From NCBI RefSeq assembly GCF_001624705.1, contig NZ_JSEO01000005.1:62001-126000 (forward strand): DNA of 64,000 nt, given 5' to 3'. The translations under genes and the position numbers were made by a program. Below the pieces are notes generated by a model. The model was not told the origin of the DNA. It did not search any database and worked only from the letters and a program-made list of their open reading frames with translations. How positions within the stretch are numbered: position 1 is the first letter of the stretch; each line of letters starts with the position of its first letter. Of the stretch, positions 1-64,000 are shown piece by piece. This stretch comes from Marinomonas sp. SBI8L. GTDB taxonomy: Bacteria; Pseudomonadota; Gammaproteobacteria; Pseudomonadales; Marinomonadaceae.

Positions 1-336
1 AAATCAGAAAACCTCACAAGAGCAAATCAGACGTAAGGAACCTGCGATTAAGTCACCTCTTCTCAATCTGCTCTTTTGAGGCATATGGGGAAAAAGCACT
101 GATCAAGGCACTACTGTTACGTAATCTAGATGCCTTTCGAGAAACGACAATACAGGGTGTTACTTTTTCTGAAATGCCGAGTAGGCATTATTTAAAGACC
201 CGAAGGGCATGATCTAAAACACCTATCTTTAGGTTGTGGACCTTATCAATAGAATTACTATGAAATTGCGATCCTTACCATAAATCTAACGGCTTTTATC
301 CACACGCTAAAACGGGAGAACTTATTCACAGGTTCA
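1..336. other. Gene-free left edge with decayed sequence
   Basis: No intact gene is visible in this stretch. It holds one copy of a dispersed repeat (about 46-112) that recurs near 38.35 kb. Read on the minus strand, the repeat looks like the decayed 3' end of a coding sequence, with an in-frame stop in this copy. The remainder has stops in all frames and no clear RNA signature. It may be the remnant of a mobile or duplicated gene, but the family was not recognised. Confidence 0.5.
46..112 (-). repeat. Dispersed repeat, copy 1 (decayed coding 3' end?)
   Basis: This copy matches 38349-38415 at most positions over about 65 bp, including an identical 17-base run at the left end. On the minus strand both copies can be read as a peptide tail ending KRAD-x-EEVT followed by a stop. 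In this copy the x codon is itself a stop, whereas it is Trp in the other copy. That suggests a decayed gene end, but the parent gene is not in the window. Confidence 0.55.
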
Positions 337-1011
337 TTAATTAATTGCCAGTACTTTTTGCATCCAGCGAGAAATATCAACGACCTGCTCTGGGCACACA
401 GAATGCGGCATAGGATAAGATGCTTTTTCAACCTGATAACCTTTTGCTTCTAACTCGCCATGCGCTCGAACAGCTAATTCATAAGGAACTACAGGGTCTT
501 GAGTACCATGATGAATAAGCAGAGGCGCCTGCCCATTTATAGAGTCTGTCGCCATTGGGATCAAATTAGCATCAGCCAAATAAGTCGATAAAGCCATCAC
601 ACCAGCAAGTTTATACTTACCCAACAAACCAACCTGATAAGCAATTACTCCACCTTGTGAAAAACCCGCCACTAAAATACGCTCTGAAGAAATACCAGCG
701 TCTATTTGCTGTTCAATCAATTGAGTAACCTGCACTACAGACTCATCAATATTTGCCATATCCACTTTACGCTCCAGTGACATCTCTATAATGTCGTACC
801 AAGCCCGCATCGGCATACCACCATTAATCGTTACAAGGCGCATTGGCGCATGCGGAAAGATAAAACGTATAGCAGCACTCTGAGGTAAATTCAAAGAAGG
901 TACAATTGCTTTAAAGTCATTACCATCTGCCCCTAAACCATGTAACCAGATCACAGCTGCATCCGCTTGCTGACTTGTTTCTAACGTTAAAAACTCAAGC
1001 TTTTTAGACAA
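337..1011 (-). CDS. Carboxylesterase / acyl-thioesterase-like alpha/beta hydrolase
   Basis: This is a 224-residue cytoplasmic esterase of the Abhydrolase_2 (carboxylesterase / acyl-protein thioesterase) family. The fold markers are LHGLGADGNDF near residue 23 and the nucleophile elbow GFSQGG with Ser118. The remaining triad members are visible as Asp172 in HGTQDP and His203 in MPHSV. There is no signal peptide. The length is normal for the family, which hydrolyses short-chain esters or acyl thioesters; the natural substrate cannot be read from the sequence. A strong terminator lies between it and the upstream kinase gene on the same strand, so it is probably transcribed from its own promoter. 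Confidence 0.88.
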   Translation of the reverse strand: MSKKLEFLTLETSQQADAAVIWLHGLGADGNDFKAIVPSLNLPQSAAIRFIFPHAPMRLVTINGGMPMRAWYDIIEMSLERKVDMANIDESVVQVTQLIEQQIDAGISSERILVAGFSQGGVIAYQVGLLGKYKLAGVMALSTYLADANLIPMATDSINGQAPLLIHHGTQDPVVPYELAVRAHGELEAKGYQVEKASYPMPHSVCPEQVVDISRWMQKVLAIN

Positions 1012-1032
1012 GGTAAGTCTCCATAAAACAAT

Positions 1033-1066
1033 AAAAAAGGCTATCGAACAAAGCTCGATAGCCTAG
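1033..1066 (-). terminator. Rho-independent terminator after the kinase gene
   Basis: A 10-bp perfect stem (1038-1047 with 1055-1064, AGGCTATCGA and its complement) has a 7-base loop. On the minus strand it is followed by a run of T. It sits just downstream of the kinase gene and just upstream of the esterase start, so it separates the two co-directional genes. Confidence 0.85.
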
Positions 1067-1105
1067 CATAATTTACTTTAAAACCCTCTAAGCAATAAAA
1101 AAGTT

Positions 1106-2098
1106 TTAGTGATGAGTAGGAAAACGCACCTTAGTCACTGTTTGCTTTTCATCAAGCTTGAGCAATACATCCACCTTATCAGGCATTACAGACATCATAT
1201 GCTTAGTAAGTCGCTCATAATATTGCATAAAAGACTTAAGCTCATCATCAGACATAACAGTGAGATCTATTTTATTTAAACCATCACCATGAATATCGAG
1301 TAAGTGCTCTTCCAGCAACCTCTCTTGCTTATTACGCCAATCATAAACAACCTCATAATTAGGTGCCTGCATCCATAACATCAACTCAATACGCGCAAAC
1401 AGTTGCTTATAATCCTCCTCTAAATACTGATTCACTTGCTGACGCCAAATACCTTCAGCATCCATTTCAGTTTCAAGCTGATTAATAGGATCCACTAAAG
1501 ATTGCTTTTGTTCCGGCATACCGACACACCAACCTTCAAACAAAATGACATCAATTGGCCCTTCAACCTCCTGCCAATCTTTAACATGACGCCTTTCATC
1601 CGTGGATTTATCAAAACAAGGCAAGCGCATCACCTCACCAGCTTTAAGGTTTGCCAATCTGTCTAAAATATTATTTATCAAAGCTAAATCATGTGTACCA
1701 GGCACACCACGAGTCATGAACATAGAATGTACATCACGAGCCATATGCTCACGCTCTACTCGCGTCTTATAAAAATCATCAATACTTAATACTATGGTTT
1801 TTTTATCATACGCCTTATATAAAACGTGGCTCAGCACTGTTGTAAATACAGTTTTTCCGCACCCCTGCACACCGCCCATACCTATTATTAAAGGATGAGA
1901 TCTTGGTTGGGCAAGCTGGGCAATCCAGTGGGCAAAAGGTAAATATAAATCCTCCAAGTGATCACTAAGAGAAACATCTGCGTATAAAGACTTTAAGGTT
2001 TGCTCAACGTCAAAACGCAATCTATGAATGAGAGAAGCTTGATCAGTGGTAAAAACACTTTGCTGCAACTGGTTCCAGGTTAAGGCCTGTATATTCAT
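1106..2098 (-). CDS. P-loop kinase of the D-glycerate 3-kinase / Tda10 type
   Basis: This 330-residue protein resembles plant D-glycerate 3-kinase and yeast Tda10, P-loop proteins related to uridine and pantothenate kinases. The Walker A motif GVQGCGKT lies at about residues 76-83, LSIDDFYKT follows, and LFEGWCVG is the later conserved segment. The expected reaction is ATP-dependent phosphorylation of a small metabolite, possibly glycerate; the substrate is inferred from family only. A longer reading frame exists, but the sequence AGGAGGT lies 8 bases before the ATG at 2098 (another ATG is at 2101), so the short start is chosen. It stands alone, followed by a strong terminator. Confidence 0.75.
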   Translation of the reverse strand: MNIQALTWNQLQQSVFTTDQASLIHRLRFDVEQTLKSLYADVSLSDHLEDLYLPFAHWIAQLAQPRSHPLIIGMGGVQGCGKTVFTTVLSHVLYKAYDKKTIVLSIDDFYKTRVEREHMARDVHSMFMTRGVPGTHDLALINNILDRLANLKAGEVMRLPCFDKSTDERRHVKDWQEVEGPIDVILFEGWCVGMPEQKQSLVDPINQLETEMDAEGIWRQQVNQYLEEDYKQLFARIELMLWMQAPNYEVVYDWRNKQERLLEEHLLDIHGDGLNKIDLTVMSDDELKSFMQYYERLTKHMMSVMPDKVDVLLKLDEKQTVTKVRFPTHH

Positions 2099-2359
2099 CA
2101 TCAACCACCTCCTAAAGGTTAGGGACAGCACGATTAACCAACACCCATTCAAATCCAGTTAACAAAAAATTTAAAGTTAATTTATAAAATCAAAAGCTTA
2201 GACAAATAAATCAAATCCAAACCTATTATCAAATCTTATGATTAAGACAAATGAACTTCAGGGTGTGTTCGTATCATCCTTGATAAACTATAGACGCTCT
2301 CTTCTTTTTTCCCAGTTTTTTGAGACAAGCTCAGTTAGAATAGACACTGATATTTAAAA

Positions 2360-3406
2360 CTAAAACAAGGTCAACTGCCTTTCTGAAACCGCTTTTAATC
2401 TATACCCCACGCCGATCAACCTTACTGGCATCTGACGCCTTGCATAAGCCTCCACTAAAAGGTCAGTAAAAAAAGCAAGCTCGTCACCTGCAACATAAGC
2501 AGTTTCAATTGTCGTTTGCTGAAAATCAGAGAATTTAAGTTTTAGATAATACTTAGCAAATTGTGCTATCCCTTTTTTGTTTTTTATTCGCCGCGCCAAT
2601 TCAAGCAATAAGTCTGGCAATTTAGCCTCACAAGCAGCAACGCCTTTTAAATCCTCAGCAAAGGTTGTTTCCACTGAAATGCTTTTACGCACAGAGTGGC
2701 TTTTAACTGGCCTTTCATCAATGCCATAAGAAAGTTGCTGCAAACGATATGCCCAGCTACCAAACTGCTGAGACAACAAAAGGTAATCTACTTTTTGTAG
2801 ATCATCACAAGTTTCTACTTTTAGTTTTGACAATTTTTCTTGGGTCACCCGACCCACTCCATGGATACACTTTACTGGGATTGAACGAACAAAGTCCTCC
2901 TGCTTACTTGGCTCAACAACAAACTGGCCATTAGGCTTATTCCAATCACTAGCCACTTTTGCCAAAAACTTATTTACAGCAATGCCTGCCGACACAGTTA
3001 TCCCTACTGTTTCATATATTCGCTGACGAATTTCTTCCGCAATTAAGGTGGCACTACCATAACAGTGGTTGCAATCTGTCACATCTAGATACGCTTCATC
3101 TAAAGACAGTGGCTCAATTTTCAAAGTGTAATCCCGAAAGATGGCATGCATCTGCCGCGATGCGAGGCGATATTTTTCCATATTGCCTCTTATCAAAACT
3201 AAATTGGGACATAAACTTACCGCCTTAGCGGAAGACATAGCAGAACGAACACCATATTCCCTTGCCGCATAATTTGCTGTGGCTATCACCCCTCTGGCAT
3301 TTGCTTGTCCGCCTATTGCCAAAGGAACCTCTCTAAGTGCCGGGTCATCACGCATTTCCACCGCAGCAAAGAAGCAGTCTGCATCTATATGTATAATTTT
3401 ACGCAT
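2360..3406 (-). CDS. dinB: DNA polymerase IV
   Basis: This is a 348-residue Y-family translesion polymerase that copies damaged templates during the SOS response. It opens with the DinB palm motif HIDADCFFAAVE, giving metal ligand Asp8 and the steric-gate Phe13. SLDEAYLDVT supplies Asp103 and Glu104, at the same positions as in the E. coli enzyme. Helix-hairpin-helix and little-finger regions follow. The C-terminus ends in QLTLF, a good sliding-clamp binding motif. A perfect LexA box lies 15 bp upstream of the start codon, so damage induction is strongly indicated. It appears to be a single-gene unit. Confidence 0.96.
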   Translation of the reverse strand: MRKIIHIDADCFFAAVEMRDDPALREVPLAIGGQANARGVIATANYAAREYGVRSAMSSAKAVSLCPNLVLIRGNMEKYRLASRQMHAIFRDYTLKIEPLSLDEAYLDVTDCNHCYGSATLIAEEIRQRIYETVGITVSAGIAVNKFLAKVASDWNKPNGQFVVEPSKQEDFVRSIPVKCIHGVGRVTQEKLSKLKVETCDDLQKVDYLLLSQQFGSWAYRLQQLSYGIDERPVKSHSVRKSISVETTFAEDLKGVAACEAKLPDLLLELARRIKNKKGIAQFAKYYLKLKFSDFQQTTIETAYVAGDELAFFTDLLVEAYARRQMPVRLIGVGYRLKAVSERQLTLF

Positions 3407-3421
3407 AGAAACACCATTTAA

Positions 3422-3437
3422 CTGTATATTTATACAG
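3422..3437. promoter_or_regulatory. LexA (SOS) box of dinB
   Basis: The sequence CTGTATATTTATACAG matches the gammaproteobacterial LexA operator CTGT-N8-ACAG exactly. It lies 15 bp upstream of the dinB start, where bound repressor would block transcription. A near-identical box precedes yebG at 39113. Confidence 0.92.
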
Positions 3438-3667
3438 CATTATGAAAGAGCACCTACAAAAATTCAAGCCAGCAAAAAAGTAATACTCTTTCATACATAC
3501 TGACACACAGCAGAAGCACCTGTAAGACAAGCAGTATCAAGAGTTCACCATTTAAAATTAATTAGGCATAATTAATGCATTAGGGTAAAAACAAATTTAA
3601 ACATTAAGTGTTGTGGCTAACAAAAATTAAGGTCACTCAGATTAAAAGCACTAATTAGGAGAAGAGA

Positions 3668-4336
3668 ATGAGATCTAGTCTGCTCTATGCGGCATTAATC
3701 GGTACCTGTGTTATCTTGGCAGGCTGTCGAGTATCGAGCGCTGGCTCATGTTCAGGCATAGCTCCATGTAATGCCAGCAACCCATCACCCGCTGCAACAA
3801 ATAACTTTGCTCAACCAACATATTCAAATAGTGGTTTTGCATCAGCACAAGTACCACAGCAAATTGTAGTACAACAAGCGCCGCAGCCAATTGTAATTAG
3901 TGCAACAGGCTATGCCGCGCCTATGGTGAGTAAAAAGTTATCTCGCCCACAAATCAGATTACTGACTTTACGCGGCTCAAAAGTCGATGCTTACCGAAAC
4001 TTATCTGAACGTGTTTACGGCCTTAAATTAAGAGGCTCAAGTTCCCTAAGAAGCATGATGACAGCTCACGATGAATTACAAACCTTTGTTGATGCCTACC
4101 TAATGGGTGCCAAAGTTGTTTCCCAAAGAGAACTAGAAGATGGCAGCTTTGAAACCATTGTAGAAATGGCACTACAAGAAAACTTCCAGCAATGTGTTCA
4201 AAACCCAGCAACCATTTCCAGCAACCCTGCATGTCAAATGGGCTATAGCAATTTGAATAATGGCATTAGCCAATATCAAAGCCAAACCAGCCCTCAAGTG
4301 AGATCAACGACGACCAACTTTTATTCTGTTGAGTAG
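3668..4336 (+). CDS. flgP: FlgP-like flagellar outer-membrane lipoprotein (LPP20 family)
   Basis: This 222-residue lipoprotein has an N-terminal signal peptide ending in the lipobox LAGC with Cys20. A Pro/Gln/Ala-rich linker (about 45-75) is followed by an LPP20/FlgP-type domain starting at VISATGYA. The segment SKVDAYRNLSERVYGLKLRG closely resembles Vibrio FlgP, which is needed for outer-membrane-associated flagellar basal rings. The extended linker and a Cys-containing C-terminal tail make it longer than typical FlgP (about 140-150 residues). A clear AGGAG ribosome site precedes the ATG. It is the first gene of a six-gene run and sits 8 bp before flgT; no flgO is seen. Confidence 0.8.
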   Translation: MRSSLLYAALIGTCVILAGCRVSSAGSCSGIAPCNASNPSPAATNNFAQPTYSNSGFASAQVPQQIVVQQAPQPIVISATGYAAPMVSKKLSRPQIRLLTLRGSKVDAYRNLSERVYGLKLRGSSSLRSMMTAHDELQTFVDAYLMGAKVVSQRELEDGSFETIVEMALQENFQQCVQNPATISSNPACQMGYSNLNNGISQYQSQTSPQVRSTTTNFYSVE

Positions 4337-4344
4337 TCCACTCC

Positions 4345-5538
4345 ATGTTTAAAAAGATTATTGCGACCAGCTTTTTGATCTACTCCCAGCTTGCTTCCTC
4401 ACAAATGATTGAAGCAACTGGGCAAGCCATCATCTACAACGAAGATTTAGCGGATGCCAGGTACAGAGCAACTGAGCAAGCATTAAAACAAGCCGTCTTA
4501 CAAGCAAACGCTAGGGTCATTAGCGAAGACACTCTCACCAATGGAGAAGTTGAGTCAGCAAGTTCTGTGCGAGGAACGGGGATCACCCAAAGCACAAACA
4601 TTATTAAAGAAGAGCGCAAAAATGACATACTCACCGTTGTTGTTGCAGCTGAAGTCACCCCTGAACACATATGTAGTAATGGCGCGACAAACCTTTACAG
4701 AAAGTCTGTTGGTGTCACCAGCTTTGCTTTACAAACACCACAACAAGCTAATCTAGGTTCGATTCACAACGTCCCTAGACTCATGCCAAGAGATCTCGTA
4801 AACGAAATAAACAAACAAGGCTTCTTGCATGCTTTAGCAGCCACCAACATACAAATTTACCCAGACCTTATAAATGCTCCTACCTCCACCAACCCAGATG
4901 GCTCTCTAACTGATGTCGCCCGCATTGGCGAAGACTTAGGAGTACAATATGTTGTCACGGGCGTCATTAGAGACATAGGCCCAGTTAACGAACTTGAACC
5001 AAATAAAGCCAATGTCTTCAAGAACTTCAAGCACGAAGAAAACAAAACCAGCGGCCTTCGCAACCTAGCTATCGACCTATATCTATATGATGGCTTTAGT
5101 GGCGCCCTGCTTTTTGAGCAAAGCTACTTTGAAACTGGCGAATGGGATTTAGATAAATCGATACGCACAGGTTATGGCAGCCCTAGATTTAAAAATACAA
5201 ATTTTGGAAAAATAGCACAACAAGTCCTGTGGCAAGCTGCACTAGATACCAGCTCTCGACTTCGCTGCCAGCCATTTATGGCAAATATTTTTCGCACTGA
5301 AGGAAATAGGGTTCATATAAACGCAGGCTCTATAGCAGGCGTAAAGTTGAACGATACATTTGGCATTTATCGCCGCTACGAAGTATTCAATCAACTACAA
5401 AACCCACTCACCCAGCTAAATAACGCCAACATCAATATCACCATAAAACAAGTTCAACCGAACTTTTCCATTGGTGAGCTCAATATTGACGCTCGAATAC
5501 TAAATGTTCAGCAGCAAGACGTTGTTATTGCTTGGTAA
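4345..5538 (+). CDS. flgT: Flagellar assembly protein FlgT
   Basis: This is a 397-residue secreted protein with signal peptide (about 1-19) and FlgT architecture. The N-terminal domain contains ATGQAIIYNEDLADAR with many alternating charged residues. A middle domain contains the VTGVIRDIGP segment, and a C-terminal domain begins at CQPFMANIF and includes the INAGSIAGVKLNDTF stretch. In Vibrio, FlgT forms the H ring around the basal body and stabilises sodium-driven motors and sheathed flagella. The gene starts 8 bp after flgP and is followed after 50 bp by a small coiled-coil gene. The pair argues that this cluster belongs to flagellar assembly. Confidence 0.85.
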   Translation: MFKKIIATSFLIYSQLASSQMIEATGQAIIYNEDLADARYRATEQALKQAVLQANARVISEDTLTNGEVESASSVRGTGITQSTNIIKEERKNDILTVVVAAEVTPEHICSNGATNLYRKSVGVTSFALQTPQQANLGSIHNVPRLMPRDLVNEINKQGFLHALAATNIQIYPDLINAPTSTNPDGSLTDVARIGEDLGVQYVVTGVIRDIGPVNELEPNKANVFKNFKHEENKTSGLRNLAIDLYLYDGFSGALLFEQSYFETGEWDLDKSIRTGYGSPRFKNTNFGKIAQQVLWQAALDTSSRLRCQPFMANIFRTEGNRVHINAGSIAGVKLNDTFGIYRRYEVFNQLQNPLTQLNNANINITIKQVQPNFSIGELNIDARILNVQQQDVVIAW

Positions 5539-5588
5539 ATCAATACAATCAAACCTACAACCATTAAAAAATTCGCAAGGGAAAAAAC

Positions 5589-5819
5589 ATGAACAACGAA
5601 TTACTACATCATCTTGAGCAACGCATTAACCAAGCGGTAGATGAAATCAGCGTATTACGCCAAAAAATTGCACAATTAGAAGCTCAAAACACCCAACTAA
5701 GCGAAGATAATAACGAACTAGAGCAAAAAGTTTATAGCCATCAAGAACAGCAAAACAGCTGGGAAACTTCTATCAACAAAATGCTAAATAACCTCAATCA
5801 GTTGGACGGCACAGAATGA
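5589..5819 (+). CDS. Short coiled-coil protein (TIGR02449/ZapB-like appearance)
   Basis: This 76-residue protein is almost entirely heptad-repeat coiled coil (about residues 5-70) with no signal peptide. Its opening, LLHHLEQRINQAVDEI, resembles the N-terminal coil of the ProQ-domain protein at 6688 (LITQLEQKISSLVNQL). The two could therefore interact or share ancestry; that is inference. Small proteins of this type (TIGR02449) are common in gammaproteobacteria and have no settled function. The stop overlaps the next start by 4 bp (ATGA), so translation is coupled to the 230-residue secreted protein. Confidence 0.65.
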   Translation: MNNELLHHLEQRINQAVDEISVLRQKIAQLEAQNTQLSEDNNELEQKVYSHQEQQNSWETSINKMLNNLNQLDGTE

Positions 5820-6508
5820 TTAAATACCTAATTACTAGCGCATTAGTATTCGCAGCCTTTTCGGCCCAAGCTGAAGGAATAGTATTTACCGGTGATGAAG
5901 TACTTCAAGAAGAAAGTACAGAAGAGATTCCAGGCATTAACAACCCAATTGTTGATACCAACCCTCAAAACATGCAGCCTTTAACGCAACCAATTCAAGG
6001 CCAGCCAATACAGTTACAACCTTACGCCCAACCTATAGACGGCTTTTATACACAAGACCCAGCGGCCACCCCTTTTGGCGCAGCAGAGGGTGGCGCCGAT
6101 CAAGCAGGCACCATGTCTAACCTTGTTGCCTACGAGTCACGCATTACTGGTCCAAGCAATTCAGACACAAATATTATTATTAATGTTGGCCAAGAGATGG
6201 TGACACCAACCAATTTCTCTTTTTACGGCGGCTTAAGTCTGGTCATGAGAGATAGTTTCGATTTATCACTAAACGCCGGCGCCCGTGCATATAGCCAAGG
6301 CGCAATTGTCATGTTTGATGGCGCACCTGTTTATGCCTATGGCGGTGCAGGCATAATGCTTTTAGGTGATACCAGCCTTTATCCTGAAGTTGGTGTTCGT
6401 TTACTCCCTTCTGATAATACTCGCCTAGATATTTACCTAAGAGCCTACACAGGATCAGGTGGCACTTATGGCGATCACGTTACATTTGGTTTAGCACTTA
6501 GCTTTTAG
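5816..6508 (+). CDS. Secreted protein with putative outer-membrane beta C-terminus, function unknown
   Basis: This 230-residue protein was not matched to a known family. It has a signal peptide with likely cleavage after Ala19 (SAQA). An acidic and then Pro/Gln-rich linker (about 45-75) follows, and then a Gly-rich C-terminal half. The last 100 residues alternate hydrophobic and polar positions and end in FGLALSF; a terminal Phe is typical of outer-membrane beta-barrel proteins. Its place in an operon with flgP and flgT suggests a cell-envelope role near the flagellum. It overlaps the upstream gene by 4 bp and abuts the next small ORF with no gap. Confidence 0.7.
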   Translation: MIKYLITSALVFAAFSAQAEGIVFTGDEVLQEESTEEIPGINNPIVDTNPQNMQPLTQPIQGQPIQLQPYAQPIDGFYTQDPAATPFGAAEGGADQAGTMSNLVAYESRITGPSNSDTNIIINVGQEMVTPTNFSFYGGLSLVMRDSFDLSLNAGARAYSQGAIVMFDGAPVYAYGGAGIMLLGDTSLYPEVGVRLLPSDNTRLDIYLRAYTGSGGTYGDHVTFGLALSF

Positions 6509-6673
6509 ATGAAAAAACTAATATTTCTAACTCTTAGCTGTCTTGGTTTTTATCTTTATATACAGATACAAAACAACCCGACGATAGAAATAGTCGAGCC
6601 AACACCAGAACAACTAAAACAGATGTATGGTTTAACGGGAGTTAAGGCAACTCCCTTGCCCCCTTTGCAATAA
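6509..6673 (+). CDS. Small membrane or exported protein, 54 residues
   Basis: An ATG directly follows the TAG stop of the preceding gene (no gap) and opens a 54-codon frame. The product starts MKKLIFLTLSCLGFYLYIQ, a hydrophobic segment that could be a membrane anchor or signal sequence. A short hydrophilic tail rich in Pro and Glu follows. Stop-to-start coupling and the lysine-rich N-terminus support expression. Its small size means many annotation tools would skip it. No function is assigned; the operon context suggests an envelope or flagellum-linked role. Confidence 0.5.
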   Translation: MKKLIFLTLSCLGFYLYIQIQNNPTIEIVEPTPEQLKQMYGLTGVKATPLPPLQ

Positions 6674-6687
6674 TCAGGCTTTCATGT

Positions 6688-7476
6688 ATGGATCAACTAA
6701 TCACGCAACTAGAGCAAAAAATTAGCTCCCTTGTTAATCAACTAAACTCAGCCAAACAAGAGATTAGTCAATTACGCTCTCAGCTAGCGCAAGAGCCACA
6801 ACAGACATCCGCTGTTGACCCGCTTATCACAAGCATGGAAGGACTTCCTGCTGCTGACCAACTTCAGCTTTACATTGCAGACTCACTTGACCTTTCTGAA
6901 CCAAACCAAAGCAAACCAACACTAGACAATGAAGAACAGCTCAGCTTCGACTTAGGCAGCAAAAACCTGATTCACGATCTATTTGCCGATGCCGATGCCG
7001 ATGCCGATGCCGATGCCGATGCCGATGCCGATGCAGACAGATCTTCCAACACAAACAACCAACAACGTAATAAAAATCAGAAAAACAACCTACGTCTAGT
7101 AAAATTGTTAGAGAGTCGCTATCCAAAAGCATTTAACTGGAGTAACCCAAAACCTCTAAAAATAGGCATAGATCAAGACATCACTCTGGATGAGGAGTTG
7201 ACTAGAAGCAAACTAAAACGCGCCCTAGCAGCCTACACTCGCTCAAACCGATACAAAAAATGCCTGAAAAAGACGTCAGATCGAATAGGCTTAGATGGAC
7301 AACCAATCAAGCCAAACAAGGGCAAGAATAACCAAGCTCAAAAAATTCAAAATGAGCCAACAAAAACACCTAATACCTCATCAAAAACAGCCAATGATAA
7401 TGATGAATATCAAGACCTTAGCTCAGAAGAACGCATGAAACTCAAGCTTGCAAAACTGACCGGTAATAAATTTTAA
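6688..7476 (+). CDS. ProQ/FinO-domain RNA-binding protein with N-terminal coil and Ala-Asp repeat
   Basis: This 262-residue protein has three parts. Residues 1-35 form a coiled coil similar to the 76-residue protein upstream. Residues 100-117 are nine Ala-Asp pairs encoded by a hexanucleotide repeat. Residues about 135-208 match the ProQ/FinO RNA-chaperone fold, with LLESRYPKAF, PLKIGIDQDI, RALAAYTRS and RYKKCLK. The C-terminal tail is Lys/Asn/Gln-rich and basic. ProQ proteins bind structured small RNAs and mRNA 3' ends; here the domain order (coil, acidic spacer, FinO) is unlike E. coli ProQ, where the FinO domain is N-terminal. It is the last gene of the flgP-flgT operon, 14 bp after the 54-residue ORF. 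Confidence 0.82.
   Translation: MDQLITQLEQKISSLVNQLNSAKQEISQLRSQLAQEPQQTSAVDPLITSMEGLPAADQLQLYIADSLDLSEPNQSKPTLDNEEQLSFDLGSKNLIHDLFADADADADADADADADADRSSNTNNQQRNKNQKNNLRLVKLLESRYPKAFNWSNPKPLKIGIDQDITLDEELTRSKLKRALAAYTRSNRYKKCLKKTSDRIGLDGQPIKPNKGKNNQAQKIQNEPTKTPNTSSKTANDNDEYQDLSSEERMKLKLAKLTGNKF
6985..7038 (+). repeat. In-frame hexanucleotide tandem repeat (GCCGAT)
   Basis: Eight perfect GCCGAT copies (6985-7032) and one diverged copy, GCAGAC, encode Ala-Asp pairs inside the ProQ-domain gene. The unit is a multiple of three, so copy-number change would lengthen or shorten an acidic spacer without frameshift. Confidence 0.97.
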
Positions 7477-7491
7477 AAATAGTTGTTTTTT

Positions 7492-7521
7492 TTGTTTACA
7501 AGGCTGGTGTGGATCTATATT
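7492..7521 (+). promoter_or_regulatory. Possible sigma-70 promoter of tRNA-Tyr
   Basis: A TTGTTT hexamer (7492-7497) is separated by 18 bp from TATATT (7516-7521), about 18 bp before the mature tRNA-Tyr 5' end. The -10 fits well; the -35 is a weaker match. Confidence 0.45.
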
Positions 7522-7538
7522 ATTCACTCCGCACTTGT

Positions 7539-7622
<84 letters not shown>

Positions 7623-7896
7623 TTTCTCTTTTTTAAAGCATTGCTTTAATATCTCAGCTAATTCCTTAGCAAACAAAACACCTTAGAATACACTCAAAAA
7701 TATCAAGAACAAAACCACCCTATCAAAGTACACAAAACTTATCTCAAGCAATTTCACCCCTCTTTACCTCGATAAAAACCAACAACAAACCCAAGAAAAA
7801 ACCACAAACAAAACTCAAACTAACACACTCAAAAACACATTAAATCCTCTAAAGAATTGCACACAACAGCACAAGCCAGATTTCAGACTCAGCACT
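7623..7896. other. Gene-free, G-poor AC-rich stretch
   Basis: No gene, tRNA or clear terminator is seen. On the plus strand the sequence is unusually rich in A and C and very poor in G, which is a strong strand bias. It leads directly into the heptamer repeat. A weak AAAGC/GCTTT hairpin follows tRNA-Tyr, but it is too short to call a terminator. Confidence 0.5.
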
Positions 7897-8094
7897 TTAG
7901 GAATTAGGAATTAGGAATTAGGAATTAGGAATTAGGAATTAGGAATTAGGAATTAGGAATTAGGAATTAGGAATTAGGAATTAGGAATTAGGAATTAGGA
8001 ATTAGGAATTAGGAATTAGGAATTAGGAATTAGGAATTAGGAATTAGGAATTAGGAATTAGGAATTAGGAATTAGGAATTAGGAATTAGGAATT
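7897..8094. repeat. Heptanucleotide tandem repeat (GAATTAG) about 28 copies
   Basis: A perfect 7-bp repeat of unit GAATTAG runs for 198 bp with no mismatches (28.3 copies). There are no spacers, so it is not a CRISPR. Such a homogeneous array is likely to vary in length by replication slippage. It lies in the gap between tRNA-Tyr and the convergent tRNA cluster. Confidence 0.98.
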
Positions 8095-8147
8095 CTAAAA
8101 ATACAGGAAAGTAAGAGGCTATCAAGAAAGAAATTATAATAAGTAAG

Positions 8148-8223
8148 TGGTGGGTCGTACTGGATTCGAACCAGTGACCAATTGATTAAAAGTCAACTGC
8201 TCTACCAACTGAGCTAACGACCC
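8148..8223 (-). tRNA. tRNA-Lys (UUU), distal copy
   Basis: A 76-nt tRNA with anticodon TTT and encoded CCA, nearly the same as E. coli tRNA-Lys. It is the last gene of the minus-strand array. It directly follows tRNA-Pro with a 27-bp gap, where the other repeat units carry tRNA-His. Confidence 0.96.
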
Positions 8224-8250
8224 GCTCAAAAATTATTTTTTGGAATTCGA

Positions 8251-8327
8251 TGGTCGGAGTAGAGGGATTCGAACCCCCGACATCCTGCTCCCAAAGCAGG
8301 CGCGCTACCAGACTGCGCTATACTCCG
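8251..8327 (-). tRNA. tRNA-Pro (UGG), distal copy
   Basis: A 77-nt tRNA with anticodon TGG and encoded CCA. It is identical to the copies at 8663 and 9075. The 412-bp repeat homology ends at its left (3') edge. Confidence 0.96.
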
Positions 8328-8329
8328 AA

Positions 8330-8405
8330 TGGCTCCTCGAACTGGACTCGAACCAGTGACCCAATGATTAACAGTCATTTGCTCTACCAACTGAGCTATC
8401 GAGGA
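8330..8405 (-). tRNA. tRNA-Asn (GUU), distal copy
   Basis: A 76-nt tRNA with anticodon GTT and encoded CCA. Only 2 bp separate it from the following tRNA-Pro, so both must be cut from one precursor. Confidence 0.96.
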
Positions 8406-8468
8406 ATTACCGAATTCTGGATGAAATGTAGCTAACTGATTTTGTTGCGCATTTCTAAATGAGATAGT

Positions 8469-8544
8469 TGGTGGGTCGTACTGGATTCGAACCAGTGACC
8501 AATTGATTAAAAGTCAACTGCTCTACCAACTGAGCTAACGACCC
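8469..8544 (-). tRNA. tRNA-Lys (UUU), middle copy
   Basis: A 76-nt tRNA with anticodon TTT and encoded CCA, identical to those at 8148 and 8881. It closes the middle Asn-Pro-His-Lys unit. Confidence 0.96.
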
Positions 8545-8559
8545 AACTATCATCTGTAA

Positions 8560-8635
8560 TGGGGTGGACGATGGGGCTTGAACCCACGACCGCCGGAATC
8601 ACAATCCGGAGCTCTACCAACTGAGCTACGCCCAC
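8560..8635 (-). tRNA. tRNA-His (GUG), middle copy
   Basis: Anticodon GTG and encoded CCA are present. The extra 5' G (G-1) expected of tRNA-His is encoded at 8636 and pairs with discriminator C. Identical to the copy at 8972. Confidence 0.95.
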
Positions 8636-8662
8636 CATTACAAGGTGATGACGATAAATTAA

Positions 8663-8739
8663 TGGTCGGAGTAGAGGGATTCGAACCCCCGACATCCTGC
8701 TCCCAAAGCAGGCGCGCTACCAGACTGCGCTATACTCCG
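8663..8739 (-). tRNA. tRNA-Pro (UGG), middle copy
   Basis: A 77-nt tRNA with anticodon TGG and encoded CCA, second of three identical copies in the array. Confidence 0.96.
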
Positions 8740-8741
8740 AA

Positions 8742-8817
8742 TGGCTCCTCGAACTGGACTCGAACCAGTGACCCAATGATTAACAGTCATTTGCTCTACC
8801 AACTGAGCTATCGAGGA
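8742..8817 (-). tRNA. tRNA-Asn (GUU), middle copy
   Basis: A 76-nt tRNA with anticodon GTT and encoded CCA, second of three identical copies, 2 bp upstream of tRNA-Pro. Confidence 0.96.
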
Positions 8818-8880
8818 ATTACCGAATTCTGGATGAAATGTAGCTAACTGATTTTGTTGCGCATTTCTAAATGAGATAGT

Positions 8881-8956
8881 TGGTGGGTCGTACTGGATTC
8901 GAACCAGTGACCAATTGATTAAAAGTCAACTGCTCTACCAACTGAGCTAACGACCC
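8881..8956 (-). tRNA. tRNA-Lys (UUU), proximal copy
   Basis: A 76-nt tRNA with anticodon TTT and encoded CCA; last gene of the promoter-proximal repeat unit. Confidence 0.96.
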
Positions 8957-8971
8957 AACTATCATCTGTAA

Positions 8972-9047
8972 TGGGGTGGACGATGGGGCTTGAACCCACG
9001 ACCGCCGGAATCACAATCCGGAGCTCTACCAACTGAGCTACGCCCAC
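8972..9047 (-). tRNA. tRNA-His (GUG), proximal copy
   Basis: Anticodon GTG and encoded CCA; the G-1 base is encoded at 9048. One of two His copies, where Asn, Pro and Lys have three. Confidence 0.95.
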
Positions 9048-9074
9048 CATTACAAGGTGATGACGATAAATTAA

Positions 9075-9151
9075 TGGTCGGAGTAGAGGGATTCGAACCC
9101 CCGACATCCTGCTCCCAAAGCAGGCGCGCTACCAGACTGCGCTATACTCCG
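9075..9151 (-). tRNA. tRNA-Pro (UGG), proximal copy
   Basis: A 77-nt tRNA with anticodon TGG and encoded CCA; first Pro copy in transcription order. Confidence 0.96.
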
Positions 9152-9153
9152 AA

Positions 9154-9229
9154 TGGCTCCTCGAACTGGACTCGAACCAGTGACCCAATGATTAACAGTC
9201 ATTTGCTCTACCAACTGAGCTATCGAGGA
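9154..9229 (-). tRNA. tRNA-Asn (GUU), proximal copy
   Basis: A 76-nt tRNA with anticodon GTT and encoded CCA. The repeat homology ends one base beyond its 5' end, marking the duplication boundary. Confidence 0.96.
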
Positions 9230-9276
9230 ACTAATAATTTATCTTGCTTCACAACAATTTATCTCAAGGAGATAAA

Positions 9277-9367
9277 TGGCGGAGGAGGAGAGATTCGAAC
9301 TCTCGGTAGGCTATTAACCTACGCCAGTTTTCAAGACTGGTGCATTAAACCGCTCTGCCACCCCTCC
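9277..9367 (-). tRNA. tRNA-Ser (UGA)
   Basis: A 91-nt class II tRNA with long variable arm, anticodon TGA (CTTGAAA) and encoded CCA. It is the first gene of the minus-strand array and lies outside the duplicated block. Confidence 0.96.
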
Positions 9368-9384
9368 GTTGTGGAGCGAGGTGT

Positions 9385-9412
9385 ATATTACGGATTTCAA
9401 ACGCTCATGCAA
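9385..9412 (-). promoter_or_regulatory. Sigma-70 promoter of the tRNA array
   Basis: On the minus strand TTGCAT (9407-9412) is followed after 16 bp by TAATAT (9385-9390), about 18 bp before the tRNA-Ser 5' end. Spacing and placement fit a strong stable-RNA promoter driving the whole array. Confidence 0.6.
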
Positions 9413-9439
9413 CTGTTTTTTTAAAAAAAAGTGAATTAT

Positions 9440-10498
9440 TTAGTTTAAATAGCCCTGTTTTGCCTTTGCACGTATCCAAACGTTAGAAAACCAGTGATAT
9501 TGACCACTTTTTGTACTTGGCATGGTGCAATTGATACGGCCTCGACCATATTTAAACGCTTGTTCTGCAACAACCTTTACTTTTGTTGCTGATGACCATT
9601 CCAATTTAGCCTGCCCTTGCCCAGAAACATAACAAGCCAATTCTTTAAGACGGTATTTACCTGCCTTAAATTCTAAATCAAGCGAAACAGCTTCTTTACC
9701 CGCAAAGTCGCCACCATTTTGGAATGAGACTAGTGGCATAGGCAAAGATGCTAATTTAGTCTTCAAACCACCCAGCTTGGCATAAGCACCTGATGCAGGA
9801 AATCTCGGTAAGTTTGAAAAGTCAGAATCTTTATTTACAACGCCTGACTGCTGGCCAAAACCAATCATGTCAATTTGCTTCAAATACTGTCTTAACCAAG
9901 CATTAGACTCACCATAGGGATAAGCTAACATATTCGGACTTTCACCCAACTCTGCGATCAACCTAGATTCCACATAATCAATTTCTTTACGCATCCTTTT
10001 TTGCCATTCTTCAGGGGTTTCTTTTTTCACTAGACGCAACATATAAGGATGGCTGTCGGTATGGTTAGCAAAACTTGCACCTGAACGCTGCATTTCTCGC
10101 ATATTATCCCAACTCAAGAAGTTCTTATTTTTTTGTCTAACAGGCTGGGTATTAATAAAGATAGTAAAAGGAAAGCCCTTCTCTTTTAATATAGGGAACC
10201 CTGATTGGTAAATATTTAAATAAGCATCATCAAAGGTAATAGCCACTGATTTTTCTGGCAACGCGATACCTTGCTTAATATCTGACAGAGCTTTAGCTAA
10301 ATCGATCACTTGAAAACCTGCATCATCAAGATAATCCATATGCTCTTGGAACTGAGCCGGTGTCACTGAAGTCGAAAACGGTGTCTTTTCTCCCACATGA
10401 TGATATTGCAGGATAGGTAAGTGATCTTGAGCAGCAAGCCCACCAGAACCCAAGCCTATTGCTAGAGAGGATAAAGCGAGAGAAATTGATTTTTTCAT
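9440..10498 (-). CDS. Secreted polysaccharide deacetylase (NodB domain)
   Basis: This 352-residue exported protein has a signal peptide (about 1-23, ending LAAQD) and a NodB-type carbohydrate esterase domain (about 90-235). Motif 1 is AITFDDAY with the catalytic and metal aspartates, motif 2 is NHTDSHP with the metal histidines, and motif 3 is LAYPYGE. Relatives remove acetyl groups from beta-linked GlcNAc polymers, as in PgaB/IcaB-type deacetylases. The C-terminal 110 residues form a separate beta-rich region with two Cys that may bind sugar. No biosynthesis genes flank it, so the substrate is unknown. It ends just upstream of the tRNA promoter. Confidence 0.85.
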   Translation of the reverse strand: MKKSISLALSSLAIGLGSGGLAAQDHLPILQYHHVGEKTPFSTSVTPAQFQEHMDYLDDAGFQVIDLAKALSDIKQGIALPEKSVAITFDDAYLNIYQSGFPILKEKGFPFTIFINTQPVRQKNKNFLSWDNMREMQRSGASFANHTDSHPYMLRLVKKETPEEWQKRMRKEIDYVESRLIAELGESPNMLAYPYGESNAWLRQYLKQIDMIGFGQQSGVVNKDSDFSNLPRFPASGAYAKLGGLKTKLASLPMPLVSFQNGGDFAGKEAVSLDLEFKAGKYRLKELACYVSGQGQAKLEWSSATKVKVVAEQAFKYGRGRINCTMPSTKSGQYHWFSNVWIRAKAKQGYLN

Positions 10499-10722
10499 AA
10501 TAAAGACACCTTAATATAACTTGGGCCACATACTACGTAACTGTGCAGAGTTTCACCAGTCTTGCTATCTATCCACTTAAAACCTTAATAGTGAGCCCGC
10601 TTAATAATCTTGCCATTCAACCCTCAACTGTTATGCCCATTTTGCTATGTCACTGCATCTGTTTGAAGCGGATAAAGCAGCTTACACTAATTAAATACTT
10701 TCAATAGATGAGGAGACACACG

Positions 10723-11922
10723 ATGAAAAAACAGGACTTTTTCTCAAACTTAGCCAATCAATTAGAGCAACTTAAAAAACAAGGCCTCTATAAAGAAGAG
10801 CGAATGTTAATGTCACCTCAGGCTAGCCAAATTCTAGGACAAGAAAAACAGCCACTTATTAACCTATGTGCTAACAATTATCTTGGCCTTGCCAGTGATG
10901 AGAGTGTAATCACAGCAGCGCACAAAGCATTAGACGAGCATGGTTATGGCATGGCGTCTGTGCGCTTTATTTGCGGCACTCAAGACATTCACAAAACACT
11001 TGAGAATAAACTTAGTAACTTTTTAGGTATGGAAGACACCATACTCTACTCTTCATGTTTTGATGCTAACGGTGGTTTATTTGAGACCTTACTAACAGCA
11101 GAAGATGCGGTAATTAGCGATGCGTTAAATCACGCCAGCATTATCGATGGCGTTCGACTTTGTAAAGCAAAGCGCTATCGCTACAAGAACAATGATATGG
11201 CAGACCTAGAGCAACAATTAATAAGTGCAGATCAAGCCGGTGTCAAAACCAAGCTAATCGTCACTGATGGCGTTTTCTCTATGGATGGCATAATCGCCAA
11301 TTTAAAAGCTGTATGTGACCTTGCTGACAAATATGAAGCCCTAGTTATGGTAGACGACTCTCATGCGGTAGGTTTCTTAGGGGAGAACGGAAAAGGCAGC
11401 CATGAATACTGTGACGTCATGGGCCGCGTCGACATCATCACTGGCACCCTAGGTAAAGCACTAGGTGGGGCCTCTGGTGGTTACACTAGTGCCTCTAAAG
11501 ATATTGTCACTTGGTTACGTCAGCGCTCTCGTCCTTATTTATTCTCCAACTCACTTGCACCTGTGATTGTCGCAACCAGTTTACATATTCTGGAAACGAT
11601 CGAGAAAAGTGGTCAAGCTCGACAGCAACTTGCTGCTAATAGCCAACACTTCCGCAAACGTATGACAGAAATCGGCTTCACGCTAACACCCGGTGATCAC
11701 CCTATTATCCCAATCATGCTTGGGGATGCTAAGTTGGCTCAAGATATGGCTGCTGAAATGTTTAAACGTGGTGTCTATGTTACTGGCTTCTCTTACCCTG
11801 TGGTCCCTATGGAGCAAGCCAGAATCCGTACTCAGATGTCTGCTAAAATGACAATAGCAGAGCTAGATATTGCCATAGATGCTTTTGAGCAAGTTGGCCG
11901 AGAACTCAAAATTTTAGGATAA
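10723..11922 (+). CDS. kbl: 2-amino-3-ketobutyrate coenzyme A ligase (glycine C-acetyltransferase)
   Basis: This 399-residue PLP enzyme splits 2-amino-3-ketobutyrate with CoA into glycine and acetyl-CoA, the second step of threonine degradation. It is a fold-type I alpha-oxoamine synthase. The PLP lysine is in [10 protein letters not shown] at residue 245, next to the E. coli position, and VDDSHA marks the cofactor aspartate. A slightly longer frame from 10708 exists, but GAGGAG lies directly before the ATG at 10723, so that start is preferred. It is followed after 8 bp by tdh, the classical kbl-tdh pair. Confidence 0.96.
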
Positions 11923-11930
11923 AAATAAAG

Positions 11931-12956
11931 ATGAAAACCTTAGCCAAAACACAAAATAAGCCTGGCATTTGGATGACTGAGTCAGAAAAGCCACAATGTG
12001 GGCACAATGATGTCCTCATTAAAATCAAAAAAACGGCAATTTGTGGTACAGATATGCACATTTATCACTGGGATGATTGGGCTCAAAGCACCATCCCTGT
12101 ACCTATGACAGTTGGCCATGAGTTTGTGGGTGAAATCGCAGAAATTGGCCCTGAAGTATCCGGTTTTAATATTGGCGATAGAGTTTCAGGTGAGGGGCAT
12201 ATTACCTGTGGCCATTGTCGAAATTGTCGCGCAGGCCGTCGCCATCTTTGTCGTGAAACGGTAGGCGTCGGCGTTAATCGCACTGGCGCTTTTGCTGAGT
12301 ATCTGGTTATTCCTGCTAGTAATGCTTTTAAAATTCCGGATGGAGTCTCTGATGATATGGCATCAATCCTAGACCCTTTTGGCAACGCTGTGCACACAGC
12401 CTTGTCTTTTGATCTCGTCGGTGAAGATGTTCTTATCACAGGTGCAGGACCAATTGGCGCAATGGCAGCAGCAATCTGCCGTCATGTAGGTGCTCGCAAT
12501 GTGGTGATTACAGATGTCAATGACTACAGACTATCGCTTGCCAAAGAGTTAGGCGCTACTCGCACCGTCAATGTCAGCAAAGAAGCCCTTAGTGATGTCA
12601 TGTTAGATTTAGGTATGACAGAGGGATTTGATGTCGGCTTAGAAATGTCTGGTAACGGACAGGCTCTTAACGGCATGCTTGAAGTTCTCAATCATGGCGG
12701 CAATATCGCCATGCTAGGTATTCCAAGCAAAGATACTGTCATTGACTGGAACCAGGTCATTTTCAAAGGCCTTAATATCAAAGGCATTTATGGCCGAGAA
12801 ATGTTTGAAACCTGGTATAAGATGGTAGCCATGCTGCAATCAGGATTGGATATTAGCCCCATCATTACCCATCACTATAAGATCCAAGATTTTCAGGCTG
12901 GCTTTGATGCAATGGCATCTGGTAAGTCAGGAAAAATAATCTTAGACTGGCAGTAG
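11931..12956 (+). CDS. tdh: L-threonine 3-dehydrogenase
   Basis: This 341-residue zinc- and NAD-dependent dehydrogenase oxidises threonine to 2-amino-3-ketobutyrate, which kbl then cleaves. The catalytic zinc ligands are Cys38 (CGTDMH), His63 and Glu64 (GHEF). A structural zinc is held by Cys93, Cys96, Cys99 and Cys107. The Rossmann motif GAGPIGAM lies near residue 172. The length equals that of E. coli Tdh. A short GC-rich hairpin follows the stop. Confidence 0.97.
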
Positions 12957-12969
12957 TTTGAGCAAGAAA

Positions 12970-12994
12970 GATTGAGGCTATACCCGCCTCAATC
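12970..12994 (+). terminator. Hairpin after tdh, possible terminator or attenuator
   Basis: A perfect 9-bp stem (GATTGAGGC with GCCTCAATC) encloses a 7-base loop 13 bp after the tdh stop. Only a short T run follows, so termination may be partial, with some read-through into nudC. Confidence 0.45.
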
Positions 12995-13025
12995 GTTTCG
13001 AATACTGCACGCTAAGGAAGATTTA

Positions 13026-13853
13026 ATGTTAGAGATAGGCACCCAGACTCACCCTAGCCCACACCAAGACGCTATTTTTTTATTACTCCACAAAGGCAAT
13101 GTACTCATTAGCCAATCCGAACACGAAGCAGGCCAAGAAAAGTACCAACACACCCTTTACGACTTCCAACCCGATGCTAGCACTAACGCTGTATATTGTG
13201 GCCAATGGCAACAGCAAGATCTGTTTGTCTGCCTTTTAACTAAGGTACCAAAAGGCTTTTTAGAAATAGATCTAAGAGAGCTACTATTTAATCAGGACGA
13301 AGCTGGCTATCTACTTATTAGCCGTGCTAGACAACTCGCCACCTGGGACAAAGACCACCAATACTGCTCACGCTGCAGCACCCCATTAAAAAACAAACAT
13401 GATAGAGAGCACACCAAGATTTGCCCTAAGTGCAATCACAGAAGCTATCCTAGAATATCCCCCTGCATCATAGTATCCATAAGGAAGGGCGATAGTATTT
13501 TATTAGCTCGTGGCATGATGTCTCCACCTGGTCGTTATTCCAATATTGCAGGTTTTGTTGAGGCTGGAGAAACGCTAGAACAAGCGGTTGCTCGCGAAGT
13601 AGAAGAAGAGGTTGGCATCAGGGTTAAGAATGTCACTTATCACTCTAGTCAACCTTGGTCTTTTCCTCACCAATTAATGACAGGTTTCTTAGCTGAATAT
13701 GATTCAGGAGAGATCACACCTGCCCCAGGTGAAATTGATGAGGCAGACTGGTTTGAAATAGATGCCCTACCCGAGATTCCATCGACAGCTACCATATCAG
13801 GGCAAATCATTGTCGATCATATCAAACACATAAAGTCTGAAAAAAAGAGCTAA
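13026..13853 (+). CDS. nudC: NAD-capped RNA hydrolase / NADH pyrophosphatase
   Basis: This 275-residue Nudix enzyme hydrolyses NADH and removes NAD caps from RNA. A zinc ribbon is formed by Cys114, Cys117, Cys133 and Cys136. The Nudix box runs about residues 176-198 with GFVEAGETLEQAVAREV and the following EEEVGI. The NudC signature SQPWSFPHQLM follows the box. A TTG-initiated longer frame from 12972 overlaps the hairpin and lacks a ribosome site. The ATG at 13026 is preceded by AAGGAAG and is preferred. Confidence 0.93.
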   Translation: MLEIGTQTHPSPHQDAIFLLLHKGNVLISQSEHEAGQEKYQHTLYDFQPDASTNAVYCGQWQQQDLFVCLLTKVPKGFLEIDLRELLFNQDEAGYLLISRARQLATWDKDHQYCSRCSTPLKNKHDREHTKICPKCNHRSYPRISPCIIVSIRKGDSILLARGMMSPPGRYSNIAGFVEAGETLEQAVAREVEEEVGIRVKNVTYHSSQPWSFPHQLMTGFLAEYDSGEITPAPGEIDEADWFEIDALPEIPSTATISGQIIVDHIKHIKSEKKS

Positions 13854-13884
13854 AAGAAGCAATTTATTCTCAACCCTTGCTCAT

Positions 13885-13917
13885 CTATAATGCTGGCGCA
13901 CTTCGACAGCATTATAG
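13885..13917. promoter_or_regulatory. Inverted repeat in the glsA leader
   Basis: Two perfect 11-bp arms (CTATAATGCTG and its complement) flank an 11-base centre, ending 9 bp before the glsA start. The left arm contains TATAAT, a perfect -10 hexamer at 13886-13891. The repeat could be an operator, a leader hairpin, or a terminator of nudC without a T run. Confidence 0.5.
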
Positions 13918-13926
13918 AGACAAGGT

Positions 13927-14835
13927 ATGGACCAAATACTAAAAGAAATTCAATCTCTTGCTTTGCCACTAATAGGGCAAGGTAAAGTAGCGGATTACAT
14001 CCCCGCTCTCGCCAAAGTACCTGCTGAGCAGTTTGGTATTGCCATTTACAGTAACAAAGGTGAGCTATTCACCATTGGCGACGCACACACAAACTTTTCA
14101 ATCCAAAGCATCTCTAAAGTATTTAGCCTCACCCTAGCCATGAAGCATTATGGCCAAGACATGTGGAATAAAGTTGGACGCGAACCTTCTGGTCAACCTT
14201 TCAACTCTCTAGTGCAGCTTGAATACGAATCAGGCGTTCCAAGAAACCCTTTCATCAATGCTGGCGCACTCGTTGTAAGTGATATGAACCAATCTCGCTT
14301 TGTATCTCCCCATTACGCTATGAAAACCTTTGTACGCCGTCTATCTGGTAACCAAGAAGTTCAATCCGATCATAAGGTCGCTAATTCGGAGTATGAATTC
14401 CGCTCTCGCAATGCTGCTATGGCTTATCTTATGAAATCATTCGACAACTTTGATAATGATGTGGAAGAAGTACTCAGAAGCTATTTTAGTAATTGTGCCA
14501 TACGCATGAGTTGCGTTGACCTTGCTAAGGCATTTAGCTTCTTAGCTAACAAGGGTTATTGCCGCCACAGTGGTGAGCAAGTTCTGACTGAGCAAGAAAC
14601 TAAACAAGTCAACGCCCTGATGGCAACAAGCGGACTTTATGATGAAGCTGGCAATTTTGCTTATCGTGTTGGTTTACCAGGAAAAAGCGGTGTCGGTGGC
14701 GGCATAGTGGCCATAGTACCTGACCAATTTTCTGTCTGTGTTTGGTCACCAGAACTAAATAAAGCAGGAAACTCCTTAGCAGGCATGGCAGTACTAGAAA
14801 CCCTATCGCAAAAAATTGGCTGGTCTGTTTTTTAA
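13927..14835 (+). CDS. glsA: Glutaminase
   Basis: This 302-residue serine-dependent glutaminase converts glutamine to glutamate and ammonia. It belongs to the beta-lactamase-like fold; the catalytic Ser61-x-x-Lys64 pair lies in SIQSISK, with [11 protein letters not shown] and KSGVGGG as further conserved segments. The length is typical for bacterial GlsA. It is a single-gene unit between a hairpin leader and a strong bidirectional terminator. Its product glutamate connects to the NAD-glutamate dehydrogenase gene at 21 kb, though no shared regulation is shown. Confidence 0.95.
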
Positions 14836-14870
14836 TCGCTTTAGTGGGTTAAAAATTAACGCCAAGTAAA

Positions 14871-14898
14871 AAGGCCCCAAGGATAAACTTGGGGCCTT
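14871..14898. terminator. Bidirectional terminator between glsA and ppnN
   Basis: An 11-bp perfect stem (AAGGCCCCAAG and complement) with a 6-base loop is flanked by T-rich sequence downstream on both strands. It lies between two convergent genes. Confidence 0.9.
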
Positions 14899-14919
14899 TT
14901 CTTTATCTCATTTTACATT

Positions 14920-16290
14920 TTAAGTAATGACTTTATAACAAGGGATATATTCTGTGCCTGGTAGTTTCATACGTTGCTGCTCAACAAAGGCTTTAAGTAA
15001 AGCATCCAATTTAGCCAGCAAAGCCTTATCGCCATGAATTTCAAACGGCCCATGAGCCTTAATGTATGCCACACCTTGCGCCTTAACATTACCCGCCACA
15101 ATTGAAGAGAAAGCTCGTCGTAAATTTGCAGCTAAATCATGCAACTCCTGATCAAAGTGCAAATTCAACGCTGCTACCTTTTCATGTGTTGGTTCAAATG
15201 GATGCTGGAATGCCTCAGGTATAAACAGTTTCCAATTATAATAAAAAGCATCATGATGCTTCTTACGAAAACCTCTTACATCTTCCATCTGCTCTTTCAT
15301 GGTACGGGCTACAGCAACAGGATCATCAATAATGATTTGATATTTATCCTGCGCTTCCTTACCTAAAACAGTGCCGATAAATTCATCTATTTGCTCAAAA
15401 TAAGCCGCGCTTTCTTTTGGTCCAGTAAACACTAACGGGAAAGGAACTTCTTTATTATTTGGGTGCAATAAAATACCTAATAAGTATAGAATTTCTTCAG
15501 CGGTACCTGCACCACCTGGAAACACAATAATACCGTGCCCAGCTCGCACAAAGGCTTCAAGACGTTTTTCAATATCAGGCAGAATCACCAACTGATTCAC
15601 AATAGGATTAGGCGATTCAGCCGCAATAATACCCGGCTCAGTTAAACCTAAATAAACACCATCCGTTAAACGCTGTTTAGTATGCGCTATGGCCGCACCT
15701 TTCATTGGCCCTTTCATAGCACCTGGTCCACAGCCAGTACAGATATTAAGCTCTCTTAAGCCCAGCTCGTGCCCAACAACTTTAGTGTAATCATACTCAT
15801 GACGTGCAATTGAGTGACCACCCCAACAAACAATCAGATCTGGCTCAGGGGAACGCCTAAAAACGTTAGCATTACGTAGTAGGTTAAATACTGTATTGGT
15901 GATCTTATCCGATGAGGCATTCTCAAGGGAGCTCTCAAGATCATATTCATGGTGAGTAAAAATAATGTCTCTTAAAACACAAAAGAGCATTTCACGAACG
16001 CTTTGTATCATTTTACCATCAACAAACGCGCTACTTGGAGCATTGAGCAACTGTAGTTTTACACCACGTTCTTGCTGAACAATTGAAATTTGAAAGTCAT
16101 GAAACTCCTCTAATACCGCCTGAGGGTCATCAGAGTCACTACCACAATTTAGTATGGCTAAAGAACAACGACGAAATAGCTCATGGAGTTGGCTCGAATC
16201 TTCGGATATACGAGCAATTTCATCTTGAGATAACATTTCCAATGCGCCTTTAGGTGCTACTAGCGCATCAACACGATCTTCATACTGCAT
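14920..16290 (-). CDS. ppnN: Nucleotide 5'-monophosphate nucleosidase PpnN (YgdH)
   Basis: This 456-residue protein of the LOG/lysine-decarboxylase-like family cleaves purine and pyrimidine nucleoside monophosphates to free base and ribose 5-phosphate. The hallmark PGGAGTAEE is at residues 258-266, and the central LOG domain (about 140-330) is flanked by the N- and C-terminal domains specific to PpnN. E. coli PpnN is an alarmone (pppGpp) target. The length matches the E. coli protein closely. It reads toward glsA and is isolated by terminators on both sides. Confidence 0.95.
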   Translation of the reverse strand: MQYEDRVDALVAPKGALEMLSQDEIARISEDSSQLHELFRRCSLAILNCGSDSDDPQAVLEEFHDFQISIVQQERGVKLQLLNAPSSAFVDGKMIQSVREMLFCVLRDIIFTHHEYDLESSLENASSDKITNTVFNLLRNANVFRRSPEPDLIVCWGGHSIARHEYDYTKVVGHELGLRELNICTGCGPGAMKGPMKGAAIAHTKQRLTDGVYLGLTEPGIIAAESPNPIVNQLVILPDIEKRLEAFVRAGHGIIVFPGGAGTAEEILYLLGILLHPNNKEVPFPLVFTGPKESAAYFEQIDEFIGTVLGKEAQDKYQIIIDDPVAVARTMKEQMEDVRGFRKKHHDAFYYNWKLFIPEAFQHPFEPTHEKVAALNLHFDQELHDLAANLRRAFSSIVAGNVKAQGVAYIKAHGPFEIHGDKALLAKLDALLKAFVEQQRMKLPGTEYIPCYKVIT

Positions 16291-16390
16291 GATCGTCCTC
16301 CTTACTCTTCCTAAGTTATTGTCTTTGCTTTATTAATACTGGTTCCCTTTTATCTAATTATCAAGCTAAGTGCACTTTTCTTAACATAAA

Positions 16391-16420
16391 AAAGGGCTTT
16401 AGATTAATCTAAAGCCCTTT
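16391..16420 (-). terminator. Terminator of the aot transport operon
   Basis: A 13-bp stem (AAAGGGCTTTAGA with its complement) with a 4-base loop is followed by T-rich sequence on both strands. It lies between the aotM stop and ppnN start and would end minus-strand transcripts from the transporter genes. Confidence 0.88.
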
Positions 16421-16458
16421 TTAAAACATAACAGAATGTTATTAATTAGTGTCGTATA

Positions 16459-17169
16459 TCAGACATCGTCTGGTAACTTCACTGGATTTGGCCCTAAATA
16501 GCGGTTCTGACGTTTTTCAACTTGTTTGAAAATCGCGATTACTACCATACTGATTGCCAAATAAATCACACCAGCAGCCAAGAAAATCTCAATCGGCGTA
16601 TAGGTTCTCGCTATGATAGTTCGCGCCATTCCCGTTAAATCGAGAATAGTAATGGTACTTGCTAGCGCACTACCTTTAAGCATCAGAATGATCTCGTTAC
16701 CGTAAGCAGGCAAAACAATACCGAAAGCTCTTGGCAGCAAGATACGACGATACATTTGCACCTTAGTCATACCGACAACTTTACAGGCTTCAACCTCACC
16801 CACTGGAATGGCTTGAATTGCACCACGAAATATTTCGGCTGTATAAGCTGAAGTATTAAGGGTAAATGCAATAATGGCACACCAGAAAGGTTCTCTTAAA
16901 ATAGGCCACAAGAAGCTTTCTCGAACCACTTCAAACTGTGAAGCGCCGTAATAGACCAAGAATATTTGCACTAATAAAGGCGTTCCTCGAAAGAAGAAAA
17001 TATAGGCAAATGGCAAACCACTAACAAGTGGATTTTTAGAGATTCTAGCCAAAGCAATAGGCAAAGCGAATATACCGCCTAACACCACTGATAAAGCAAT
17101 TAACTGCAGACTAACCCAGGTTCCCTGCATTAATTTTGGAAAGTACTCAACAACTACTGAGAAATCCAT
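16459..17169 (-). CDS. aotM: Basic amino acid ABC transporter permease (AotM/HisM type)
   Basis: This 236-residue inner-membrane protein is one of two permeases of a polar amino acid ABC importer. It has about five membrane helices and the cytoplasmic EAA loop, visible near EVEACKVVGMTKVQMYRRILLP. Relatives HisM, ArtM and AotM transport arginine, lysine, ornithine or histidine. The gene begins 1 bp after aotQ and ends before a strong terminator. The arginine assignment rests on the neighbouring argR, gdhB and aruC genes and is an inference. Confidence 0.85.
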   Translation of the reverse strand: MDFSVVVEYFPKLMQGTWVSLQLIALSVVLGGIFALPIALARISKNPLVSGLPFAYIFFFRGTPLLVQIFLVYYGASQFEVVRESFLWPILREPFWCAIIAFTLNTSAYTAEIFRGAIQAIPVGEVEACKVVGMTKVQMYRRILLPRAFGIVLPAYGNEIILMLKGSALASTITILDLTGMARTIIARTYTPIEIFLAAGVIYLAISMVVIAIFKQVEKRQNRYLGPNPVKLPDDV

Positions 17170-17170
17170 C

Positions 17171-17860
17171 TTAAGCCCTCTTTATACCGCGATTCGCGCG
17201 TTTTTCTAAGAAATAGACAACTCCCATAGAAACTATGGTCAGGCCTAGATAGAGAACAGCCGCAGCTGAATAGAATAAAAATGGCTCTTTGGTACTGCTC
17301 ACCGCTATGTTTGCCTTACGCATAATGTCATCAAGTCCAACGACAGATACTAATGCCGTATCTTTTAGCAAGACTAAAAACAAGTTACCAAGGCCAGGTA
17401 AAGCCATACGCCAAACTTGCGGTAAAATAATACGATAGAAGGTACGAACTCGCCCCATTCCTAAAGCAACAGCCGCTTCATTTTGCCCCTTAGGAATAGA
17501 CTGTAAGGCCCCACGAAACACTTCAGTAGCATAAGCACCAAAGGTTAAACCTAAAGCGGTAACACCTGCCGCAAAAGGACCAATTTCTATGTATTCATCG
17601 TAGCCAAATAAACCCGCTACAGCCATAAGCACAGTGGTGGCGCCAAAATAAATAATGAGGACAGTTAGCAGTTCAGGAATACCACGAATAATGGTGGTAT
17701 AACCATTCGCAATCCACTGTAATGTCTTGACTGAAGACAGTTTTGCAGACGCTCCAAGTAAGCCCAATACTAGTCCAACTGCGAGTGAGGCTAGCGACAA
17801 TTCAACAGTAACAGCTGCACCAATGAGTAACTGGTTTCCGAATCCGGATAGATCAATCAT
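17171..17860 (-). CDS. aotQ: Basic amino acid ABC transporter permease (AotQ/HisQ type)
   Basis: This 229-residue permease is the partner of aotM. It shows the HisQ/ArtQ pattern of five hydrophobic helices and an EAA loop at NEAAVALGMGRVRTFYRIILP. It is separated from the binding-protein gene by about 110 bp containing a hairpin, which may lower expression of the permeases relative to the binding protein. Its stop nearly touches the aotM start, showing translational coupling. Confidence 0.85.
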   Translation of the reverse strand: MIDLSGFGNQLLIGAAVTVELSLASLAVGLVLGLLGASAKLSSVKTLQWIANGYTTIIRGIPELLTVLIIYFGATTVLMAVAGLFGYDEYIEIGPFAAGVTALGLTFGAYATEVFRGALQSIPKGQNEAAVALGMGRVRTFYRIILPQVWRMALPGLGNLFLVLLKDTALVSVVGLDDIMRKANIAVSSTKEPFLFYSAAAVLYLGLTIVSMGVVYFLEKRANRGIKRA

Positions 17861-17908
17861 ATTTTGTTCTCAGGTCGATCTCTGAATATTCGAGATGTAC
17901 AAGGAAAC

Positions 17909-17938
17909 GAAGGCTCAAACTCCTAGGTTCGAGCCTTC
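17909..17938 (-). terminator. Intercistronic hairpin between aotJ and aotQ
   Basis: An 8-bp stem (GAAGGCTC with GAGCCTTC) encloses a 14-base loop that itself has partial pairing. No strong T run follows on the minus strand. It more likely stabilises or attenuates the transcript than fully terminates it, which is common behind binding-protein genes. Confidence 0.5.
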
Positions 17939-17972
17939 TAACACCATCTTATTTATACGTTAAACGGATAAA

Positions 17973-18728
17973 TTAATAGATAGAGAACGGGAAGTATTTA
18001 GCGTTGATTTTCTGGTAAGTACCATCAGCTAAAATTTCATCCAAAGCTTTGTTTAGCTTGTCTTTCAGCTTATCGCCTTTACGTACAGCAATCGCGATAT
18101 TGTCTTCTTTTAAGAATGCATCACCCTTAAATTCAAACTTATCGCCGTTACCTGATGTTTTCAACCAATCAAAAGTAGGTAGCTCATCAGATAAAACAAC
18201 ATCTAGACGACCAGCAACAAGGTCAAGATAAACATTGTCTTGGTTATCGTAGAATTTCAAAGTAGCTAGATCAGCAAAGTTGTCTTCTAGGTACTGAGCA
18301 CCTAGTGTTGCACGCTGTGCACCGATTACTTTACCTTTAAGATCTGCAACATTAAACGCTTCACCTTTAAGACCTAGGAAGCGCAGGCCACCAGAGTAGT
18401 ATTTATTAGTGAAATCAACCACTTTCAAACGCTCTTCTGTAATGGACATAGAAGCGATGATAGCATCGAATTTACGTACTTTAAGACCAGGAATAAGACC
18501 ATCCCAATCCTGAGTAACTACTTCACAATCTGCTTTCATTTTTGCACAAAGTGCCCAAGCAACATCAACGTCAAAACCCTGTGGTTTACCAGCTGAATCA
18601 ATGAAGTTAAATGGCGCCCAAGCACCTTCTGTCGCAAGGCGAACTTTATCGGCAGCAACACTTGATACAGAAGTAAGAGCAGCACCTAATACTAGTGCTG
18701 AGCCTAGAGCAAGTTTTTTAAGTTTCAT
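17973..18728 (-). CDS. aotJ: Periplasmic lysine/arginine/ornithine-binding protein
   Basis: This 251-residue family 3 solute-binding protein has a signal peptide ending near residue 26 (SSVAA). Conserved features include the start of the mature protein KVRLATEGAWAPFNF, the GFDVDVAWALC strand and the MSITEERLKVVDFT segment. Cys residues spaced as in LAO/HisJ (LCAKMKADC) can form the small disulphide loop. It delivers ligand to AotQM. The arginine preference is inferred from the locus. Confidence 0.88.
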   Translation of the reverse strand: MKLKKLALGSALVLGAALTSVSSVAADKVRLATEGAWAPFNFIDSAGKPQGFDVDVAWALCAKMKADCEVVTQDWDGLIPGLKVRKFDAIIASMSITEERLKVVDFTNKYYSGGLRFLGLKGEAFNVADLKGKVIGAQRATLGAQYLEDNFADLATLKFYDNQDNVYLDLVAGRLDVVLSDELPTFDWLKTSGNGDKFEFKGDAFLKEDNIAIAVRKGDKLKDKLNKALDEILADGTYQKINAKYFPFSIY

Positions 18729-18814
18729 GATTTAACCCTTTTAATGATTGTAATTATTTTATTTTATCAAACTCTAAAGAAATAACTTCTTCAAATTTGT
18801 ATGTCTGTTGAAAT

Positions 18815-19585
18815 TTAAAAAGTACTTGAAATAAACGCCTTACAACGTTCTGATTCTGGCGCTTCAAATACTTTTTGTGGCGTCCCTTTTTCTTCAACTA
18901 GACCTTGGTGTAAGAACACCACTTCACTAGATACCTCTTTCGCAAAGTTCATTTCGTGCGTCACAATTAACATGGTGCGGCCTTCATCAGCCAAACCACG
19001 CATAACACCCAAAACCTCTCCCACTAACTCAGGGTCAAGCGCTGATGTTGGCTCATCAAACAAAATAACCTGAGGGTCCATTGCCAAGGTACGAGCAATC
19101 GCAACACGTTGCTGCTGGCCACCTGACAACTGACTTGGATACATATGTTTCTTGTCAGCGATGCCGACTTTGTTTAACAGGTGCTCGCAATATTCGAGCA
19201 CTTCTTTTTTCGGTCGCTTAAGGACATTTAGAGGCCCTTCCATCACATTTTCTAAAATTGTCATGTGAGGCCAAAGATTAAAGCTTTGAAACACGAAACC
19301 GACCTGCTGTCTCATACGAGTAAGCTGACCCATATCTGTAGGATACAGATCTGGTCCCTTACCATGCTCTAAGCCAAGTTTTTCACCATTGAAAAGAATT
19401 TCGCCCTTAGTTGGGTTTTCCAATAGGTTGATACAGCGCAAAAAGGTACTTTTGCCGGATCCACTAGAGCCCAAAATTGAAATAACGTCGCCATCATAGG
19501 CCTTTAATGAAATACCTTTTAAGACTTCGGCATCGCCAAAGGTTTTATGAATATCATTCAGCTCTAGCGCTGGGACTTTTGACAT
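18815..19585 (-). CDS. aotP: Basic amino acid ABC transporter ATPase (AotP/HisP type)
   Basis: This 256-residue ATPase energises the aot importer. It has Walker [10 protein letters not shown] at about 39-47, the ABC signature [10 protein letters not shown], Walker [13 protein letters not shown] and the switch histidine in IVTHEM. An insertion after the first strands ([14 protein letters not shown]) is typical of HisP/ArtP/AotP. It is the first transport gene downstream of argR on the same strand and precedes aotJ by about 86 bp. Confidence 0.9.
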
Positions 19586-19721
19586 GTGTTATACCCTTTT
19601 CTCGAATGAGTTATTATTCTTAAGAGACTCGTATCAAGTTTCTTGTATTTATAGTTATTAGTTATATATCTTTTTTCTAATTTGAAATATTTGCGCCATG
19701 ATCATCTATTCGGGCCAGATT

Positions 19722-20831
19722 TCAAAACTTTTTTTGCCATAATTGGCGCTTTTTCCTGTCAACCGACTCATTTACACGCTCTGTAGGTACAGATTGCTTA
19801 CGCTCTTCTCTTGGCGTTAAGTCAAAAAACCCCTTGTACGTTGTACTGAAATGAGGAGCAGATGAAAAACCACATTCAGTTCCCACTTGCACAATTGGTT
19901 TATCTGTTTGGGTGAGTAACTGTTTGGCGTGATTTAATCTCAATTCTAAATAATATCGCGATGGTACGTTATTCAAGTTATTTTTAAAGAGCCTTTCTAA
20001 ATGCCTTCTTGAAACACCCACGTGAAAAGCAATGTCATCTGGCGATAAGGGCTCTTGAATATTAGCCTCCATCAACTGCACAGCCTCAACCAATTTGGGC
20101 TGACTGGTACCCAGTCGAATTTGCAATGGAATACGTTGCGGATCTTCATTAGTTCTTATGCGCTCACAAACAAACTGCTCAGAAATGCTACCAGCAAGTT
20201 TCATTCCATGTTGTTTGCCTATGAGAAATAACATCATATCCATAGAGGCGGTACCGCCACTACAGGTAAACCTATCTCTATCAACTTCAAAAAGGTGATT
20301 TGATACTATGGTATTAGGGAAGGTTTCTCTTAGGTTGGTGATGCTCCACCAATGAATTGTCGCTCGATAGCCATCTAGAAGGCCAGCCTGTGCGAGTAAA
20401 TAACTCCCTGTACAAATACCACCAAGCGCTATTTTACGTTTGGAAAGACGTTTTAGCCAAGCCTCTAACATTAAATTTTCTTCTGGCATGGCTGGAGATG
20501 CACCACAAATAAACACAGCATCAAGATCAGATGGTGCATCAGATAAAACATAATCTGCAACTGTCACCGCACCTACACTCGAAACAACCTCTTTGCATTT
20601 TGCGTCAGATAAATTTTGTCCTGTGGTTTTGTCGCGAGATGGCCCCTGATCGGCACTGATTGTACAGAAGCGATAAAGATCTTTACCACTAATCCAATTA
20701 GCCATATGTAGGGTCTCAATAGCCGAAGAAAAGGCGAGCATTGAAAAGTGTGGTAGTAATAAAAAACCATACTTTTGAGGCTTGCCACTTGCCTGCATGA
20801 GTTCTCTTGATGCAAAACCGCGCTCGTACAA
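19722..20831 (-). CDS. argR: GlxA/AraC-family transcriptional regulator, likely arginine-responsive ArgR
   Basis: This 369-residue regulator has an N-terminal DJ-1/PfpI (GATase1-like) domain (about 20-190, ICTGSYLLAQAGLLDG) and a C-terminal double helix-turn-helix AraC domain (about 245-345, VSRRHLERLFKN and CGFSSAPHFST). This architecture and the SGGTASMDMMLFLIG segment are those of Pseudomonas ArgR, GbdR and CdhR. Its place beside an aot-type transporter and divergent from gdhB argues for ArgR, which in P. aeruginosa activates arginine catabolism in response to arginine. The exact start is uncertain. A direct repeat resembling the ArgR site lies upstream. Confidence 0.8.
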   Translation of the reverse strand: MYERGFASRELMQASGKPQKYGFLLLPHFSMLAFSSAIETLHMANWISGKDLYRFCTISADQGPSRDKTTGQNLSDAKCKEVVSSVGAVTVADYVLSDAPSDLDAVFICGASPAMPEENLMLEAWLKRLSKRKIALGGICTGSYLLAQAGLLDGYRATIHWWSITNLRETFPNTIVSNHLFEVDRDRFTCSGGTASMDMMLFLIGKQHGMKLAGSISEQFVCERIRTNEDPQRIPLQIRLGTSQPKLVEAVQLMEANIQEPLSPDDIAFHVGVSRRHLERLFKNNLNNVPSRYYLELRLNHAKQLLTQTDKPIVQVGTECGFSSAPHFSTTYKGFFDLTPREERKQSVPTERVNESVDRKKRQLWQKKF

Positions 20832-20930
20832 ATTATTATCCTGTGATAAGTGCGTTTATTAGTGTTTTATTTCCGATAGAATGGATAACAAAGGGTTTTT
20901 GAATAGGGTTCAAGCCTTATTTACTATCCT

Positions 20931-20967
20931 TGTCCCAATTCAAGAACAAAATGTCGCTAATCTGAAA
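20931..20967 (+). promoter_or_regulatory. Putative ArgR binding site upstream of gdhB
   Basis: Two direct half-sites, TGTCCC-N8-AA (20931-20946) and TGTCGC-N8-AA (20952-20967), are spaced exactly 21 bp. This matches the remembered P. aeruginosa ArgR consensus TGTCGCN8AAN5, which is two direct half-sites. It lies between the divergent argR and gdhB genes, about 124 bp before the gdhB start. Confidence 0.65.
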
Positions 20968-21090
20968 TTTAACACCTTTCGAAGGAGGAAAGTTTTATTA
21001 ATAATCGATAATAGTCCTGAAACAACGCTTTTTCATTCTTATAACTACAATTAGCATTAAAAGAACACCACTCTCGAGGATGAGTTCCAA

Positions 21091-24000
21091 ATGACGCATA
21101 ACCAAAAGACAGAGTTAATTAATCGAGTCAAACTAGAACTAAAGGAAAATCATTCAGCCAAAGAAGCTGAAAACCTTGTTCATCTCGCACAATTATACTT
21201 TCAGGATTCCCTCACTGAAGATATGGTCAGTGAGCCAATTGAAAATTTATATGGCACCATTCTTTGCCTTTGGGATTTTATAAAACAACGAAAATCGAAC
21301 ACTCCTACAATTCGTGTTTACAACCCAAATTACGAAGAGCATAGCTGGCACTCAACCCATACAGTTATTGAAATCCTAACTGATGACATGCCATTCTTAG
21401 TTTCATCTTTGAATATGGCTATTGCGCGTCTTGGCCATACTATTCACAAAACTTCACATCCTTTGTTAAACCTAGCTCGTAACAAAAGCGGTGAAGTCAC
21501 AGGCCTACTTGAAAAGTCAGAAAGCGCTAATAACGAATCTTTGATGCGTTTTGAAATTGACCGTCAATCTGACTCAAGCACATTTGAAGCCACTGCTTCT
21601 GCCTTGCTAAATACCTTAGCTGATGTAAAAAACACAGTTGATGATTGGCCAGCCATGCAAGATCGCATGAAAGAAATCATTGCAGAGTCGACAAAAGTTA
21701 AACATTTGAAAAACGACCCTGAGCACAAAGAAAATATTGATTTCTTACGTTGGATTGCCAACAACCACTTCACTTTTATTGGTTTTCGCTCTTACGACCT
21801 TGAAGTTAAAGGTGACGCAGCACATTTAAGTTTAGTGCCTAACTCAGGTTTAGGTACTTTCCGCGAAAATAAAAAAGAAAAATCGAAGAAGCATATCGTT
21901 CTTAACGAGAAGCTTACTAAGCTTGCCGTAAACAACACCAACCTTCTGGTTCTAACTAAGTCTACTGCACTTTCGACAGTTCACCGTCCAGCTCACTTAG
22001 ATTACCTAGGCATCAAACGCTTCAATGCTAAAGGTGAAGTCATTGGTGAATGGCGTTTCTTTGGTCTTTATTCTTCTGCTGCCTATGTTGCTCGTTTGCA
22101 AGATATTCCGCTACTCAGTAAGAAGCTAGAGAAAATTGTGAAGAGTACTGAGCTTCACCCTGATAGCCACAAAGGTAAAAACCTTAAGCACATTCTTAAC
22201 AGCTATCCACGTGATGAGATGCTACAAGCATCTGCAGAAGAACTGAAAGAAACTATCCTTGATATCTTGGCAATTCAAGAGCGTCGTCAGTTACGCCTGT
22301 TCTTACGTAAAGATCTTTACGGCCGCTTTATCAATGCCATCGTTTACGTTCCACGTGATAGATACAACACAGAGCTAAGATACAAGCTGCAAGAAATCCT
22401 AATGGAATCTTGTGACGGTACTAGCGCAGAGTTCAACGTACAGTTCTCTCAAATGGTATTGGCTCGTGTTAACTTCACGATTCAAACCACGAAAGATAAC
22501 GACCTTGACCTTGTGATTGAAAATGAAATTCAGCGCAAGATGCAAGACGCGATGAGTTCATGGGATGACAAATTACTTGATGCACTTCATACATACCATG
22601 GTGAAGAAGCAGGTAACCAGCTGTTCCATAAGTATGCTCCGCACTTGCCAGCCGCATACCGTGAAGACTTTTCTCACAACACAGCAGTACTTGATATTGA
22701 ACGCCTAGATACTTTGACAGAGGAAGGCGCAATTGCCACTCACCTGTATCGTCAGGTCGGTCAGAGAAAAGGCGCTCATTTCTTTAAAGTATACGGTACG
22801 GGTACTTCTCTTGTTCTTTCTGATGTATTGCCTATCTTGGAATGCATGGGTCTTCGTGTATTAGAAGCGAGACCATACGAACTAGATCAACAAGAAACCA
22901 ATACTTGGGTCGTTGAGTTTGCCATCTCTGTTGATGAAAACATCAACCTAGAACAAAAAGCACAACGTGAAGCTTTCCAGGATGCTTTTAACCAGATTAT
23001 TAAGCGTCGTGTTGAAAATGATAGATTCAACGCACTTGTACTTGAAGCCTCTCTAACTTGGCGTCAAGTTACCATGCTACGTGCAATCACTAAGTACTTG
23101 ATTCAATTACAAGTACCTTTCTCTCTGTCTTATATGCAACAGACTCTTGAGAAAAACTCTAGTATTGCTCGTCTTCTGGTTCAATTGTTCGAGCAGAAGT
23201 TCAATCCAGCGCTAGATGCTAACCGTGACGCTAAGTGCGAGAAGCTTCAAGAGAAGATTGAAGAAGCACTAGATCAAGTAGCTAACCTAGATGAAGACAG
23301 AATCTTGAAGCACTTCTTGTCTGTTATTCACGCTATGTTGCGTACTAACTTCTACCAAGCAGACGAAAATGGCGCGATTAAAGATTATGTATCCTTCAAA
23401 CTGGATCCAAATCAAATTCCAGCGGTTCCATTACCTCGTCCTAAGTTTGAGATCTTTGTCTACGCACCTTGGGTTGAAGGTGTCCACATGCGCGGCGGTA
23501 AAGTTGCTCGTGGTGGTTTACGTTGGTCTGACCGTATGGAAGACTTCCGTACCGAAGTACTAGGCCTAGTAAAAGCACAAATGGTTAAAAACGCCGTTAT
23601 CGTACCAGCAGGTGCGAAAGGTGGTTTCGTTGCTAAGCAACTTAAGAAGTTTGCTTCACGTGATGAAGTACAAGCTGAAGTTATTCGCTGTTACACCACT
23701 TTCATCAGTGGTCTTCTAGATATCACAGATAACTTGGTACAAAACCAAATTGTTCCACCAACATCTGTACAGCGCTTTGACGAAGATGACCCGTACCTGG
23801 TTGTTGCAGCCGATAAAGGTACAGCGACCTTCTCTGACCTTGCAAACAGCATTTCTGAGAAATACGGTTTCTGGTTAGGCGATGCATTTGCATCAGGTGG
23901 TTCTAATGGTTACGACCATAAGAAAATGGGTATCACAGCTCGCGGTGCTTGGGAGTCGGTTAAACGTCAGTTCCAAGAAACAGGTCTAGATTGCCAAAAC

Positions 24001-25905
24001 ACTGACTTTACTGTTGTTGGTATCGGTGACATGGCTGGTGACGTATTTGGTAATGGTATGTTGCTATCTAAGCACATTCGCCTAGTTGCGGCCTTTAACC
24101 ATATGCATATCTTCATTGACCCGACACCAGATTCTGCAACTTCTTTTGTAGAGCGTCAGCGCATGTTCAACTTGCCTCGTTCTTCTTGGGAAGATTACAA
24201 CAAGGAATTGATTTCTAAAGGCGGTGGTATCTTCAACCGTTCTGCTAAATCAATCCCATTGAATGCAGACATACGTAAAGCCCTAAGCATCGAAGGCAAT
24301 GTTAAAGCCATGGCACCTATGGACTTAATCTCTGCCATCCTGAAATCTAAAGTAGACCTACTTTGGAACGGTGGTATCGGTACTTATGTTAAGTCTGAAA
24401 ACGAAACGCATGCAGAAGTAGGCGATAGCGGTAACAACGCATTACGTGTAAACGGTAACGAGCTACGCTGTCGCGTTGTAGGTGAAGGCGGTAACTTAGG
24501 TCTTACTCAACTTGGCCGTATCGAGTTTGCACAAAGCGGCGGTCTAATGAGCACTGACGCTATTGATAACTCAGCAGGTGTTGATAGCTCTGACCACGAA
24601 GTAAATATTAAGATCTTGCTTAACCGTATTGTCGAAGATGGCGATATGACAGAGAAGCAACGTAATAAGCTACTGGCTGAAATGACAGATGAGGTTGGCG
24701 CACTTGTTCTGCACCATAACCAAGGTCAAAGCCATGTACTGTCACTTGCTAACTCTCAAGCGGTAGAAAGAGTTGCTGACCACCAACGTCTAATGATGTC
24801 ATTAGTACGTGAAGGTCGCCTAAATAGAGAAATCGAGTTCTTGCCAAGTGTTTCTAAGATTAAGAAACGCATGAACCAAGGCCAAGGCCTAACTCGCCCT
24901 GAGATTTCTGTTCTTTTGGCTTACTCTAAAATCAAGCTATCTGAGCAATTGGTTGATGATGGTATTGGTGAAGATGCGGATTTGGTAAAAGAAATCCACG
25001 CTTACTTCCCGAAACCACTGACAGAGCGTTTTGGCGAGCACATGGCAAGCCACCCGCTAGCACAGGAAATTGTTGCAGGTCATGTTACTAATAACATTGG
25101 TAACCGTATGGGCCCAACTTTCAGTACTTATGTACAGGAAGAAACAAGTGCTTCTGCGCTAAACCTAGTACGAGCTTACATGGCCGCAGAGAATATTTTC
25201 TCTATCCCAGCACTTTGGGATGCGATCAATGAGCTGGACTTTAAGATTGATAACGCACTGCAATCTAAACTTCTAATCAGTGTTCAAGCCTTACTTGAAA
25301 AAGCAACGCTTTGGTTACTACGTAACACACGTGAAGAACTTTCGATTCAGAAGCTAACTGACACTTATCGTCCAGGTGTTGAAATTATTCGCCAGCAAAT
25401 TGATTCTATCTTGACGCAAACAAGCCAAGATCACTTGCAAAGCGTAGTAAGCGATTTAACTGCACAAGGCATTCCTGAAGTAATTGCACAGCAAGTGGCT
25501 GGCCTTCAGTACCACTTCTACGGACTAGACATTATCCGTGTTGCTGCAAATACGCAGAAAGAAGTGATTGATGTAGCACAAACTTATTTTGCCCTAGAAA
25601 TGAACTTAGACCTACATTGGCTACGTAACAGTGTTCATAACCTGAATACTGATGATGTTTGGCAGCGTAAGGCTAAATCTGGACTAGGTGACGAAATCGA
25701 CAATAGCTTAAGAACACTAACTCAAGAAGTTATCCAGTCTAGTACTGATATTAATGACCTTGGTGCGCGCCTAGAACATTGGCACGAGCTGAACGGTGAT
25801 AATATCAAGCACTATCAGGTGACCTTTAACGAAATTAAAGCGGAAACTGAACTGACACTAGCAATGGTATCAGTGGCAATCCGGGAGTTAAGAAACTTAA
25901 TCTAA
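21091..25905 (+). CDS. gdhB: NAD-dependent glutamate dehydrogenase, large (GdhB type)
   Basis: This 1604-residue enzyme oxidatively deaminates glutamate to 2-oxoglutarate using NAD. It belongs to the very large L180-type GDH family. The catalytic core holds PAGAKGGFV with the catalytic Lys843, followed by the dinucleotide-binding region around GIGDMAGDVFGNGML. The long N-terminal part has ACT-like regulatory regions. In P. aeruginosa this enzyme is induced through ArgR and allosterically controlled by arginine, and it removes glutamate formed from arginine. Divergence from argR and the site at 20931 fit that role. Codon use is strongly biased, suggesting high expression. Confidence 0.96.
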   Translation: MTHNQKTELINRVKLELKENHSAKEAENLVHLAQLYFQDSLTEDMVSEPIENLYGTILCLWDFIKQRKSNTPTIRVYNPNYEEHSWHSTHTVIEILTDDMPFLVSSLNMAIARLGHTIHKTSHPLLNLARNKSGEVTGLLEKSESANNESLMRFEIDRQSDSSTFEATASALLNTLADVKNTVDDWPAMQDRMKEIIAESTKVKHLKNDPEHKENIDFLRWIANNHFTFIGFRSYDLEVKGDAAHLSLVPNSGLGTFRENKKEKSKKHIVLNEKLTKLAVNNTNLLVLTKSTALSTVHRPAHLDYLGIKRFNAKGEVIGEWRFFGLYSSAAYVARLQDIPLLSKKLEKIVKSTELHPDSHKGKNLKHILNSYPRDEMLQASAEELKETILDILAIQERRQLRLFLRKDLYGRFINAIVYVPRDRYNTELRYKLQEILMESCDGTSAEFNVQFSQMVLARVNFTIQTTKDNDLDLVIENEIQRKMQDAMSSWDDKLLDALHTYHGEEAGNQLFHKYAPHLPAAYREDFSHNTAVLDIERLDTLTEEGAIATHLYRQVGQRKGAHFFKVYGTGTSLVLSDVLPILECMGLRVLEARPYELDQQETNTWVVEFAISVDENINLEQKAQREAFQDAFNQIIKRRVENDRFNALVLEASLTWRQVTMLRAITKYLIQLQVPFSLSYMQQTLEKNSSIARLLVQLFEQKFNPALDANRDAKCEKLQEKIEEALDQVANLDEDRILKHFLSVIHAMLRTNFYQADENGAIKDYVSFKLDPNQIPAVPLPRPKFEIFVYAPWVEGVHMRGGKVARGGLRWSDRMEDFRTEVLGLVKAQMVKNAVIVPAGAKGGFVAKQLKKFASRDEVQAEVIRCYTTFISGLLDITDNLVQNQIVPPTSVQRFDEDDPYLVVAADKGTATFSDLANSISEKYGFWLGDAFASGGSNGYDHKKMGITARGAWESVKRQFQETGLDCQNTDFTVVGIGDMAGDVFGNGMLLSKHIRLVAAFNHMHIFIDPTPDSATSFVERQRMFNLPRSSWEDYNKELISKGGGIFNRSAKSIPLNADIRKALSIEGNVKAMAPMDLISAILKSKVDLLWNGGIGTYVKSENETHAEVGDSGNNALRVNGNELRCRVVGEGGNLGLTQLGRIEFAQSGGLMSTDAIDNSAGVDSSDHEVNIKILLNRIVEDGDMTEKQRNKLLAEMTDEVGALVLHHNQGQSHVLSLANSQAVERVADHQRLMMSLVREGRLNREIEFLPSVSKIKKRMNQGQGLTRPEISVLLAYSKIKLSEQLVDDGIGEDADLVKEIHAYFPKPLTERFGEHMASHPLAQEIVAGHVTNNIGNRMGPTFSTYVQEETSASALNLVRAYMAAENIFSIPALWDAINELDFKIDNALQSKLLISVQALLEKATLWLLRNTREELSIQKLTDTYRPGVEIIRQQIDSILTQTSQDHLQSVVSDLTAQGIPEVIAQQVAGLQYHFYGLDIIRVAANTQKEVIDVAQTYFALEMNLDLHWLRNSVHNLNTDDVWQRKAKSGLGDEIDNSLRTLTQEVIQSSTDINDLGARLEHWHELNGDNIKHYQVTFNEIKAETELTLAMVSVAIRELRNLI

Positions 25906-25914
25906 AACTGACTG

Positions 25915-25936
25915 GGCCACCGGACTTCCGGTGGCC
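25915..25936 (+). terminator. Hairpin between gdhB and aruC
   Basis: A perfect 10-bp stem (GGCCACCGGA with its complement) with a 2-base loop is followed by AATTTT. The short T tract suggests partial termination or transcript stabilisation rather than a full stop between the two genes. Confidence 0.55.
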
Positions 25937-25956
25937 AATTTTACGAGGTAAATAAA

Positions 25957-27174
25957 GTGACTGAACAAGTAACGAGAGCAACATTTGACGAAGTAATGGT
26001 ACCAAACTATGCACCTTCCGCTGTCATCCCAGTGCGTGGTGAGGGCTCTCGAGTGTGGGATACTGAAAACAATGAATACATTGATTTTGCAGGCGGCATT
26101 GCAGTAACAGCATTGGGCCATTCACATCCGAAACTCGTTGACGTTATGCGTCAACAGGCGGGTCAAATTTGGCACCTTGCAAACGTAATGACTAACGAAC
26201 CAGCACTGCGTTTAGCTAAAAAACTAACTGAAAAAACTTTCGCTGACAGAGTCTTCTTCTGTAACAGTGGTGGTGAAGCGAATGAAGCGGCATTTAAACT
26301 AGTACGTCGTTATGCTTTTGACCACTATGGCGAGCAAAAACACGAAATCATTGCTTTTAATAAGTCTTTCCATGGCCGTACACTTTTCACAGTATCTGTC
26401 GGTGGCCAAGCTAAATATAAAGAAGGTTTCGAACCAACTCCAGGCGGCATTAGCCACTGTGATTACAACAACATTGATCAACTAAAAGCACTTATTTCTG
26501 ATCGCACTTGTGCTGTTGTAATGGAACCAATTCAAGGTGAAGGCGGAATTATCCCTGCTGACGTTGAGTTTGCTAAACAAGTACGTGAATTATGTGATGA
26601 GCACAACGCACTATTAGTATTTGATGAAGTGCAATCAGGTGTTGGCCGTACGGGTACTTTCTTCGCTTACGAGCAACTAGGTGTTAAGCCAGATGTACTA
26701 ACTTCTGCAAAAGCATTAGGTAACGGTTTCCCTGTTGGCGCTATGTTAGCAACTGAAAAAGCAGCTAAGAGCTTAGCATTTGGTACTCACGGTAGTACTT
26801 ATGGCGGTAACCCTATGGCATGCGCTATTGCTGAAGCAGTTATCGATATCGTAGATACTCCAGAAGTATTAGAGGGTGTTGAGAAGCGTCGTCAGCTATT
26901 CGTTGAAGGCCTTAACGCCATCAATGAAAAACACAACCTTTTCAAAGAAGTTCGCGGCATGGGTCTTCTAGTTGGCGCTGAAGTTGTTGATGCTTATGCA
27001 GGTAAAGCCGCACTATTCATTAAAGCGGCAGCAAAAGAAGGTCTGTTCATTCTTGTTGCAGGTCCAAATGTTGTCCGTTTTGCACCTTCTCTAATTATCC
27101 CAGAAGAAGATATTAAAGAAGGTCTAGCAAGATTCGAAAAAGCCGTTGCTGCTGTAATTGCAGAAAACGCTTAA
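25957..27174 (+). CDS. aruC: Succinylornithine/acetylornithine transaminase (AruC/AstC/ArgD type)
   Basis: This 405-residue class III PLP aminotransferase has the cofactor lysine in [10 protein letters not shown] at residue 252 and the conserved aspartate in [13 protein letters not shown]. The family transfers the delta-amino group of N-succinylornithine or N-acetylornithine to 2-oxoglutarate, giving glutamate. Next to gdhB and argR, a role in arginine catabolism (AruC/AstC) is favoured; a biosynthetic ArgD role cannot be excluded, since one enzyme often does both. It ends in a strong terminator. The other aru genes are not in this window. Confidence 0.88.
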
Positions 27175-27191
27175 TTTTTCGAACCTAAATA

Positions 27192-27224
27192 AAAACCCAA
27201 TCTGTTTTGCAGGTTGGGTTTTTT
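27192..27224 (+). terminator. Terminator after aruC
   Basis: A 9-bp stem (AAAACCCAA with TTGGGTTTT) and a run of six T form a strong rho-independent terminator, also AT-flanked on the other strand. Confidence 0.9.
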
Positions 27225-27340
27225 ATTAACTAAAATTCCTCCTCACTGACGTTTTATTGCAGCAGGGAAACTCCTTGTATGACAATAAAGTATGTTAGGC
27301 TTAAATCATCATTATTTCACCTTATCAATAAGAGAGACTC

Positions 27341-27631
27341 ATGGGCATTTTTTCTGGCATTAAAAATCTATTCAGTGGATCTGGCGAAGCAGAAGTAAAA
27401 GCAGAAGAAGCAGTCGAGTATAAAGGCTTCAACATCATTCCGGCGCCAATGTCAGAAGGTGGTCAATATCGCGTTGCTGCGACAATTACTCAAACCGTCA
27501 GTGAAGATGAAGTTAAAACTCACAACTTCATTCGTTCAGATCTGATTCCAAACAGAGATGAATGTATTAGCATTACATTACGCAAAGCTAAAATGATGAT
27601 AGACCAACAGGGTGATCGCATTTTTAGCTAA
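27341..27631 (+). CDS. HlyU-family protein (PF10115)
   Basis: This 96-residue protein fits the small HlyU domain family (PF10115): YKGFNIIPAPMSEGGQYRVA, then NFIRSDL, and a C-terminal TLRKAKMMIDQQGDRIF. The Pfam name carries the label transcriptional activator, but the domain is not the winged helix of Vibrio HlyU and its function is unsettled. The N-terminus starts with GIFSGIKNLFSG, an amphipathic segment. It is a single gene with its own SD (AGAGAG) and no obvious partner. Confidence 0.8.
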   Translation: MGIFSGIKNLFSGSGEAEVKAEEAVEYKGFNIIPAPMSEGGQYRVAATITQTVSEDEVKTHNFIRSDLIPNRDECISITLRKAKMMIDQQGDRIFS

Positions 27632-27678
27632 TCATCAAATAAGGTACAAAACATATTCTGTCTATAAGTGAGCAATTT

Positions 27679-28677
27679 ATGGATGTAGATCTAAGACAAG
27701 CAAACCTCATTGTCAGTGAAGAAGATGATATTTTGGGCTCAGACTTTAAGGCCATTACCCTTAAGCCAGCTGAGCAGCAAATTTGTACCTTAATCCATTA
27801 TCAAGCTCAGGCTAATATAGAACCCGCTGGAATTGCCCTTCTTTATGTTCACGGTTATACGGATTACTTTTATCAAGCAGGGTTAGCTGAGTTTTTCGCA
27901 GAACTTGGTTGTGACTTTTATGCAGTGGATCTGCACGGTTATGGCAGATCTATCCGCCCTTTCCAAGCTGACCACAATAAAAACCAGTTTTCGAACTATT
28001 ATCACGACCTAGATGCCTGCCTTAATACAATGGCAGCAAAAGGCGTAAAACGTTGTGTTATTCTTGGTCATTCCACTGGTGGGCTTATTGTTAGCCGTTA
28101 TCTATCAAACGAATATTCATCAAGATCAGATTCAATTAACATAATAGGCCTTATACTCAACAGCCCATTTTTAAGCCTGCCTATGCCATTAAACGAAGAA
28201 AAGTGGCGCTTACCCTTATATAACTTCATTAGTAAAGCATTGACTCACATAAGCCTTCCAGCAAAAACGGCAACACCTTATGCTCAAACCTTACATGAAA
28301 GCCTAGCTGGCGAATGGGGCTACAGGTTGGATTGGAAGCCTAGCCAAGGCTCCCCACTATCTTTTAATTGGGTGCATAAAATCATTCAAGAACAAGCGCT
28401 TTGCTTACAAACCCAGTGCGATATTCCAACTTTATTGTGCCGCTCTTCAAAAAGCACTTATAAAAGCCCAAATGTGGCAGAGATTAAGCAAGGAGATGGC
28501 GTGTTAGATGTTGAGAACATGGAAGCAAAAGCAAAATGTATTTTTACAGAACTAGACATAGCGATTATAGACAAGGGTTTTCATGACATTTATTTATCAC
28601 CAATTGATGTTCGATTAACTTATTTAGACAAAATTAAACACTGGTTAACTTTCAATTTCATTAAATTTGAAAAATGA
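27679..28677 (+). CDS. Lysophospholipase-like alpha/beta hydrolase
   Basis: This 332-residue hydrolase resembles the serine aminopeptidase S33 / monoglyceride lipase group. It has YVHGYTDYF (oxyanion region), the DLHGYGRS strand, the nucleophile elbow GHSTGG with Ser132, and the late KGFHDIYLS carrying the probable catalytic His. There is no signal peptide. A likely role is hydrolysis of lysophospholipids or monoacylglycerols at the membrane; the substrate is unproven. It stands alone before luxP with about 150 bp between them. Confidence 0.8.
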   Translation: MDVDLRQANLIVSEEDDILGSDFKAITLKPAEQQICTLIHYQAQANIEPAGIALLYVHGYTDYFYQAGLAEFFAELGCDFYAVDLHGYGRSIRPFQADHNKNQFSNYYHDLDACLNTMAAKGVKRCVILGHSTGGLIVSRYLSNEYSSRSDSINIIGLILNSPFLSLPMPLNEEKWRLPLYNFISKALTHISLPAKTATPYAQTLHESLAGEWGYRLDWKPSQGSPLSFNWVHKIIQEQALCLQTQCDIPTLLCRSSKSTYKSPNVAEIKQGDGVLDVENMEAKAKCIFTELDIAIIDKGFHDIYLSPIDVRLTYLDKIKHWLTFNFIKFEK

Positions 28678-28833
28678 GCTGAGTTGTAAATAAACTCAAG
28701 CAAGCACCTTTATTTCCAGTTAAACTAAAGTTATCTGATTGTTTTGTATTATTTAATTTATAGGCATAATGAGTTTTACTTTTTTACTCTCTAGCCACTA
28801 CTAAACATTCATTATTGTTACGGGACCCCTATA

Positions 28834-29952
28834 ATGCATTGCTTAAAGTATTTTTTTACCCTAGCTAGCTTGATGTTATTCAGCCAGCTAAGTATGGCTA
28901 ATGAGCGAGACTTTTGGCTAGTTGACGAATTTATCGAGATGAACCCTGCACAAGAGCCAATTAGCCAATCTTTCTCTGAATTAGTCCGAAAACCCGCTAT
29001 TCCTCTGAGTGTCCCCCCACTGAAACCAGTCAAAATTGCCGTGGTTTATCCTGCAAATCAAATATCTGATTACTGGTTGAGAAGCATACGATCTTTTGAA
29101 GCTCGCCTAAAAGAGCTCGACATTCCGTATGAAATACAATCCTTCTTAACTCAAACAACCAATAACAACTCCCTTAATGAGCAAGCTAAAGAGATCTTAA
29201 CCGCCGTAAATTCAGGCGCAGATTACCTAATCCTGACCCTGTATAAGAAGCAACACAAATCCATCATAGAACGCCTTATCTCTGATAAAAAAACAAAAGT
29301 TATTTTGCAGAATATCACCACACCCATTAAGGATTGGGACAACCAGCAACCTTTCTTATATGTTGGCTTTGACCATGTAAAAGGCACACAACTTCTTTCT
29401 AATTGGTACCAAGATCAAAAGTTACATAGCAATGAATATGGCTTACTCCATTTCCCGAAAGGCTATATTAGCCAAGTAAGAGGTGACAGTTTCGCGCAAT
29501 ATACAGGAGTAAATTCTGACTACAAGTTAGTTAGCAGTTACTATACAGATTCTACTAGGAAAAATTCTTACTCTAACGCAATAAACCTACTTGAAGAGCA
29601 CAACAACCTTGGCTTTATTTATGCGAGCTCTACCGACATCGCTCTAGGTGTCAGTGATGCAATTTCGGAAAAAGGATTACAAAATAAAGTATTGGTGAAT
29701 GGCTGGGGTGGCGGAAGCGCTGAGTTAGCTGCCATAGAAAAAGGTAAATTAGACGTAACTGTCATGCGTATGAACGACGATAATGGCGTTGCTATGGCAG
29801 AAGCAATTAAACTAGATTTAGGCGGTAATGAAGAAAAGGTGCCCGTGATTTACAGTGGTGATTATGTTGTTGTTACAAAAGAGTCTAGTCCTGCTAAAAT
29901 TCAATCACTCAAACAACAAGCGTTTCGCTATTCAGGCGTCGATGACAAATAG
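28834..29952 (+). CDS. luxP: Autoinducer-2 periplasmic binding protein LuxP
   Basis: This 372-residue periplasmic protein has a signal peptide (about 1-22, cleavage before NERD) and closely parallels Vibrio LuxP throughout. All the AI-2 and borate contact residues I can recall are conserved at nearly the same positions: Gln76, Ser78 and Trp81 (ANQISDYW), Asn160 (LQNITTP), Arg216 (VRGD), Thr267 and Asp268 (SSTDIALG), Trp291 (NGWGGGSAEL) and Arg312 (VMRMNDD). In Vibrio, ligand-bound LuxP controls the kinase/phosphatase balance of LuxQ. The kinase gene follows after 20 bp. This is far closer to LuxP than to TorT or sugar-binding proteins. Confidence 0.93.
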   Translation: MHCLKYFFTLASLMLFSQLSMANERDFWLVDEFIEMNPAQEPISQSFSELVRKPAIPLSVPPLKPVKIAVVYPANQISDYWLRSIRSFEARLKELDIPYEIQSFLTQTTNNNSLNEQAKEILTAVNSGADYLILTLYKKQHKSIIERLISDKKTKVILQNITTPIKDWDNQQPFLYVGFDHVKGTQLLSNWYQDQKLHSNEYGLLHFPKGYISQVRGDSFAQYTGVNSDYKLVSSYYTDSTRKNSYSNAINLLEEHNNLGFIYASSTDIALGVSDAISEKGLQNKVLVNGWGGGSAELAAIEKGKLDVTVMRMNDDNGVAMAEAIKLDLGGNEEKVPVIYSGDYVVVTKESSPAKIQSLKQQAFRYSGVDDK

Positions 29953-29972
29953 GCAACATTAGGAAGAAACTA

Positions 29973-31814
29973 ATGAACAAGGTTCGTTCTCTCTACAAGG
30001 TACCTTTATTTGTTGCTATTTCAACTATCATGTTGATTTTGTTTATGGCGGCGGCTGCCATTCAAGTTCGTTCTGTTTCTCGTATTGCCGATACGATAAT
30101 TGATAAGGAAGTTTCAAGCTTCACCCGTCAAACTCACACCAGCTTACAACTCTTCTTCGATAACGTCTTACAGCGTAACCAGCTTTTATTGCAAAGCTCT
30201 GCTGTTAACTTTCAGCTATTAAAATCATTAGAAGACAATGATTCATTAGCTATCATGCAAAACCTCAACTCTCTTTATAACTCAGAACCTAATTCTGGTA
30301 TGGAACTACTGTTTATTATCAGCCCAACCAATCAAGTTCTTTATGATGCCAGCTCCCCTTTCTTTAGTGATGAGCAGAGCCTAAGTGAGTTAAGCCAAAC
30401 ACCCACCAACATGTATAAATGGCGACTTGTTCCTATGAACATGGCTAGCAAGCAACAAGTCATTTTATTTAAAAAAGAAGCTTTAATTTCGCCTAAGAGT
30501 GGGAAAATTTTAGGCTATTTAGCAGGCGGTATCGTATTAAGTGGCCGTATTGCCATGCTTAACCAAGCTAGAAGCTATGTGGATATCGACAGTGTTGCCC
30601 TAAGGTACAATAATGAAATTCTTGCAGAAAGCACCAAGGGTAGCTTGATCATCCGCGATCATGTCAATGCCTTATTGACACCTAAAGCTCAAACAGAAGA
30701 AGAGCTTGCAGAATTGAAACCACAACTTAGCAAGTATAAAAATCACTTTGTTGGTCGTTATCCTATTATCATAGCCAACCTAGAATCTGAGTTAGAATTT
30801 ATTACCCTTTTATCAAGCTCTTCCTTTGACACCTTAAATACAGAATATAAGTATCAAGCGAGCTTTCTCTTAATCACCCTCTTTACCTTTGCCATTGTTG
30901 CCTCACTGATTGTGATTGGCATAGCAATCAGGCCTTTAATGCAGATTATTGCCGCCGCTCGACAAGCCATTGATAAAAATGAAGCCATGCAAACACAGAC
31001 AAGTGTGATTAAAGAATATGATGAGCTAGGTGGCACATTAAGTCAGTTGATTGAATCCTCCAGCACTCAAAAGCACGAGCTCAACCACCTAAACAAACAA
31101 CTAAAACAAAACGTAAAAGAGTTAGAGCAATCTAATAAAGAGTTAGACAATATTACTTATATTGCCTCCCATGACCTCAAGTCACCTCTAAGAGGGATTA
31201 GCCTGCTAACCCAATGGTTAAGCCATGAGTTAGGCAATAAATTACGCCCAGAAGCTAGTGATAAGATTCAGCTTTTAAGTCAAAGAGTAAATAGCATGGA
31301 AGCCATCTTAGAGCGCATGCTAGGTTATTCTAAAGTAGGTAAAAAAGGCCACGAACTCGCCCCTGTTGATAGTAAAAAACTCTGCCAAAGCGTTTTCTCG
31401 AATGCGCAGCATGATAAAGAAAACAGCTTAACTTTAAATGGTGACTTCCCTATTTTCACCACCTACCGTACGCCATTTGAGCAAGTTATGCGCCACTTGA
31501 TTGATAATGCGCTCAAGCATAACCCTTCACCTAAGGCACAGGTCAGTATCGAAGTCGAAGAACAAGAAGGTTATTACCACTTCAAGATTTCAGACAATGG
31601 CCCTGGCATATCAGCACCATTGCAAGCGGCAATACAATCTAACGAAACGCTGAACGATACCCCGCAATTATTGAATATAGGTATTGGCTTAAATATGGCG
31701 AAAAAAATCACTCGCCTTTATGAGGGTAAACTCACCATTATCTTAAGCAATGAAAGAGGCACCTCTATTCTCTTTACTTGGCCAGCGAGACCTTCGGCAC
31801 TTAATATAAATTAA
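29973..31814 (+). CDS. LuxQ-like AI-2 sensor histidine kinase without receiver domain
   Basis: This 613-residue inner-membrane kinase sits 20 bp after luxP. TM1 spans about 10-31 and TM2 about 297-318, enclosing a LuxQ-like periplasmic domain in which SPKSGKILGYLAGGIVL matches the LuxQ pattern. A HAMP-like linker and coiled coil lead to the DHp helix with phospho-acceptor His400 (ASHDLKSPLRG). The ATPase has the N box with Asn512 (DNALKHN), G1 DNGPGIS and G2 GIGLNMAKK. The protein ends here: unlike the roughly 860-residue hybrid LuxQ of Vibrio harveyi, there is no receiver domain. Its phosphate must go to a separate response regulator. The last 4 bp overlap the convergent SDR gene. Confidence 0.87.
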   Translation: MNKVRSLYKVPLFVAISTIMLILFMAAAAIQVRSVSRIADTIIDKEVSSFTRQTHTSLQLFFDNVLQRNQLLLQSSAVNFQLLKSLEDNDSLAIMQNLNSLYNSEPNSGMELLFIISPTNQVLYDASSPFFSDEQSLSELSQTPTNMYKWRLVPMNMASKQQVILFKKEALISPKSGKILGYLAGGIVLSGRIAMLNQARSYVDIDSVALRYNNEILAESTKGSLIIRDHVNALLTPKAQTEEELAELKPQLSKYKNHFVGRYPIIIANLESELEFITLLSSSSFDTLNTEYKYQASFLLITLFTFAIVASLIVIGIAIRPLMQIIAAARQAIDKNEAMQTQTSVIKEYDELGGTLSQLIESSSTQKHELNHLNKQLKQNVKELEQSNKELDNITYIASHDLKSPLRGISLLTQWLSHELGNKLRPEASDKIQLLSQRVNSMEAILERMLGYSKVGKKGHELAPVDSKKLCQSVFSNAQHDKENSLTLNGDFPIFTTYRTPFEQVMRHLIDNALKHNPSPKAQVSIEVEEQEGYYHFKISDNGPGISAPLQAAIQSNETLNDTPQLLNIGIGLNMAKKITRLYEGKLTIILSNERGTSILFTWPARPSALNIN

Positions 31815-32644
31815 CTGCCACCTTTTATTAGCACAGCATCTAACCAAGCAATAGGAAAAATACGCTTTAAAAACGCCATCAAGTAGGTAGGAAAAGTCAC
31901 AAAGTACCTAGCTTTTGGCTTATCCGACTCAAGTGCATGAATCAGTTTTTTCACCACAGCGTCCGATGGTAAGGTGAAGCTAGAATTAGACTTTGAGGCA
32001 CTTAACCGGCTCATAGCCGCTTCATAACCTTCCTTGTGTCGGCTCGCTTTAATATCAACATTATCTTTTAGCGCAATTAAAGCATTCGCTCGAAAAGCGG
32101 TTTCAATTGGGCCAGGTTCAATGAGCGAAACCTTTACTTGTGTGCCTTTCAACTCCAATCTCAAAGTATCCGTTAGCCCTTCTAAGGCAAATTTAGACGC
32201 GTTATAAGCCCCTCTAAATGGCATAGCAACCAAGCCTAATACAGAACTGTTTTGTACAATGCGTCCCTCCCCTTGCTCTAACATATGCTTTACTGCCAAG
32301 CCTGTTAGGGTATGTGTACCAAAGACATTCGTTTCAAACTGCAAGCGCAGCGCGTGAGTTGTTAAGTCTTCCACTGCACCTGGTTGTCCATAAGCGCCAT
32401 TATTAAAAACGGCATCTAATTTACCACCAGCAATCTCAAGCGTTTTTTCAAACCCTGATTCAGTTGAAGCATCGTCAGACAAGTCCAGCTGAATCACATG
32501 TTTTAAACCTAATGATTCAAGCGTATTAATATCTTTAAACTGACGACAGGAGGCTATGACTAACCAACCTCTATCTTGCAAAGTTTGCGCGGCGCACAAA
32601 CCAATCCCAGTCGAACACCCCGTAATTAAAATTGATTTTTGCAT
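31811..32644 (-). CDS. Short-chain dehydrogenase/reductase
   Basis: This 277-residue classical SDR has the nucleotide motif TGCSTGIG at residues 8-15, the NNGAYG segment, and the catalytic Ser and YNASK. It resembles the YbbO/retinol-dehydrogenase-like group, with a C-terminal hydrophobic tail. The substrate is unknown. It converges on the LuxQ-like gene with a 4-bp overlap of the 3' ends, which would place antisense transcription at the kinase terminus. Confidence 0.85.
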   Translation of the reverse strand: MQKSILITGCSTGIGLCAAQTLQDRGWLVIASCRQFKDINTLESLGLKHVIQLDLSDDASTESGFEKTLEIAGGKLDAVFNNGAYGQPGAVEDLTTHALRLQFETNVFGTHTLTGLAVKHMLEQGEGRIVQNSSVLGLVAMPFRGAYNASKFALEGLTDTLRLELKGTQVKVSLIEPGPIETAFRANALIALKDNVDIKASRHKEGYEAAMSRLSASKSNSSFTLPSDAVVKKLIHALESDKPKARYFVTFPTYLMAFLKRIFPIAWLDAVLIKGGS

Positions 32645-32709
32645 GACATGCCTTAGTAAAAAAGTTGGCCATAGCTTACCTGAATACCTTCTCTAAATGC
32701 CAAAACAAA

Positions 32710-32738
32710 AAAGCCCTGTCAAGTCATGATAGGGCTTT
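32710..32738 (-). terminator. Terminator after fghA
   Basis: A 12-bp stem (AAAGCCCTGTCA with TGATAGGGCTTT, one G-T wobble) with a 5-base loop is followed by a T-rich run on the minus strand. Confidence 0.87.
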
Positions 32739-32765
32739 AAGCGATAAACCTATGTAATTACAAAA

Positions 32766-33605
32766 CTAGCTTAATGCTTTAGCATGATGTTCAAGATGAT
32801 CATCAATAAAGCTTGCTATAAAAAAGTAGCTGTGATCATAACCCACTTGATGACGCATCGTCAGAGGATGGTTATTCACATCACAGGCAAGCTCTAGAGC
32901 ATCCGGTTTTAATTGCTCAGCAAGGAAGTCATCGGCATCACCTTGGTCTACCAAGATGGCTAGCTTCTCTTCTGCCTGACTAATCAAAAGACTCGCATCC
33001 CATTCTTCCCAAAGCTTTTCATCGTGTCCTAAATACCCAGTGAAAGCCTTTTTTCCCCAAGGGCATTGAGTCGGATTACTAATAGGTGCAAAAGCAGAAA
33101 CCGATTGGTAAGCGCCCGGATTCTTCAAAGCGCAAACTAAAGCACCATGCCCACCCATAGAGTGACCACTGATTGATTTCTTATCCGTTACCGGGAAGTT
33201 TGCTTGAATAACCTGAGGTAGCTCAGACACAACATAATCATACATATGATAAGTCTGGTCATAAGGCGCTTGAGTAGCATTAAGGTAAAAACCTGCGGCA
33301 CTGCCAAAGTCATAGCTTTCATGTTCACCAGGGTAATCACTGCCCCTTGGGCTAGTATCGGGACACACTATGGCTAAGCCTAATTTAGCAGCAAGACGCT
33401 GAGCGCCGGATTTTTGCATGAAGTTTTCATCATTACAGGTAAGGCCAGATAACCAATAAAGCACAGGTACCTTACTTGTCTCAGCTTGAGGCGGTAAATA
33501 AATGGCAAAAATCATATCACCTTTTACCGACTCACTTTGATGGCGATAACGTTTTATCCAACCACCATAAGATTTTGTACTAGAGAGCAGTTCTGGTTGA
33601 CTCAT
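32766..33605 (-). CDS. fghA: S-formylglutathione hydrolase
   Basis: This 279-residue esterase-D family enzyme hydrolyses S-formylglutathione to glutathione and formate, the second step of formaldehyde detoxification. It has the nucleophile elbow SGHSMGGHGAL, the LSGLTCNDENF segment typical of FghA, and the C-terminal DHSYFFIASFI with the catalytic His. It follows frmA on the same strand, with a terminator-like hairpin between the two. Confidence 0.95.
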   Translation of the reverse strand: MSQPELLSSTKSYGGWIKRYRHQSESVKGDMIFAIYLPPQAETSKVPVLYWLSGLTCNDENFMQKSGAQRLAAKLGLAIVCPDTSPRGSDYPGEHESYDFGSAAGFYLNATQAPYDQTYHMYDYVVSELPQVIQANFPVTDKKSISGHSMGGHGALVCALKNPGAYQSVSAFAPISNPTQCPWGKKAFTGYLGHDEKLWEEWDASLLISQAEEKLAILVDQGDADDFLAEQLKPDALELACDVNNHPLTMRHQVGYDHSYFFIASFIDDHLEHHAKALS

Positions 33606-33642
33606 GTTATTTTCCTTTAGTAAAAATGATCCATAAAAAGCA

Positions 33643-33666
33643 AAGCCCTACAAAAAAGTAGGGCTT
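33643..33666 (-). terminator. Terminator-like hairpin between frmA and fghA
   Basis: A perfect 9-bp stem (AAGCCCTAC and complement) with a 6-base loop is followed on the minus strand by TTTGCTTTTT. It would reduce read-through from frmA into fghA, implying a separate fghA promoter or deliberate attenuation. Confidence 0.75.
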
Positions 33667-33671
33667 AGATG

Positions 33672-34802
<1,131 letters not shown>

Positions 34803-34956
34803 TTATCTATTTAATTAAATAAGTCACAAAAGCCAGCACACAGGCTGAGTACTTTTGTCATTGCTTAATACAGAGTGTAGCCCTATTTAATTAATAAGAT
34901 AATGACACAAGAAGTAAGTTATTATTGCTGTACAGCAACAATCGAAAGAGATGATT

Positions 34957-35862
34957 ATGAAACATTGGGATGGAATAGAAGCTTTTGTCGAAGTCGTACG
35001 TCAAGGTAGCTTCTCTGCGGCGGCCGAAAAACTCCACGTATCAGCGTCACATATTAGCCGCTTAGTTTCTCAATTAGAGAAGCGTCTTGATTCAACGCTC
35101 TTATTTCGTACGACCCGAAGTATTCGACTGAGTGAAGCAGGCTCTCTCTATTACCAACAATGTAGCCAATTACTCGACTCCATTGATAGTGCCGAAGAGA
35201 TGGTAACTAGTTTAAACCAATCGCCTGTCGGGCATCTTCGTATCAGTTGCGCCACTACCTTTGGCGAACGCTTTATTGCCCCCAGGGTAAATGATTTTTT
35301 ACTCACCCACCCAAAAATTCAATTAGATTTGCACCTAACAAATCGTGAGGTAGACCTGATTGATGAAGGCTATGACCTTGCAATTCGCTTAGGCACATTA
35401 AAAAGCTCCAGCTTACTCGCCAGACGCCTATGCGATCGAGTGGAACATGTATGCGCCTCGGCTCATTACATCGCCCGTTACGGCATGCCTCATACCTTAT
35501 CTGAATTGAGTAAACACCAATGTTTACAAGGTTCTAAAGACGTATGGACCTTTATGCAGGATAAACAAAAGCGAGAAGTCAAAATCAACGCCAATTGGCG
35601 CAGCAACTCAGGCCCAGCATTACTAGATGCTACGCTCAAAGGTTTAGGAATCGCTCAACTGCCCGATTATTATGTAGCGTCATACATAGCCAGTGGTGAA
35701 CTCATCCCGATATTAAGCCAGTATCAATACCCTTATACAGGCGTATGGCTGGTTTATCCCAAAGCTCGCCAACAATCTCCTAAGTTAAAGCTACTCTGTG
35801 ATCATTTAATCGACTCCTTCCGTACAGGCGCTAACGAATCGCCTATAACAATGAATGGATGA
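34957..35862 (+). CDS. LysR-family regulator divergent from frmA
   Basis: This 301-residue LysR regulator has an N-terminal winged helix (FVEVVRQGSFSAAAEKLHVSAS) and a periplasmic-binding-like effector domain (about 90-295). The start at 34957 is chosen because GAAAGAG sits 6 bp upstream; an ATG at 34951 abuts that site. It faces frmA across about 170 bp, so it probably controls frmA and possibly itself. The effector is unknown, though an aldehyde or glutathione adduct would fit. No FrmR is present here. Confidence 0.87.
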   Translation: MKHWDGIEAFVEVVRQGSFSAAAEKLHVSASHISRLVSQLEKRLDSTLLFRTTRSIRLSEAGSLYYQQCSQLLDSIDSAEEMVTSLNQSPVGHLRISCATTFGERFIAPRVNDFLLTHPKIQLDLHLTNREVDLIDEGYDLAIRLGTLKSSSLLARRLCDRVEHVCASAHYIARYGMPHTLSELSKHQCLQGSKDVWTFMQDKQKREVKINANWRSNSGPALLDATLKGLGIAQLPDYYVASYIASGELIPILSQYQYPYTGVWLVYPKARQQSPKLKLLCDHLIDSFRTGANESPITMNG

Positions 35863-35929
35863 AAGATTACTTCATCTGCTAGAATCCAGCCCATTAGACA
35901 GTGCAGAATAAAGTAAGGTAGAAAAAACA

Positions 35930-36190
35930 ATGATTTCAGAAACAGATTTGATACGCATCGCGCGCGAAACCATGCCTTTTGGCAAGTATCAAGGTAAGCT
36001 GATTATTGATGTACCAGAAGAATATTTAATCTGGCTTAAGAATAAAGGTTGGCCAGAAGGCAAACTAGGTAACTGGCTAGAACTCGCTTTAGAAGTAAAA
36101 GTTAACGGCCTTGAATCTCTCGTTGAACCACTCAGAGAAAAGCCTAAGACACCCAAGAAAAAGCCACCAGCACAATTTAAATTTGATTAA
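35930..36190 (+). CDS. DUF3820 family protein
   Basis: This 86-residue protein has the DUF3820 core MPFGKYQGKLIIDVPEEYL followed by a basic, Lys/Pro-rich tail. Pseudomonas relatives are annotated as a quorum-sensing-regulated factor, but no molecular function is established. The fold is small and cytoplasmic. It converges on the membrane coiled-coil gene at 36204 with 13 bp between the stops. Confidence 0.82.
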   Translation: MISETDLIRIARETMPFGKYQGKLIIDVPEEYLIWLKNKGWPEGKLGNWLELALEVKVNGLESLVEPLREKPKTPKKKPPAQFKFD

Positions 36191-36203
36191 CGAGCCAGTC
36201 GCT

Positions 36204-36851
36204 TTATTGCATTGTCGTATTTGTGCGGCCTTGATAGCCCATCGTTTTATCAATAGACCCCAAGCTTTCAGTTTGGGGTAAATCATCTGCTTCAGCAAAC
36301 TCAACAAACCTTTGTTCGATAAAATCCTTTTCGACAATTGTCTGTCTCAATCTCTGCTCTAGCACCTTGGTTTTAGCTTCTAAGCGAACTTTATGATTTT
36401 TAAGTTCAGTCATCATTTTTTGTTCTTCGCTTGGTTGCTGAGATACCTCTTTTAGAGGCGCACTCATGCTTTTAGCCAGTTCTGGGGATTGTTTCATCAC
36501 AGTTTGAAGTTGCTTAACTATCTTAGCATTCTGATTATTCGCATCATTCAAACGGTTTTGAAGCTGGTTAATTTCCTGATCTTGCAGCTTCATTTTTTGC
36601 ATCATAATCTTAGTCTGGCCACGATACTTAGCAAAAGATTCTTCGGTTGCGACTAGGTTTGCACCACTTTTACTACCAAGATCTGCAGCATCTTGAAGGT
36701 ACTGAATTTCTTTATCATTATCTTCTATATTAACGTCCAATATCTTATTTGCAGTTTTTAAACCGTTAATAATATATAAGCAGTACAAAACCAGACCACA
36801 GCTTAAAATAACAGCCGCTTCAAGGATTAAGATTAAAATAGTGTCTGTCAA
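36204..36851 (-). CDS. Membrane-anchored coiled-coil protein, function unknown
   Basis: This protein of about 215 residues starts with one membrane helix (about 3-25) and continues as a long cytoplasmic coiled coil (about 60-185, rich in Gln/Lys/Glu). I chose the TTG start at 36851 because GAGGAG lies 6 bp upstream; a longer frame begins at 36935 without a ribosome site. It lies divergent from an orphan response regulator at 37084. No family was recognised. The topology resembles scaffolding or polarity proteins, which is inference only. Confidence 0.65.
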   Translation of the reverse strand: MTDTILILILEAAVILSCGLVLYCLYIINGLKTANKILDVNIEDNDKEIQYLQDAADLGSKSGANLVATEESFAKYRGQTKIMMQKMKLQDQEINQLQNRLNDANNQNAKIVKQLQTVMKQSPELAKSMSAPLKEVSQQPSEEQKMMTELKNHKVRLEAKTKVLEQRLRQTIVEKDFIEQRFVEFAEADDLPQTESLGSIDKTMGYQGRTNTTMQ

Positions 36852-37083
36852 AAATCTCTCCTCGTTAAGGTCTAAGATATTACAAAAGAAAACATAAGGA
36901 TAAAATGCCCAAATGATGTAAGCAATAGAGTACACTTAAATAGAGCAGAAAGTACAATTGAGCTGACATAAAGCGCCTAAACTCCACTCGAAATGCACTT
37001 TATGATAGAAAAAACCAAGTTATAATAAGATTTCTAGATAGATATATACCCATTCAATTTCTTAATTTTCTTAGGTAATTATA

Positions 37084-37977
37084 TTGAAAGTACTAATCAT
37101 TGATGACAGTAGAGCCGTTCAACTCATCATTCGAAGAGCACTTGAAAAAGGCAATATAGAAAACCTAGAAACTAAGCTTGCCAGCTCAGGCATTCAAGCA
37201 TTAGCCATTTTAGAAGACTGGCACCCAGACCTTGTTCTATCTGATTTACATATGCCAAAAATGTCAGGTATAGAATTATTAACCGAAATAAATAGGCAAA
37301 TGCTTAAATTAAATGTCGGCTTAATTACTACAGAAACGGATGACTCACGCTTAAGAAAGGTAAAACAATGTGGGGTTAAGTTTATTATCAATAAACCCTT
37401 TAATGACACTGAGCTGCTTCAAAAAATTAAATTGTTTTTACCAACAGATAAACCGCTACTGGCTACACCTGAAATGCCGGCGCAAAAAACCAATATCAAA
37501 CTGGATAAGAACACCTTAAATCTACCTGAAGAAACTGAATTAGAAGATGCTTTAGCAGAAGTCTTTTTTAGGGATGTAAGAGTGACAACAAAAAGCTTTG
37601 AGAAATATGAATCTCAACAATACCCCTACCTTCTTGGCATGATGACACCTTTAGGCAAAGACCAAGTGAAAGCCATTTGCATACTAAAGCAGCCTGCTAT
37701 TAAACAGATCAGCACAGTATTTTCGAGCTTACACCCAGGAGCATTAAATAGTCAGCAGGATAGAGCATTACTCTGCGATCATTTTTTTCGTGTGTTAGAT
37801 AAGTTTATTATGCCAAGTGGCAGCATAGAATCCTTAGTGTTTAAAAAATCTAATCTCATCACTAAGCCTTTCGCTAAAATTGATGGTTTTTATCGCACCA
37901 AAAAGGAAAAGAAAAAAGATTATCTTATCGAAATTAAGGGCTTTGAATCCTTCGTTGTTACCCTAATAGCGGCCTAA
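37084..37977 (+). CDS. Response regulator with unknown C-terminal domain
   Basis: This 297-residue protein has a CheY-like receiver (1-115). Asp7 and Asp8, phospho-site Asp54 (LSDLHMPKMSG), Thr82/Thr83 and Lys104 (NKPF) are all present. Residues about 140-297 form a second domain that I did not recognise; it has a mixed alpha/beta look and no DNA-binding or GGDEF motif. The start is TTG at 37084 with only a weak ribosome site. No histidine kinase is adjacent, so the partner is unknown. It is divergent from the membrane coiled-coil gene. Confidence 0.78.
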   Translation: MKVLIIDDSRAVQLIIRRALEKGNIENLETKLASSGIQALAILEDWHPDLVLSDLHMPKMSGIELLTEINRQMLKLNVGLITTETDDSRLRKVKQCGVKFIINKPFNDTELLQKIKLFLPTDKPLLATPEMPAQKTNIKLDKNTLNLPEETELEDALAEVFFRDVRVTTKSFEKYESQQYPYLLGMMTPLGKDQVKAICILKQPAIKQISTVFSSLHPGALNSQQDRALLCDHFFRVLDKFIMPSGSIESLVFKKSNLITKPFAKIDGFYRTKKEKKKDYLIEIKGFESFVVTLIAA

Positions 37978-38003
37978 GCGGTAAGTGTTAACAAACTTTC
38001 ATT

Positions 38004-38261
38004 TCATCTCTTTTTTAAAAACTTCTCCACATACCAACAAGTCGCCGTAATTTGATAATCTTGCGCTTTAGCCCAGCTTAAACCGGCTCTGACCAATTGT
38101 TCAGCAATGCCTTTCCCTCTTAATGCTGGAGGAACAAAAGTGCTTTTAAAATCAATAACCTGCTTTAGGTTTGCCGGATCATCTAAAAACACATACTCAA
38201 GTAGGGCTATTTCGCCATCTTGCTCAATTCGAAAACATTGAGCTTGTTCGTCATGTTGCAT
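38004..38261 (-). CDS. Small GNAT-family N-acetyltransferase (YjdJ-like)
   Basis: This 85-residue GNAT_2-type protein carries the acetyl-CoA binding segment VPPALRGKGIAEQLV. Single-domain GNATs of this size (YjdJ/Gtnat type) often act on small amines or protein amino groups; the substrate is unknown. A longer frame to 38309 exists, but AAGGCG lies about 6 bp before the ATG at 38261, and homologues usually start near MQHDE. It converges on the response regulator gene. Confidence 0.72.
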   Translation of the reverse strand: MQHDEQAQCFRIEQDGEIALLEYVFLDDPANLKQVIDFKSTFVPPALRGKGIAEQLVRAGLSWAKAQDYQITATCWYVEKFLKKR

Positions 38262-38348
38262 AAATATCGCCTTTTTAATGGGCTGTGAGTAAGTGGACAC
38301 TTTATCCACAAACGCCTCTAAATCATAGCTTTTGCTTTAAGGCGCTAA

Positions 38349-38415
38349 GATTAAGTCACCTCTTCCCAGTCTGCTCTTTTAAAGTGTATGGGGGAAAAAC
38401 GTCAATCAAGATGTC
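38349..38415 (-). repeat. Dispersed repeat, copy 2 (decayed coding 3' end?)
   Basis: This is the second copy of the repeat at 46-112. Read on the minus strand it gives a tail ending FKRADWEEVT and a stop, here without the internal stop of copy 1. It lies in the gap between the GNAT gene and slyD, so it is not part of a functional gene now. Confidence 0.55.
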
Positions 38416-38452
38416 ACTTTGCGTTTATTAATAGTTTCCTTAGACATAAAAA

Positions 38453-38470
38453 AAGCCTCAAAAGAGGCTT
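38453..38470 (-). terminator. Terminator after slyD
   Basis: A perfect 7-bp stem (AAGCCTC and complement) with a 4-base loop is followed by TTTTTATG on the minus strand, 24 bp past the slyD stop. Confidence 0.85.
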
Positions 38471-38493
38471 ATTTGGTCAGGATACGCATCAAC

Positions 38494-38973
38494 TTAGTGA
38501 TGATGTCCACCTACACCGTGTGCATGACCGTGAGCAATTTCGTCTTCTGTTGCATCGCGCACATCAACCACCTCAACAGAAAAAGTAAGATCTTTACCTG
38601 CTAACGGATGATTTAAATCTACAGTCGCATGCTTAAGACCCGCTTTAACCACGGTTACTTGGCGTTGACCTTTATCTGTTTGAACAATTGCAGTCATACC
38701 TACTTTCCAACGCTTAGCACCTTGTAAGTGTTTGATTGGCACTTGTTGCTGATGATCTTCTTTACGTTCACCATAAGCATCTGCTGCGGCAACTGTTACT
38801 TCAAACTCATCACCAGCTGCTTTGCCTTCCATCGCAGCCTGTAGACCAGGGATAATATTGCTGTGCCCATGTAGGTATGCAAGTGGATCATTGCCAGCAG
38901 ATGTTTCAATTAGCGCATCGCCTTCACGTAGTGTGTAGTGAAATTGCACTACTGTATTGTCCTTGATAGACAT
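38494..38973 (-). CDS. slyD: FKBP-type peptidyl-prolyl isomerase SlyD
   Basis: This 159-residue cytoplasmic chaperone and prolyl isomerase has the SlyD layout: FKBP half (VQFHYTLREGD, DPLAYLHGHSNIIPGL), an inserted chaperone flap (about 70-120), the closing FKBP strand with DLNHPLAGKDLTF, and a His-rich tail (HGHAHGVGGHHH) that can bind nickel. The tail is shorter than that of E. coli SlyD. It is a single gene with its own terminator. Confidence 0.94.
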   Translation of the reverse strand: MSIKDNTVVQFHYTLREGDALIETSAGNDPLAYLHGHSNIIPGLQAAMEGKAAGDEFEVTVAAADAYGERKEDHQQQVPIKHLQGAKRWKVGMTAIVQTDKGQRQVTVVKAGLKHATVDLNHPLAGKDLTFSVEVVDVRDATEDEIAHGHAHGVGGHHH

Positions 38974-39112
38974 TTTTTTTCCTCAATCATGTTCTGTTGC
39001 ACCATTATCGTCCCTTTTCTCTAGAGAAGCCATAATTAGAGGCTCTCTTTTATTCGAACACTGACAAACAAGCTTTATTTTCAATTTCAGCTAGACAAAT
39101 CAAAAAATAATA

Positions 39113-39128
39113 CTGTATATTTGTACAG
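39113..39128. promoter_or_regulatory. LexA (SOS) box of yebG
   Basis: CTGTATATTTGTACAG is a perfect CTGT-N8-ACAG operator 23 bp upstream of yebG, flanked by AT-rich inverted sequence. It differs from the dinB box at one position. Confidence 0.92.
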
Positions 39129-39151
39129 TATTATTTTATCTGAGGTGAATC

Positions 39152-39574
39152 ATGCCTGTAATTATTAAATATGTTGTTGAACGTGATGGAATAGAAAAAA
39201 TGACTTTTGCATCCAAAGCTGAAGCAGACGCTTACGATAAACTGTTAGATACTGCAGATGATATCTCTCAACTCCTAACAGATAGCCGACTTATCGAAAA
39301 AGATAGTCAAATTGATGCCCTGTCCATGTATCTTGCTCAAAATAAAGAGCAGCTATTACAAGCACTTGGTAGCAAGCGTAAAGCTAAAACAAGTACAAAA
39401 CCAAACCAAACACATGAAAGCCAGATCCCTCTAGAAGCTGCGTCTAATTCTCAAGATTTGGAAGATCTCGTGATTGAAAAGGACGATGATCAGGTTGATG
39501 AACTCTCCTTAGATATGGACCAAGACGACAATATCGAAGATTTAATCGATGAAGAACTAATTGATGCGGCTTAA
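39152..39574 (+). CDS. yebG: SOS-induced protein YebG
   Basis: This 140-residue protein begins with the YebG core: KYVVERDGIEKMTFASKAEA followed by DAYDKLLDTAD and ALSMYLAQNK, matching E. coli YebG. The C-terminal 55 residues are strongly acidic (Asp/Glu/Leu repeats such as EDLIDEELIDA) and longer than in E. coli (about 96 residues total). YebG is damage-induced through LexA and its role is poorly known; an acidic tail would fit protein-protein contacts. The perfect LexA box supports the call. A hairpin follows the stop. Confidence 0.93.
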   Translation: MPVIIKYVVERDGIEKMTFASKAEADAYDKLLDTADDISQLLTDSRLIEKDSQIDALSMYLAQNKEQLLQALGSKRKAKTSTKPNQTHESQIPLEAASNSQDLEDLVIEKDDDQVDELSLDMDQDDNIEDLIDEELIDAA

Positions 39575-39601
39575 ATGCATGCCTCTACAAAAAGCATGTC
39601 T

Positions 39602-39630
39602 CAGCCAATTAGCTTTACACTAATTGGCTG
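39602..39630. terminator. Terminator between yebG and the cytochrome gene
   Basis: An 11-bp perfect stem (CAGCCAATTAG and complement) with a 7-base loop lies between two convergent genes. T tracts on either side are short, so the call is moderate. Confidence 0.6.
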
Positions 39631-39676
39631 TCTTACCATACTTTCTAACATATTCGTTCTATAAAGTAATGGCCTT

Positions 39677-40369
39677 CTAGATTGGCAATTGCCATAACCA
39701 GTACAAATAAATAAGACTCAGACTTAGCATGATAACAAGGCGTTTTCTTACCGTCTTTCTCACTGCTTTTGTTTCTTGATCAAAACCAGACTGGTCTGCA
39801 TAAGGCCCTGATGAAATTGGCTTTTTACCATTAAACATGGCTTTGATTAAACGCTCTTTTAACGCTAACTCATGGACCAAAACTGCAAGCAAATGACAGG
39901 CGACTAAAGCCAGTAAGATATCGGCTAATTCAGCATGCCAATCGGCTAACCACTCCTGTAAATCCTCACTGACCCATTCATACATGGGGCCATACCAAAA
40001 CACTTCATCAGAGTTAACCAGCCCTGATACTATTTGAAGCACCAAGCTTATAAGCAGTACTAGCACCATAATGCCACCCAAAGGGTTATGACCCAAATAA
40101 TGGGGAGCTTGTCCTTTTACAAGCTGCTTGGCGTAATAATAGATATTTTTTGGTGCTGTTAAGAACATAGAAAATCGAGCGAGCTTTGCTCCCCAGAAAC
40201 CATAGAGGAGTCGTGTTATCAGCGCAGCTGATAGTAAGTAGCCCATATAAAAATGCCATTGCATATAATCTTCTTCTGATTTACCCGTCACTACCAAACC
40301 GGTGAACAGTAAAACCATAAGCCAATGGTTCAGTCTAATATAAAGATCCCAAGCTTTAATCTCTTTCAT
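39677..40369 (-). CDS. Cytochrome b561-family membrane protein
   Basis: This 230-residue protein has four to five membrane helices and several conserved histidines, His15 (LNHW) and His39 in the first helices and more in DWHAELADILLALVACH, enough to ligate two b hemes. It fits the COG3658 / Ni-Fe-hydrogenase-like cytochrome b group (PF01292). Such proteins pass electrons between quinones and periplasmic partners. No hydrogenase or dehydrogenase gene is adjacent, so the redox partner is unknown. Confidence 0.82.
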   Translation of the reverse strand: MKEIKAWDLYIRLNHWLMVLLFTGLVVTGKSEEDYMQWHFYMGYLLSAALITRLLYGFWGAKLARFSMFLTAPKNIYYYAKQLVKGQAPHYLGHNPLGGIMVLVLLISLVLQIVSGLVNSDEVFWYGPMYEWVSEDLQEWLADWHAELADILLALVACHLLAVLVHELALKERLIKAMFNGKKPISSGPYADQSGFDQETKAVRKTVRKRLVIMLSLSLIYLYWLWQLPI

Positions 40370-40561
40370 GATTGATTATCATCTCACCTTAAGAAACTCG
40401 TTCTAAATTCTCATTCCTGTGAGGAATCCGAACTATTCTATTTATTCCTTTTACTTTTCTTTCCTGTCTCATTAAGTTAGCAGGCATTGGCGTTGCGTAT
40501 TTGAGCACGCCCTGCAATTTAAGTTCAAGCTTCTAATCAACTCTATTAAGGAAACAGCTTT

Positions 40562-41443
40562 ATGTGGATAGCGTTTACCCTGCTCGCCGCTTGGTTTCAA
40601 TCGATGCGCACCGCCTACCAAAATTCCTTATCAAAGCAAGAAGGCACCTTACATGCTACCTTAGCAAGATCCTTATTCGGCCTTCCTTTTGTACTTGTTT
40701 ATGGCGGCTTTTGCTATTTTCTCTTTGGCCCTTTAACCACTGAGATTAGCCAAATTTTTTACCTAATTGCAGGCCTTGGTGCGCTAGCTCAGATCCTAGC
40801 AACCTATTTAATGCTGTATCTTTTCAAACAAGCCAGCTTTACCAGTGGTACCTTGTTTGCCAAAACAGAAGCCTTATTGGCCGCCCTACTTGCTGCGGCT
40901 TTTTTAGGTGATAAACTTTCTTGGGGTGCTTGGTTAGCCATCGCCATAGGCGTTATTGGTATCGGAGTTTTAAGCTTTAAACATAGTCATAAGAAAATGC
41001 AGCTATTAGATAAAGCCAGTCTATTAGGGCTCGCCTCAGGTTTTTGTTTTGCCCTTACTTCTGTCAGTGCAGGTTATGCCAGTAGCATGCTAGAAGGCCC
41101 AGTCTTTACTCGTGCAGCCTTCACCTTAGCCTATGTACTCGCTCTGCAATCGGTCTTATTGTGGGGGATTCAAATTTACCAAACTAAAAGCCTCTTTATT
41201 CCTTTTAAAAAAGCCTTTCTACTCAGTAACAAGGTGGGTTGTTTAAGTGCCCTAGGTTCGATTGGCTGGTTTACCGCATTCTCCTTAATCAACCCTGCGC
41301 TGGTGAAAACCTTGGGGCAAATTGAGGTAATAGGCACACTTTATTATTCGAAGTACCGTTTTAAGGAAGCCTTATCAAAACAAGAGTGGATAGGCGGCAG
41401 CTTAATTATTCTAAGCGTTATTATCGTTGCACTCTTAGGCTAG
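40562..41443 (+). CDS. EamA/DMT-family transporter
   Basis: This 293-residue inner-membrane protein has about ten hydrophobic helices arranged as two EamA repeats, the first ending near residue 140 and the second beginning near LLGLASGFCFALTS. DMT-family members export or import small metabolites such as amino acids; the substrate cannot be told. AAGGAA precedes the ATG by about 7 bases. Its downstream gap holds no terminator I could see. Confidence 0.85.
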   Translation: MWIAFTLLAAWFQSMRTAYQNSLSKQEGTLHATLARSLFGLPFVLVYGGFCYFLFGPLTTEISQIFYLIAGLGALAQILATYLMLYLFKQASFTSGTLFAKTEALLAALLAAAFLGDKLSWGAWLAIAIGVIGIGVLSFKHSHKKMQLLDKASLLGLASGFCFALTSVSAGYASSMLEGPVFTRAAFTLAYVLALQSVLLWGIQIYQTKSLFIPFKKAFLLSNKVGCLSALGSIGWFTAFSLINPALVKTLGQIEVIGTLYYSKYRFKEALSKQEWIGGSLIILSVIIVALLG

Positions 41444-41816
41444 GGAGGTTACGAATCAGTCCTCCGCCACAGCCTGCGGATAAAAGCGGCTAGGCTCCCA
41501 AGGGAACGCCCTTTAAATACACTCCTTATCAAGATATAGAAGTGGGAGAGCTTATAGATAGCCTCCCCATTTGCCACCAAGTTAGCCTTTTTACTCAGAA
41601 TAGCGTAACGTAAAAAGGTGAACAGCAACTCAGTTAATACAAAACTGTTTAATTCTTAGGCAATCGCCTTTGCTGGTAACGCTTCGACACAAATTTGCCC
41701 CTATCAAACAACATTAGAGTAAGGCCCCATATACTAAACTTTTATACAGACTAATTGATAACAGTTGTACACCAAAGAAAGTTAAGTTTTTATCTTAGCA
41801 ATTAGAGGAAACAGGC
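41444..41816. other. Gene-free stretch with a broken reading frame
   Basis: No intact gene, RNA or strong terminator is seen. A frame open from about 41498 to the TAA at 41612-41614 encodes about 38 residues (starting PKGTPFKYTPYQDIEVGE) with no start codon and a stop just upstream. It looks like a decayed 3' gene end, family unknown. The last 60 bp carry the leader of the next gene, with AGAGG before its ATG. Confidence 0.5.
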
Positions 41817-42806
41817 ATGTTACTAATTTGGATAATAGCTATTATTACCGCCCTAGTTTTGATCTATATGATTACCGTAAAAGGGCATTACCAAGTTGAG
41901 CGCACCGTACTTATCAAAGCGCCAATTAACAAAGTGTACGATCGTATTCGCAGTGTCAAAAGCTGGCATCAATGGAGCCCTTGGCTACATCATGACCAAG
42001 ACCCTAGCCTAAAATATCAAGGCAAGTTGGGGGAAGTCGGTTCAAGTTTGATCTGGCATGGTCCTTATATAGGTCATGGTACTTTAACCTTAGTTTCTCA
42101 AGTTACTCCCTATTCGCTCATTTTCGAGCTCAAACAAAAGCGCTATATCTCAACTCTCACCAGTATCGAGTTCCAACTTGAAGAAACCGAATCTGGCACC
42201 CAACTTCATTGGTCAATGACGACAAGATTGCCTTATCTATTTAGCTTTTTCCTTGGCAAAAGACAGACACAATTTAACAAGGATTATGATATTGCCCTTG
42301 CTCGTTTATCAGGGCAGCTCAGTCATATGAATGAGCCTAAATTTGAGTTTTTAGGGATTCAACCCTTACCTCCTATCGAAGCCGTAACCCGTCCTTTTTC
42401 TGGCTCAACACCTGAAATTTTCGAACAAATGGAAATTGGTTACAGCGAGCTCCATTCCCAACTTGGTCCAAACAATTGCCCTAATGGTGCGATTTTCGCT
42501 CAATATGATCAGGCAGAACCAGAACACAACTTTTTTTGTGGAAAAATTGGTATCCCTATTCAGAATCTCGATATTTGTGAATGTCACCCTGAATTGGTCC
42601 GAAACTATGGGGATTTCTTTTCGCTACGTTTTACTGGGTCTTACGAGCAACTCTCTTATGCTTGGCATGTGGCAATCAAACACAGCCGAATTCATCACTA
42701 TAAATGGGACAAAAGCCGACCTCATTTTGAAGTGTTTCAAACAGGCCCACATAATAACAGCGACCCTAGTCATTTTATTACCGAGTTATACTTACCAATA
42801 AAATAA
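41817..42806 (+). CDS. Membrane-anchored SRPBCC (START-like) and GyrI-like protein
   Basis: This 329-residue protein starts with one membrane helix (about 2-20), followed by a START-like SRPBCC lipid- or ligand-binding domain (about 27-165: ERTVLIKAPINKVYDRI, WHQWSPW). A GyrI-like/AraC effector-binding fold follows (about 175-329). Such fusions occur in gammaproteobacteria and have no known reaction; small hydrophobic ligand binding is plausible. It has no operon partner, being separated from pepQ by about 150 bp. Confidence 0.72.
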   Translation: MLLIWIIAIITALVLIYMITVKGHYQVERTVLIKAPINKVYDRIRSVKSWHQWSPWLHHDQDPSLKYQGKLGEVGSSLIWHGPYIGHGTLTLVSQVTPYSLIFELKQKRYISTLTSIEFQLEETESGTQLHWSMTTRLPYLFSFFLGKRQTQFNKDYDIALARLSGQLSHMNEPKFEFLGIQPLPPIEAVTRPFSGSTPEIFEQMEIGYSELHSQLGPNNCPNGAIFAQYDQAEPEHNFFCGKIGIPIQNLDICECHPELVRNYGDFFSLRFTGSYEQLSYAWHVAIKHSRIHHYKWDKSRPHFEVFQTGPHNNSDPSHFITELYLPIK

Positions 42807-42960
42807 GAAAAAGGTCGCAAATAGATAAAGGCCACTAGATTTCTTTTCCCACCCCTTCGCTTGTTGACTCAAACAAGGTACATTGGCAGCTCATTGACGA
42901 ATGAGTCTGTTCAATGCAATAGCAAAACTATTGTTAACATCAGTTATGTAGGGAAATTCC

Positions 42961-44259
42961 ATGCCTAAGCTTTATTCTCAACACCTAGAGATACTTGTCA
43001 CTCGTTATCGTAAAGTCATGAAAACCTTCGACCTTGACTCAATTATTATCAGTAGTGGTCACAAAACCTACTACTTCCAAGATGACTATAGTCATACTTT
43101 CCACCCCTTTTCTGGGGCACAACAATGGTTACCATTTAGTTTATGCAGTGATGTTTACATCCTCATAAACGAACAAGATAAGCCCTTATTATTTTGGCCA
43201 AAAAGGGATGATTTTTGGCATTCTGATAACAGCTTACCTGAAGGTGATTGGTCCGGTTTATGGCAAACTATAGAAGCGAGAGTGGATTACGACATTCTGG
43301 CACATCTTGGTAAAAAGCACGCTTGGGTTGGCCCAAAACCAGACCATATAAATCTAGCGTTTTCACAACAAGCCGAGCTTGAAGCAGCGATTAACTATCA
43401 AAAAGCCTATAAAACAGACTTTGAAATAGACGCAATTTATCAAGCTAACTTAACTGCAGCAGCCGGTCACAAAGCAGCAGAAAAGGCTTTCATTCAGGGT
43501 AAGAGTGAATTAGCGATTTATCACGACTATTTGAATGCTAGCAACCAAGGCTCTGTGAATGAACCTTATCCAGGTATTGTCGCCCTTAATCAAAATGCAG
43601 CCATACTGCATTATGATGTGAAATCTCATCAAAGCATTAAGAAAAGCAATACCCTTCTAATCGATGCGGGTGCTAACCAATCTGGTTATGCCAGTGATAT
43701 CACTCGTACTTTCACCCAAGACACAGGGTTATTTAAAGCCATGCTAGACAGTATGGAAAGCCTACAACTTAGCTTATGCGAGCATGCCATTGCAGGCGTT
43801 GACTTTAATGACCTACACCAAGAGTGTGTTATAGGTGTGGCGAAGATTTTACATGAGCACAAGCTTTGTCGCTTAAGCGTGGAAGAGCAGTTAGAAAAAC
43901 GTATTCCGCAGGTCTTCTTCCCCCATGGCTTAGGGCACTTACTTGGCTTGCAAGTGCATGATTTAGGCGGCCATCAGGTGAATGAGTCAGGTAAGATTAA
44001 ATCACCCGCTAAACAGGCTCCTTTCTTACGCTTAACCCGTGTATTGGAAGAAAATATGGTGATAACCATAGAGCCAGGCCTCTACTTTATTCCTATGTTG
44101 CTGGAAAAAATGATTGCTGAGGTTGAAGACCATGGTTGTGATCTTGAACTGATCGAAAGCCTGAAACCTTTCGGTGGCATTCGTATAGAGGATAATTTAG
44201 TCATAGGTAAAACAAGTACACGCAACTTAAGTCGCGAAGCCTTTGCCAGTCTTGACTAA
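42961..44259 (+). CDS. pepQ: Xaa-Pro dipeptidase
   Basis: This 432-residue metallopeptidase cleaves Xaa-Pro dipeptides. It has the pita-bread fold with the dinuclear metal ligands visible: Asp235 and Asp246 (IDAGANQSGYASD), His in FFPHGLGHLLG, Glu in ITIEPGLYF and Glu in GGIRIEDN. Length and motifs fit bacterial PepQ (prolidase). The gene ends ahead of a bidirectional terminator that faces dddR. Confidence 0.93.
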   Translation: MPKLYSQHLEILVTRYRKVMKTFDLDSIIISSGHKTYYFQDDYSHTFHPFSGAQQWLPFSLCSDVYILINEQDKPLLFWPKRDDFWHSDNSLPEGDWSGLWQTIEARVDYDILAHLGKKHAWVGPKPDHINLAFSQQAELEAAINYQKAYKTDFEIDAIYQANLTAAAGHKAAEKAFIQGKSELAIYHDYLNASNQGSVNEPYPGIVALNQNAAILHYDVKSHQSIKKSNTLLIDAGANQSGYASDITRTFTQDTGLFKAMLDSMESLQLSLCEHAIAGVDFNDLHQECVIGVAKILHEHKLCRLSVEEQLEKRIPQVFFPHGLGHLLGLQVHDLGGHQVNESGKIKSPAKQAPFLRLTRVLEENMVITIEPGLYFIPMLLEKMIAEVEDHGCDLELIESLKPFGGIRIEDNLVIGKTSTRNLSREAFASLD

Positions 44260-44316
44260 ACGCTAGACTAGACTTTATTAGCAATAATTAAACCTAGCTA
44301 TGTAAGACATAAGATT

Positions 44317-44357
44317 AAAAACACCCCATGTACCTATGCAATACATGGGGTGTTTTT
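44317..44357. terminator. Bidirectional terminator between pepQ and dddR
   Basis: A 13 to 15-bp perfect stem (ACACCCCATGTA core) with a 9-base loop is bounded by A and T runs, giving a terminator for both convergent genes. Confidence 0.92.
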
Positions 44358-44372
44358 TATTGAATCTAAAGG

Positions 44373-45275
44373 CTAGAGTTCCGGGTAAAACTGGGCTTGT
44401 GACTCTTGTAAAATCCACTGACTAAAGATTTCAGCACTTGGATGTAAATATTGATGTATGGATGAAGTGAGAAAGAAAGCTTCCGAGGTTTCTATTTTCT
44501 CTTCGAAAGGCGCGATCAATTTGCCACTGGCAATCATATCAGCAACAAGAGAGGTTCTGCCTAAAGCGATACCTTGGCCCAATACTGCCATTTCTAATGC
44601 AGAGATTAAGGTATCAAACTGAATACCATCACTGGCATCACCATAATAAGCACCAGTTTGGTCTAACCAATAGCCCCAACCTTCTTCATATCCAATGACA
44701 TGCAATAGGGTTTTCTCTGCTAATAAATCAATTGGGGCAGGTTCGTCATCGACCTTAATAAAGTCTGGGCTACACACAGGGAAAAGCTCATCCCAAGTCA
44801 ATCTGTCTGACTTAAGTCCGGGCCAAACACCATGTCCATAACGTATATCTAGGTCAGTATCTTTATTTTTTTCATCTAGCCAAATATTACTGGTAAAGCG
44901 AATTTTAATATCTGGGTATTGTTCATAAAAACGTGACAATCTTGGAGCTAGCCAGGTAGTAAAAAACACAAGATTAACTCGCACAGTTAACTGGCGACTT
45001 TGACCTTTACCAAATAACTCATCGGTTGCGGCAGCTAAACGGCCAATGGCTTCATGTACCGCTGGCATATAAGCAAGACCAGCGTCAGTCAAAGCCAACC
45101 CTCTGGGCAAGCGTTTAAATAAACTGGTACCAAGTTGAGATTCTAATCCTTTCACCTGCTGACTAATTGCAGCTTGGGTTAGGTTTAACTCATGGGCAGC
45201 CTGAGTAAAATTCAGGTGTCGTGCGGATGCTTCGAATGAACGTAGCCAATTCAGTGGCGGTAATCTTTTTTTCAT
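44373..45275 (-). CDS. dddR: LysR-family regulator of DMSP catabolism (DddR)
   Basis: This 300-residue LysR regulator of the GcvA-like branch has winged helix SARHLNFTQAAHELNLTQAA and an effector-binding domain. Its position downstream of dddT, dddB and dddC matches the Marinomonas dddTBCR order, in which DddR activates dddD in response to DMSP. The short start at 45275 (MKKRLPPLNW) fits the family better than the frame extending to 45314. Two hairpins separate it from dddC, so it probably has its own promoter. Confidence 0.85.
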   Translation of the reverse strand: MKKRLPPLNWLRSFEASARHLNFTQAAHELNLTQAAISQQVKGLESQLGTSLFKRLPRGLALTDAGLAYMPAVHEAIGRLAAATDELFGKGQSRQLTVRVNLVFFTTWLAPRLSRFYEQYPDIKIRFTSNIWLDEKNKDTDLDIRYGHGVWPGLKSDRLTWDELFPVCSPDFIKVDDEPAPIDLLAEKTLLHVIGYEEGWGYWLDQTGAYYGDASDGIQFDTLISALEMAVLGQGIALGRTSLVADMIASGKLIAPFEEKIETSEAFFLTSSIHQYLHPSAEIFSQWILQESQAQFYPEL

Positions 45276-45420
45276 GTTTTTAAACTCAACATAGTTACCA
45301 GTAACACATTTCAAAATCCGACAAACATCCTTTTATGCCTCAAGTCCGTCTGTCAAAATTTCCCTATCATATTGATACTAGTATATTTTTATTGTCGATA
45401 TTATTTTGTCATAAAAACAA

Positions 45421-45453
45421 AAGCCACAACTCTTGTTTCAAGAGTCATGGCTT
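45421..45453 (-). terminator. Terminator between dddC and dddR
   Basis: An interrupted stem (AAGCCA and CTCTT arms pairing with AAGAG and TGGCTT) is followed on the minus strand by TTTTGTTTTTA. This would end most transcripts leaving dddC. Confidence 0.72.
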
Positions 45454-45455
45454 AG

Positions 45456-45480
45456 GAAGCTAATTAGCAAAATTAGCTTC
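45456..45480 (-). terminator. Second hairpin downstream of dddC
   Basis: A perfect 10-bp stem (GAAGCTAATT and complement) with a 5-base loop lies 17 bp past the dddC stop. It has no T run of its own and may stabilise the 3' end or assist the terminator just beyond. Confidence 0.5.
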
Positions 45481-45497
45481 AATGCTTAATAAAAAGC

Positions 45498-46994
45498 TTA
45501 TTTCATTGTTGGCATAGAGAACTCAACACCTTCCCTAATACCAGCAGAAGGCCAACGCTGTGTCACTGTCTTACGTTTAGTGTAAAAACGAACTGCATCA
45601 GGACCATAAGCATGTAGATCACCAAACAAAGAACGCTTCCAACCACCAAAACTATGGTAAGCAACAGGTACAGGTAGCGGTACGTTAATACCCACCATGC
45701 CCACTTGGATATTATCAGAGAAGTAACGTGCTGCTTCACCATCACGGGTAAAGATACAAGTACCATTACCGTATTCATGAGCGTCAATTAAATCCATCGC
45801 CGCTTGCATGCTATCAACACGGACAACTTGTAATACAGGGCCAAAAATCTCTTCTTGATAGCTTTGCATCTCAGGAGTGACATTGTCGATCAAAGTACCG
45901 CCAACAAAGAAACCGTTTTCATAACCAGCCACTTGAGGATCACGACCATCAACGACTAATTTAGCACCTTGCTCTTGTGCACTATTGATATAACCAACAA
46001 CCTTCTCTTTATGAGCTTGAGTGATCACAGGGCCAAAGTCGTTGTTAGCATCAGAGAAAGCACCCACTTTTAGGCCTTTCATCGCCGCTTGCATCTTCTC
46101 AACCAAGGCATCTGCAGCAGCATCACCTACGGCAACAGCAACAGAAAGCGCCATACAACGTTCACCAGAAGAGCCAAATGCTGCACCAACAAGTTGGTTA
46201 ACTGCGTTATCCATGTCTGCATCAGGCATTACAATTGCGTGGTTTTTAGCGCCACCTAGTGCTTGGCAACGTTTACCATTGGCATTAGCTGTTGCATAAA
46301 TGTATTCAGCAATCGGTGTAGAACCCACAAAGCTTACCGCTTTAATACGGTCATCATGCAACAAGGTATCGACCGCTTCTTTATCACCATTTACTACGTT
46401 CATAACGCCATCTGGCAAGCCAGCTTCTTGTAGCAATTGCGCGATAAACAGAGTCGAACTTGGATCACGCTCAGACGGCTTAAGAATAAAGCAGTTACCG
46501 CAAACCAGCGCCATAGGGAACATCCATAATGGCACCATAGCTGGGAAGTTGAATGGGGTGATACCCGCAACGACACCTAGCGGTTGGAACTCACTCCAAG
46601 AATCTATGTTAGGGCCCACATTTTTACTGTGTTCACCTTTTAGTAATTCTGGTGCGCCACAAGCGTATTCAACGTTTTCAATACCACGTTGCAATTCACC
46701 AGCTGCATCATGGCTGATCTTGCCATGCTCTTCACCTATCATTCTGCAGATAGTCTCAGCGTGCTCTTCTAGTAGGGCCTTGAACTTAAACATGATGCGC
46801 GCACGTTTAATCGGTGGCGTATTGCGCCAAGCTGGAAAAGCCGCTTCTGCTGTTGCGATAGCTTCTTCTACTGTTGCTTTAGAAGCAAGGTCAACCTGCT
46901 TGCTCACTTCACCAGTAGATGGGTTATATACTGCTTGCTGGCGAGTACCTTCTACAAAAAGGTTACCATTAATCAACTGACCAACTGTGTTCAT
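45498..46994 (-). CDS. dddC: Malonate-semialdehyde dehydrogenase (CoA-acylating), DddC
   Basis: This 498-residue aldehyde dehydrogenase is of the methylmalonate-semialdehyde (MmsA) type, with catalytic Cys280 in SGERCMALS, SFVGSTPIAEYIY for cofactor binding, and GITPFNFPAMVP. In DMSP catabolism DddC converts malonate semialdehyde to acetyl-CoA. It could also act in valine breakdown, but the dddTBCR order supports DddC. GAGGAAAAAGC before the ATG at 46994 fixes the start; a longer frame reaches 47039. A terminator-like hairpin lies upstream toward dddB. Confidence 0.92.
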   Translation of the reverse strand: MNTVGQLINGNLFVEGTRQQAVYNPSTGEVSKQVDLASKATVEEAIATAEAAFPAWRNTPPIKRARIMFKFKALLEEHAETICRMIGEEHGKISHDAAGELQRGIENVEYACGAPELLKGEHSKNVGPNIDSWSEFQPLGVVAGITPFNFPAMVPLWMFPMALVCGNCFILKPSERDPSSTLFIAQLLQEAGLPDGVMNVVNGDKEAVDTLLHDDRIKAVSFVGSTPIAEYIYATANANGKRCQALGGAKNHAIVMPDADMDNAVNQLVGAAFGSSGERCMALSVAVAVGDAAADALVEKMQAAMKGLKVGAFSDANNDFGPVITQAHKEKVVGYINSAQEQGAKLVVDGRDPQVAGYENGFFVGGTLIDNVTPEMQSYQEEIFGPVLQVVRVDSMQAAMDLIDAHEYGNGTCIFTRDGEAARYFSDNIQVGMVGINVPLPVPVAYHSFGGWKRSLFGDLHAYGPDAVRFYTKRKTVTQRWPSAGIREGVEFSMPTMK

Positions 46995-47060
46995 TGCTTT
47001 TTCCTCAAACCAAAATGTCGGTGTAATTTTTGTTTTCACACCTTGTTAGAATAAAAAACA

Positions 47061-47086
47061 CCCTATGCCGAGGGTTTGGCATAGGG
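47061..47086 (-). terminator. Terminator-like hairpin between dddB and dddC
   Basis: A perfect 9-bp stem (CCCTATGCC and complement) with an 8-base loop is followed on the minus strand by TGTTTTTTATT. By sequence it is a complete rho-independent terminator inside the dddTBCR run. Confidence 0.78.
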
Positions 47087-47126
47087 CCAATAGCATTAAC
47101 TTTTAAAACTTATATCGCCTAAAGGC

Positions 47127-48287
47127 TTACCACCAAAGTTGCTTATAAAGCTCAATCACTTCATCTGCACTTGGCACTCTTGGGTTATTGTTTGGTGAGC
47201 CAGAAGCCAGCGCTTGATCTGCCATAGTCTCTAATAGACCCATGAACTCTTCCCTATCGATACCAAATTGCTCTGGTGTTGGCACTTTAAGCTCATCATT
47301 TAACGCTCTTAGCTCAGCTAACAACTTTTTGTTTGCTGTCACATCATCATCTTGCTCAGTCGCAACACCCATAGCACGAGAACATTGAGCATAACGTTCA
47401 ACCGCAGCAGGAATCGAGTATTCAGTCACAGTTGGTAGTAGCATGGCATTAGATAATCCATGAGGAACATGGAAAGCAGCACCAATTGGGCGACTCATAC
47501 CATGAACAAGCGCAACCGAAGCATTCGAGAAAGCAACACCGGCAAGAGTCGAACCTAACATTATTTCTTCACGGGCCTTTTTATCACCACCATCATGATA
47601 AACACGACGTAAGTTAGGCGCGATTAAACGCATCGCCTCAAGCGCTTGCGAGTCACTGTATAAGCTGGCTTTTTTACTCACATAAGCTTCCATCGCGTGA
47701 GTAAGCGCATCTATACCTGTATCCGCTGTGATACGAGCAGGTAAAGATAGCGTTAATGTGTAATCAACCAAGGCAGCAACAGGCATAAAACCTATTCCCA
47801 TGCAGAGCATTTTCTCGTCTGTTTTCTCATCAGTGATGATGGTGACTTTAGTCACTTCAGAACCCGTACCTGCTGTCGTCGGAATCGCTACGATAGGTAA
47901 TCCAGATTCAGTCACTACACGTGGAAACTTATAGTCACGCATCTCGCCACCAAACTTACCCAGAATACTCATAGCTTTAGCGCTATCAATTGGGCTACCG
48001 CCACCGAGAGCAATAATACTGTCGTAGTCACCCTCTTGGATGCGCTTAACACCTGCTTGAATAGAAGCAACGGTTGGCTCAGGTACAGTGTCATCGAAGA
48101 TGTCAGCTTGCATATCTTGTTCAGCCAAAACAGCCTGAATTTTTTCAGCATAGCCTAATTGCACCATCATCTTATCTGTGATGATTAAAGGATGACGACA
48201 GCCTAAACTTGCCAAAATATTTGGCGTAGCATGACTCGCATTTTCGCCAACTTGTAACATGCGCGGAAGAATAATTTGAGTAGACAT
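47127..48287 (-). CDS. dddB: Iron-containing alcohol dehydrogenase DddB
   Basis: This 386-residue Fe-type alcohol dehydrogenase has GGGSPIDSAK and the metal-binding histidines in HAMEAYVS, HGMSRPIGAAFHVPHGL. In the DMSP pathway DddB oxidises 3-hydroxypropionate to malonate semialdehyde, feeding DddC. The family alone would only say alcohol dehydrogenase; the pathway role comes from its place between dddT and dddC. It starts about 110 bp after the dddT stop. Confidence 0.92.
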   Translation of the reverse strand: MSTQIILPRMLQVGENASHATPNILASLGCRHPLIITDKMMVQLGYAEKIQAVLAEQDMQADIFDDTVPEPTVASIQAGVKRIQEGDYDSIIALGGGSPIDSAKAMSILGKFGGEMRDYKFPRVVTESGLPIVAIPTTAGTGSEVTKVTIITDEKTDEKMLCMGIGFMPVAALVDYTLTLSLPARITADTGIDALTHAMEAYVSKKASLYSDSQALEAMRLIAPNLRRVYHDGGDKKAREEIMLGSTLAGVAFSNASVALVHGMSRPIGAAFHVPHGLSNAMLLPTVTEYSIPAAVERYAQCSRAMGVATEQDDDVTANKKLLAELRALNDELKVPTPEQFGIDREEFMGLLETMADQALASGSPNNNPRVPSADEVIELYKQLWW

Positions 48288-48401
48288 ATCGTCTCCTTAA
48301 CAATTAAAACCTTATGGACCACTAATATGATTAACGTATTTCTTTATTCGCTAGCCTTTGCCTTCATCAGGGTCAAGCTAGCTCAATCTAACTAAGCGTC
48401 G

Positions 48402-49985
48402 TTATTCAGCGCTTTTAGCACGAGGTGTATATTTCAGTTCTTTGCCTGGAAGTGCTTCTGCTCTCAATGACTTTATCAAGCCGTAAGTGGCCAAAATCAC
48501 GATAAAGGAGAAAGGCAATGCCGCCACAATAGAGGCCGTTTGCAAAGCTTTTAAACCACCGGCATAAAGTAGAACCGCTGCAACAGCACCAATAGCAAAG
48601 CCCCAGAAGACACGATATTTAGCTGGTGGTTGCTCATCACCCATAGAGATCAGAGTACAAATTACCAAGGTGGCAGAGTCAGCAGATGTGACAAAATAGG
48701 TAATCAACATCAGAGTACAAATGCCCGAAATCGCCAGCGTAATAAAGCTGCCCGCATCCATTGCTTCAATGGTGGTAAATAGAGCCATAGTTGTATCTGC
48801 ATTTACCGCTTCTGTGATACCACCTGCGCCAAACAACTCGATGAACATAGCGGTATTACCAAAGATGGTGATCCAAAATGCAGCCAGTGCAGTTGGTGCA
48901 ACCAAAACACCTAGTACGAATTCACGAATAGTACGACCTTTAGAGATACGTGCGATGAAGACACCACAGAAAGGCGCCCAAGCAATCCACCATCCCCAAT
49001 AGAAGATAGTCCACCAACCTTGCCATTGACCTTCTGGATCAGGATCTACCCATAAACCTAGTTCAACCGCGTGGAAAAGGTAATCACCCACATTAGTAAA
49101 GAAAGCACCCAGTACATAGGCGGTAGGGCCAAAGATGATAAATAACACAAGCACCAAGATAGTAAGGTGCATGTTCAATTCGCTTAAAATACGAATCCCT
49201 TTATTCAAACCTGTCAAAACAGATGCAGTAGCAATAATAGAAAGCACAGCAATCAAGATGATTTGATTTGACGTTGAGATATCAATGCCCACTAGATAAG
49301 AAAGGCCAGCATTCATCTGTTGCGCACCTAGACCTAGAGAAGTTGCAATACCAAATACTGTACCGAAAACGGCTAGTAAATCCGCCGCGTGACCAATCGG
49401 ACCATAGATACGATCGCCAAAAATTGGGTACAAGCTTGAACGAATAGAAAGCGGCAAACCTTTACGATAAGAGAAGTAAGCTAAGATCAAACCGATAACA
49501 GCAAACAAGCCCCAACCATGTAATCCCCAGTGGAAAATAGAGATACGCATTGCCACTTGCGCCGCTTCAACCGTTTGTTGCTGCGCTTCATTAATAAGTG
49601 GGTTGCTTTGGAAATGGTAAATAGGCTCAGCGATACTCCAGAATAGAATACCGATACCAATACCAGCGCCAAATAACATGGAGAACCAAGCAAAATTAGT
49701 AAACTCAGGTCTGTCTGTATCCTTACCTAGGCGGATATCCCCATATCGGCTGAAAGTCAGCCATACCGCAAAGAATAAGAAGAAACTAATCAGACCGATA
49801 TAGTACCAAGCAAGTTCAGAAGCAATAAAACCCTTAGCGGCAGAGTAGATTGAGCTCGCATTTTCAGGATCTATAACGGTGAAAAGTACAAATGCCATTA
49901 CAAGAATAGCTGAGCCGACTGCCATTATTGGGTGAGCACCCGCAAACAATCCAGCCTTAGGTAATACATATGATTTAGTATTCAT
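48402..49985 (-). CDS. dddT: BCCT-family transporter DddT (DMSP/betaine uptake)
   Basis: This 527-residue transporter of the betaine-carnitine-choline family has twelve predicted membrane helices and the BCCT signature WTIFYWGWWIAWAPFCGVF. It imports quaternary or tertiary onium compounds; in the Marinomonas ddd locus it takes up DMSP. The frame extends upstream to 50051, but the N-terminus at 49985 (MNTKSYVLPKAG) is the usual family start. It is first in the dddTBCR run and divergent from dddD. Confidence 0.93.
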   Translation of the reverse strand: MNTKSYVLPKAGLFAGAHPIMAVGSAILVMAFVLFTVIDPENASSIYSAAKGFIASELAWYYIGLISFFLFFAVWLTFSRYGDIRLGKDTDRPEFTNFAWFSMLFGAGIGIGILFWSIAEPIYHFQSNPLINEAQQQTVEAAQVAMRISIFHWGLHGWGLFAVIGLILAYFSYRKGLPLSIRSSLYPIFGDRIYGPIGHAADLLAVFGTVFGIATSLGLGAQQMNAGLSYLVGIDISTSNQIILIAVLSIIATASVLTGLNKGIRILSELNMHLTILVLVLFIIFGPTAYVLGAFFTNVGDYLFHAVELGLWVDPDPEGQWQGWWTIFYWGWWIAWAPFCGVFIARISKGRTIREFVLGVLVAPTALAAFWITIFGNTAMFIELFGAGGITEAVNADTTMALFTTIEAMDAGSFITLAISGICTLMLITYFVTSADSATLVICTLISMGDEQPPAKYRVFWGFAIGAVAAVLLYAGGLKALQTASIVAALPFSFIVILATYGLIKSLRAEALPGKELKYTPRAKSAE

Positions 49986-50549
49986 AGGGTTTGACCCCCA
50001 TTTTTGCGAGCGAGTCCCTGCGTTAACCTGATATCCATCATCAGCTCCCAATATGACTGGGATAGGATGAGATTGGTTTTACTCTTATTATTCATAATTC
50101 AATTCTCACTTCTTGTTCTTATTGTGATCTTTTAAGACAACTCCCTCACCTAAACCTAAGCGGCTTTTTCGACAGTGAAGTCATGCTGTAAATTGATTCG
50201 GAAGTCATTGTTATGAATCCTCACGAAACTGAGAAGCAATAAAAAAACATGCTAAGACCCCAAAAAATTTATAGCTCGATTTTTAATCAGTAACTTACGC
50301 CCTCTATTAGTAGAAAAATTCACCTAGCCATAAAAAAAATGATATCTCAGGTCATTTTTTTATTGCTGGTTCGCTAATTAATTCACTCCTAACATGCCCT
50401 TCAACGATGCTCTGGGCACGCCCATCTCTGCAATTGGCATCGTAAAACCTAAATACGACCGGCATCACCGGTATAACAAAAACAAATGATTCCAGCCCCA
50501 ACACACGAACTTGGACGTGCTGGAACTAGGTTAATTAGGAAAAGTTGAT
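49986..50549. other. dddT-dddD divergent intergenic region
   Basis: No gene is seen. A symmetric hairpin lies at 50334-50360 (AAAAAATGA with TCATTTTTT), T-rich on both strands, which could block transcription passing between the divergent promoters. Nearer dddD, TTCCAGC at about 50489 pairs at a distance with GCTGGAA just before the ATG. These are candidate operator or leader elements for DddR control, not proven. Confidence 0.5.
50334..50360. terminator. Symmetric AT-rich hairpin between dddT and dddD
   Basis: A 9-bp stem (AAAAAATGA and complement) with a 9-base loop has A and T runs on both strands. It could act as a bidirectional terminator or insulator between divergent genes, but the stem is AT-rich, so stability is low. 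Confidence 0.4.
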
Positions 50550-53063
50550 ATGAACAAAAATAATCAATTGCCTTTGGCGGGTGTTCGAGTTGCTGACTTC
50601 GGACAACAAATTGCTGGGCCTGCTGTCGCCATGGTATTAGCGGATTTAGGTGCGACTGTCGTTCGCATCGATCCACCACAAGGGCCTAGCTGGCAACATC
50701 CAGCTAACGCCATTTTAAATCGTAACAAGTCTTACTTACGCCTAGATCTCAAAACAGAAGAAGGCCTTGAGCAAGCACTAAATTTGATTGCTAACGTTGA
50801 TGTGGTGATTGAAAGCTTCCGCCCTGACGTTATGAAAAAGCTAGGTGTAGACTTCGCTGCACTACGTCAACAAAGACCAGATTTAATTACCCTTTCTATT
50901 CCAGGTTTTGCCAGCAATGACGAACTACGTCGTGACTGGAAAGCCACTGAAGCCGTGGTTGCTGCAACCTCAGGAGCCTACACAGATATGGGCTTCAACC
51001 GTGTTCTTATGGGGGTTAACCCAAGCTTTTCACCTTTACCACTAGGCTCTTCTTACGCAACATCCCTTGCTGCAAGCTCTGTTGTACTCGCACTTTTTGA
51101 ACGTGAAAAAACGGGCCGTGGTGATCAAATCGAAGTACCAGTGGCAGCCGCGCTAATGGAAGGTCTATCTTACAATTCTTACGTGATAGATCAGCTACCA
51201 GAACGCTACAAAACTATGCGTGAATTAGAGATAGAGCACCGTAAAGAAAACAATATCGAAATGGATCTTAGCTACGAAGATCTACAAGAATATTTAGACC
51301 CTTTCTACCGTACTTATGTCTGTGCCGATGGCCGTATGTTCTACTGCGTTTGCCCGTCTCACCGCAATCACGCCAAGCGTGCACTACAAGCATTAGGAAT
51401 CTATGACGAGCTAATGGCTGAAGGCCTACCTGACGTTAAAGATCTACATATGCCATTAGCAGAATGGGAAGGCGAAACCTCTATTGGTGTCTATCCACTT
51501 CCTAAAAAATGGGCAGATATTATTTCTGAGAAGATGAAAAAAGCCTTCTTGCAGAAAACCTCTGACGAATGGGGTGTTATCTTTGGTGAAGGGCAGATCC
51601 CTGGCGCACCACACCGCACCACAAAAGAGTGGGTAAACAGCGAATACTCAAACGAATCCGGTCTTATTGTTGAAGTAAATGATCCAGAATTCGGCACCAT
51701 GAAACAACCAGGCCCTATTGCTTGGTTAGAAAACGAAGCCGAAGCCATGCTGACACCAAGACCAAGAAAAGACGTCTCTTATACAGACGCACTTGCAGAA
51801 CTAACACAGTGCGCACAAGAATACGAATCAACGCGTCCACAAGGGCAAGACATTCAAGCGGCAACAGGTGAAGGTTGGCTAAAAGACCTGCGTATTCTGG
51901 ATTTAACTAACGTCATCGCAGGCCCACACTCTACAGCTTTCTTAGCGCGTTTTGGTGCTACTATCACCAAACTTGACCCAGTTACACCTTTGTATGACCC
52001 ATTAATCGGCACACTTTTCACCTTCCAAACAGGGGTTGGTAAACAAAGTGCTTTAGTTGATATCATAACGGATGAAGGCAGAAGCATCTTCGAACAGCTA
52101 GTTAAAAATGTCGATATGGTGGTAATTAACGCACCTGAGCGCCAAATGATACCGCTAGGTTTAGACCAAGAAACACTTCTAGCCATTAATCCAGACGTTC
52201 TTTTCTGCCGTCTTGATTGTTTTGGTGCTCCACGCACAGGAAGCAAAAAGAATTACATTGGCTATGATGACATCATTCAAGCAAACAGTGGCATTATGAG
52301 TCGCTTCGGTCGTCCTGAAACACCGGAAGAACACGCTCACCTAGGTACACTGGATGTAAACTGTGGTTTTGCTGCTGCGCTAGGCATGGCTGTCTCCCTT
52401 TTCCATAAACAAAGGACAGGTAAAGTCAGTCGTTCAAGAACATCTCTTTCTGCTGTGACTAACTTGGCACAAATTCCATTTGCTTTTGATTATGAAGGTC
52501 GCGGTGAGTTTGATGAACCATCAGGTCGTGAAGCACTCGGTAACAATGCTTTATCTCATTTCTATCAAACCAGTAATGGCTGGATTTTCCTTGATTCAAA
52601 CCAAGGTGAAATAGAGAAACTTAATCAAATTGAAGGACTAGAAGGCATTATCCAAAGCCAAGATAAAGCTGACTTCATCAAACAAAGCCTAGTAAAAGCA
52701 CCAACCTCTTACTGGGTCGATGTTTTCATCAAAGCAGACATTGCCGCTGCTGAGCCTATGGCGATCGAAAACTTAAGAGAAGACAATAGCCGCGTAGCAG
52801 ACAATAAAGTAGGAACAGATAAAGGAAGCTTTGCTTTTTCTATCTACCCAGATCACCCAAGTGGTCATTGCATCACTCAAATTGATCAGTACTCAATCCG
52901 TCCGACTGAGTCAAAAATCTTGGCGGCAACACCGACTGAGGCTTTTGGTCATTCAACCAGAGAAGTATTGGCTGATTTAGGTTATAAAGCAGACGAAATT
53001 GAATCTATGTTGGAACGTAAAATTGCAGGTTTAGGTTGGGGTAAAGAATTCTTACCAAGCTAA
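50550..53063 (+). CDS. dddD: DMSP CoA-transferase/lyase DddD
   Basis: This 837-residue protein is two class III (CaiB/BaiF) CoA-transferase domains in tandem, about residues 8-420 and 445-837. It acts on dimethylsulfoniopropionate with acetyl-CoA, releasing dimethyl sulfide and giving 3-hydroxypropionyl-CoA and acetate. The aspartate of LDVNCG in the second domain is residue 602, which matches the catalytic Asp602 reported for the Marinomonas enzyme; the equivalent place in the first domain is not obviously catalytic. The length equals the known Marinomonas DddD. It is divergent from dddTBCR. Confidence 0.95.
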   Translation: MNKNNQLPLAGVRVADFGQQIAGPAVAMVLADLGATVVRIDPPQGPSWQHPANAILNRNKSYLRLDLKTEEGLEQALNLIANVDVVIESFRPDVMKKLGVDFAALRQQRPDLITLSIPGFASNDELRRDWKATEAVVAATSGAYTDMGFNRVLMGVNPSFSPLPLGSSYATSLAASSVVLALFEREKTGRGDQIEVPVAAALMEGLSYNSYVIDQLPERYKTMRELEIEHRKENNIEMDLSYEDLQEYLDPFYRTYVCADGRMFYCVCPSHRNHAKRALQALGIYDELMAEGLPDVKDLHMPLAEWEGETSIGVYPLPKKWADIISEKMKKAFLQKTSDEWGVIFGEGQIPGAPHRTTKEWVNSEYSNESGLIVEVNDPEFGTMKQPGPIAWLENEAEAMLTPRPRKDVSYTDALAELTQCAQEYESTRPQGQDIQAATGEGWLKDLRILDLTNVIAGPHSTAFLARFGATITKLDPVTPLYDPLIGTLFTFQTGVGKQSALVDIITDEGRSIFEQLVKNVDMVVINAPERQMIPLGLDQETLLAINPDVLFCRLDCFGAPRTGSKKNYIGYDDIIQANSGIMSRFGRPETPEEHAHLGTLDVNCGFAAALGMAVSLFHKQRTGKVSRSRTSLSAVTNLAQIPFAFDYEGRGEFDEPSGREALGNNALSHFYQTSNGWIFLDSNQGEIEKLNQIEGLEGIIQSQDKADFIKQSLVKAPTSYWVDVFIKADIAAAEPMAIENLREDNSRVADNKVGTDKGSFAFSIYPDHPSGHCITQIDQYSIRPTESKILAATPTEAFGHSTREVLADLGYKADEIESMLERKIAGLGWGKEFLPS

Positions 53064-53429
53064 AGCTAATGTAAATCTCACAAAAGGTTAGGCTCTTTAA
53101 TTAGACCTAACCTTTTTTTGTATTTTAAGAAAATACATTAGCTTACAAGTTTAAGAAAAATTTAAGCTAAGTTGGACTATTATTCTTTATAACACAGAGA
53201 ATATTGTTACATTTTGGTGCGTTTTTCAGCAAAGAAACTGAATCTCGCACTAAGCCAATGAAATCAATCAATAACAGAGTTTATAGCCTATTTTTTTGTT
53301 ACTAAAACCGGTAACTAAAAAACAATTAGTTACTTAATTAAGATTTGTTTTGCAATGGTTAACTAATATAGTCACTTTGAAATTACCCATTAAAAAACAA
53401 TTACATTTTTACCTGTCCCTGGAGACCCA
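53064..53429. other. dddD-chemoreceptor intergenic region
   Basis: This stretch holds the dddD terminator near its left end and an AT-rich promoter and leader region for the chemoreceptor gene, with CTGGAGAC just before its ATG. Nothing else is seen. Confidence 0.55.
53083..53118 (+). terminator. Terminator after dddD
   Basis: A 10-bp perfect stem (AAAGGTTAGG and complement) with a 13-base loop is followed by seven T. Confidence 0.9.
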
Positions 53430-55385
53430 ATGACTATTAAAACGCGATTTTTAATTGCCCTCATTGCCAGTGTTTTATTACCTGTTACCATTATTTCTGC
53501 GCTTGTAATTAATAATGTTAGAGATAATGCACTTGAAACATTTCAAAACAATAGCCAAGCTGAAATTGCCCATATAGATACGGCTTTTAGTCTTTATTTA
53601 AATGGCCTAGCAGAAGACGCCAGCTATCTCGCTAACAGTGAAACCATACGTAACCTCGATACTAGTGTGGCCACTTATATGGGCAAACCTTCTGGCATGA
53701 TGACACCAGATCAAAATTCAGAAGTGGAACAAGCCGCTTATCAAATGATGAAAGAGTTTGGTGAATCTCATCCTGATCTTGCTTATGTTTATTTAGGTAT
53801 GGGGCATGGTGGTTATATCCAATGGCCAATTGGTACCAATGGAGAAGATTATGACCCAAGAGTACGCCCTTGGTATCAAGTATCTGTAAACTCTAACACC
53901 CCTGTTCGCGTGCCAGCTTATGCCGACCTTCAAACTAATACGCCTTTACAGGATTATCTCGTTAGATTCGAAGGCAAAAACGGTGCTTTTGGCGCTATTG
54001 GTGTGGACGTAACTCTTGGCAAACTAACTGACATGGTCAAGTCCGTTAAGTTTGGTCAAGAAGGCTATGTCATGCTGATTGAAGACACAGGTAAGGTACT
54101 TGCTGACCCTTCAAACCCAGAGAACAACTTTAAAGAGCTGACTGAAGTTAGCGCTTCCCATAAAACCCTTGCTGACAATGCATACGGCCTTTCTCATGTT
54201 GAGTTTGAAGGCGAGACTTGGTTTGCCAATAAATATGAGTCACCTGCTTTAGGCTGGAAGTTTATTGGTCTGGTACCAGCAAGCGAAGTGTATGCAAGTG
54301 CCAACAGCCTAACCCAATACATTATTATGATTGCCATCGTGATGGCGATTATCTTTACCCTTATTGGTTATGCCATTGTTGCCGTTGTTGCTAAACCTAT
54401 GGCCATCATTACTAATGGCTTAGAAGATATTGCTTCTGGTGAAGGGGATCTTACCCGCCGTCTTGATATTGAATCTCAAGATGAGTCTGGCCACATGGCT
54501 AATGCCTTTAACCGCTTTGTGGAATCCATCAGCATCTTGGTTGGCAAGATTAAGAACTCAAGCCAAGGGGTTAAAGATATTGCACAACAATCTCGTGACC
54601 TTTCAACTCAATTGCATGATGTGGTGACACATCAAGTAAGTGCAACAGATATGGTATCGACCGCCTTTAACGAGATGGTAGCTACCGCAAACGAAGTTGC
54701 AACTAACTGTACTCAAGCTGCAGCGGCTGCGGATACTAGCCAAAAGCATGTTCAAGAAGGTAATCAGCTTATCCAGAAAACGGTGGATTCAGTTGGCCAC
54801 TTAGAAACCGCTTTGAACGAATCTAACTCTGCGATGACAGTTCTGTCAGAAGAGTCGCAAAACATTACCACTATTTTGGATACTATTCGTGGCATTGCAG
54901 AGCAGACTAACTTACTTGCTCTTAACGCCGCCATTGAGGCAGCGCGCGCCGGTGAACAAGGTCGTGGATTTGCCGTGGTAGCCGATGAAGTAAGAACCTT
55001 AGCAGGCCGTACAGCAGAATCAACCGAAGAGATTGATCGTTTGTTGAGTCGCCTTCGAGGCCAAACTGAAAATGTGGCGGGCAAACTATCTGCCAGTATT
55101 AACCATGCATCCGAGACAGTTGAATCGACTCAAAAAACCAACACTGTGTTTGAAGCCATCATGGAATCTGTCGTTACCATACGTGATATGACAACTCAGA
55201 TTGCAGCATCGGCAGAAGAACAACACCTAGTAGGTGAAGAGATCAACCGTAATATCATTGATATTCATGACGGAGCGACCAATGCTAAAGGCCTATCTGA
55301 GAATGTTGAAGAAACCGCAGAGCAGCTAACCGTATTGGCAACAGATCTTGAAAAGCTTGTTAGTGAGTTTAAATCTAACCACTAA
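53430..55385 (+). CDS. Methyl-accepting chemotaxis protein with Cache domain
   Basis: This 651-residue chemoreceptor has TM1 (about 7-29), a periplasmic double-Cache ligand domain (about 35-280) with the RPWYQ motif seen in dCache binding pockets, TM2 (about 288-313), a HAMP linker and a cytoplasmic signalling domain. The hairpin tip reads [20 protein letters not shown]. Cache receptors of this type often bind amino acids, organic acids or quaternary amines. It sits directly after dddD, so DMSP or a related onium compound is a plausible ligand; that is inference. Confidence 0.9.
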
Positions 55386-55802
55386 GTAAGACAATTAAGA
55401 TAAAAATTAAGCCCACTTGATATTTTCTCGTGGGCTTTTTATTGAATATAACTCAGTTAACTCTATATTTTCGCCCCATCACATCCGTAAAAATCAACAA
55501 AAAGACATTTAATTCAAGCCTCCCATTGATCTCCAGCTTTGTAACAAGACGTGAACACAACAGCCTGCATTTTCACCATTTTTTAGAGAAAGTCAGATCT
55601 AAATCACAGACTATGTAACTTTAGGTTAATTTACAGTAATTGAATGTATATGATTTTTGCCTAAACTCGCAAAATACAGTATCTTTGTTGGTTAATAAAA
55701 GGCTCAAGGCCTCTAATTTAAAGCATTTCAACTTATGTTTAGGAAGGTAAATAGCTCACTCCTCCTAGTATTTGGCGACACATTAACTAAGAGAATTTCA
55801 TT
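55386..55802. other. Chemoreceptor to GGDEF-EAL intergenic region
   Basis: A 417-bp gap. The first 50 bp hold the chemoreceptor terminator. The rest is AT-rich and without a recognisable gene or RNA; it probably carries the promoter of the GGDEF-EAL gene. Confidence 0.5.
55409..55437 (+). terminator. Terminator after the chemoreceptor gene
   Basis: An 8-bp stem (AAGCCCAC and complement) with a 13-base loop is followed by TTTATT. Confidence 0.86.
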
Positions 55803-58800
55803 TTGCATCTAATAAGTAGATATTTTAAATATTTTACGGTTTGCCTAATATTACTCTTAAGCTTTTCAACCCATGCGAATACTCGAGCTAAAAATATTCT
55901 CATTATTTTATCTTACTCTACAGATTTCCCTTCGTACCCTAGTATTACTAAAGCCTTTAGCCAATCTTTAAGCCAACATAATCTCAGCTACGAATATTTA
56001 AACAGTAAGAACAATTGGTCTCACGATTATCAGGCTTTAATGGGAGATTTCTTATCTAAAAAACAAGCGCTCTCAAATGAAAAAATCGACCTTATCATTA
56101 GTGTCGATGACAATGCCTTAGACTTTGTGAGAAAGAACCACACCAGCCTATATCAAGATATCCCTGTTGTTTTTATGGGAGTAAATGATGTTAGCAAGCT
56201 CAATTGGGCGAAAGATCAAACCTTCTTTACGGGCTTTTACGAAGCGCCTTCATTTAAAGAAAACCTACTTTATGCTCAAGGTTTATTCCCTGATAGTAAT
56301 ACCATACACCTGATAAACGATGCTTCGACAAGTAGCCGTGCCAATACCAAACAACTAATAAAAGCGGCCAGTTCACTCAACCTAGACAAACACTTAAATC
56401 TAATATCACTTGAAGACCTAAACTGGAAACAATTCGAACAAAGCCTCGCCTTATTACCCGAAAATGAACCCATTGTTTTAGTCTCAGTCTTTGTTGATAA
56501 AAATGGTGAAAGAAAAAGCTATTTTCAGGGCTTAAACAGCATTATTGATAACAGTGACTCTCCCATCATCACCTTTTGGTCACATGGGCTAGGTAAAGGG
56601 ATTTTAGGCGGGCATATGATTAATCCGGCCAAGCATGCCCAAGCTGCTGCCGATTATGCAAAAGTCATCTTAGAGGGTAACAGCCTGTCCTTACTCCCTA
56701 TTATTTATAACAGCCCTAATAGCAACGAATTTGATTTAAAACAGCTCGATAAACACCAAATAGAGTTATCTCAATTACCTGCGGACACCAGCTTTATCAA
56801 CCCAACAAAGTCTTTACTTAATAATCTTTGGGTCATTATCTTACTCATCAGCATTATTGTGATTTGTCTAATCGTTGCTGTTACCTATCTTACCTTACAG
56901 GTACGTCGACGCACCCAAGCAGAGGCAGACTTGCTACAGGAAAAGGCCCTACTAGCTGGCATCATAAATACCATCCCAGATCATATTGTTTATAAAGATA
57001 AAGACTACCGTTACCAGGTTTCCAATTCAGCATTTGAGAACTTTGTACAACTATCAAAGAGTAAGTTAATCGGCCATACAGACCATGACCTATTTGAAAA
57101 CAAGATTATCTCCTTGTTCCACCCTATGGATAGCAAGGTAGTACAAACAGGCAAGGAATTACGCTGCACCGAATATATAGCGCTTGAACAAGGTGACAGT
57201 GCTATTTTGGATATTATCAAAACCCCTTTTTACAATAATAAGGGCGTACTCACTGGCATTATCAGCATTGCGAGGGATATTTCTCAATCCTATAAACAAC
57301 AAGAAGAAAACAGACTATTAGCGACCTTTTTTAAACAGTCCTCTGAAGGCATGGTCATTGTTAGCAAACGGGGACGGATTTTAACGGTTAACCCAGCACT
57401 CATTAGCATGACGGGCTTTAGTGCAGAACAACTGATAGGCAGCAGCTTTCGTAAAGTGCTAGCAAACTCTTCCTATAAAGCCTATCGCAATATGAGTATC
57501 GATCTGAAGAATGTCGGTAAGTGGCAAGGTGAAATGGAATACATTACCTTAACCCAGCAATCTCAGCCTGGCTGGGTCATAGCGACCAGTGTATTAGACG
57601 AAATGGGGCAAATCAGCCACTTTGTTGCCTCTTTCTCAGACATTAGCAAGCTAAAACGTTCTCAAAGTAAATTACAACATTTGGCTCATCACGACTCCTT
57701 AACCGGCCTGCCAAACAGAACCTTCTTAACTCAAAAACTTTCCGGCATGATCAGCCAAGCAAGAAAGAACGAAAAACAGCTTGCCGTCGCCTTTTTAGAC
57801 CTAGATAGATTCAAAAATATCAACGACACCTTAGGTCATATGTTTGGCGACAAGCTACTAAGGGTTATTGCCAGACGCATGTATAACCAACTAGAAGAAA
57901 ATGAAGTTGTCGCTCGAATTGGCGGTGATGAATTTATCTTAATCCTAGACCCAAGTGATGGCTTGGAAGCCCTAGGGACCAGACTAGATCTGCTCAATCA
58001 AAAGATCCAAGAAATGGTTTACCTAGATGGCAAAGAAATCATGACTTGCGCCAGTATTGGTGTCAGCCTTTATCCACAAGATGGCACCAGCTCAGAGCTA
58101 TTATTCCAGCATGCAGACACCGCCCTATACAGCGCCAAAGAAGCGGGCCGTGCTATGCATAAATTTTATGCCAGTGCTTTGACAATACAAGCACAAGAAA
58201 GACTGACAATTGAGAGTCACCTAGCTAAGGCTCTCGAATATAAAGAAATGACCTTGGCTTACCAGCCAATCTATGACTTTAGACAACAGAAGTTTGTGAA
58301 GGTAGAAGCCCTTCTACGTTGGCAAACACCTAAGCTTGGGCAGGTTTCACCAGACAAGTTCATTCCTATCGCAGAAGAAACTGGCGGCATTCTCAACATA
58401 GGTAACTGGGTATTAGAAACGGCCTGTCGCACCATGGTGCAATGGCAGCAAAGAAGTTGTCAGATACAAAGAATTGCGGTCAATGTCTCGCGCATTCAAA
58501 TCGCACGACAAAACATGTTTGAGACAGTTAAAGAGATTCTGCAACAAACTAAGTGTAAGCCTCAATGGATAGAAATTGAGGTTACGGAAAGTGCCATCAT
58601 GAACTTATCAAAAGATGGGCTTAAGCAACTTACTCAGTTAAAAGAGTTCGGAGTGTCTATCTCTATCGATGACTTTGGCACTGGCCAATCTTCTCTCTCA
58701 TCCCTGAAGACCTTGCCCGTAAGCACCTTAAAAATTGATAAATCCTTTGTGCAAGATATGCCAGAGAATAACAATGATGTGGAAATCGCACGCCTAATTC

Positions 58801-59021
58801 TACAAATGTCCAAGGTCTTAAATGTGAGATCTGTGGCGGAAGGGGTAGAAACAGCAGAACAAGCGCAGGTGCTTAAAAACATGGGCTGTGATCTTTGCCA
58901 AGGTTACTTATTCAGCAAGCCGCTCACCGAAGAAGCGTTAGCCGCTTTTATTAATCATCCCAGTTGGCTACAGGAAAAAGCCATTCAAGCGGTGTCTGAA
59001 AACCTAGATTACTCTTACTGA
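55803..59021 (+). CDS. Periplasmic-sensing GGDEF-EAL protein with two PAS domains
   Basis: This 1072-residue protein has an N-terminal signal/anchor, a periplasmic ABC-substrate-binding-like domain (PF04392 type, about 30-310), a membrane helix (about 342-366), two PAS domains (about 375-495 and 500-620), a GGDEF domain (motif at 707-711) and an EAL domain (EAL at 835-837). The EAL side keeps EVTES, DDFGTG and KIDKSF, so phosphodiesterase activity on cyclic di-GMP is likely. GGDEF is intact, but the inhibitory RxxD site upstream of it is missing (EENE). The start is TTG at 55803. The ligand is unknown. Confidence 0.87.
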   Translation: MHLISRYFKYFTVCLILLLSFSTHANTRAKNILIILSYSTDFPSYPSITKAFSQSLSQHNLSYEYLNSKNNWSHDYQALMGDFLSKKQALSNEKIDLIISVDDNALDFVRKNHTSLYQDIPVVFMGVNDVSKLNWAKDQTFFTGFYEAPSFKENLLYAQGLFPDSNTIHLINDASTSSRANTKQLIKAASSLNLDKHLNLISLEDLNWKQFEQSLALLPENEPIVLVSVFVDKNGERKSYFQGLNSIIDNSDSPIITFWSHGLGKGILGGHMINPAKHAQAAADYAKVILEGNSLSLLPIIYNSPNSNEFDLKQLDKHQIELSQLPADTSFINPTKSLLNNLWVIILLISIIVICLIVAVTYLTLQVRRRTQAEADLLQEKALLAGIINTIPDHIVYKDKDYRYQVSNSAFENFVQLSKSKLIGHTDHDLFENKIISLFHPMDSKVVQTGKELRCTEYIALEQGDSAILDIIKTPFYNNKGVLTGIISIARDISQSYKQQEENRLLATFFKQSSEGMVIVSKRGRILTVNPALISMTGFSAEQLIGSSFRKVLANSSYKAYRNMSIDLKNVGKWQGEMEYITLTQQSQPGWVIATSVLDEMGQISHFVASFSDISKLKRSQSKLQHLAHHDSLTGLPNRTFLTQKLSGMISQARKNEKQLAVAFLDLDRFKNINDTLGHMFGDKLLRVIARRMYNQLEENEVVARIGGDEFILILDPSDGLEALGTRLDLLNQKIQEMVYLDGKEIMTCASIGVSLYPQDGTSSELLFQHADTALYSAKEAGRAMHKFYASALTIQAQERLTIESHLAKALEYKEMTLAYQPIYDFRQQKFVKVEALLRWQTPKLGQVSPDKFIPIAEETGGILNIGNWVLETACRTMVQWQQRSCQIQRIAVNVSRIQIARQNMFETVKEILQQTKCKPQWIEIEVTESAIMNLSKDGLKQLTQLKEFGVSISIDDFGTGQSSLSSLKTLPVSTLKIDKSFVQDMPENNNDVEIARLILQMSKVLNVRSVAEGVETAEQAQVLKNMGCDLCQGYLFSKPLTEEALAAFINHPSWLQEKAIQAVSENLDYSY

Positions 59022-59040
59022 TATTTTCATCTTTTCTCTA

Positions 59041-59071
59041 AATAGAAGGCCCTTAATGGGCTTTCTATTTA
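59041..59071 (+). terminator. Terminator after the GGDEF-EAL gene
   Basis: A 13-bp stem (AAATAGAAGGCCC with one wobble) and a 5-base loop, A-rich on the left and T-rich on the right. Confidence 0.82.
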
Positions 59072-59135
59072 TCTTTCCCTCATTACAATGCTTTAACCGC
59101 AACAGTCTAATCACAATAGCCATCAGCAAGGGATA

Positions 59136-59714
59136 TCAAAGATCGCTAATTTCGATCAGCACACCTTCACCTTTGCGCAAGTGGTAACGCGTGTTCTTAT
59201 CCATAATCAAGAAACTATCCTTAGGCATAATCAAATCTTTCGCCCCTTGATCGACTGAGATATTCGATACCTGATTCGCATAAAAATAAGTTTGTTGGCC
59301 GGGCTTACTCAAAGCATCACATGGGGCATATAAAGCCTGAACAAGTGCTTTGGTATCAGAGCGTCGCACCATGATGTTTAAGTCTTCAATAGGCCCATCG
59401 AGCAACTCTGAGGTAGTCATATCACCACCATAAAAAGTCGCTATATCCAAATCATGCAATAAGTCATCATGGGTCACATGGCCTTGCTCTGATTGATGCT
59501 CTAAACGCATTCCCTTACCTGCTATCAAGACTAGATGACGCTCTAAACCTGAGAAGTCCGAAAATACACCCGAGTCAGAGACAGCCGCCTGACTAATACG
59601 AAATTTCACGCCTTTCTCATCTTCAAGCTTAAGCAGCTCTAAGGTTTCACCCTTGCCATTTTTCCAAGGCATACGGTGAAATTGCGCCTGAATAATCAAT
59701 GTTTCTTGAGACAT
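59136..59714 (-). CDS. hutD: HutD/Ves family protein
   Basis: This 192-residue cupin-like protein belongs to the HutD/Ves family. Conserved parts include MPWKNGKGETLELL, FRISQAAVSDSGVFSDFSG and ERHLVLIAGKGMRLE. HutD is encoded in Pseudomonas hut operons and is thought to tune hut expression, perhaps by binding formylglutamate; its function is not settled. It follows hutF on the same strand with 25 bp between. Confidence 0.88.
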   Translation of the reverse strand: MSQETLIIQAQFHRMPWKNGKGETLELLKLEDEKGVKFRISQAAVSDSGVFSDFSGLERHLVLIAGKGMRLEHQSEQGHVTHDDLLHDLDIATFYGGDMTTSELLDGPIEDLNIMVRRSDTKALVQALYAPCDALSKPGQQTYFYANQVSNISVDQGAKDLIMPKDSFLIMDKNTRYHLRKGEGVLIEISDL

Positions 59715-59739
59715 AAATGAGTTCCTATTTAACGCCTAT

Positions 59740-61116
59740 TTAGTTAAAAAGTCGTTTTAACAAGGCGGTAAATTCAAGGTTTGATTGGGCTTCAGCCTGA
59801 TGTTTAAAATCATTGATGACCTGATTACCCGCCACATACACATGACGAATCAGGTTCTCATTAGTAGCAAATAACCAGCGATTAAGCAGGTCTTCATTCT
59901 TACTTGCTGAAATAAAAGGATGGCGATTATCCAACACCATAAAGTCTGCTCTATTGCCTATTTCTAGCCCTAAATTTACCTGACAAGCTTGATTACCCCC
60001 TTGTCTAGCCGCTTGAAACAGGTAATCCCCCACATGGTGCTCACCCTCTTTATAAAGACGATTACGCTGCTCGTCTCTAAAGCGTTGGCTATATTCCAAT
60101 GTTCTCAGCTCTTCCACTAAAGAGAGGCTAACATGGCTATCTGAACCTATACCCCAACGTCCACCTTGAGCGATATAGTCCACCCCAGGGAAAATACCAT
60201 CACCTAAATTGGCTTCTGTTGTTGGACATAAGCCAGCTACAGCGCCAGATTTTGCTATGGCTGTTACTTCATTTTGATCAAGATGAGTCGCATGTACTAA
60301 ACACCAACGCTCATCCAAACCTATCTCATTAGCAAGCCACTGCACAGGGCGCTGGCCACTAAAATTAATACTGTCTCGCACTTCTTTTTGCTGCTCAGCA
60401 ATATGAATATGGATAGGCATTGTCTTATTAGAAGCCCGACCCAATTCGGCCAACACCTCTTGAATTTGTCCTTGAGTCACGGCACGAAGAGAGTGAAAGC
60501 AAACCCCCATCTTATGCAATTTATGGCCAGCTAGAGAGTCTTGGCTTGCTTGATGTAAAGCCAAATACTGCTCTGTACTATTAATAAAACGGGCTTGACC
60601 TTCATTTGGCGCTTGGCCACCAAAGCCAGAATGGCTATAAAGTACTGGCAATAGGGTGACACCAAGCCCTGCTTGATCACCAGCCCGAGCTAGCTGTAAT
60701 CCCATTTCATTTAACTGATGATAGGTCTGCCCTTTTGGGTCATGGTGCAAATAATTAAACTCTGCCACCTGGGTGTAACCTACCTTCAACATATCAATAT
60801 AAAGCTGAGTCGCAATAATGCGCACATCATCAGGGGTGAGTTTATGTACCATCTTGTACATAAGGTCACGCCAGCTCCAAAAACTGTCATTGGGGTTCAA
60901 GCTCACTTCTGCCATACCCGCCATAGCGCGCTGAAAAGCATGGGAATGAAGGTTTGCTAGGCTAGGTAAAGTGGGACCAGAAAGCAGAGTCGCACCTTCT
61001 GGGTTCGCATCACTACTTAGGCTCTGAATCAGGCCATTTTCTACTTCAATTCGGACATTTGTTTTCCAACCTTGGGGAAATAAAGCCTGTTCGGCAAAGT
61101 AGACTTGGCGTGTCAT
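59740..61116 (-). CDS. hutF: Formimidoylglutamate deiminase
   Basis: This 458-residue amidohydrolase deiminates N-formimino-L-glutamate to N-formyl-L-glutamate in the five-step histidine pathway. Metal ligands are visible as LHSHAFQRA (HxH), HIHIAEQ and GIGSDSHVSL. Length fits HutF. I chose the ATG at 61116 because GGAG lies 6 bp before it; frames from 61134 and 61131 have no ribosome site. A HutC-type operator lies about 50 bp upstream. Confidence 0.93.
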   Translation of the reverse strand: MTRQVYFAEQALFPQGWKTNVRIEVENGLIQSLSSDANPEGATLLSGPTLPSLANLHSHAFQRAMAGMAEVSLNPNDSFWSWRDLMYKMVHKLTPDDVRIIATQLYIDMLKVGYTQVAEFNYLHHDPKGQTYHQLNEMGLQLARAGDQAGLGVTLLPVLYSHSGFGGQAPNEGQARFINSTEQYLALHQASQDSLAGHKLHKMGVCFHSLRAVTQGQIQEVLAELGRASNKTMPIHIHIAEQQKEVRDSINFSGQRPVQWLANEIGLDERWCLVHATHLDQNEVTAIAKSGAVAGLCPTTEANLGDGIFPGVDYIAQGGRWGIGSDSHVSLSLVEELRTLEYSQRFRDEQRNRLYKEGEHHVGDYLFQAARQGGNQACQVNLGLEIGNRADFMVLDNRHPFISASKNEDLLNRWLFATNENLIRHVYVAGNQVINDFKHQAEAQSNLEFTALLKRLFN

Positions 61117-61166
61117 CAGGGTCTCCAGCATCAATTTATGAGTCGTTTTCAGTGTAGCGGAAACAA

Positions 61167-61182
61167 ACTTGTCTATACAAGT
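61167..61182. promoter_or_regulatory. HutC-type operator between hutF and hutC
   Basis: ACTTGTCTATACAAGT is a 16-bp palindrome with perfect 6-bp arms between the divergent hutF and hutC genes. It matches the TGT-ATA-ACA core of Pseudomonas HutC sites and a related site before hutU at 62194. Confidence 0.75.
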
Positions 61183-61277
61183 ATAATTTTACCCTATACC
61201 AGTTTTTAAATATCTGGGTATAATTCAAGCTAACATATTCATTCGCACAGCTTTTACGCAATTACTAAGGTTTAAAC

Positions 61278-62033
61278 ATGGTCGATACCGCCACCAGCAT
61301 GATGGACAGCTTATCTAAGACAATCGAAGATTCGCCCGCACCTATTTATGCCAGAGTTAAGCAGGCTATCTGCCAAAAGATTAATAGCGGCGAATGGCAG
61401 GCTGACCAAAGGGTTCCCTCTGAATCAGAAATGGTAAAAGCGCTGAGTGTTAGCCGCATGACAGTGAACCGTGCCCTGCGTGAACTCACGGACGAAGGCA
61501 TACTGGTAAGGCAACAAGGTGTCGGCACCTTTGTGGCACAAAAAAAGGCTCATTCAGCACTATTTGAAGTGCATAACATTGCCGATGAAATCGCTGCCCG
61601 TGGCCACACACATAAGGCGCAACTCATTGAAATAACACGCGCTAAAGCCAATATGGAAGAGGCGATGAACCTAGGAGTACGCACTAATCACAGTATTTTT
61701 CGCGCCACTATTTTGCACTTTGAGAATGAACTTCCTATTCAGATAGAAGAAAGGGTCGTTAACGCCAGTTTAGCGCCAGACTATGATAAACAAGACTTCC
61801 AACTGAATACGGCTTACGATTACCTTATGAAAGTAGCCCCAATGACAGAAGGTGAGCACCTAGTTGAAGCTGTCATAGCAACCCCATCTGAGTGTGAGTT
61901 ATTAGGTATCAATGCCAGTGAACCTTGCTTGCAAATTAAGCGTCGCACCTGGTCAAAAGATAAACTTGTCACCACTGCTAGACTTTTATCTCCTGGCTCC
62001 CGTTTCCAATTATTCGGTCATTTTGGTCGCTAA
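61278..62033 (+). CDS. hutC: Histidine utilisation repressor HutC (GntR family)
   Basis: This 251-residue GntR/HutC repressor has a winged helix (about 20-85: RVPSESEMVKALSVSRMTVN) and a UTRA effector domain (about 100-245). HutC senses urocanate and represses hut genes. It is divergent from hutF-hutD and upstream of hutU, with operators on both sides, which fits autoregulation and control of the whole locus. A terminator follows, so hutU must have its own promoter. Confidence 0.93.
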   Translation: MVDTATSMMDSLSKTIEDSPAPIYARVKQAICQKINSGEWQADQRVPSESEMVKALSVSRMTVNRALRELTDEGILVRQQGVGTFVAQKKAHSALFEVHNIADEIAARGHTHKAQLIEITRAKANMEEAMNLGVRTNHSIFRATILHFENELPIQIEERVVNASLAPDYDKQDFQLNTAYDYLMKVAPMTEGEHLVEAVIATPSECELLGINASEPCLQIKRRTWSKDKLVTTARLLSPGSRFQLFGHFGR

Positions 62034-62104
62034 GCGTATTTTAAGCGGTTAAATTTCTCTTACTAATCAGGCATTTGAATCCCTTATATTAAGCAACAAA
62101 AGAC

Positions 62105-62134
62105 AAGCAAGATTATTCAGTCTTGCTTTTTTTT
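62105..62134 (+). terminator. Terminator after hutC
   Basis: An 8-bp stem (AAGCAAGA and complement) with an 8-base loop is followed by a run of T. Confidence 0.85.
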
Positions 62135-62193
62135 CGCTTTTTTTTAAGAGAGGGTATTGCGCTCTCTAGGCTTTGCTCTTATTGTTTATAACA

Positions 62194-62209
62194 ACTTGTA
62201 TAGACATGT
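62194..62209. promoter_or_regulatory. HutC-type operator upstream of hutU
   Basis: ACTTGTATAGACATGT matches the site at 61167 read on the other strand with one mismatch. It lies 17 bp before the hutU start, where HutC binding would block transcription or elongation. Confidence 0.75.
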
Positions 62210-62226
62210 ATGTAGGTGAGATAAAA

Positions 62227-63921
62227 ATGACTGAACAAAATCGCTTTCGTGCTGGCACTGTTAAAGCAGCAACAGGAACAGAACTAACCGCTAAATCTTG
62301 GCTAACTGAAGCGCCTATGCGCATGTTAATGAACAACCTAGATCCTGAGGTTGCTGAAAACCCAGAAGAACTGGTTGTTTACGGCGGCATTGGCCGTGCA
62401 GCTCGCAACTGGGAGTGCTATGACAAGATTGTTGAGTCACTCACCGATCTAGAAGAAGATCAAACCTTACTTGTACAGTCAGGTAAGCCTGTTGGTGTTT
62501 TCCAAACACACAAAAATGCCCCTAGAGTGCTGATTGCAAACTCAAACCTAGTACCACACTGGGCAAACTGGGAGCATTTCAACGAGCTAGATGCCAAAGG
62601 TTTGGCTATGTATGGCCAAATGACAGCTGGCTCTTGGATCTATATTGGTAGCCAAGGCATAGTCCAAGGGACTTACGAGACGTTTGTTGAAGCGGGTCGT
62701 CAACACTACAATGGCGAACTTGCAGGCCGTTGGGTTCTGACCGCAGGTCTTGGTGGCATGGGTGGCGCTCAGCCATTGGCCGCAACCCTAGCAGGCGCTT
62801 GCTCTCTTAATATCGAATGCCAACAAAGCCGTATCGACTTCCGTCTAAACACTCGTTACCTAGATGAGCAAGCAACAGATCTAGACGACGCACTTGCTCG
62901 CATCAAAAAATACACAGACTTAGGCGAAGCTCGCTCTATTGGTTTATGTGCCAATGCGGCTGATGTACTGCCTGAACTTGTTCGTCGTGGTGTTCGCCCT
63001 GACATGGTGACAGACCAAACCTCAGCCCATGACCCACTAAACGGTTACCTGCCACAAAACATGAGCTGGGAAACTTACCGTGAACAAGCGGTTAGCGCAC
63101 CAGAAGCAACCGTAAAAGCGGCGAAAGTCTCTATGGCTGAACACGTTAAAGCCATGCTTGCTTTCCAAGAAATGGGCATTCCTACTTTTGACTATGGTAA
63201 CAACATCCGCCAAATGGCTTTGGAAGAAGGGGTAGATAATGCCTTTGATTTCCCTGGTTTTGTTCCTGCTTATATTCGCCCTCTTTTCTGTCGTGGTGTT
63301 GGTCCTTTCCGTTGGGCAGCACTGTCTGGTAACCCAGAAGACATCTATAAGACAGATGCTAAGGTAAAAGAATTAATTGCTGATGATGCTCATCTTCATA
63401 ACTGGTTAGACATGGCCCGCGAGCGTATTCAGTTCCAAGGCTTACCAGCACGTATTTGTTGGGTAGGTCTTGGTCAAAGAGCAAAACTCGGGCTAGCCTT
63501 TAATGAAATGGTACGCTCTGGTGAATTATCAGCACCGGTTGTTATCGGTCGTGATCACCTAGATTCTGGCTCAGTTGCCAGCCCTAACCGTGAAACTGAA
63601 GCCATGCAGGATGGTTCAGATGCCGTATCTGATTGGCCACTATTGAATGCTCTATTAAACACAGCATCTGGTGCAACTTGGGTTTCTTTACACCATGGTG
63701 GTGGCGTAGGCATGGGCTTCTCACAACACTCAGGCATGGTAATCGTGGCTGACGGTAGTGATGATGCAGCAGAACGTATTGCTCGTGTACTCACCAATGA
63801 TCCGGGTACAGGTGTTATGCGCCACGCAGATGCAGGCTACGATATCGCCATCAACTGCGCCAAAGAACAAGGCTTGAACCTACCTATGGTTGAAGCAACA
63901 CAAACAAATAAAACAAAATAA
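62227..63921 (+). CDS. hutU: Urocanate hydratase
   Basis: This 564-residue enzyme converts urocanate to imidazolonepropionate with a tightly bound NAD. It shows the family pattern: [12 protein letters not shown] dinucleotide region, [13 protein letters not shown], the conserved Cys in [11 protein letters not shown], and the C-terminal [17 protein letters not shown]. The start at 62227 follows GGTGAG by about 6 bp; a longer frame to 62173 would run through the operator. It is followed after 24 bp by hutH. Confidence 0.96.
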
Positions 63922-63945
63922 TAAACCTTGCGGAGAAGCAAATTC

Positions 63946-64000
63946 ATGTTTGAATTTACCCTAATTCCAGGAAAGATCACCCTGGCAGACCTACGCCAGA
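63946..64000 (+). CDS. hutH: Histidine ammonia-lyase, 5' end only
   Basis: The window ends 55 bases into this gene. The visible 18 codons begin MFEFTLIPGKITLADLR, which agrees with HutH N-termini, and GGAG lies about 9 bp before the ATG. HutH would produce urocanate for the neighbouring HutU. Nothing can be said about the catalytic region. Confidence 0.75.
   Translation, partial: MFEFTLIPGKITLADLRQ

Follow-up and report, generated by a model that had tools for sequence, protein, structure and literature searches.

The LuxP-LuxQ-LuxU-LuxO circuit of Vibrio, whose sensor kinase LuxQ contains a PAS domain, is the described system most similar to the locus reported here. LuxP homologues outside the Vibrionales were recorded in the survey of Rezzonico and Duffy (2008; PMC2561040), yet LuxPQ was judged there to be restricted to the Vibrionales, a species being scored as positive only if luxP was accompanied by luxQ, luxU and luxO. 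The passages of that survey on Marinomonas sp. MED121 and Neptuniibacter MED92 (Oceanospirillales) place their LuxP-like proteins beside regulators unlike Vibrio LuxQ, give an identity of 24.5% for the MED121 protein, and call both strains luxS-negative. In another study, a total of 267 LuxP-type receptors were counted, LuxP was described as a protein with a sensor domain only, and AI-2 binding was reported for three receptors picked at random (PMC12268683). AI-2 is bound directly by the dCache_1 domain of AsrK in the AsrK-AsrR system of Vibrio furnissii, as described in PMC11796354, and the adjacent regulator is of the HD-GYP type. A single-domain response regulator, MrrA, is portrayed in PMC5964349 as a hub in Caulobacter, with several kinases feeding one regulator. 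The literature searches made for this study returned no LuxP-coupled kinase with a swapped core, and those directed at a receiver-less LuxQ or at a CHASE kinase with REC-GGDEF-EAL found nothing related.

The window analyzed here is a stretch of 64,000 nucleotides from Marinomonas sp. SBI8L, whose genome is labeled G000 below; C-numbers (C10, C23, etc.) denote contigs. It contains luxP followed by the gene for a sensor kinase, LuxQ613 (Table 1). The Vibrio LuxPQ sequences used for comparison were drawn from the plasmids collection, because a class-wide LuxP search of 369 genomes had no Vibrio among its matches. The window LuxP is 46–47% identical to four Vibrio LuxPs and matches solved LuxP with an E-value of approximately 1e-104 over residues 26–367, a homology spanning the whole mature protein. 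All nine AI-2-contact residues named in the earlier note (Gln76, Ser78, Trp81, Asn160, Arg216, Thr267, Asp268, Trp291, and Arg312) proved identical to those of Vibrio LuxP; seven contacts in LuxP are given by PMC9687752. A search of the full genome found luxS. The likeness to the Vibrio circuit thus comprises the nine pocket residues, the LuxQ periplasmic fold (see below), the luxP-luxQ gene order and the presence of luxS, and the ligand of the window LuxP is probably AI-2. The identity to Vibrio LuxPs and the presence of luxS also distinguish the window from MED121 and MED92 as these are presented in PMC2561040. G000 additionally carries a MED121-like cluster at C69, which encodes a LuxP-like protein, an 860-aa protein with a weak LuxQ-periplasm match, and PNP_UDP_1.

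Table 1. Features of the luxPQ locus and its surroundings (window coordinates)
Feature	Position	Strand	Remarks
luxP, 372-aa periplasmic AI-2-binding protein homologue	28834..29952	+	LuxP homology, identity to Vibrio LuxP
Nine AI-2-pocket codons, Q76 to R312	29059..29769	+	Identical to Vibrio LuxP, 9/9
LuxQ-like sensor histidine kinase (very probable chimaera), 613 aa, without receiver	29973..31814	+	
LuxQ-type periplasmic domain, residues 41–241	30093..30695	+	Pfam PF09308, E 8.9e-26
Junction: helical linker between LuxQ-like half and non-LuxQ core, residues 374–395	31092..31157	+	LuxQ_Vibrio model stretch ends at 373; core homology starts about here
HisKA domain, residues 396–455	31158..31337	+	His400 at 31170–31172
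HATPase_c domain, residues 500–606	31470..31790	+	
Degenerate ATP lid	31623..31688	+	F-box second Phe missing, shortened, G2-box first Gly replaced by Asn; similar in the G775 orthologue
REC protein	37084..37977	+	Same strand as luxPQ, 5.3 kb downstream; present in G775

The LuxQ-like periplasmic domain claimed in the earlier note is borne out by the Pfam match and by the predicted structure of kinase residues 35–295, for which the best matches are 3c30, 3c38, 2hje, 2hj9, and 1zhh; a spurious LuxQ assignment is thereby ruled out. Against the LuxQ_Vibrio model (NF041947), the window kinase scored 146.6 bits, below the curated cut-off of 1200 bits, with its best stretch at residues 18–373; two stretches are reported, with coordinates for the best one. 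Its orthologue in a second species, G775, scored 135.9 bits, the best stretch likewise ending at 373. Two Vibrio LuxQ controls matched the model end to end (1319 and 1300 bits); a hybrid LuxQ from a different genus matched over residues 4–792 and, at 654 bits, likewise stayed under the cut-off. A PAS domain is present in the hybrid LuxQ of L026. In domain scans of the window kinase, a C-terminal receiver domain is absent, as the earlier note had read from the sequence, and the Pfam scan lists neither a PAS domain nor, at E ≤ 1, a CHASE match. The window kinase departs from LuxQ from about residue 374 onward.

The H-box of the window kinase reads SHDLKSPLRGI vs. SHE(L/I)RTP(L/I)NGI in the Vibrio LuxQs. 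A first tree of the catalytic cores (43 rows), for which the bootstrap was not yet stable and a long-branch warning was given, placed the window core among regulator-linked kinases of another family (100/97 and 99/95); a second tree, from which six long-branch rows were removed and to which the G775 orthologue was added, again placed it with the regulator-linked kinases (100/99), with one long-branch warning remaining. One row (par_L091_821) was dropped before the first tree because its match was not significant, and the own-genome matches L144, L145, and L148 and three paralogue partner proteins, which have no core match, are in neither tree. An AU test rejected a single clade of the two window-type cores and four Vibrio LuxQ cores (lnL lower by 92, p-AU 1.5e-44); this grouping follows from the hypothesis of receiver loss and was chosen with the first tree already in view. 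The branch of the window core is long, at 1.9 changes per column, and the trees support its membership of the new group without fixing its position within it. The kinase is very probably a chimaera, in which a LuxQ-type input is joined to a foreign HisKA-HATPase core. Its differences from Vibrio LuxQ are the lack of a receiver and of a listed PAS domain and the HisKA-HATPase core of another family. The earlier suggestion that the receiver was lost does not hold in that form: the whole catalytic core belongs to another family, and the match to the LuxQ model stops at residue 373. The accompanying expectations, that the output must be a separate protein and that the wiring differs from that of Vibrio, are supported.

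Loss of the receiver through a frameshift or an assembly error, which the earlier note had named as one of the findings that would overturn its reading, is ruled out: no receiver remnant is present in the sequence just 3′ of 31814, and a second species carries an equally long orthologue with the same genes around it. In the LuxP ortholog search of the genus, 2 of the 49 genomes were found, G000 and G775, with LuxPs that are 75% identical; the G775 kinase also comprises 613 aa and is 77% identical to that of the window. The order NAD-glutamate dehydrogenase, argD-like, hydrolase, luxP, kinase, SDR, fghA-like, and adhC-like is common to both genomes (most of these names are read from the sequence). 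Between the two kinases, dN is 0.156 and dS is 2.79, giving a dN/dS of 0.056, which is only rough because synonymous sites are near saturation; the ratio covers the kinase and four of its seven parts and was not computable for luxP or the other three parts. This value argues against a pseudogene. The kinase gene is under purifying selection, and the receiver-less form is kept by selection. Identity between the two species is 83% in HisKA, 82% in HATPase, and 75% in the periplasmic domain; the least conserved kinase part measured is the ATP lid (68% over 22 residues).

A core-only search of the 390 genomes of the order, in which at most seven candidates were scored per genome, yielded matches at E ≤ 1e-34 in at least 19 genomes. 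From 18 other genomes, 20 stretches around core matches were picked by core similarity alone. A small single-domain regulator of 133–155 aa, presumably Rcp1-like, was found within a few genes in 18 of these stretches (exceptions: L206 and L212) and resembles a regulator on contig C10 of G000. A full REC-GGDEF-EAL protein, as judged by alignment to the Pfam-confirmed REC-GGDEF-EAL protein of L209, lies nearby in 16 of the 20; among the remaining four, L201 has a REC-GGDEF part, L216 has a GGDEF-EAL part, and L200 and L210 have none. The five sensors of core-family kinases that were scanned are all CHASE (L150, L151, L152, and L209) or CHASE3 (L201). A related-locus search of the genome contigs found one distant kinase locus only. 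The window core falls within the clade of these CHASE-type kinases with an adjacent single-domain regulator, but the window kinase has neither a neighboring regulator nor a CHASE sensor nor an intact F-box, and no small regulator gene adjoins it.

Elsewhere in G000, the same core family is found at C23:96724, C2:45629, and C10:63732 (all E < 1e-31), and among these three loci (14 kb fetched) a regulator stands beside the kinase only at C10, where a 137-aa single-domain regulator (C10:64439–64849) adjoins a CHASE-PAS kinase. The REC-GGDEF-EAL gene after this regulator is interrupted in G000. A counterpart kinase and regulator are present in G775 (regulator 69% identical to that of C10), and the REC-GGDEF-EAL gene is absent from the 15 kb fetched there; c-di-GMP output by that route may therefore be dead. 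As the comparison of the two loci shows, both luxPQ species retain the kinase together with its regulator, whereas the enzyme usually encoded next to them is interrupted in G000 and missing from the stretch of G775. A further regulator of this type lies at C4 in G775, beside a REC-GGDEF protein. Regulator matches at E ≤ 1e-50 occur in G000 and G775 only, among the 49 genomes of the genus, and this co-occurrence with luxPQ may reflect shared ancestry. The next closest match to the C10 regulator in G000 is a 142-aa single-domain regulator at C1 (E 3.5e-10, 35% identical); it lies beside a core of greater distance, C1:96580, which counts against the pairing of LuxQ613 with C10. That pairing is drawn from family resemblance only, because the C10 regulator is on another contig and beside its own CHASE-PAS kinase. 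A single-domain regulator is the somewhat favored direct partner of LuxQ613, and the C10 regulator itself is a candidate with slightly less than even chances.

The reading that we prefer, with a probability of roughly 0.55, is that LuxP and AI-2 control a chimaeric kinase/phosphatase that acts on a separate single-domain regulator. Taking the computed features (receptor pocket, LuxQ fold, absence of a receiver, foreign core, orthologue, purifying selection, and luxS) as they stand, we infer that AI-2, or an AI-2-like signal, would be received by a genuine LuxP/LuxQ-periplasmic input, which would be fused, by way of the linker that precedes HisKA, to a DHp-CA core from another kinase family. 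AI-2-bound LuxP would then shift the kinase/phosphatase balance of LuxQ613, and LuxQ613 would pass phosphate directly to and from a separate receiver. The most probable such receiver is the C10 regulator; like MrrA, it could serve as a common hub, in this case for as many as four kinases. MrrA, as described in PMC5964349, is alphaproteobacterial and is cited as a precedent for the topology alone. A separate output is plausible because AsrK, in the account of PMC11796354, is an AI-2-sensing kinase that pairs with a separate response regulator whose output is c-di-GMP; the two systems differ in that AsrK is itself the AI-2-binding protein, LuxP playing no part in this step.

The strongest alternative, of appreciably lower probability, is that the chimaera is real and that its partner is another receiver of G000; candidates would include DNA-binding orphan regulators and the REC protein downstream of luxPQ. 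There are 88 receiver matches in G000, any of which is a possible partner, and the REC protein, with a Pfam receiver at residues 3–116, is conserved in G775 (63%); however, six ORFs and strand changes lie between it and luxPQ, and the usual neighbors of the core family are small regulators.

It is improbable, although less remote than a simple deletion, that LuxQ613 works mostly as a phosphatase under signal control, or is a pseudokinase regulating CHASE kinases of the same core family (e.g., as a heterodimer or a phosphate sink). The "complete ATPase" of the earlier note needs softening: inspection by eye shows no damage to the H, N, and G1 motifs, but the ATP lid is degenerate. The lid of the window kinase reads AAIQSNETLNDTPQLLNIGIGL and lacks the second Phe of the F-box, which is found in the other 35 alignment rows; that of the G775 orthologue reads AEFQTTESLNDSPSLLNIGIGL, by eye also without this Phe, and the loop is shortened in both. 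The first Gly of the G2-box is Asn in both kinases, but other family members vary here as well: L209 and L215 have Ser, and Asn occurs in the second, truncated kinase of L153. The weight of the argument therefore falls chiefly on the F-box and on the shorter loop. Within the preferred reading, too, the degenerate lid makes it likely that LuxQ613 is a slow kinase or acts mostly as a phosphatase, and kinase activity is not assured because the lid is also the least conserved part measured and the core lies on a long branch; as judged from these motifs, the kinase activity of LuxQ613 could be weak and its phosphatase action dominant. The present alternative is favored by the degeneracy of the lid in both species, the long branch, and the three further kinases of the same core family in the genome. 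The intact H, N, and G1 motifs argue against it, as does the conservation of HisKA and HATPase above that of the periplasmic domain between G000 and G775; a further counterpoint is that HisKA_3 kinases, too, generally lack a canonical F-box.

That LuxQ613 is an ordinary LuxQ from which the receiver (and PAS) was deleted, a separate receiver taking over and possibly still feeding LuxU/LuxO, is highly improbable: its N-terminal 373 residues match LuxQ, and the LuxU model weakly matches a stand-alone Hpt of 121 aa (32 bits), but the core is not a LuxQ core by the H-box, the trees, or the AU test, the LuxU match is far under the 140-bit cut-off, the best LuxO score among the six NtrC-type regulators scanned is 357 bits, where the cut-off is 800, and phosphate transfer from a kinase to an Hpt, between which a receiver is needed, is not expected without a receiver in the chain. 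A LuxO/LuxU relay, which is part of the Vibrio circuit, is thus unsupported among these seven G000 candidates (a non-exhaustive set), none of which exceeds the curated cut-offs.

The preferred reading, in which a LuxPQ input serves a foreign core, can be set against the LuxP loci outside Vibrio. In the LuxP searches of the order and the class, five candidates were scored per genome; because so few were scored, all genome-search counts are lower bounds. A LuxP-like protein at E ≤ 1e-20 is present in at least 33 of the 390 genomes of the order. At least 15 of the 390 have LuxP of the closer kind, which amounts to 16 proteins including that of the window, the others being 40–46% identical to it; the other 18 LuxP-like genomes have, among the matches listed, only a 25–30% paralogue. 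The class-wide search found LuxP in at least 2 of the 369 genomes, namely G000 and one further genome, G708. The nine pocket residues are complete in 15 of the 16 closer LuxPs (8/9 in the other), as well as in those of G775 and G708, which lie outside the order sample; two to six residues are kept in eight aligned paralogues, and six and seven in two alphaproteobacterial plasmid homologues.

A total of 18 closer LuxPs (the 16 of the order sample, G775, and G708) were surveyed for their partners. These are HisKA_3-HATPase proteins at eight loci, PAS-HisKA-HATPase proteins at three (HisKA below the Pfam cut-off), GGDEF-EAL proteins at three, a HisKA-HATPase protein without receiver or PAS at two (the window and G775), a hybrid with two receiver stretches at one, and a PAS-PAS protein with no output domain at one. 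Since 17 of the 18 partners examined outside Vibrio are without a receiver and one has it, receiver absence is not the unusual feature of the window kinase; the replaced core is. A Pfam LuxQ-periplasm match was obtained for 9 of the 18 partners (in two cases under the curated cut-off), and the sensors of the others are presumably LuxQ-like, given their pairing with LuxP. luxS was found in 11 of the 16 closer-LuxP genomes tested (the 15 of the order sample and G708), with no match in G001, G006, G049, G258, and G708, and in 17/17 other tested genomes of the window's genus; the five closer-LuxP genomes without a luxS match would be listeners only.

The AI-2 input looks like a movable module, because the closer LuxPs keep the pocket residues and their partners span at least five output types. 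It is conceivable, if rather unlikely as a whole, that LuxP and the LuxQ periplasmic domain form a portable AI-2 input that has been repeatedly recombined with many outputs outside Vibrio, and that in this genus it was grafted onto the core of a CHASE/single-domain-regulator system, AI-2 and CHASE-ligand signals converging on one regulator hub. The various LuxP partners are natural chimaeras from which the passage of the LuxP-LuxQ signal across the membrane could be learned, and the luxPQ pair of the window is a clean case, with an orthologue at hand for comparison. This pair is a real, conserved LuxPQ input on a foreign kinase core, and the AI-2 signal, familiar chiefly from Vibrio, probably feeds a different circuit here.

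On contig C69 of the source genome (G000), a LuxP paralogue (26% identity) retaining two of the nine AI-2-contact pocket residues is encoded in a cluster with an 860-aa partner, for which a Pfam scan at E ≤ 0.001 returned nothing besides a weak LuxQ-periplasm match below the cut-off. Clusters of this type were seen again at 10 further fetched loci of the genus, as judged from ORF lengths alone, and the C69 cluster is similar to MED121_11334-11344 of Marinomonas sp. MED121 as described in PMC2561040, a likeness that points to a Marinomonas-like genus. MED121 is reported there as luxS-negative, whereas luxS was detected in all 18 genomes of the genus that were tested.

Table. Coordinates of receiver-containing genes and LuxP-associated loci
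Feature	Location	Remarks
LuxP paralogue, 860-aa partner and PNP_UDP_1 nucleosidase	G000:C69 about 208100-212500 (= L042:7126-11466)	
Protein containing a receiver	window 37084-37977	297 aa; C-terminal half without assigned domain
REC-GGDEF-EAL gene	G000:C10 about 64876-66570 (= L152:7877-9568)	adjoins candidate regulator
LuxP-like protein	L162 (Roseicitreum antarcticum plasmid pRA01), 5986-7122	33% identity; 7/9 pocket residues
LuxP partner	L028:7909-9684 (G312)	LuxQ periplasmic domain and PAS domains; no output domain
LuxP and GGDEF-EAL protein directly after	L175:6816-10821 (G708)	9/9 pocket residues

The receiver-containing protein encoded downstream in the window has a counterpart (63%) in G775, the second species of the genus with orthologous luxPQ. 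In G000 the REC-GGDEF-EAL gene carries one or more in-frame stops that interrupt it; the equivalent position in G775 showed no such gene.

The pRA01 LuxP-like gene is located inside an ABC-transporter gene cluster, with an RbsD/FucU family member and a gene whose annotation is lsrK (autoinducer-2 kinase) close by; does this LuxP relative serve as an Lsr-like uptake protein? The L028 partner is akin to the PAS-PAS-GGDEF-EAL partner of locus L032 across residues 6-574 of the latter, and a search for a GGDEF-EAL remnant belonging to it yielded none that was credible. A luxS search of G708 gave no match; this genome possibly represents an AI-2 listener that works straight on c-di-GMP.
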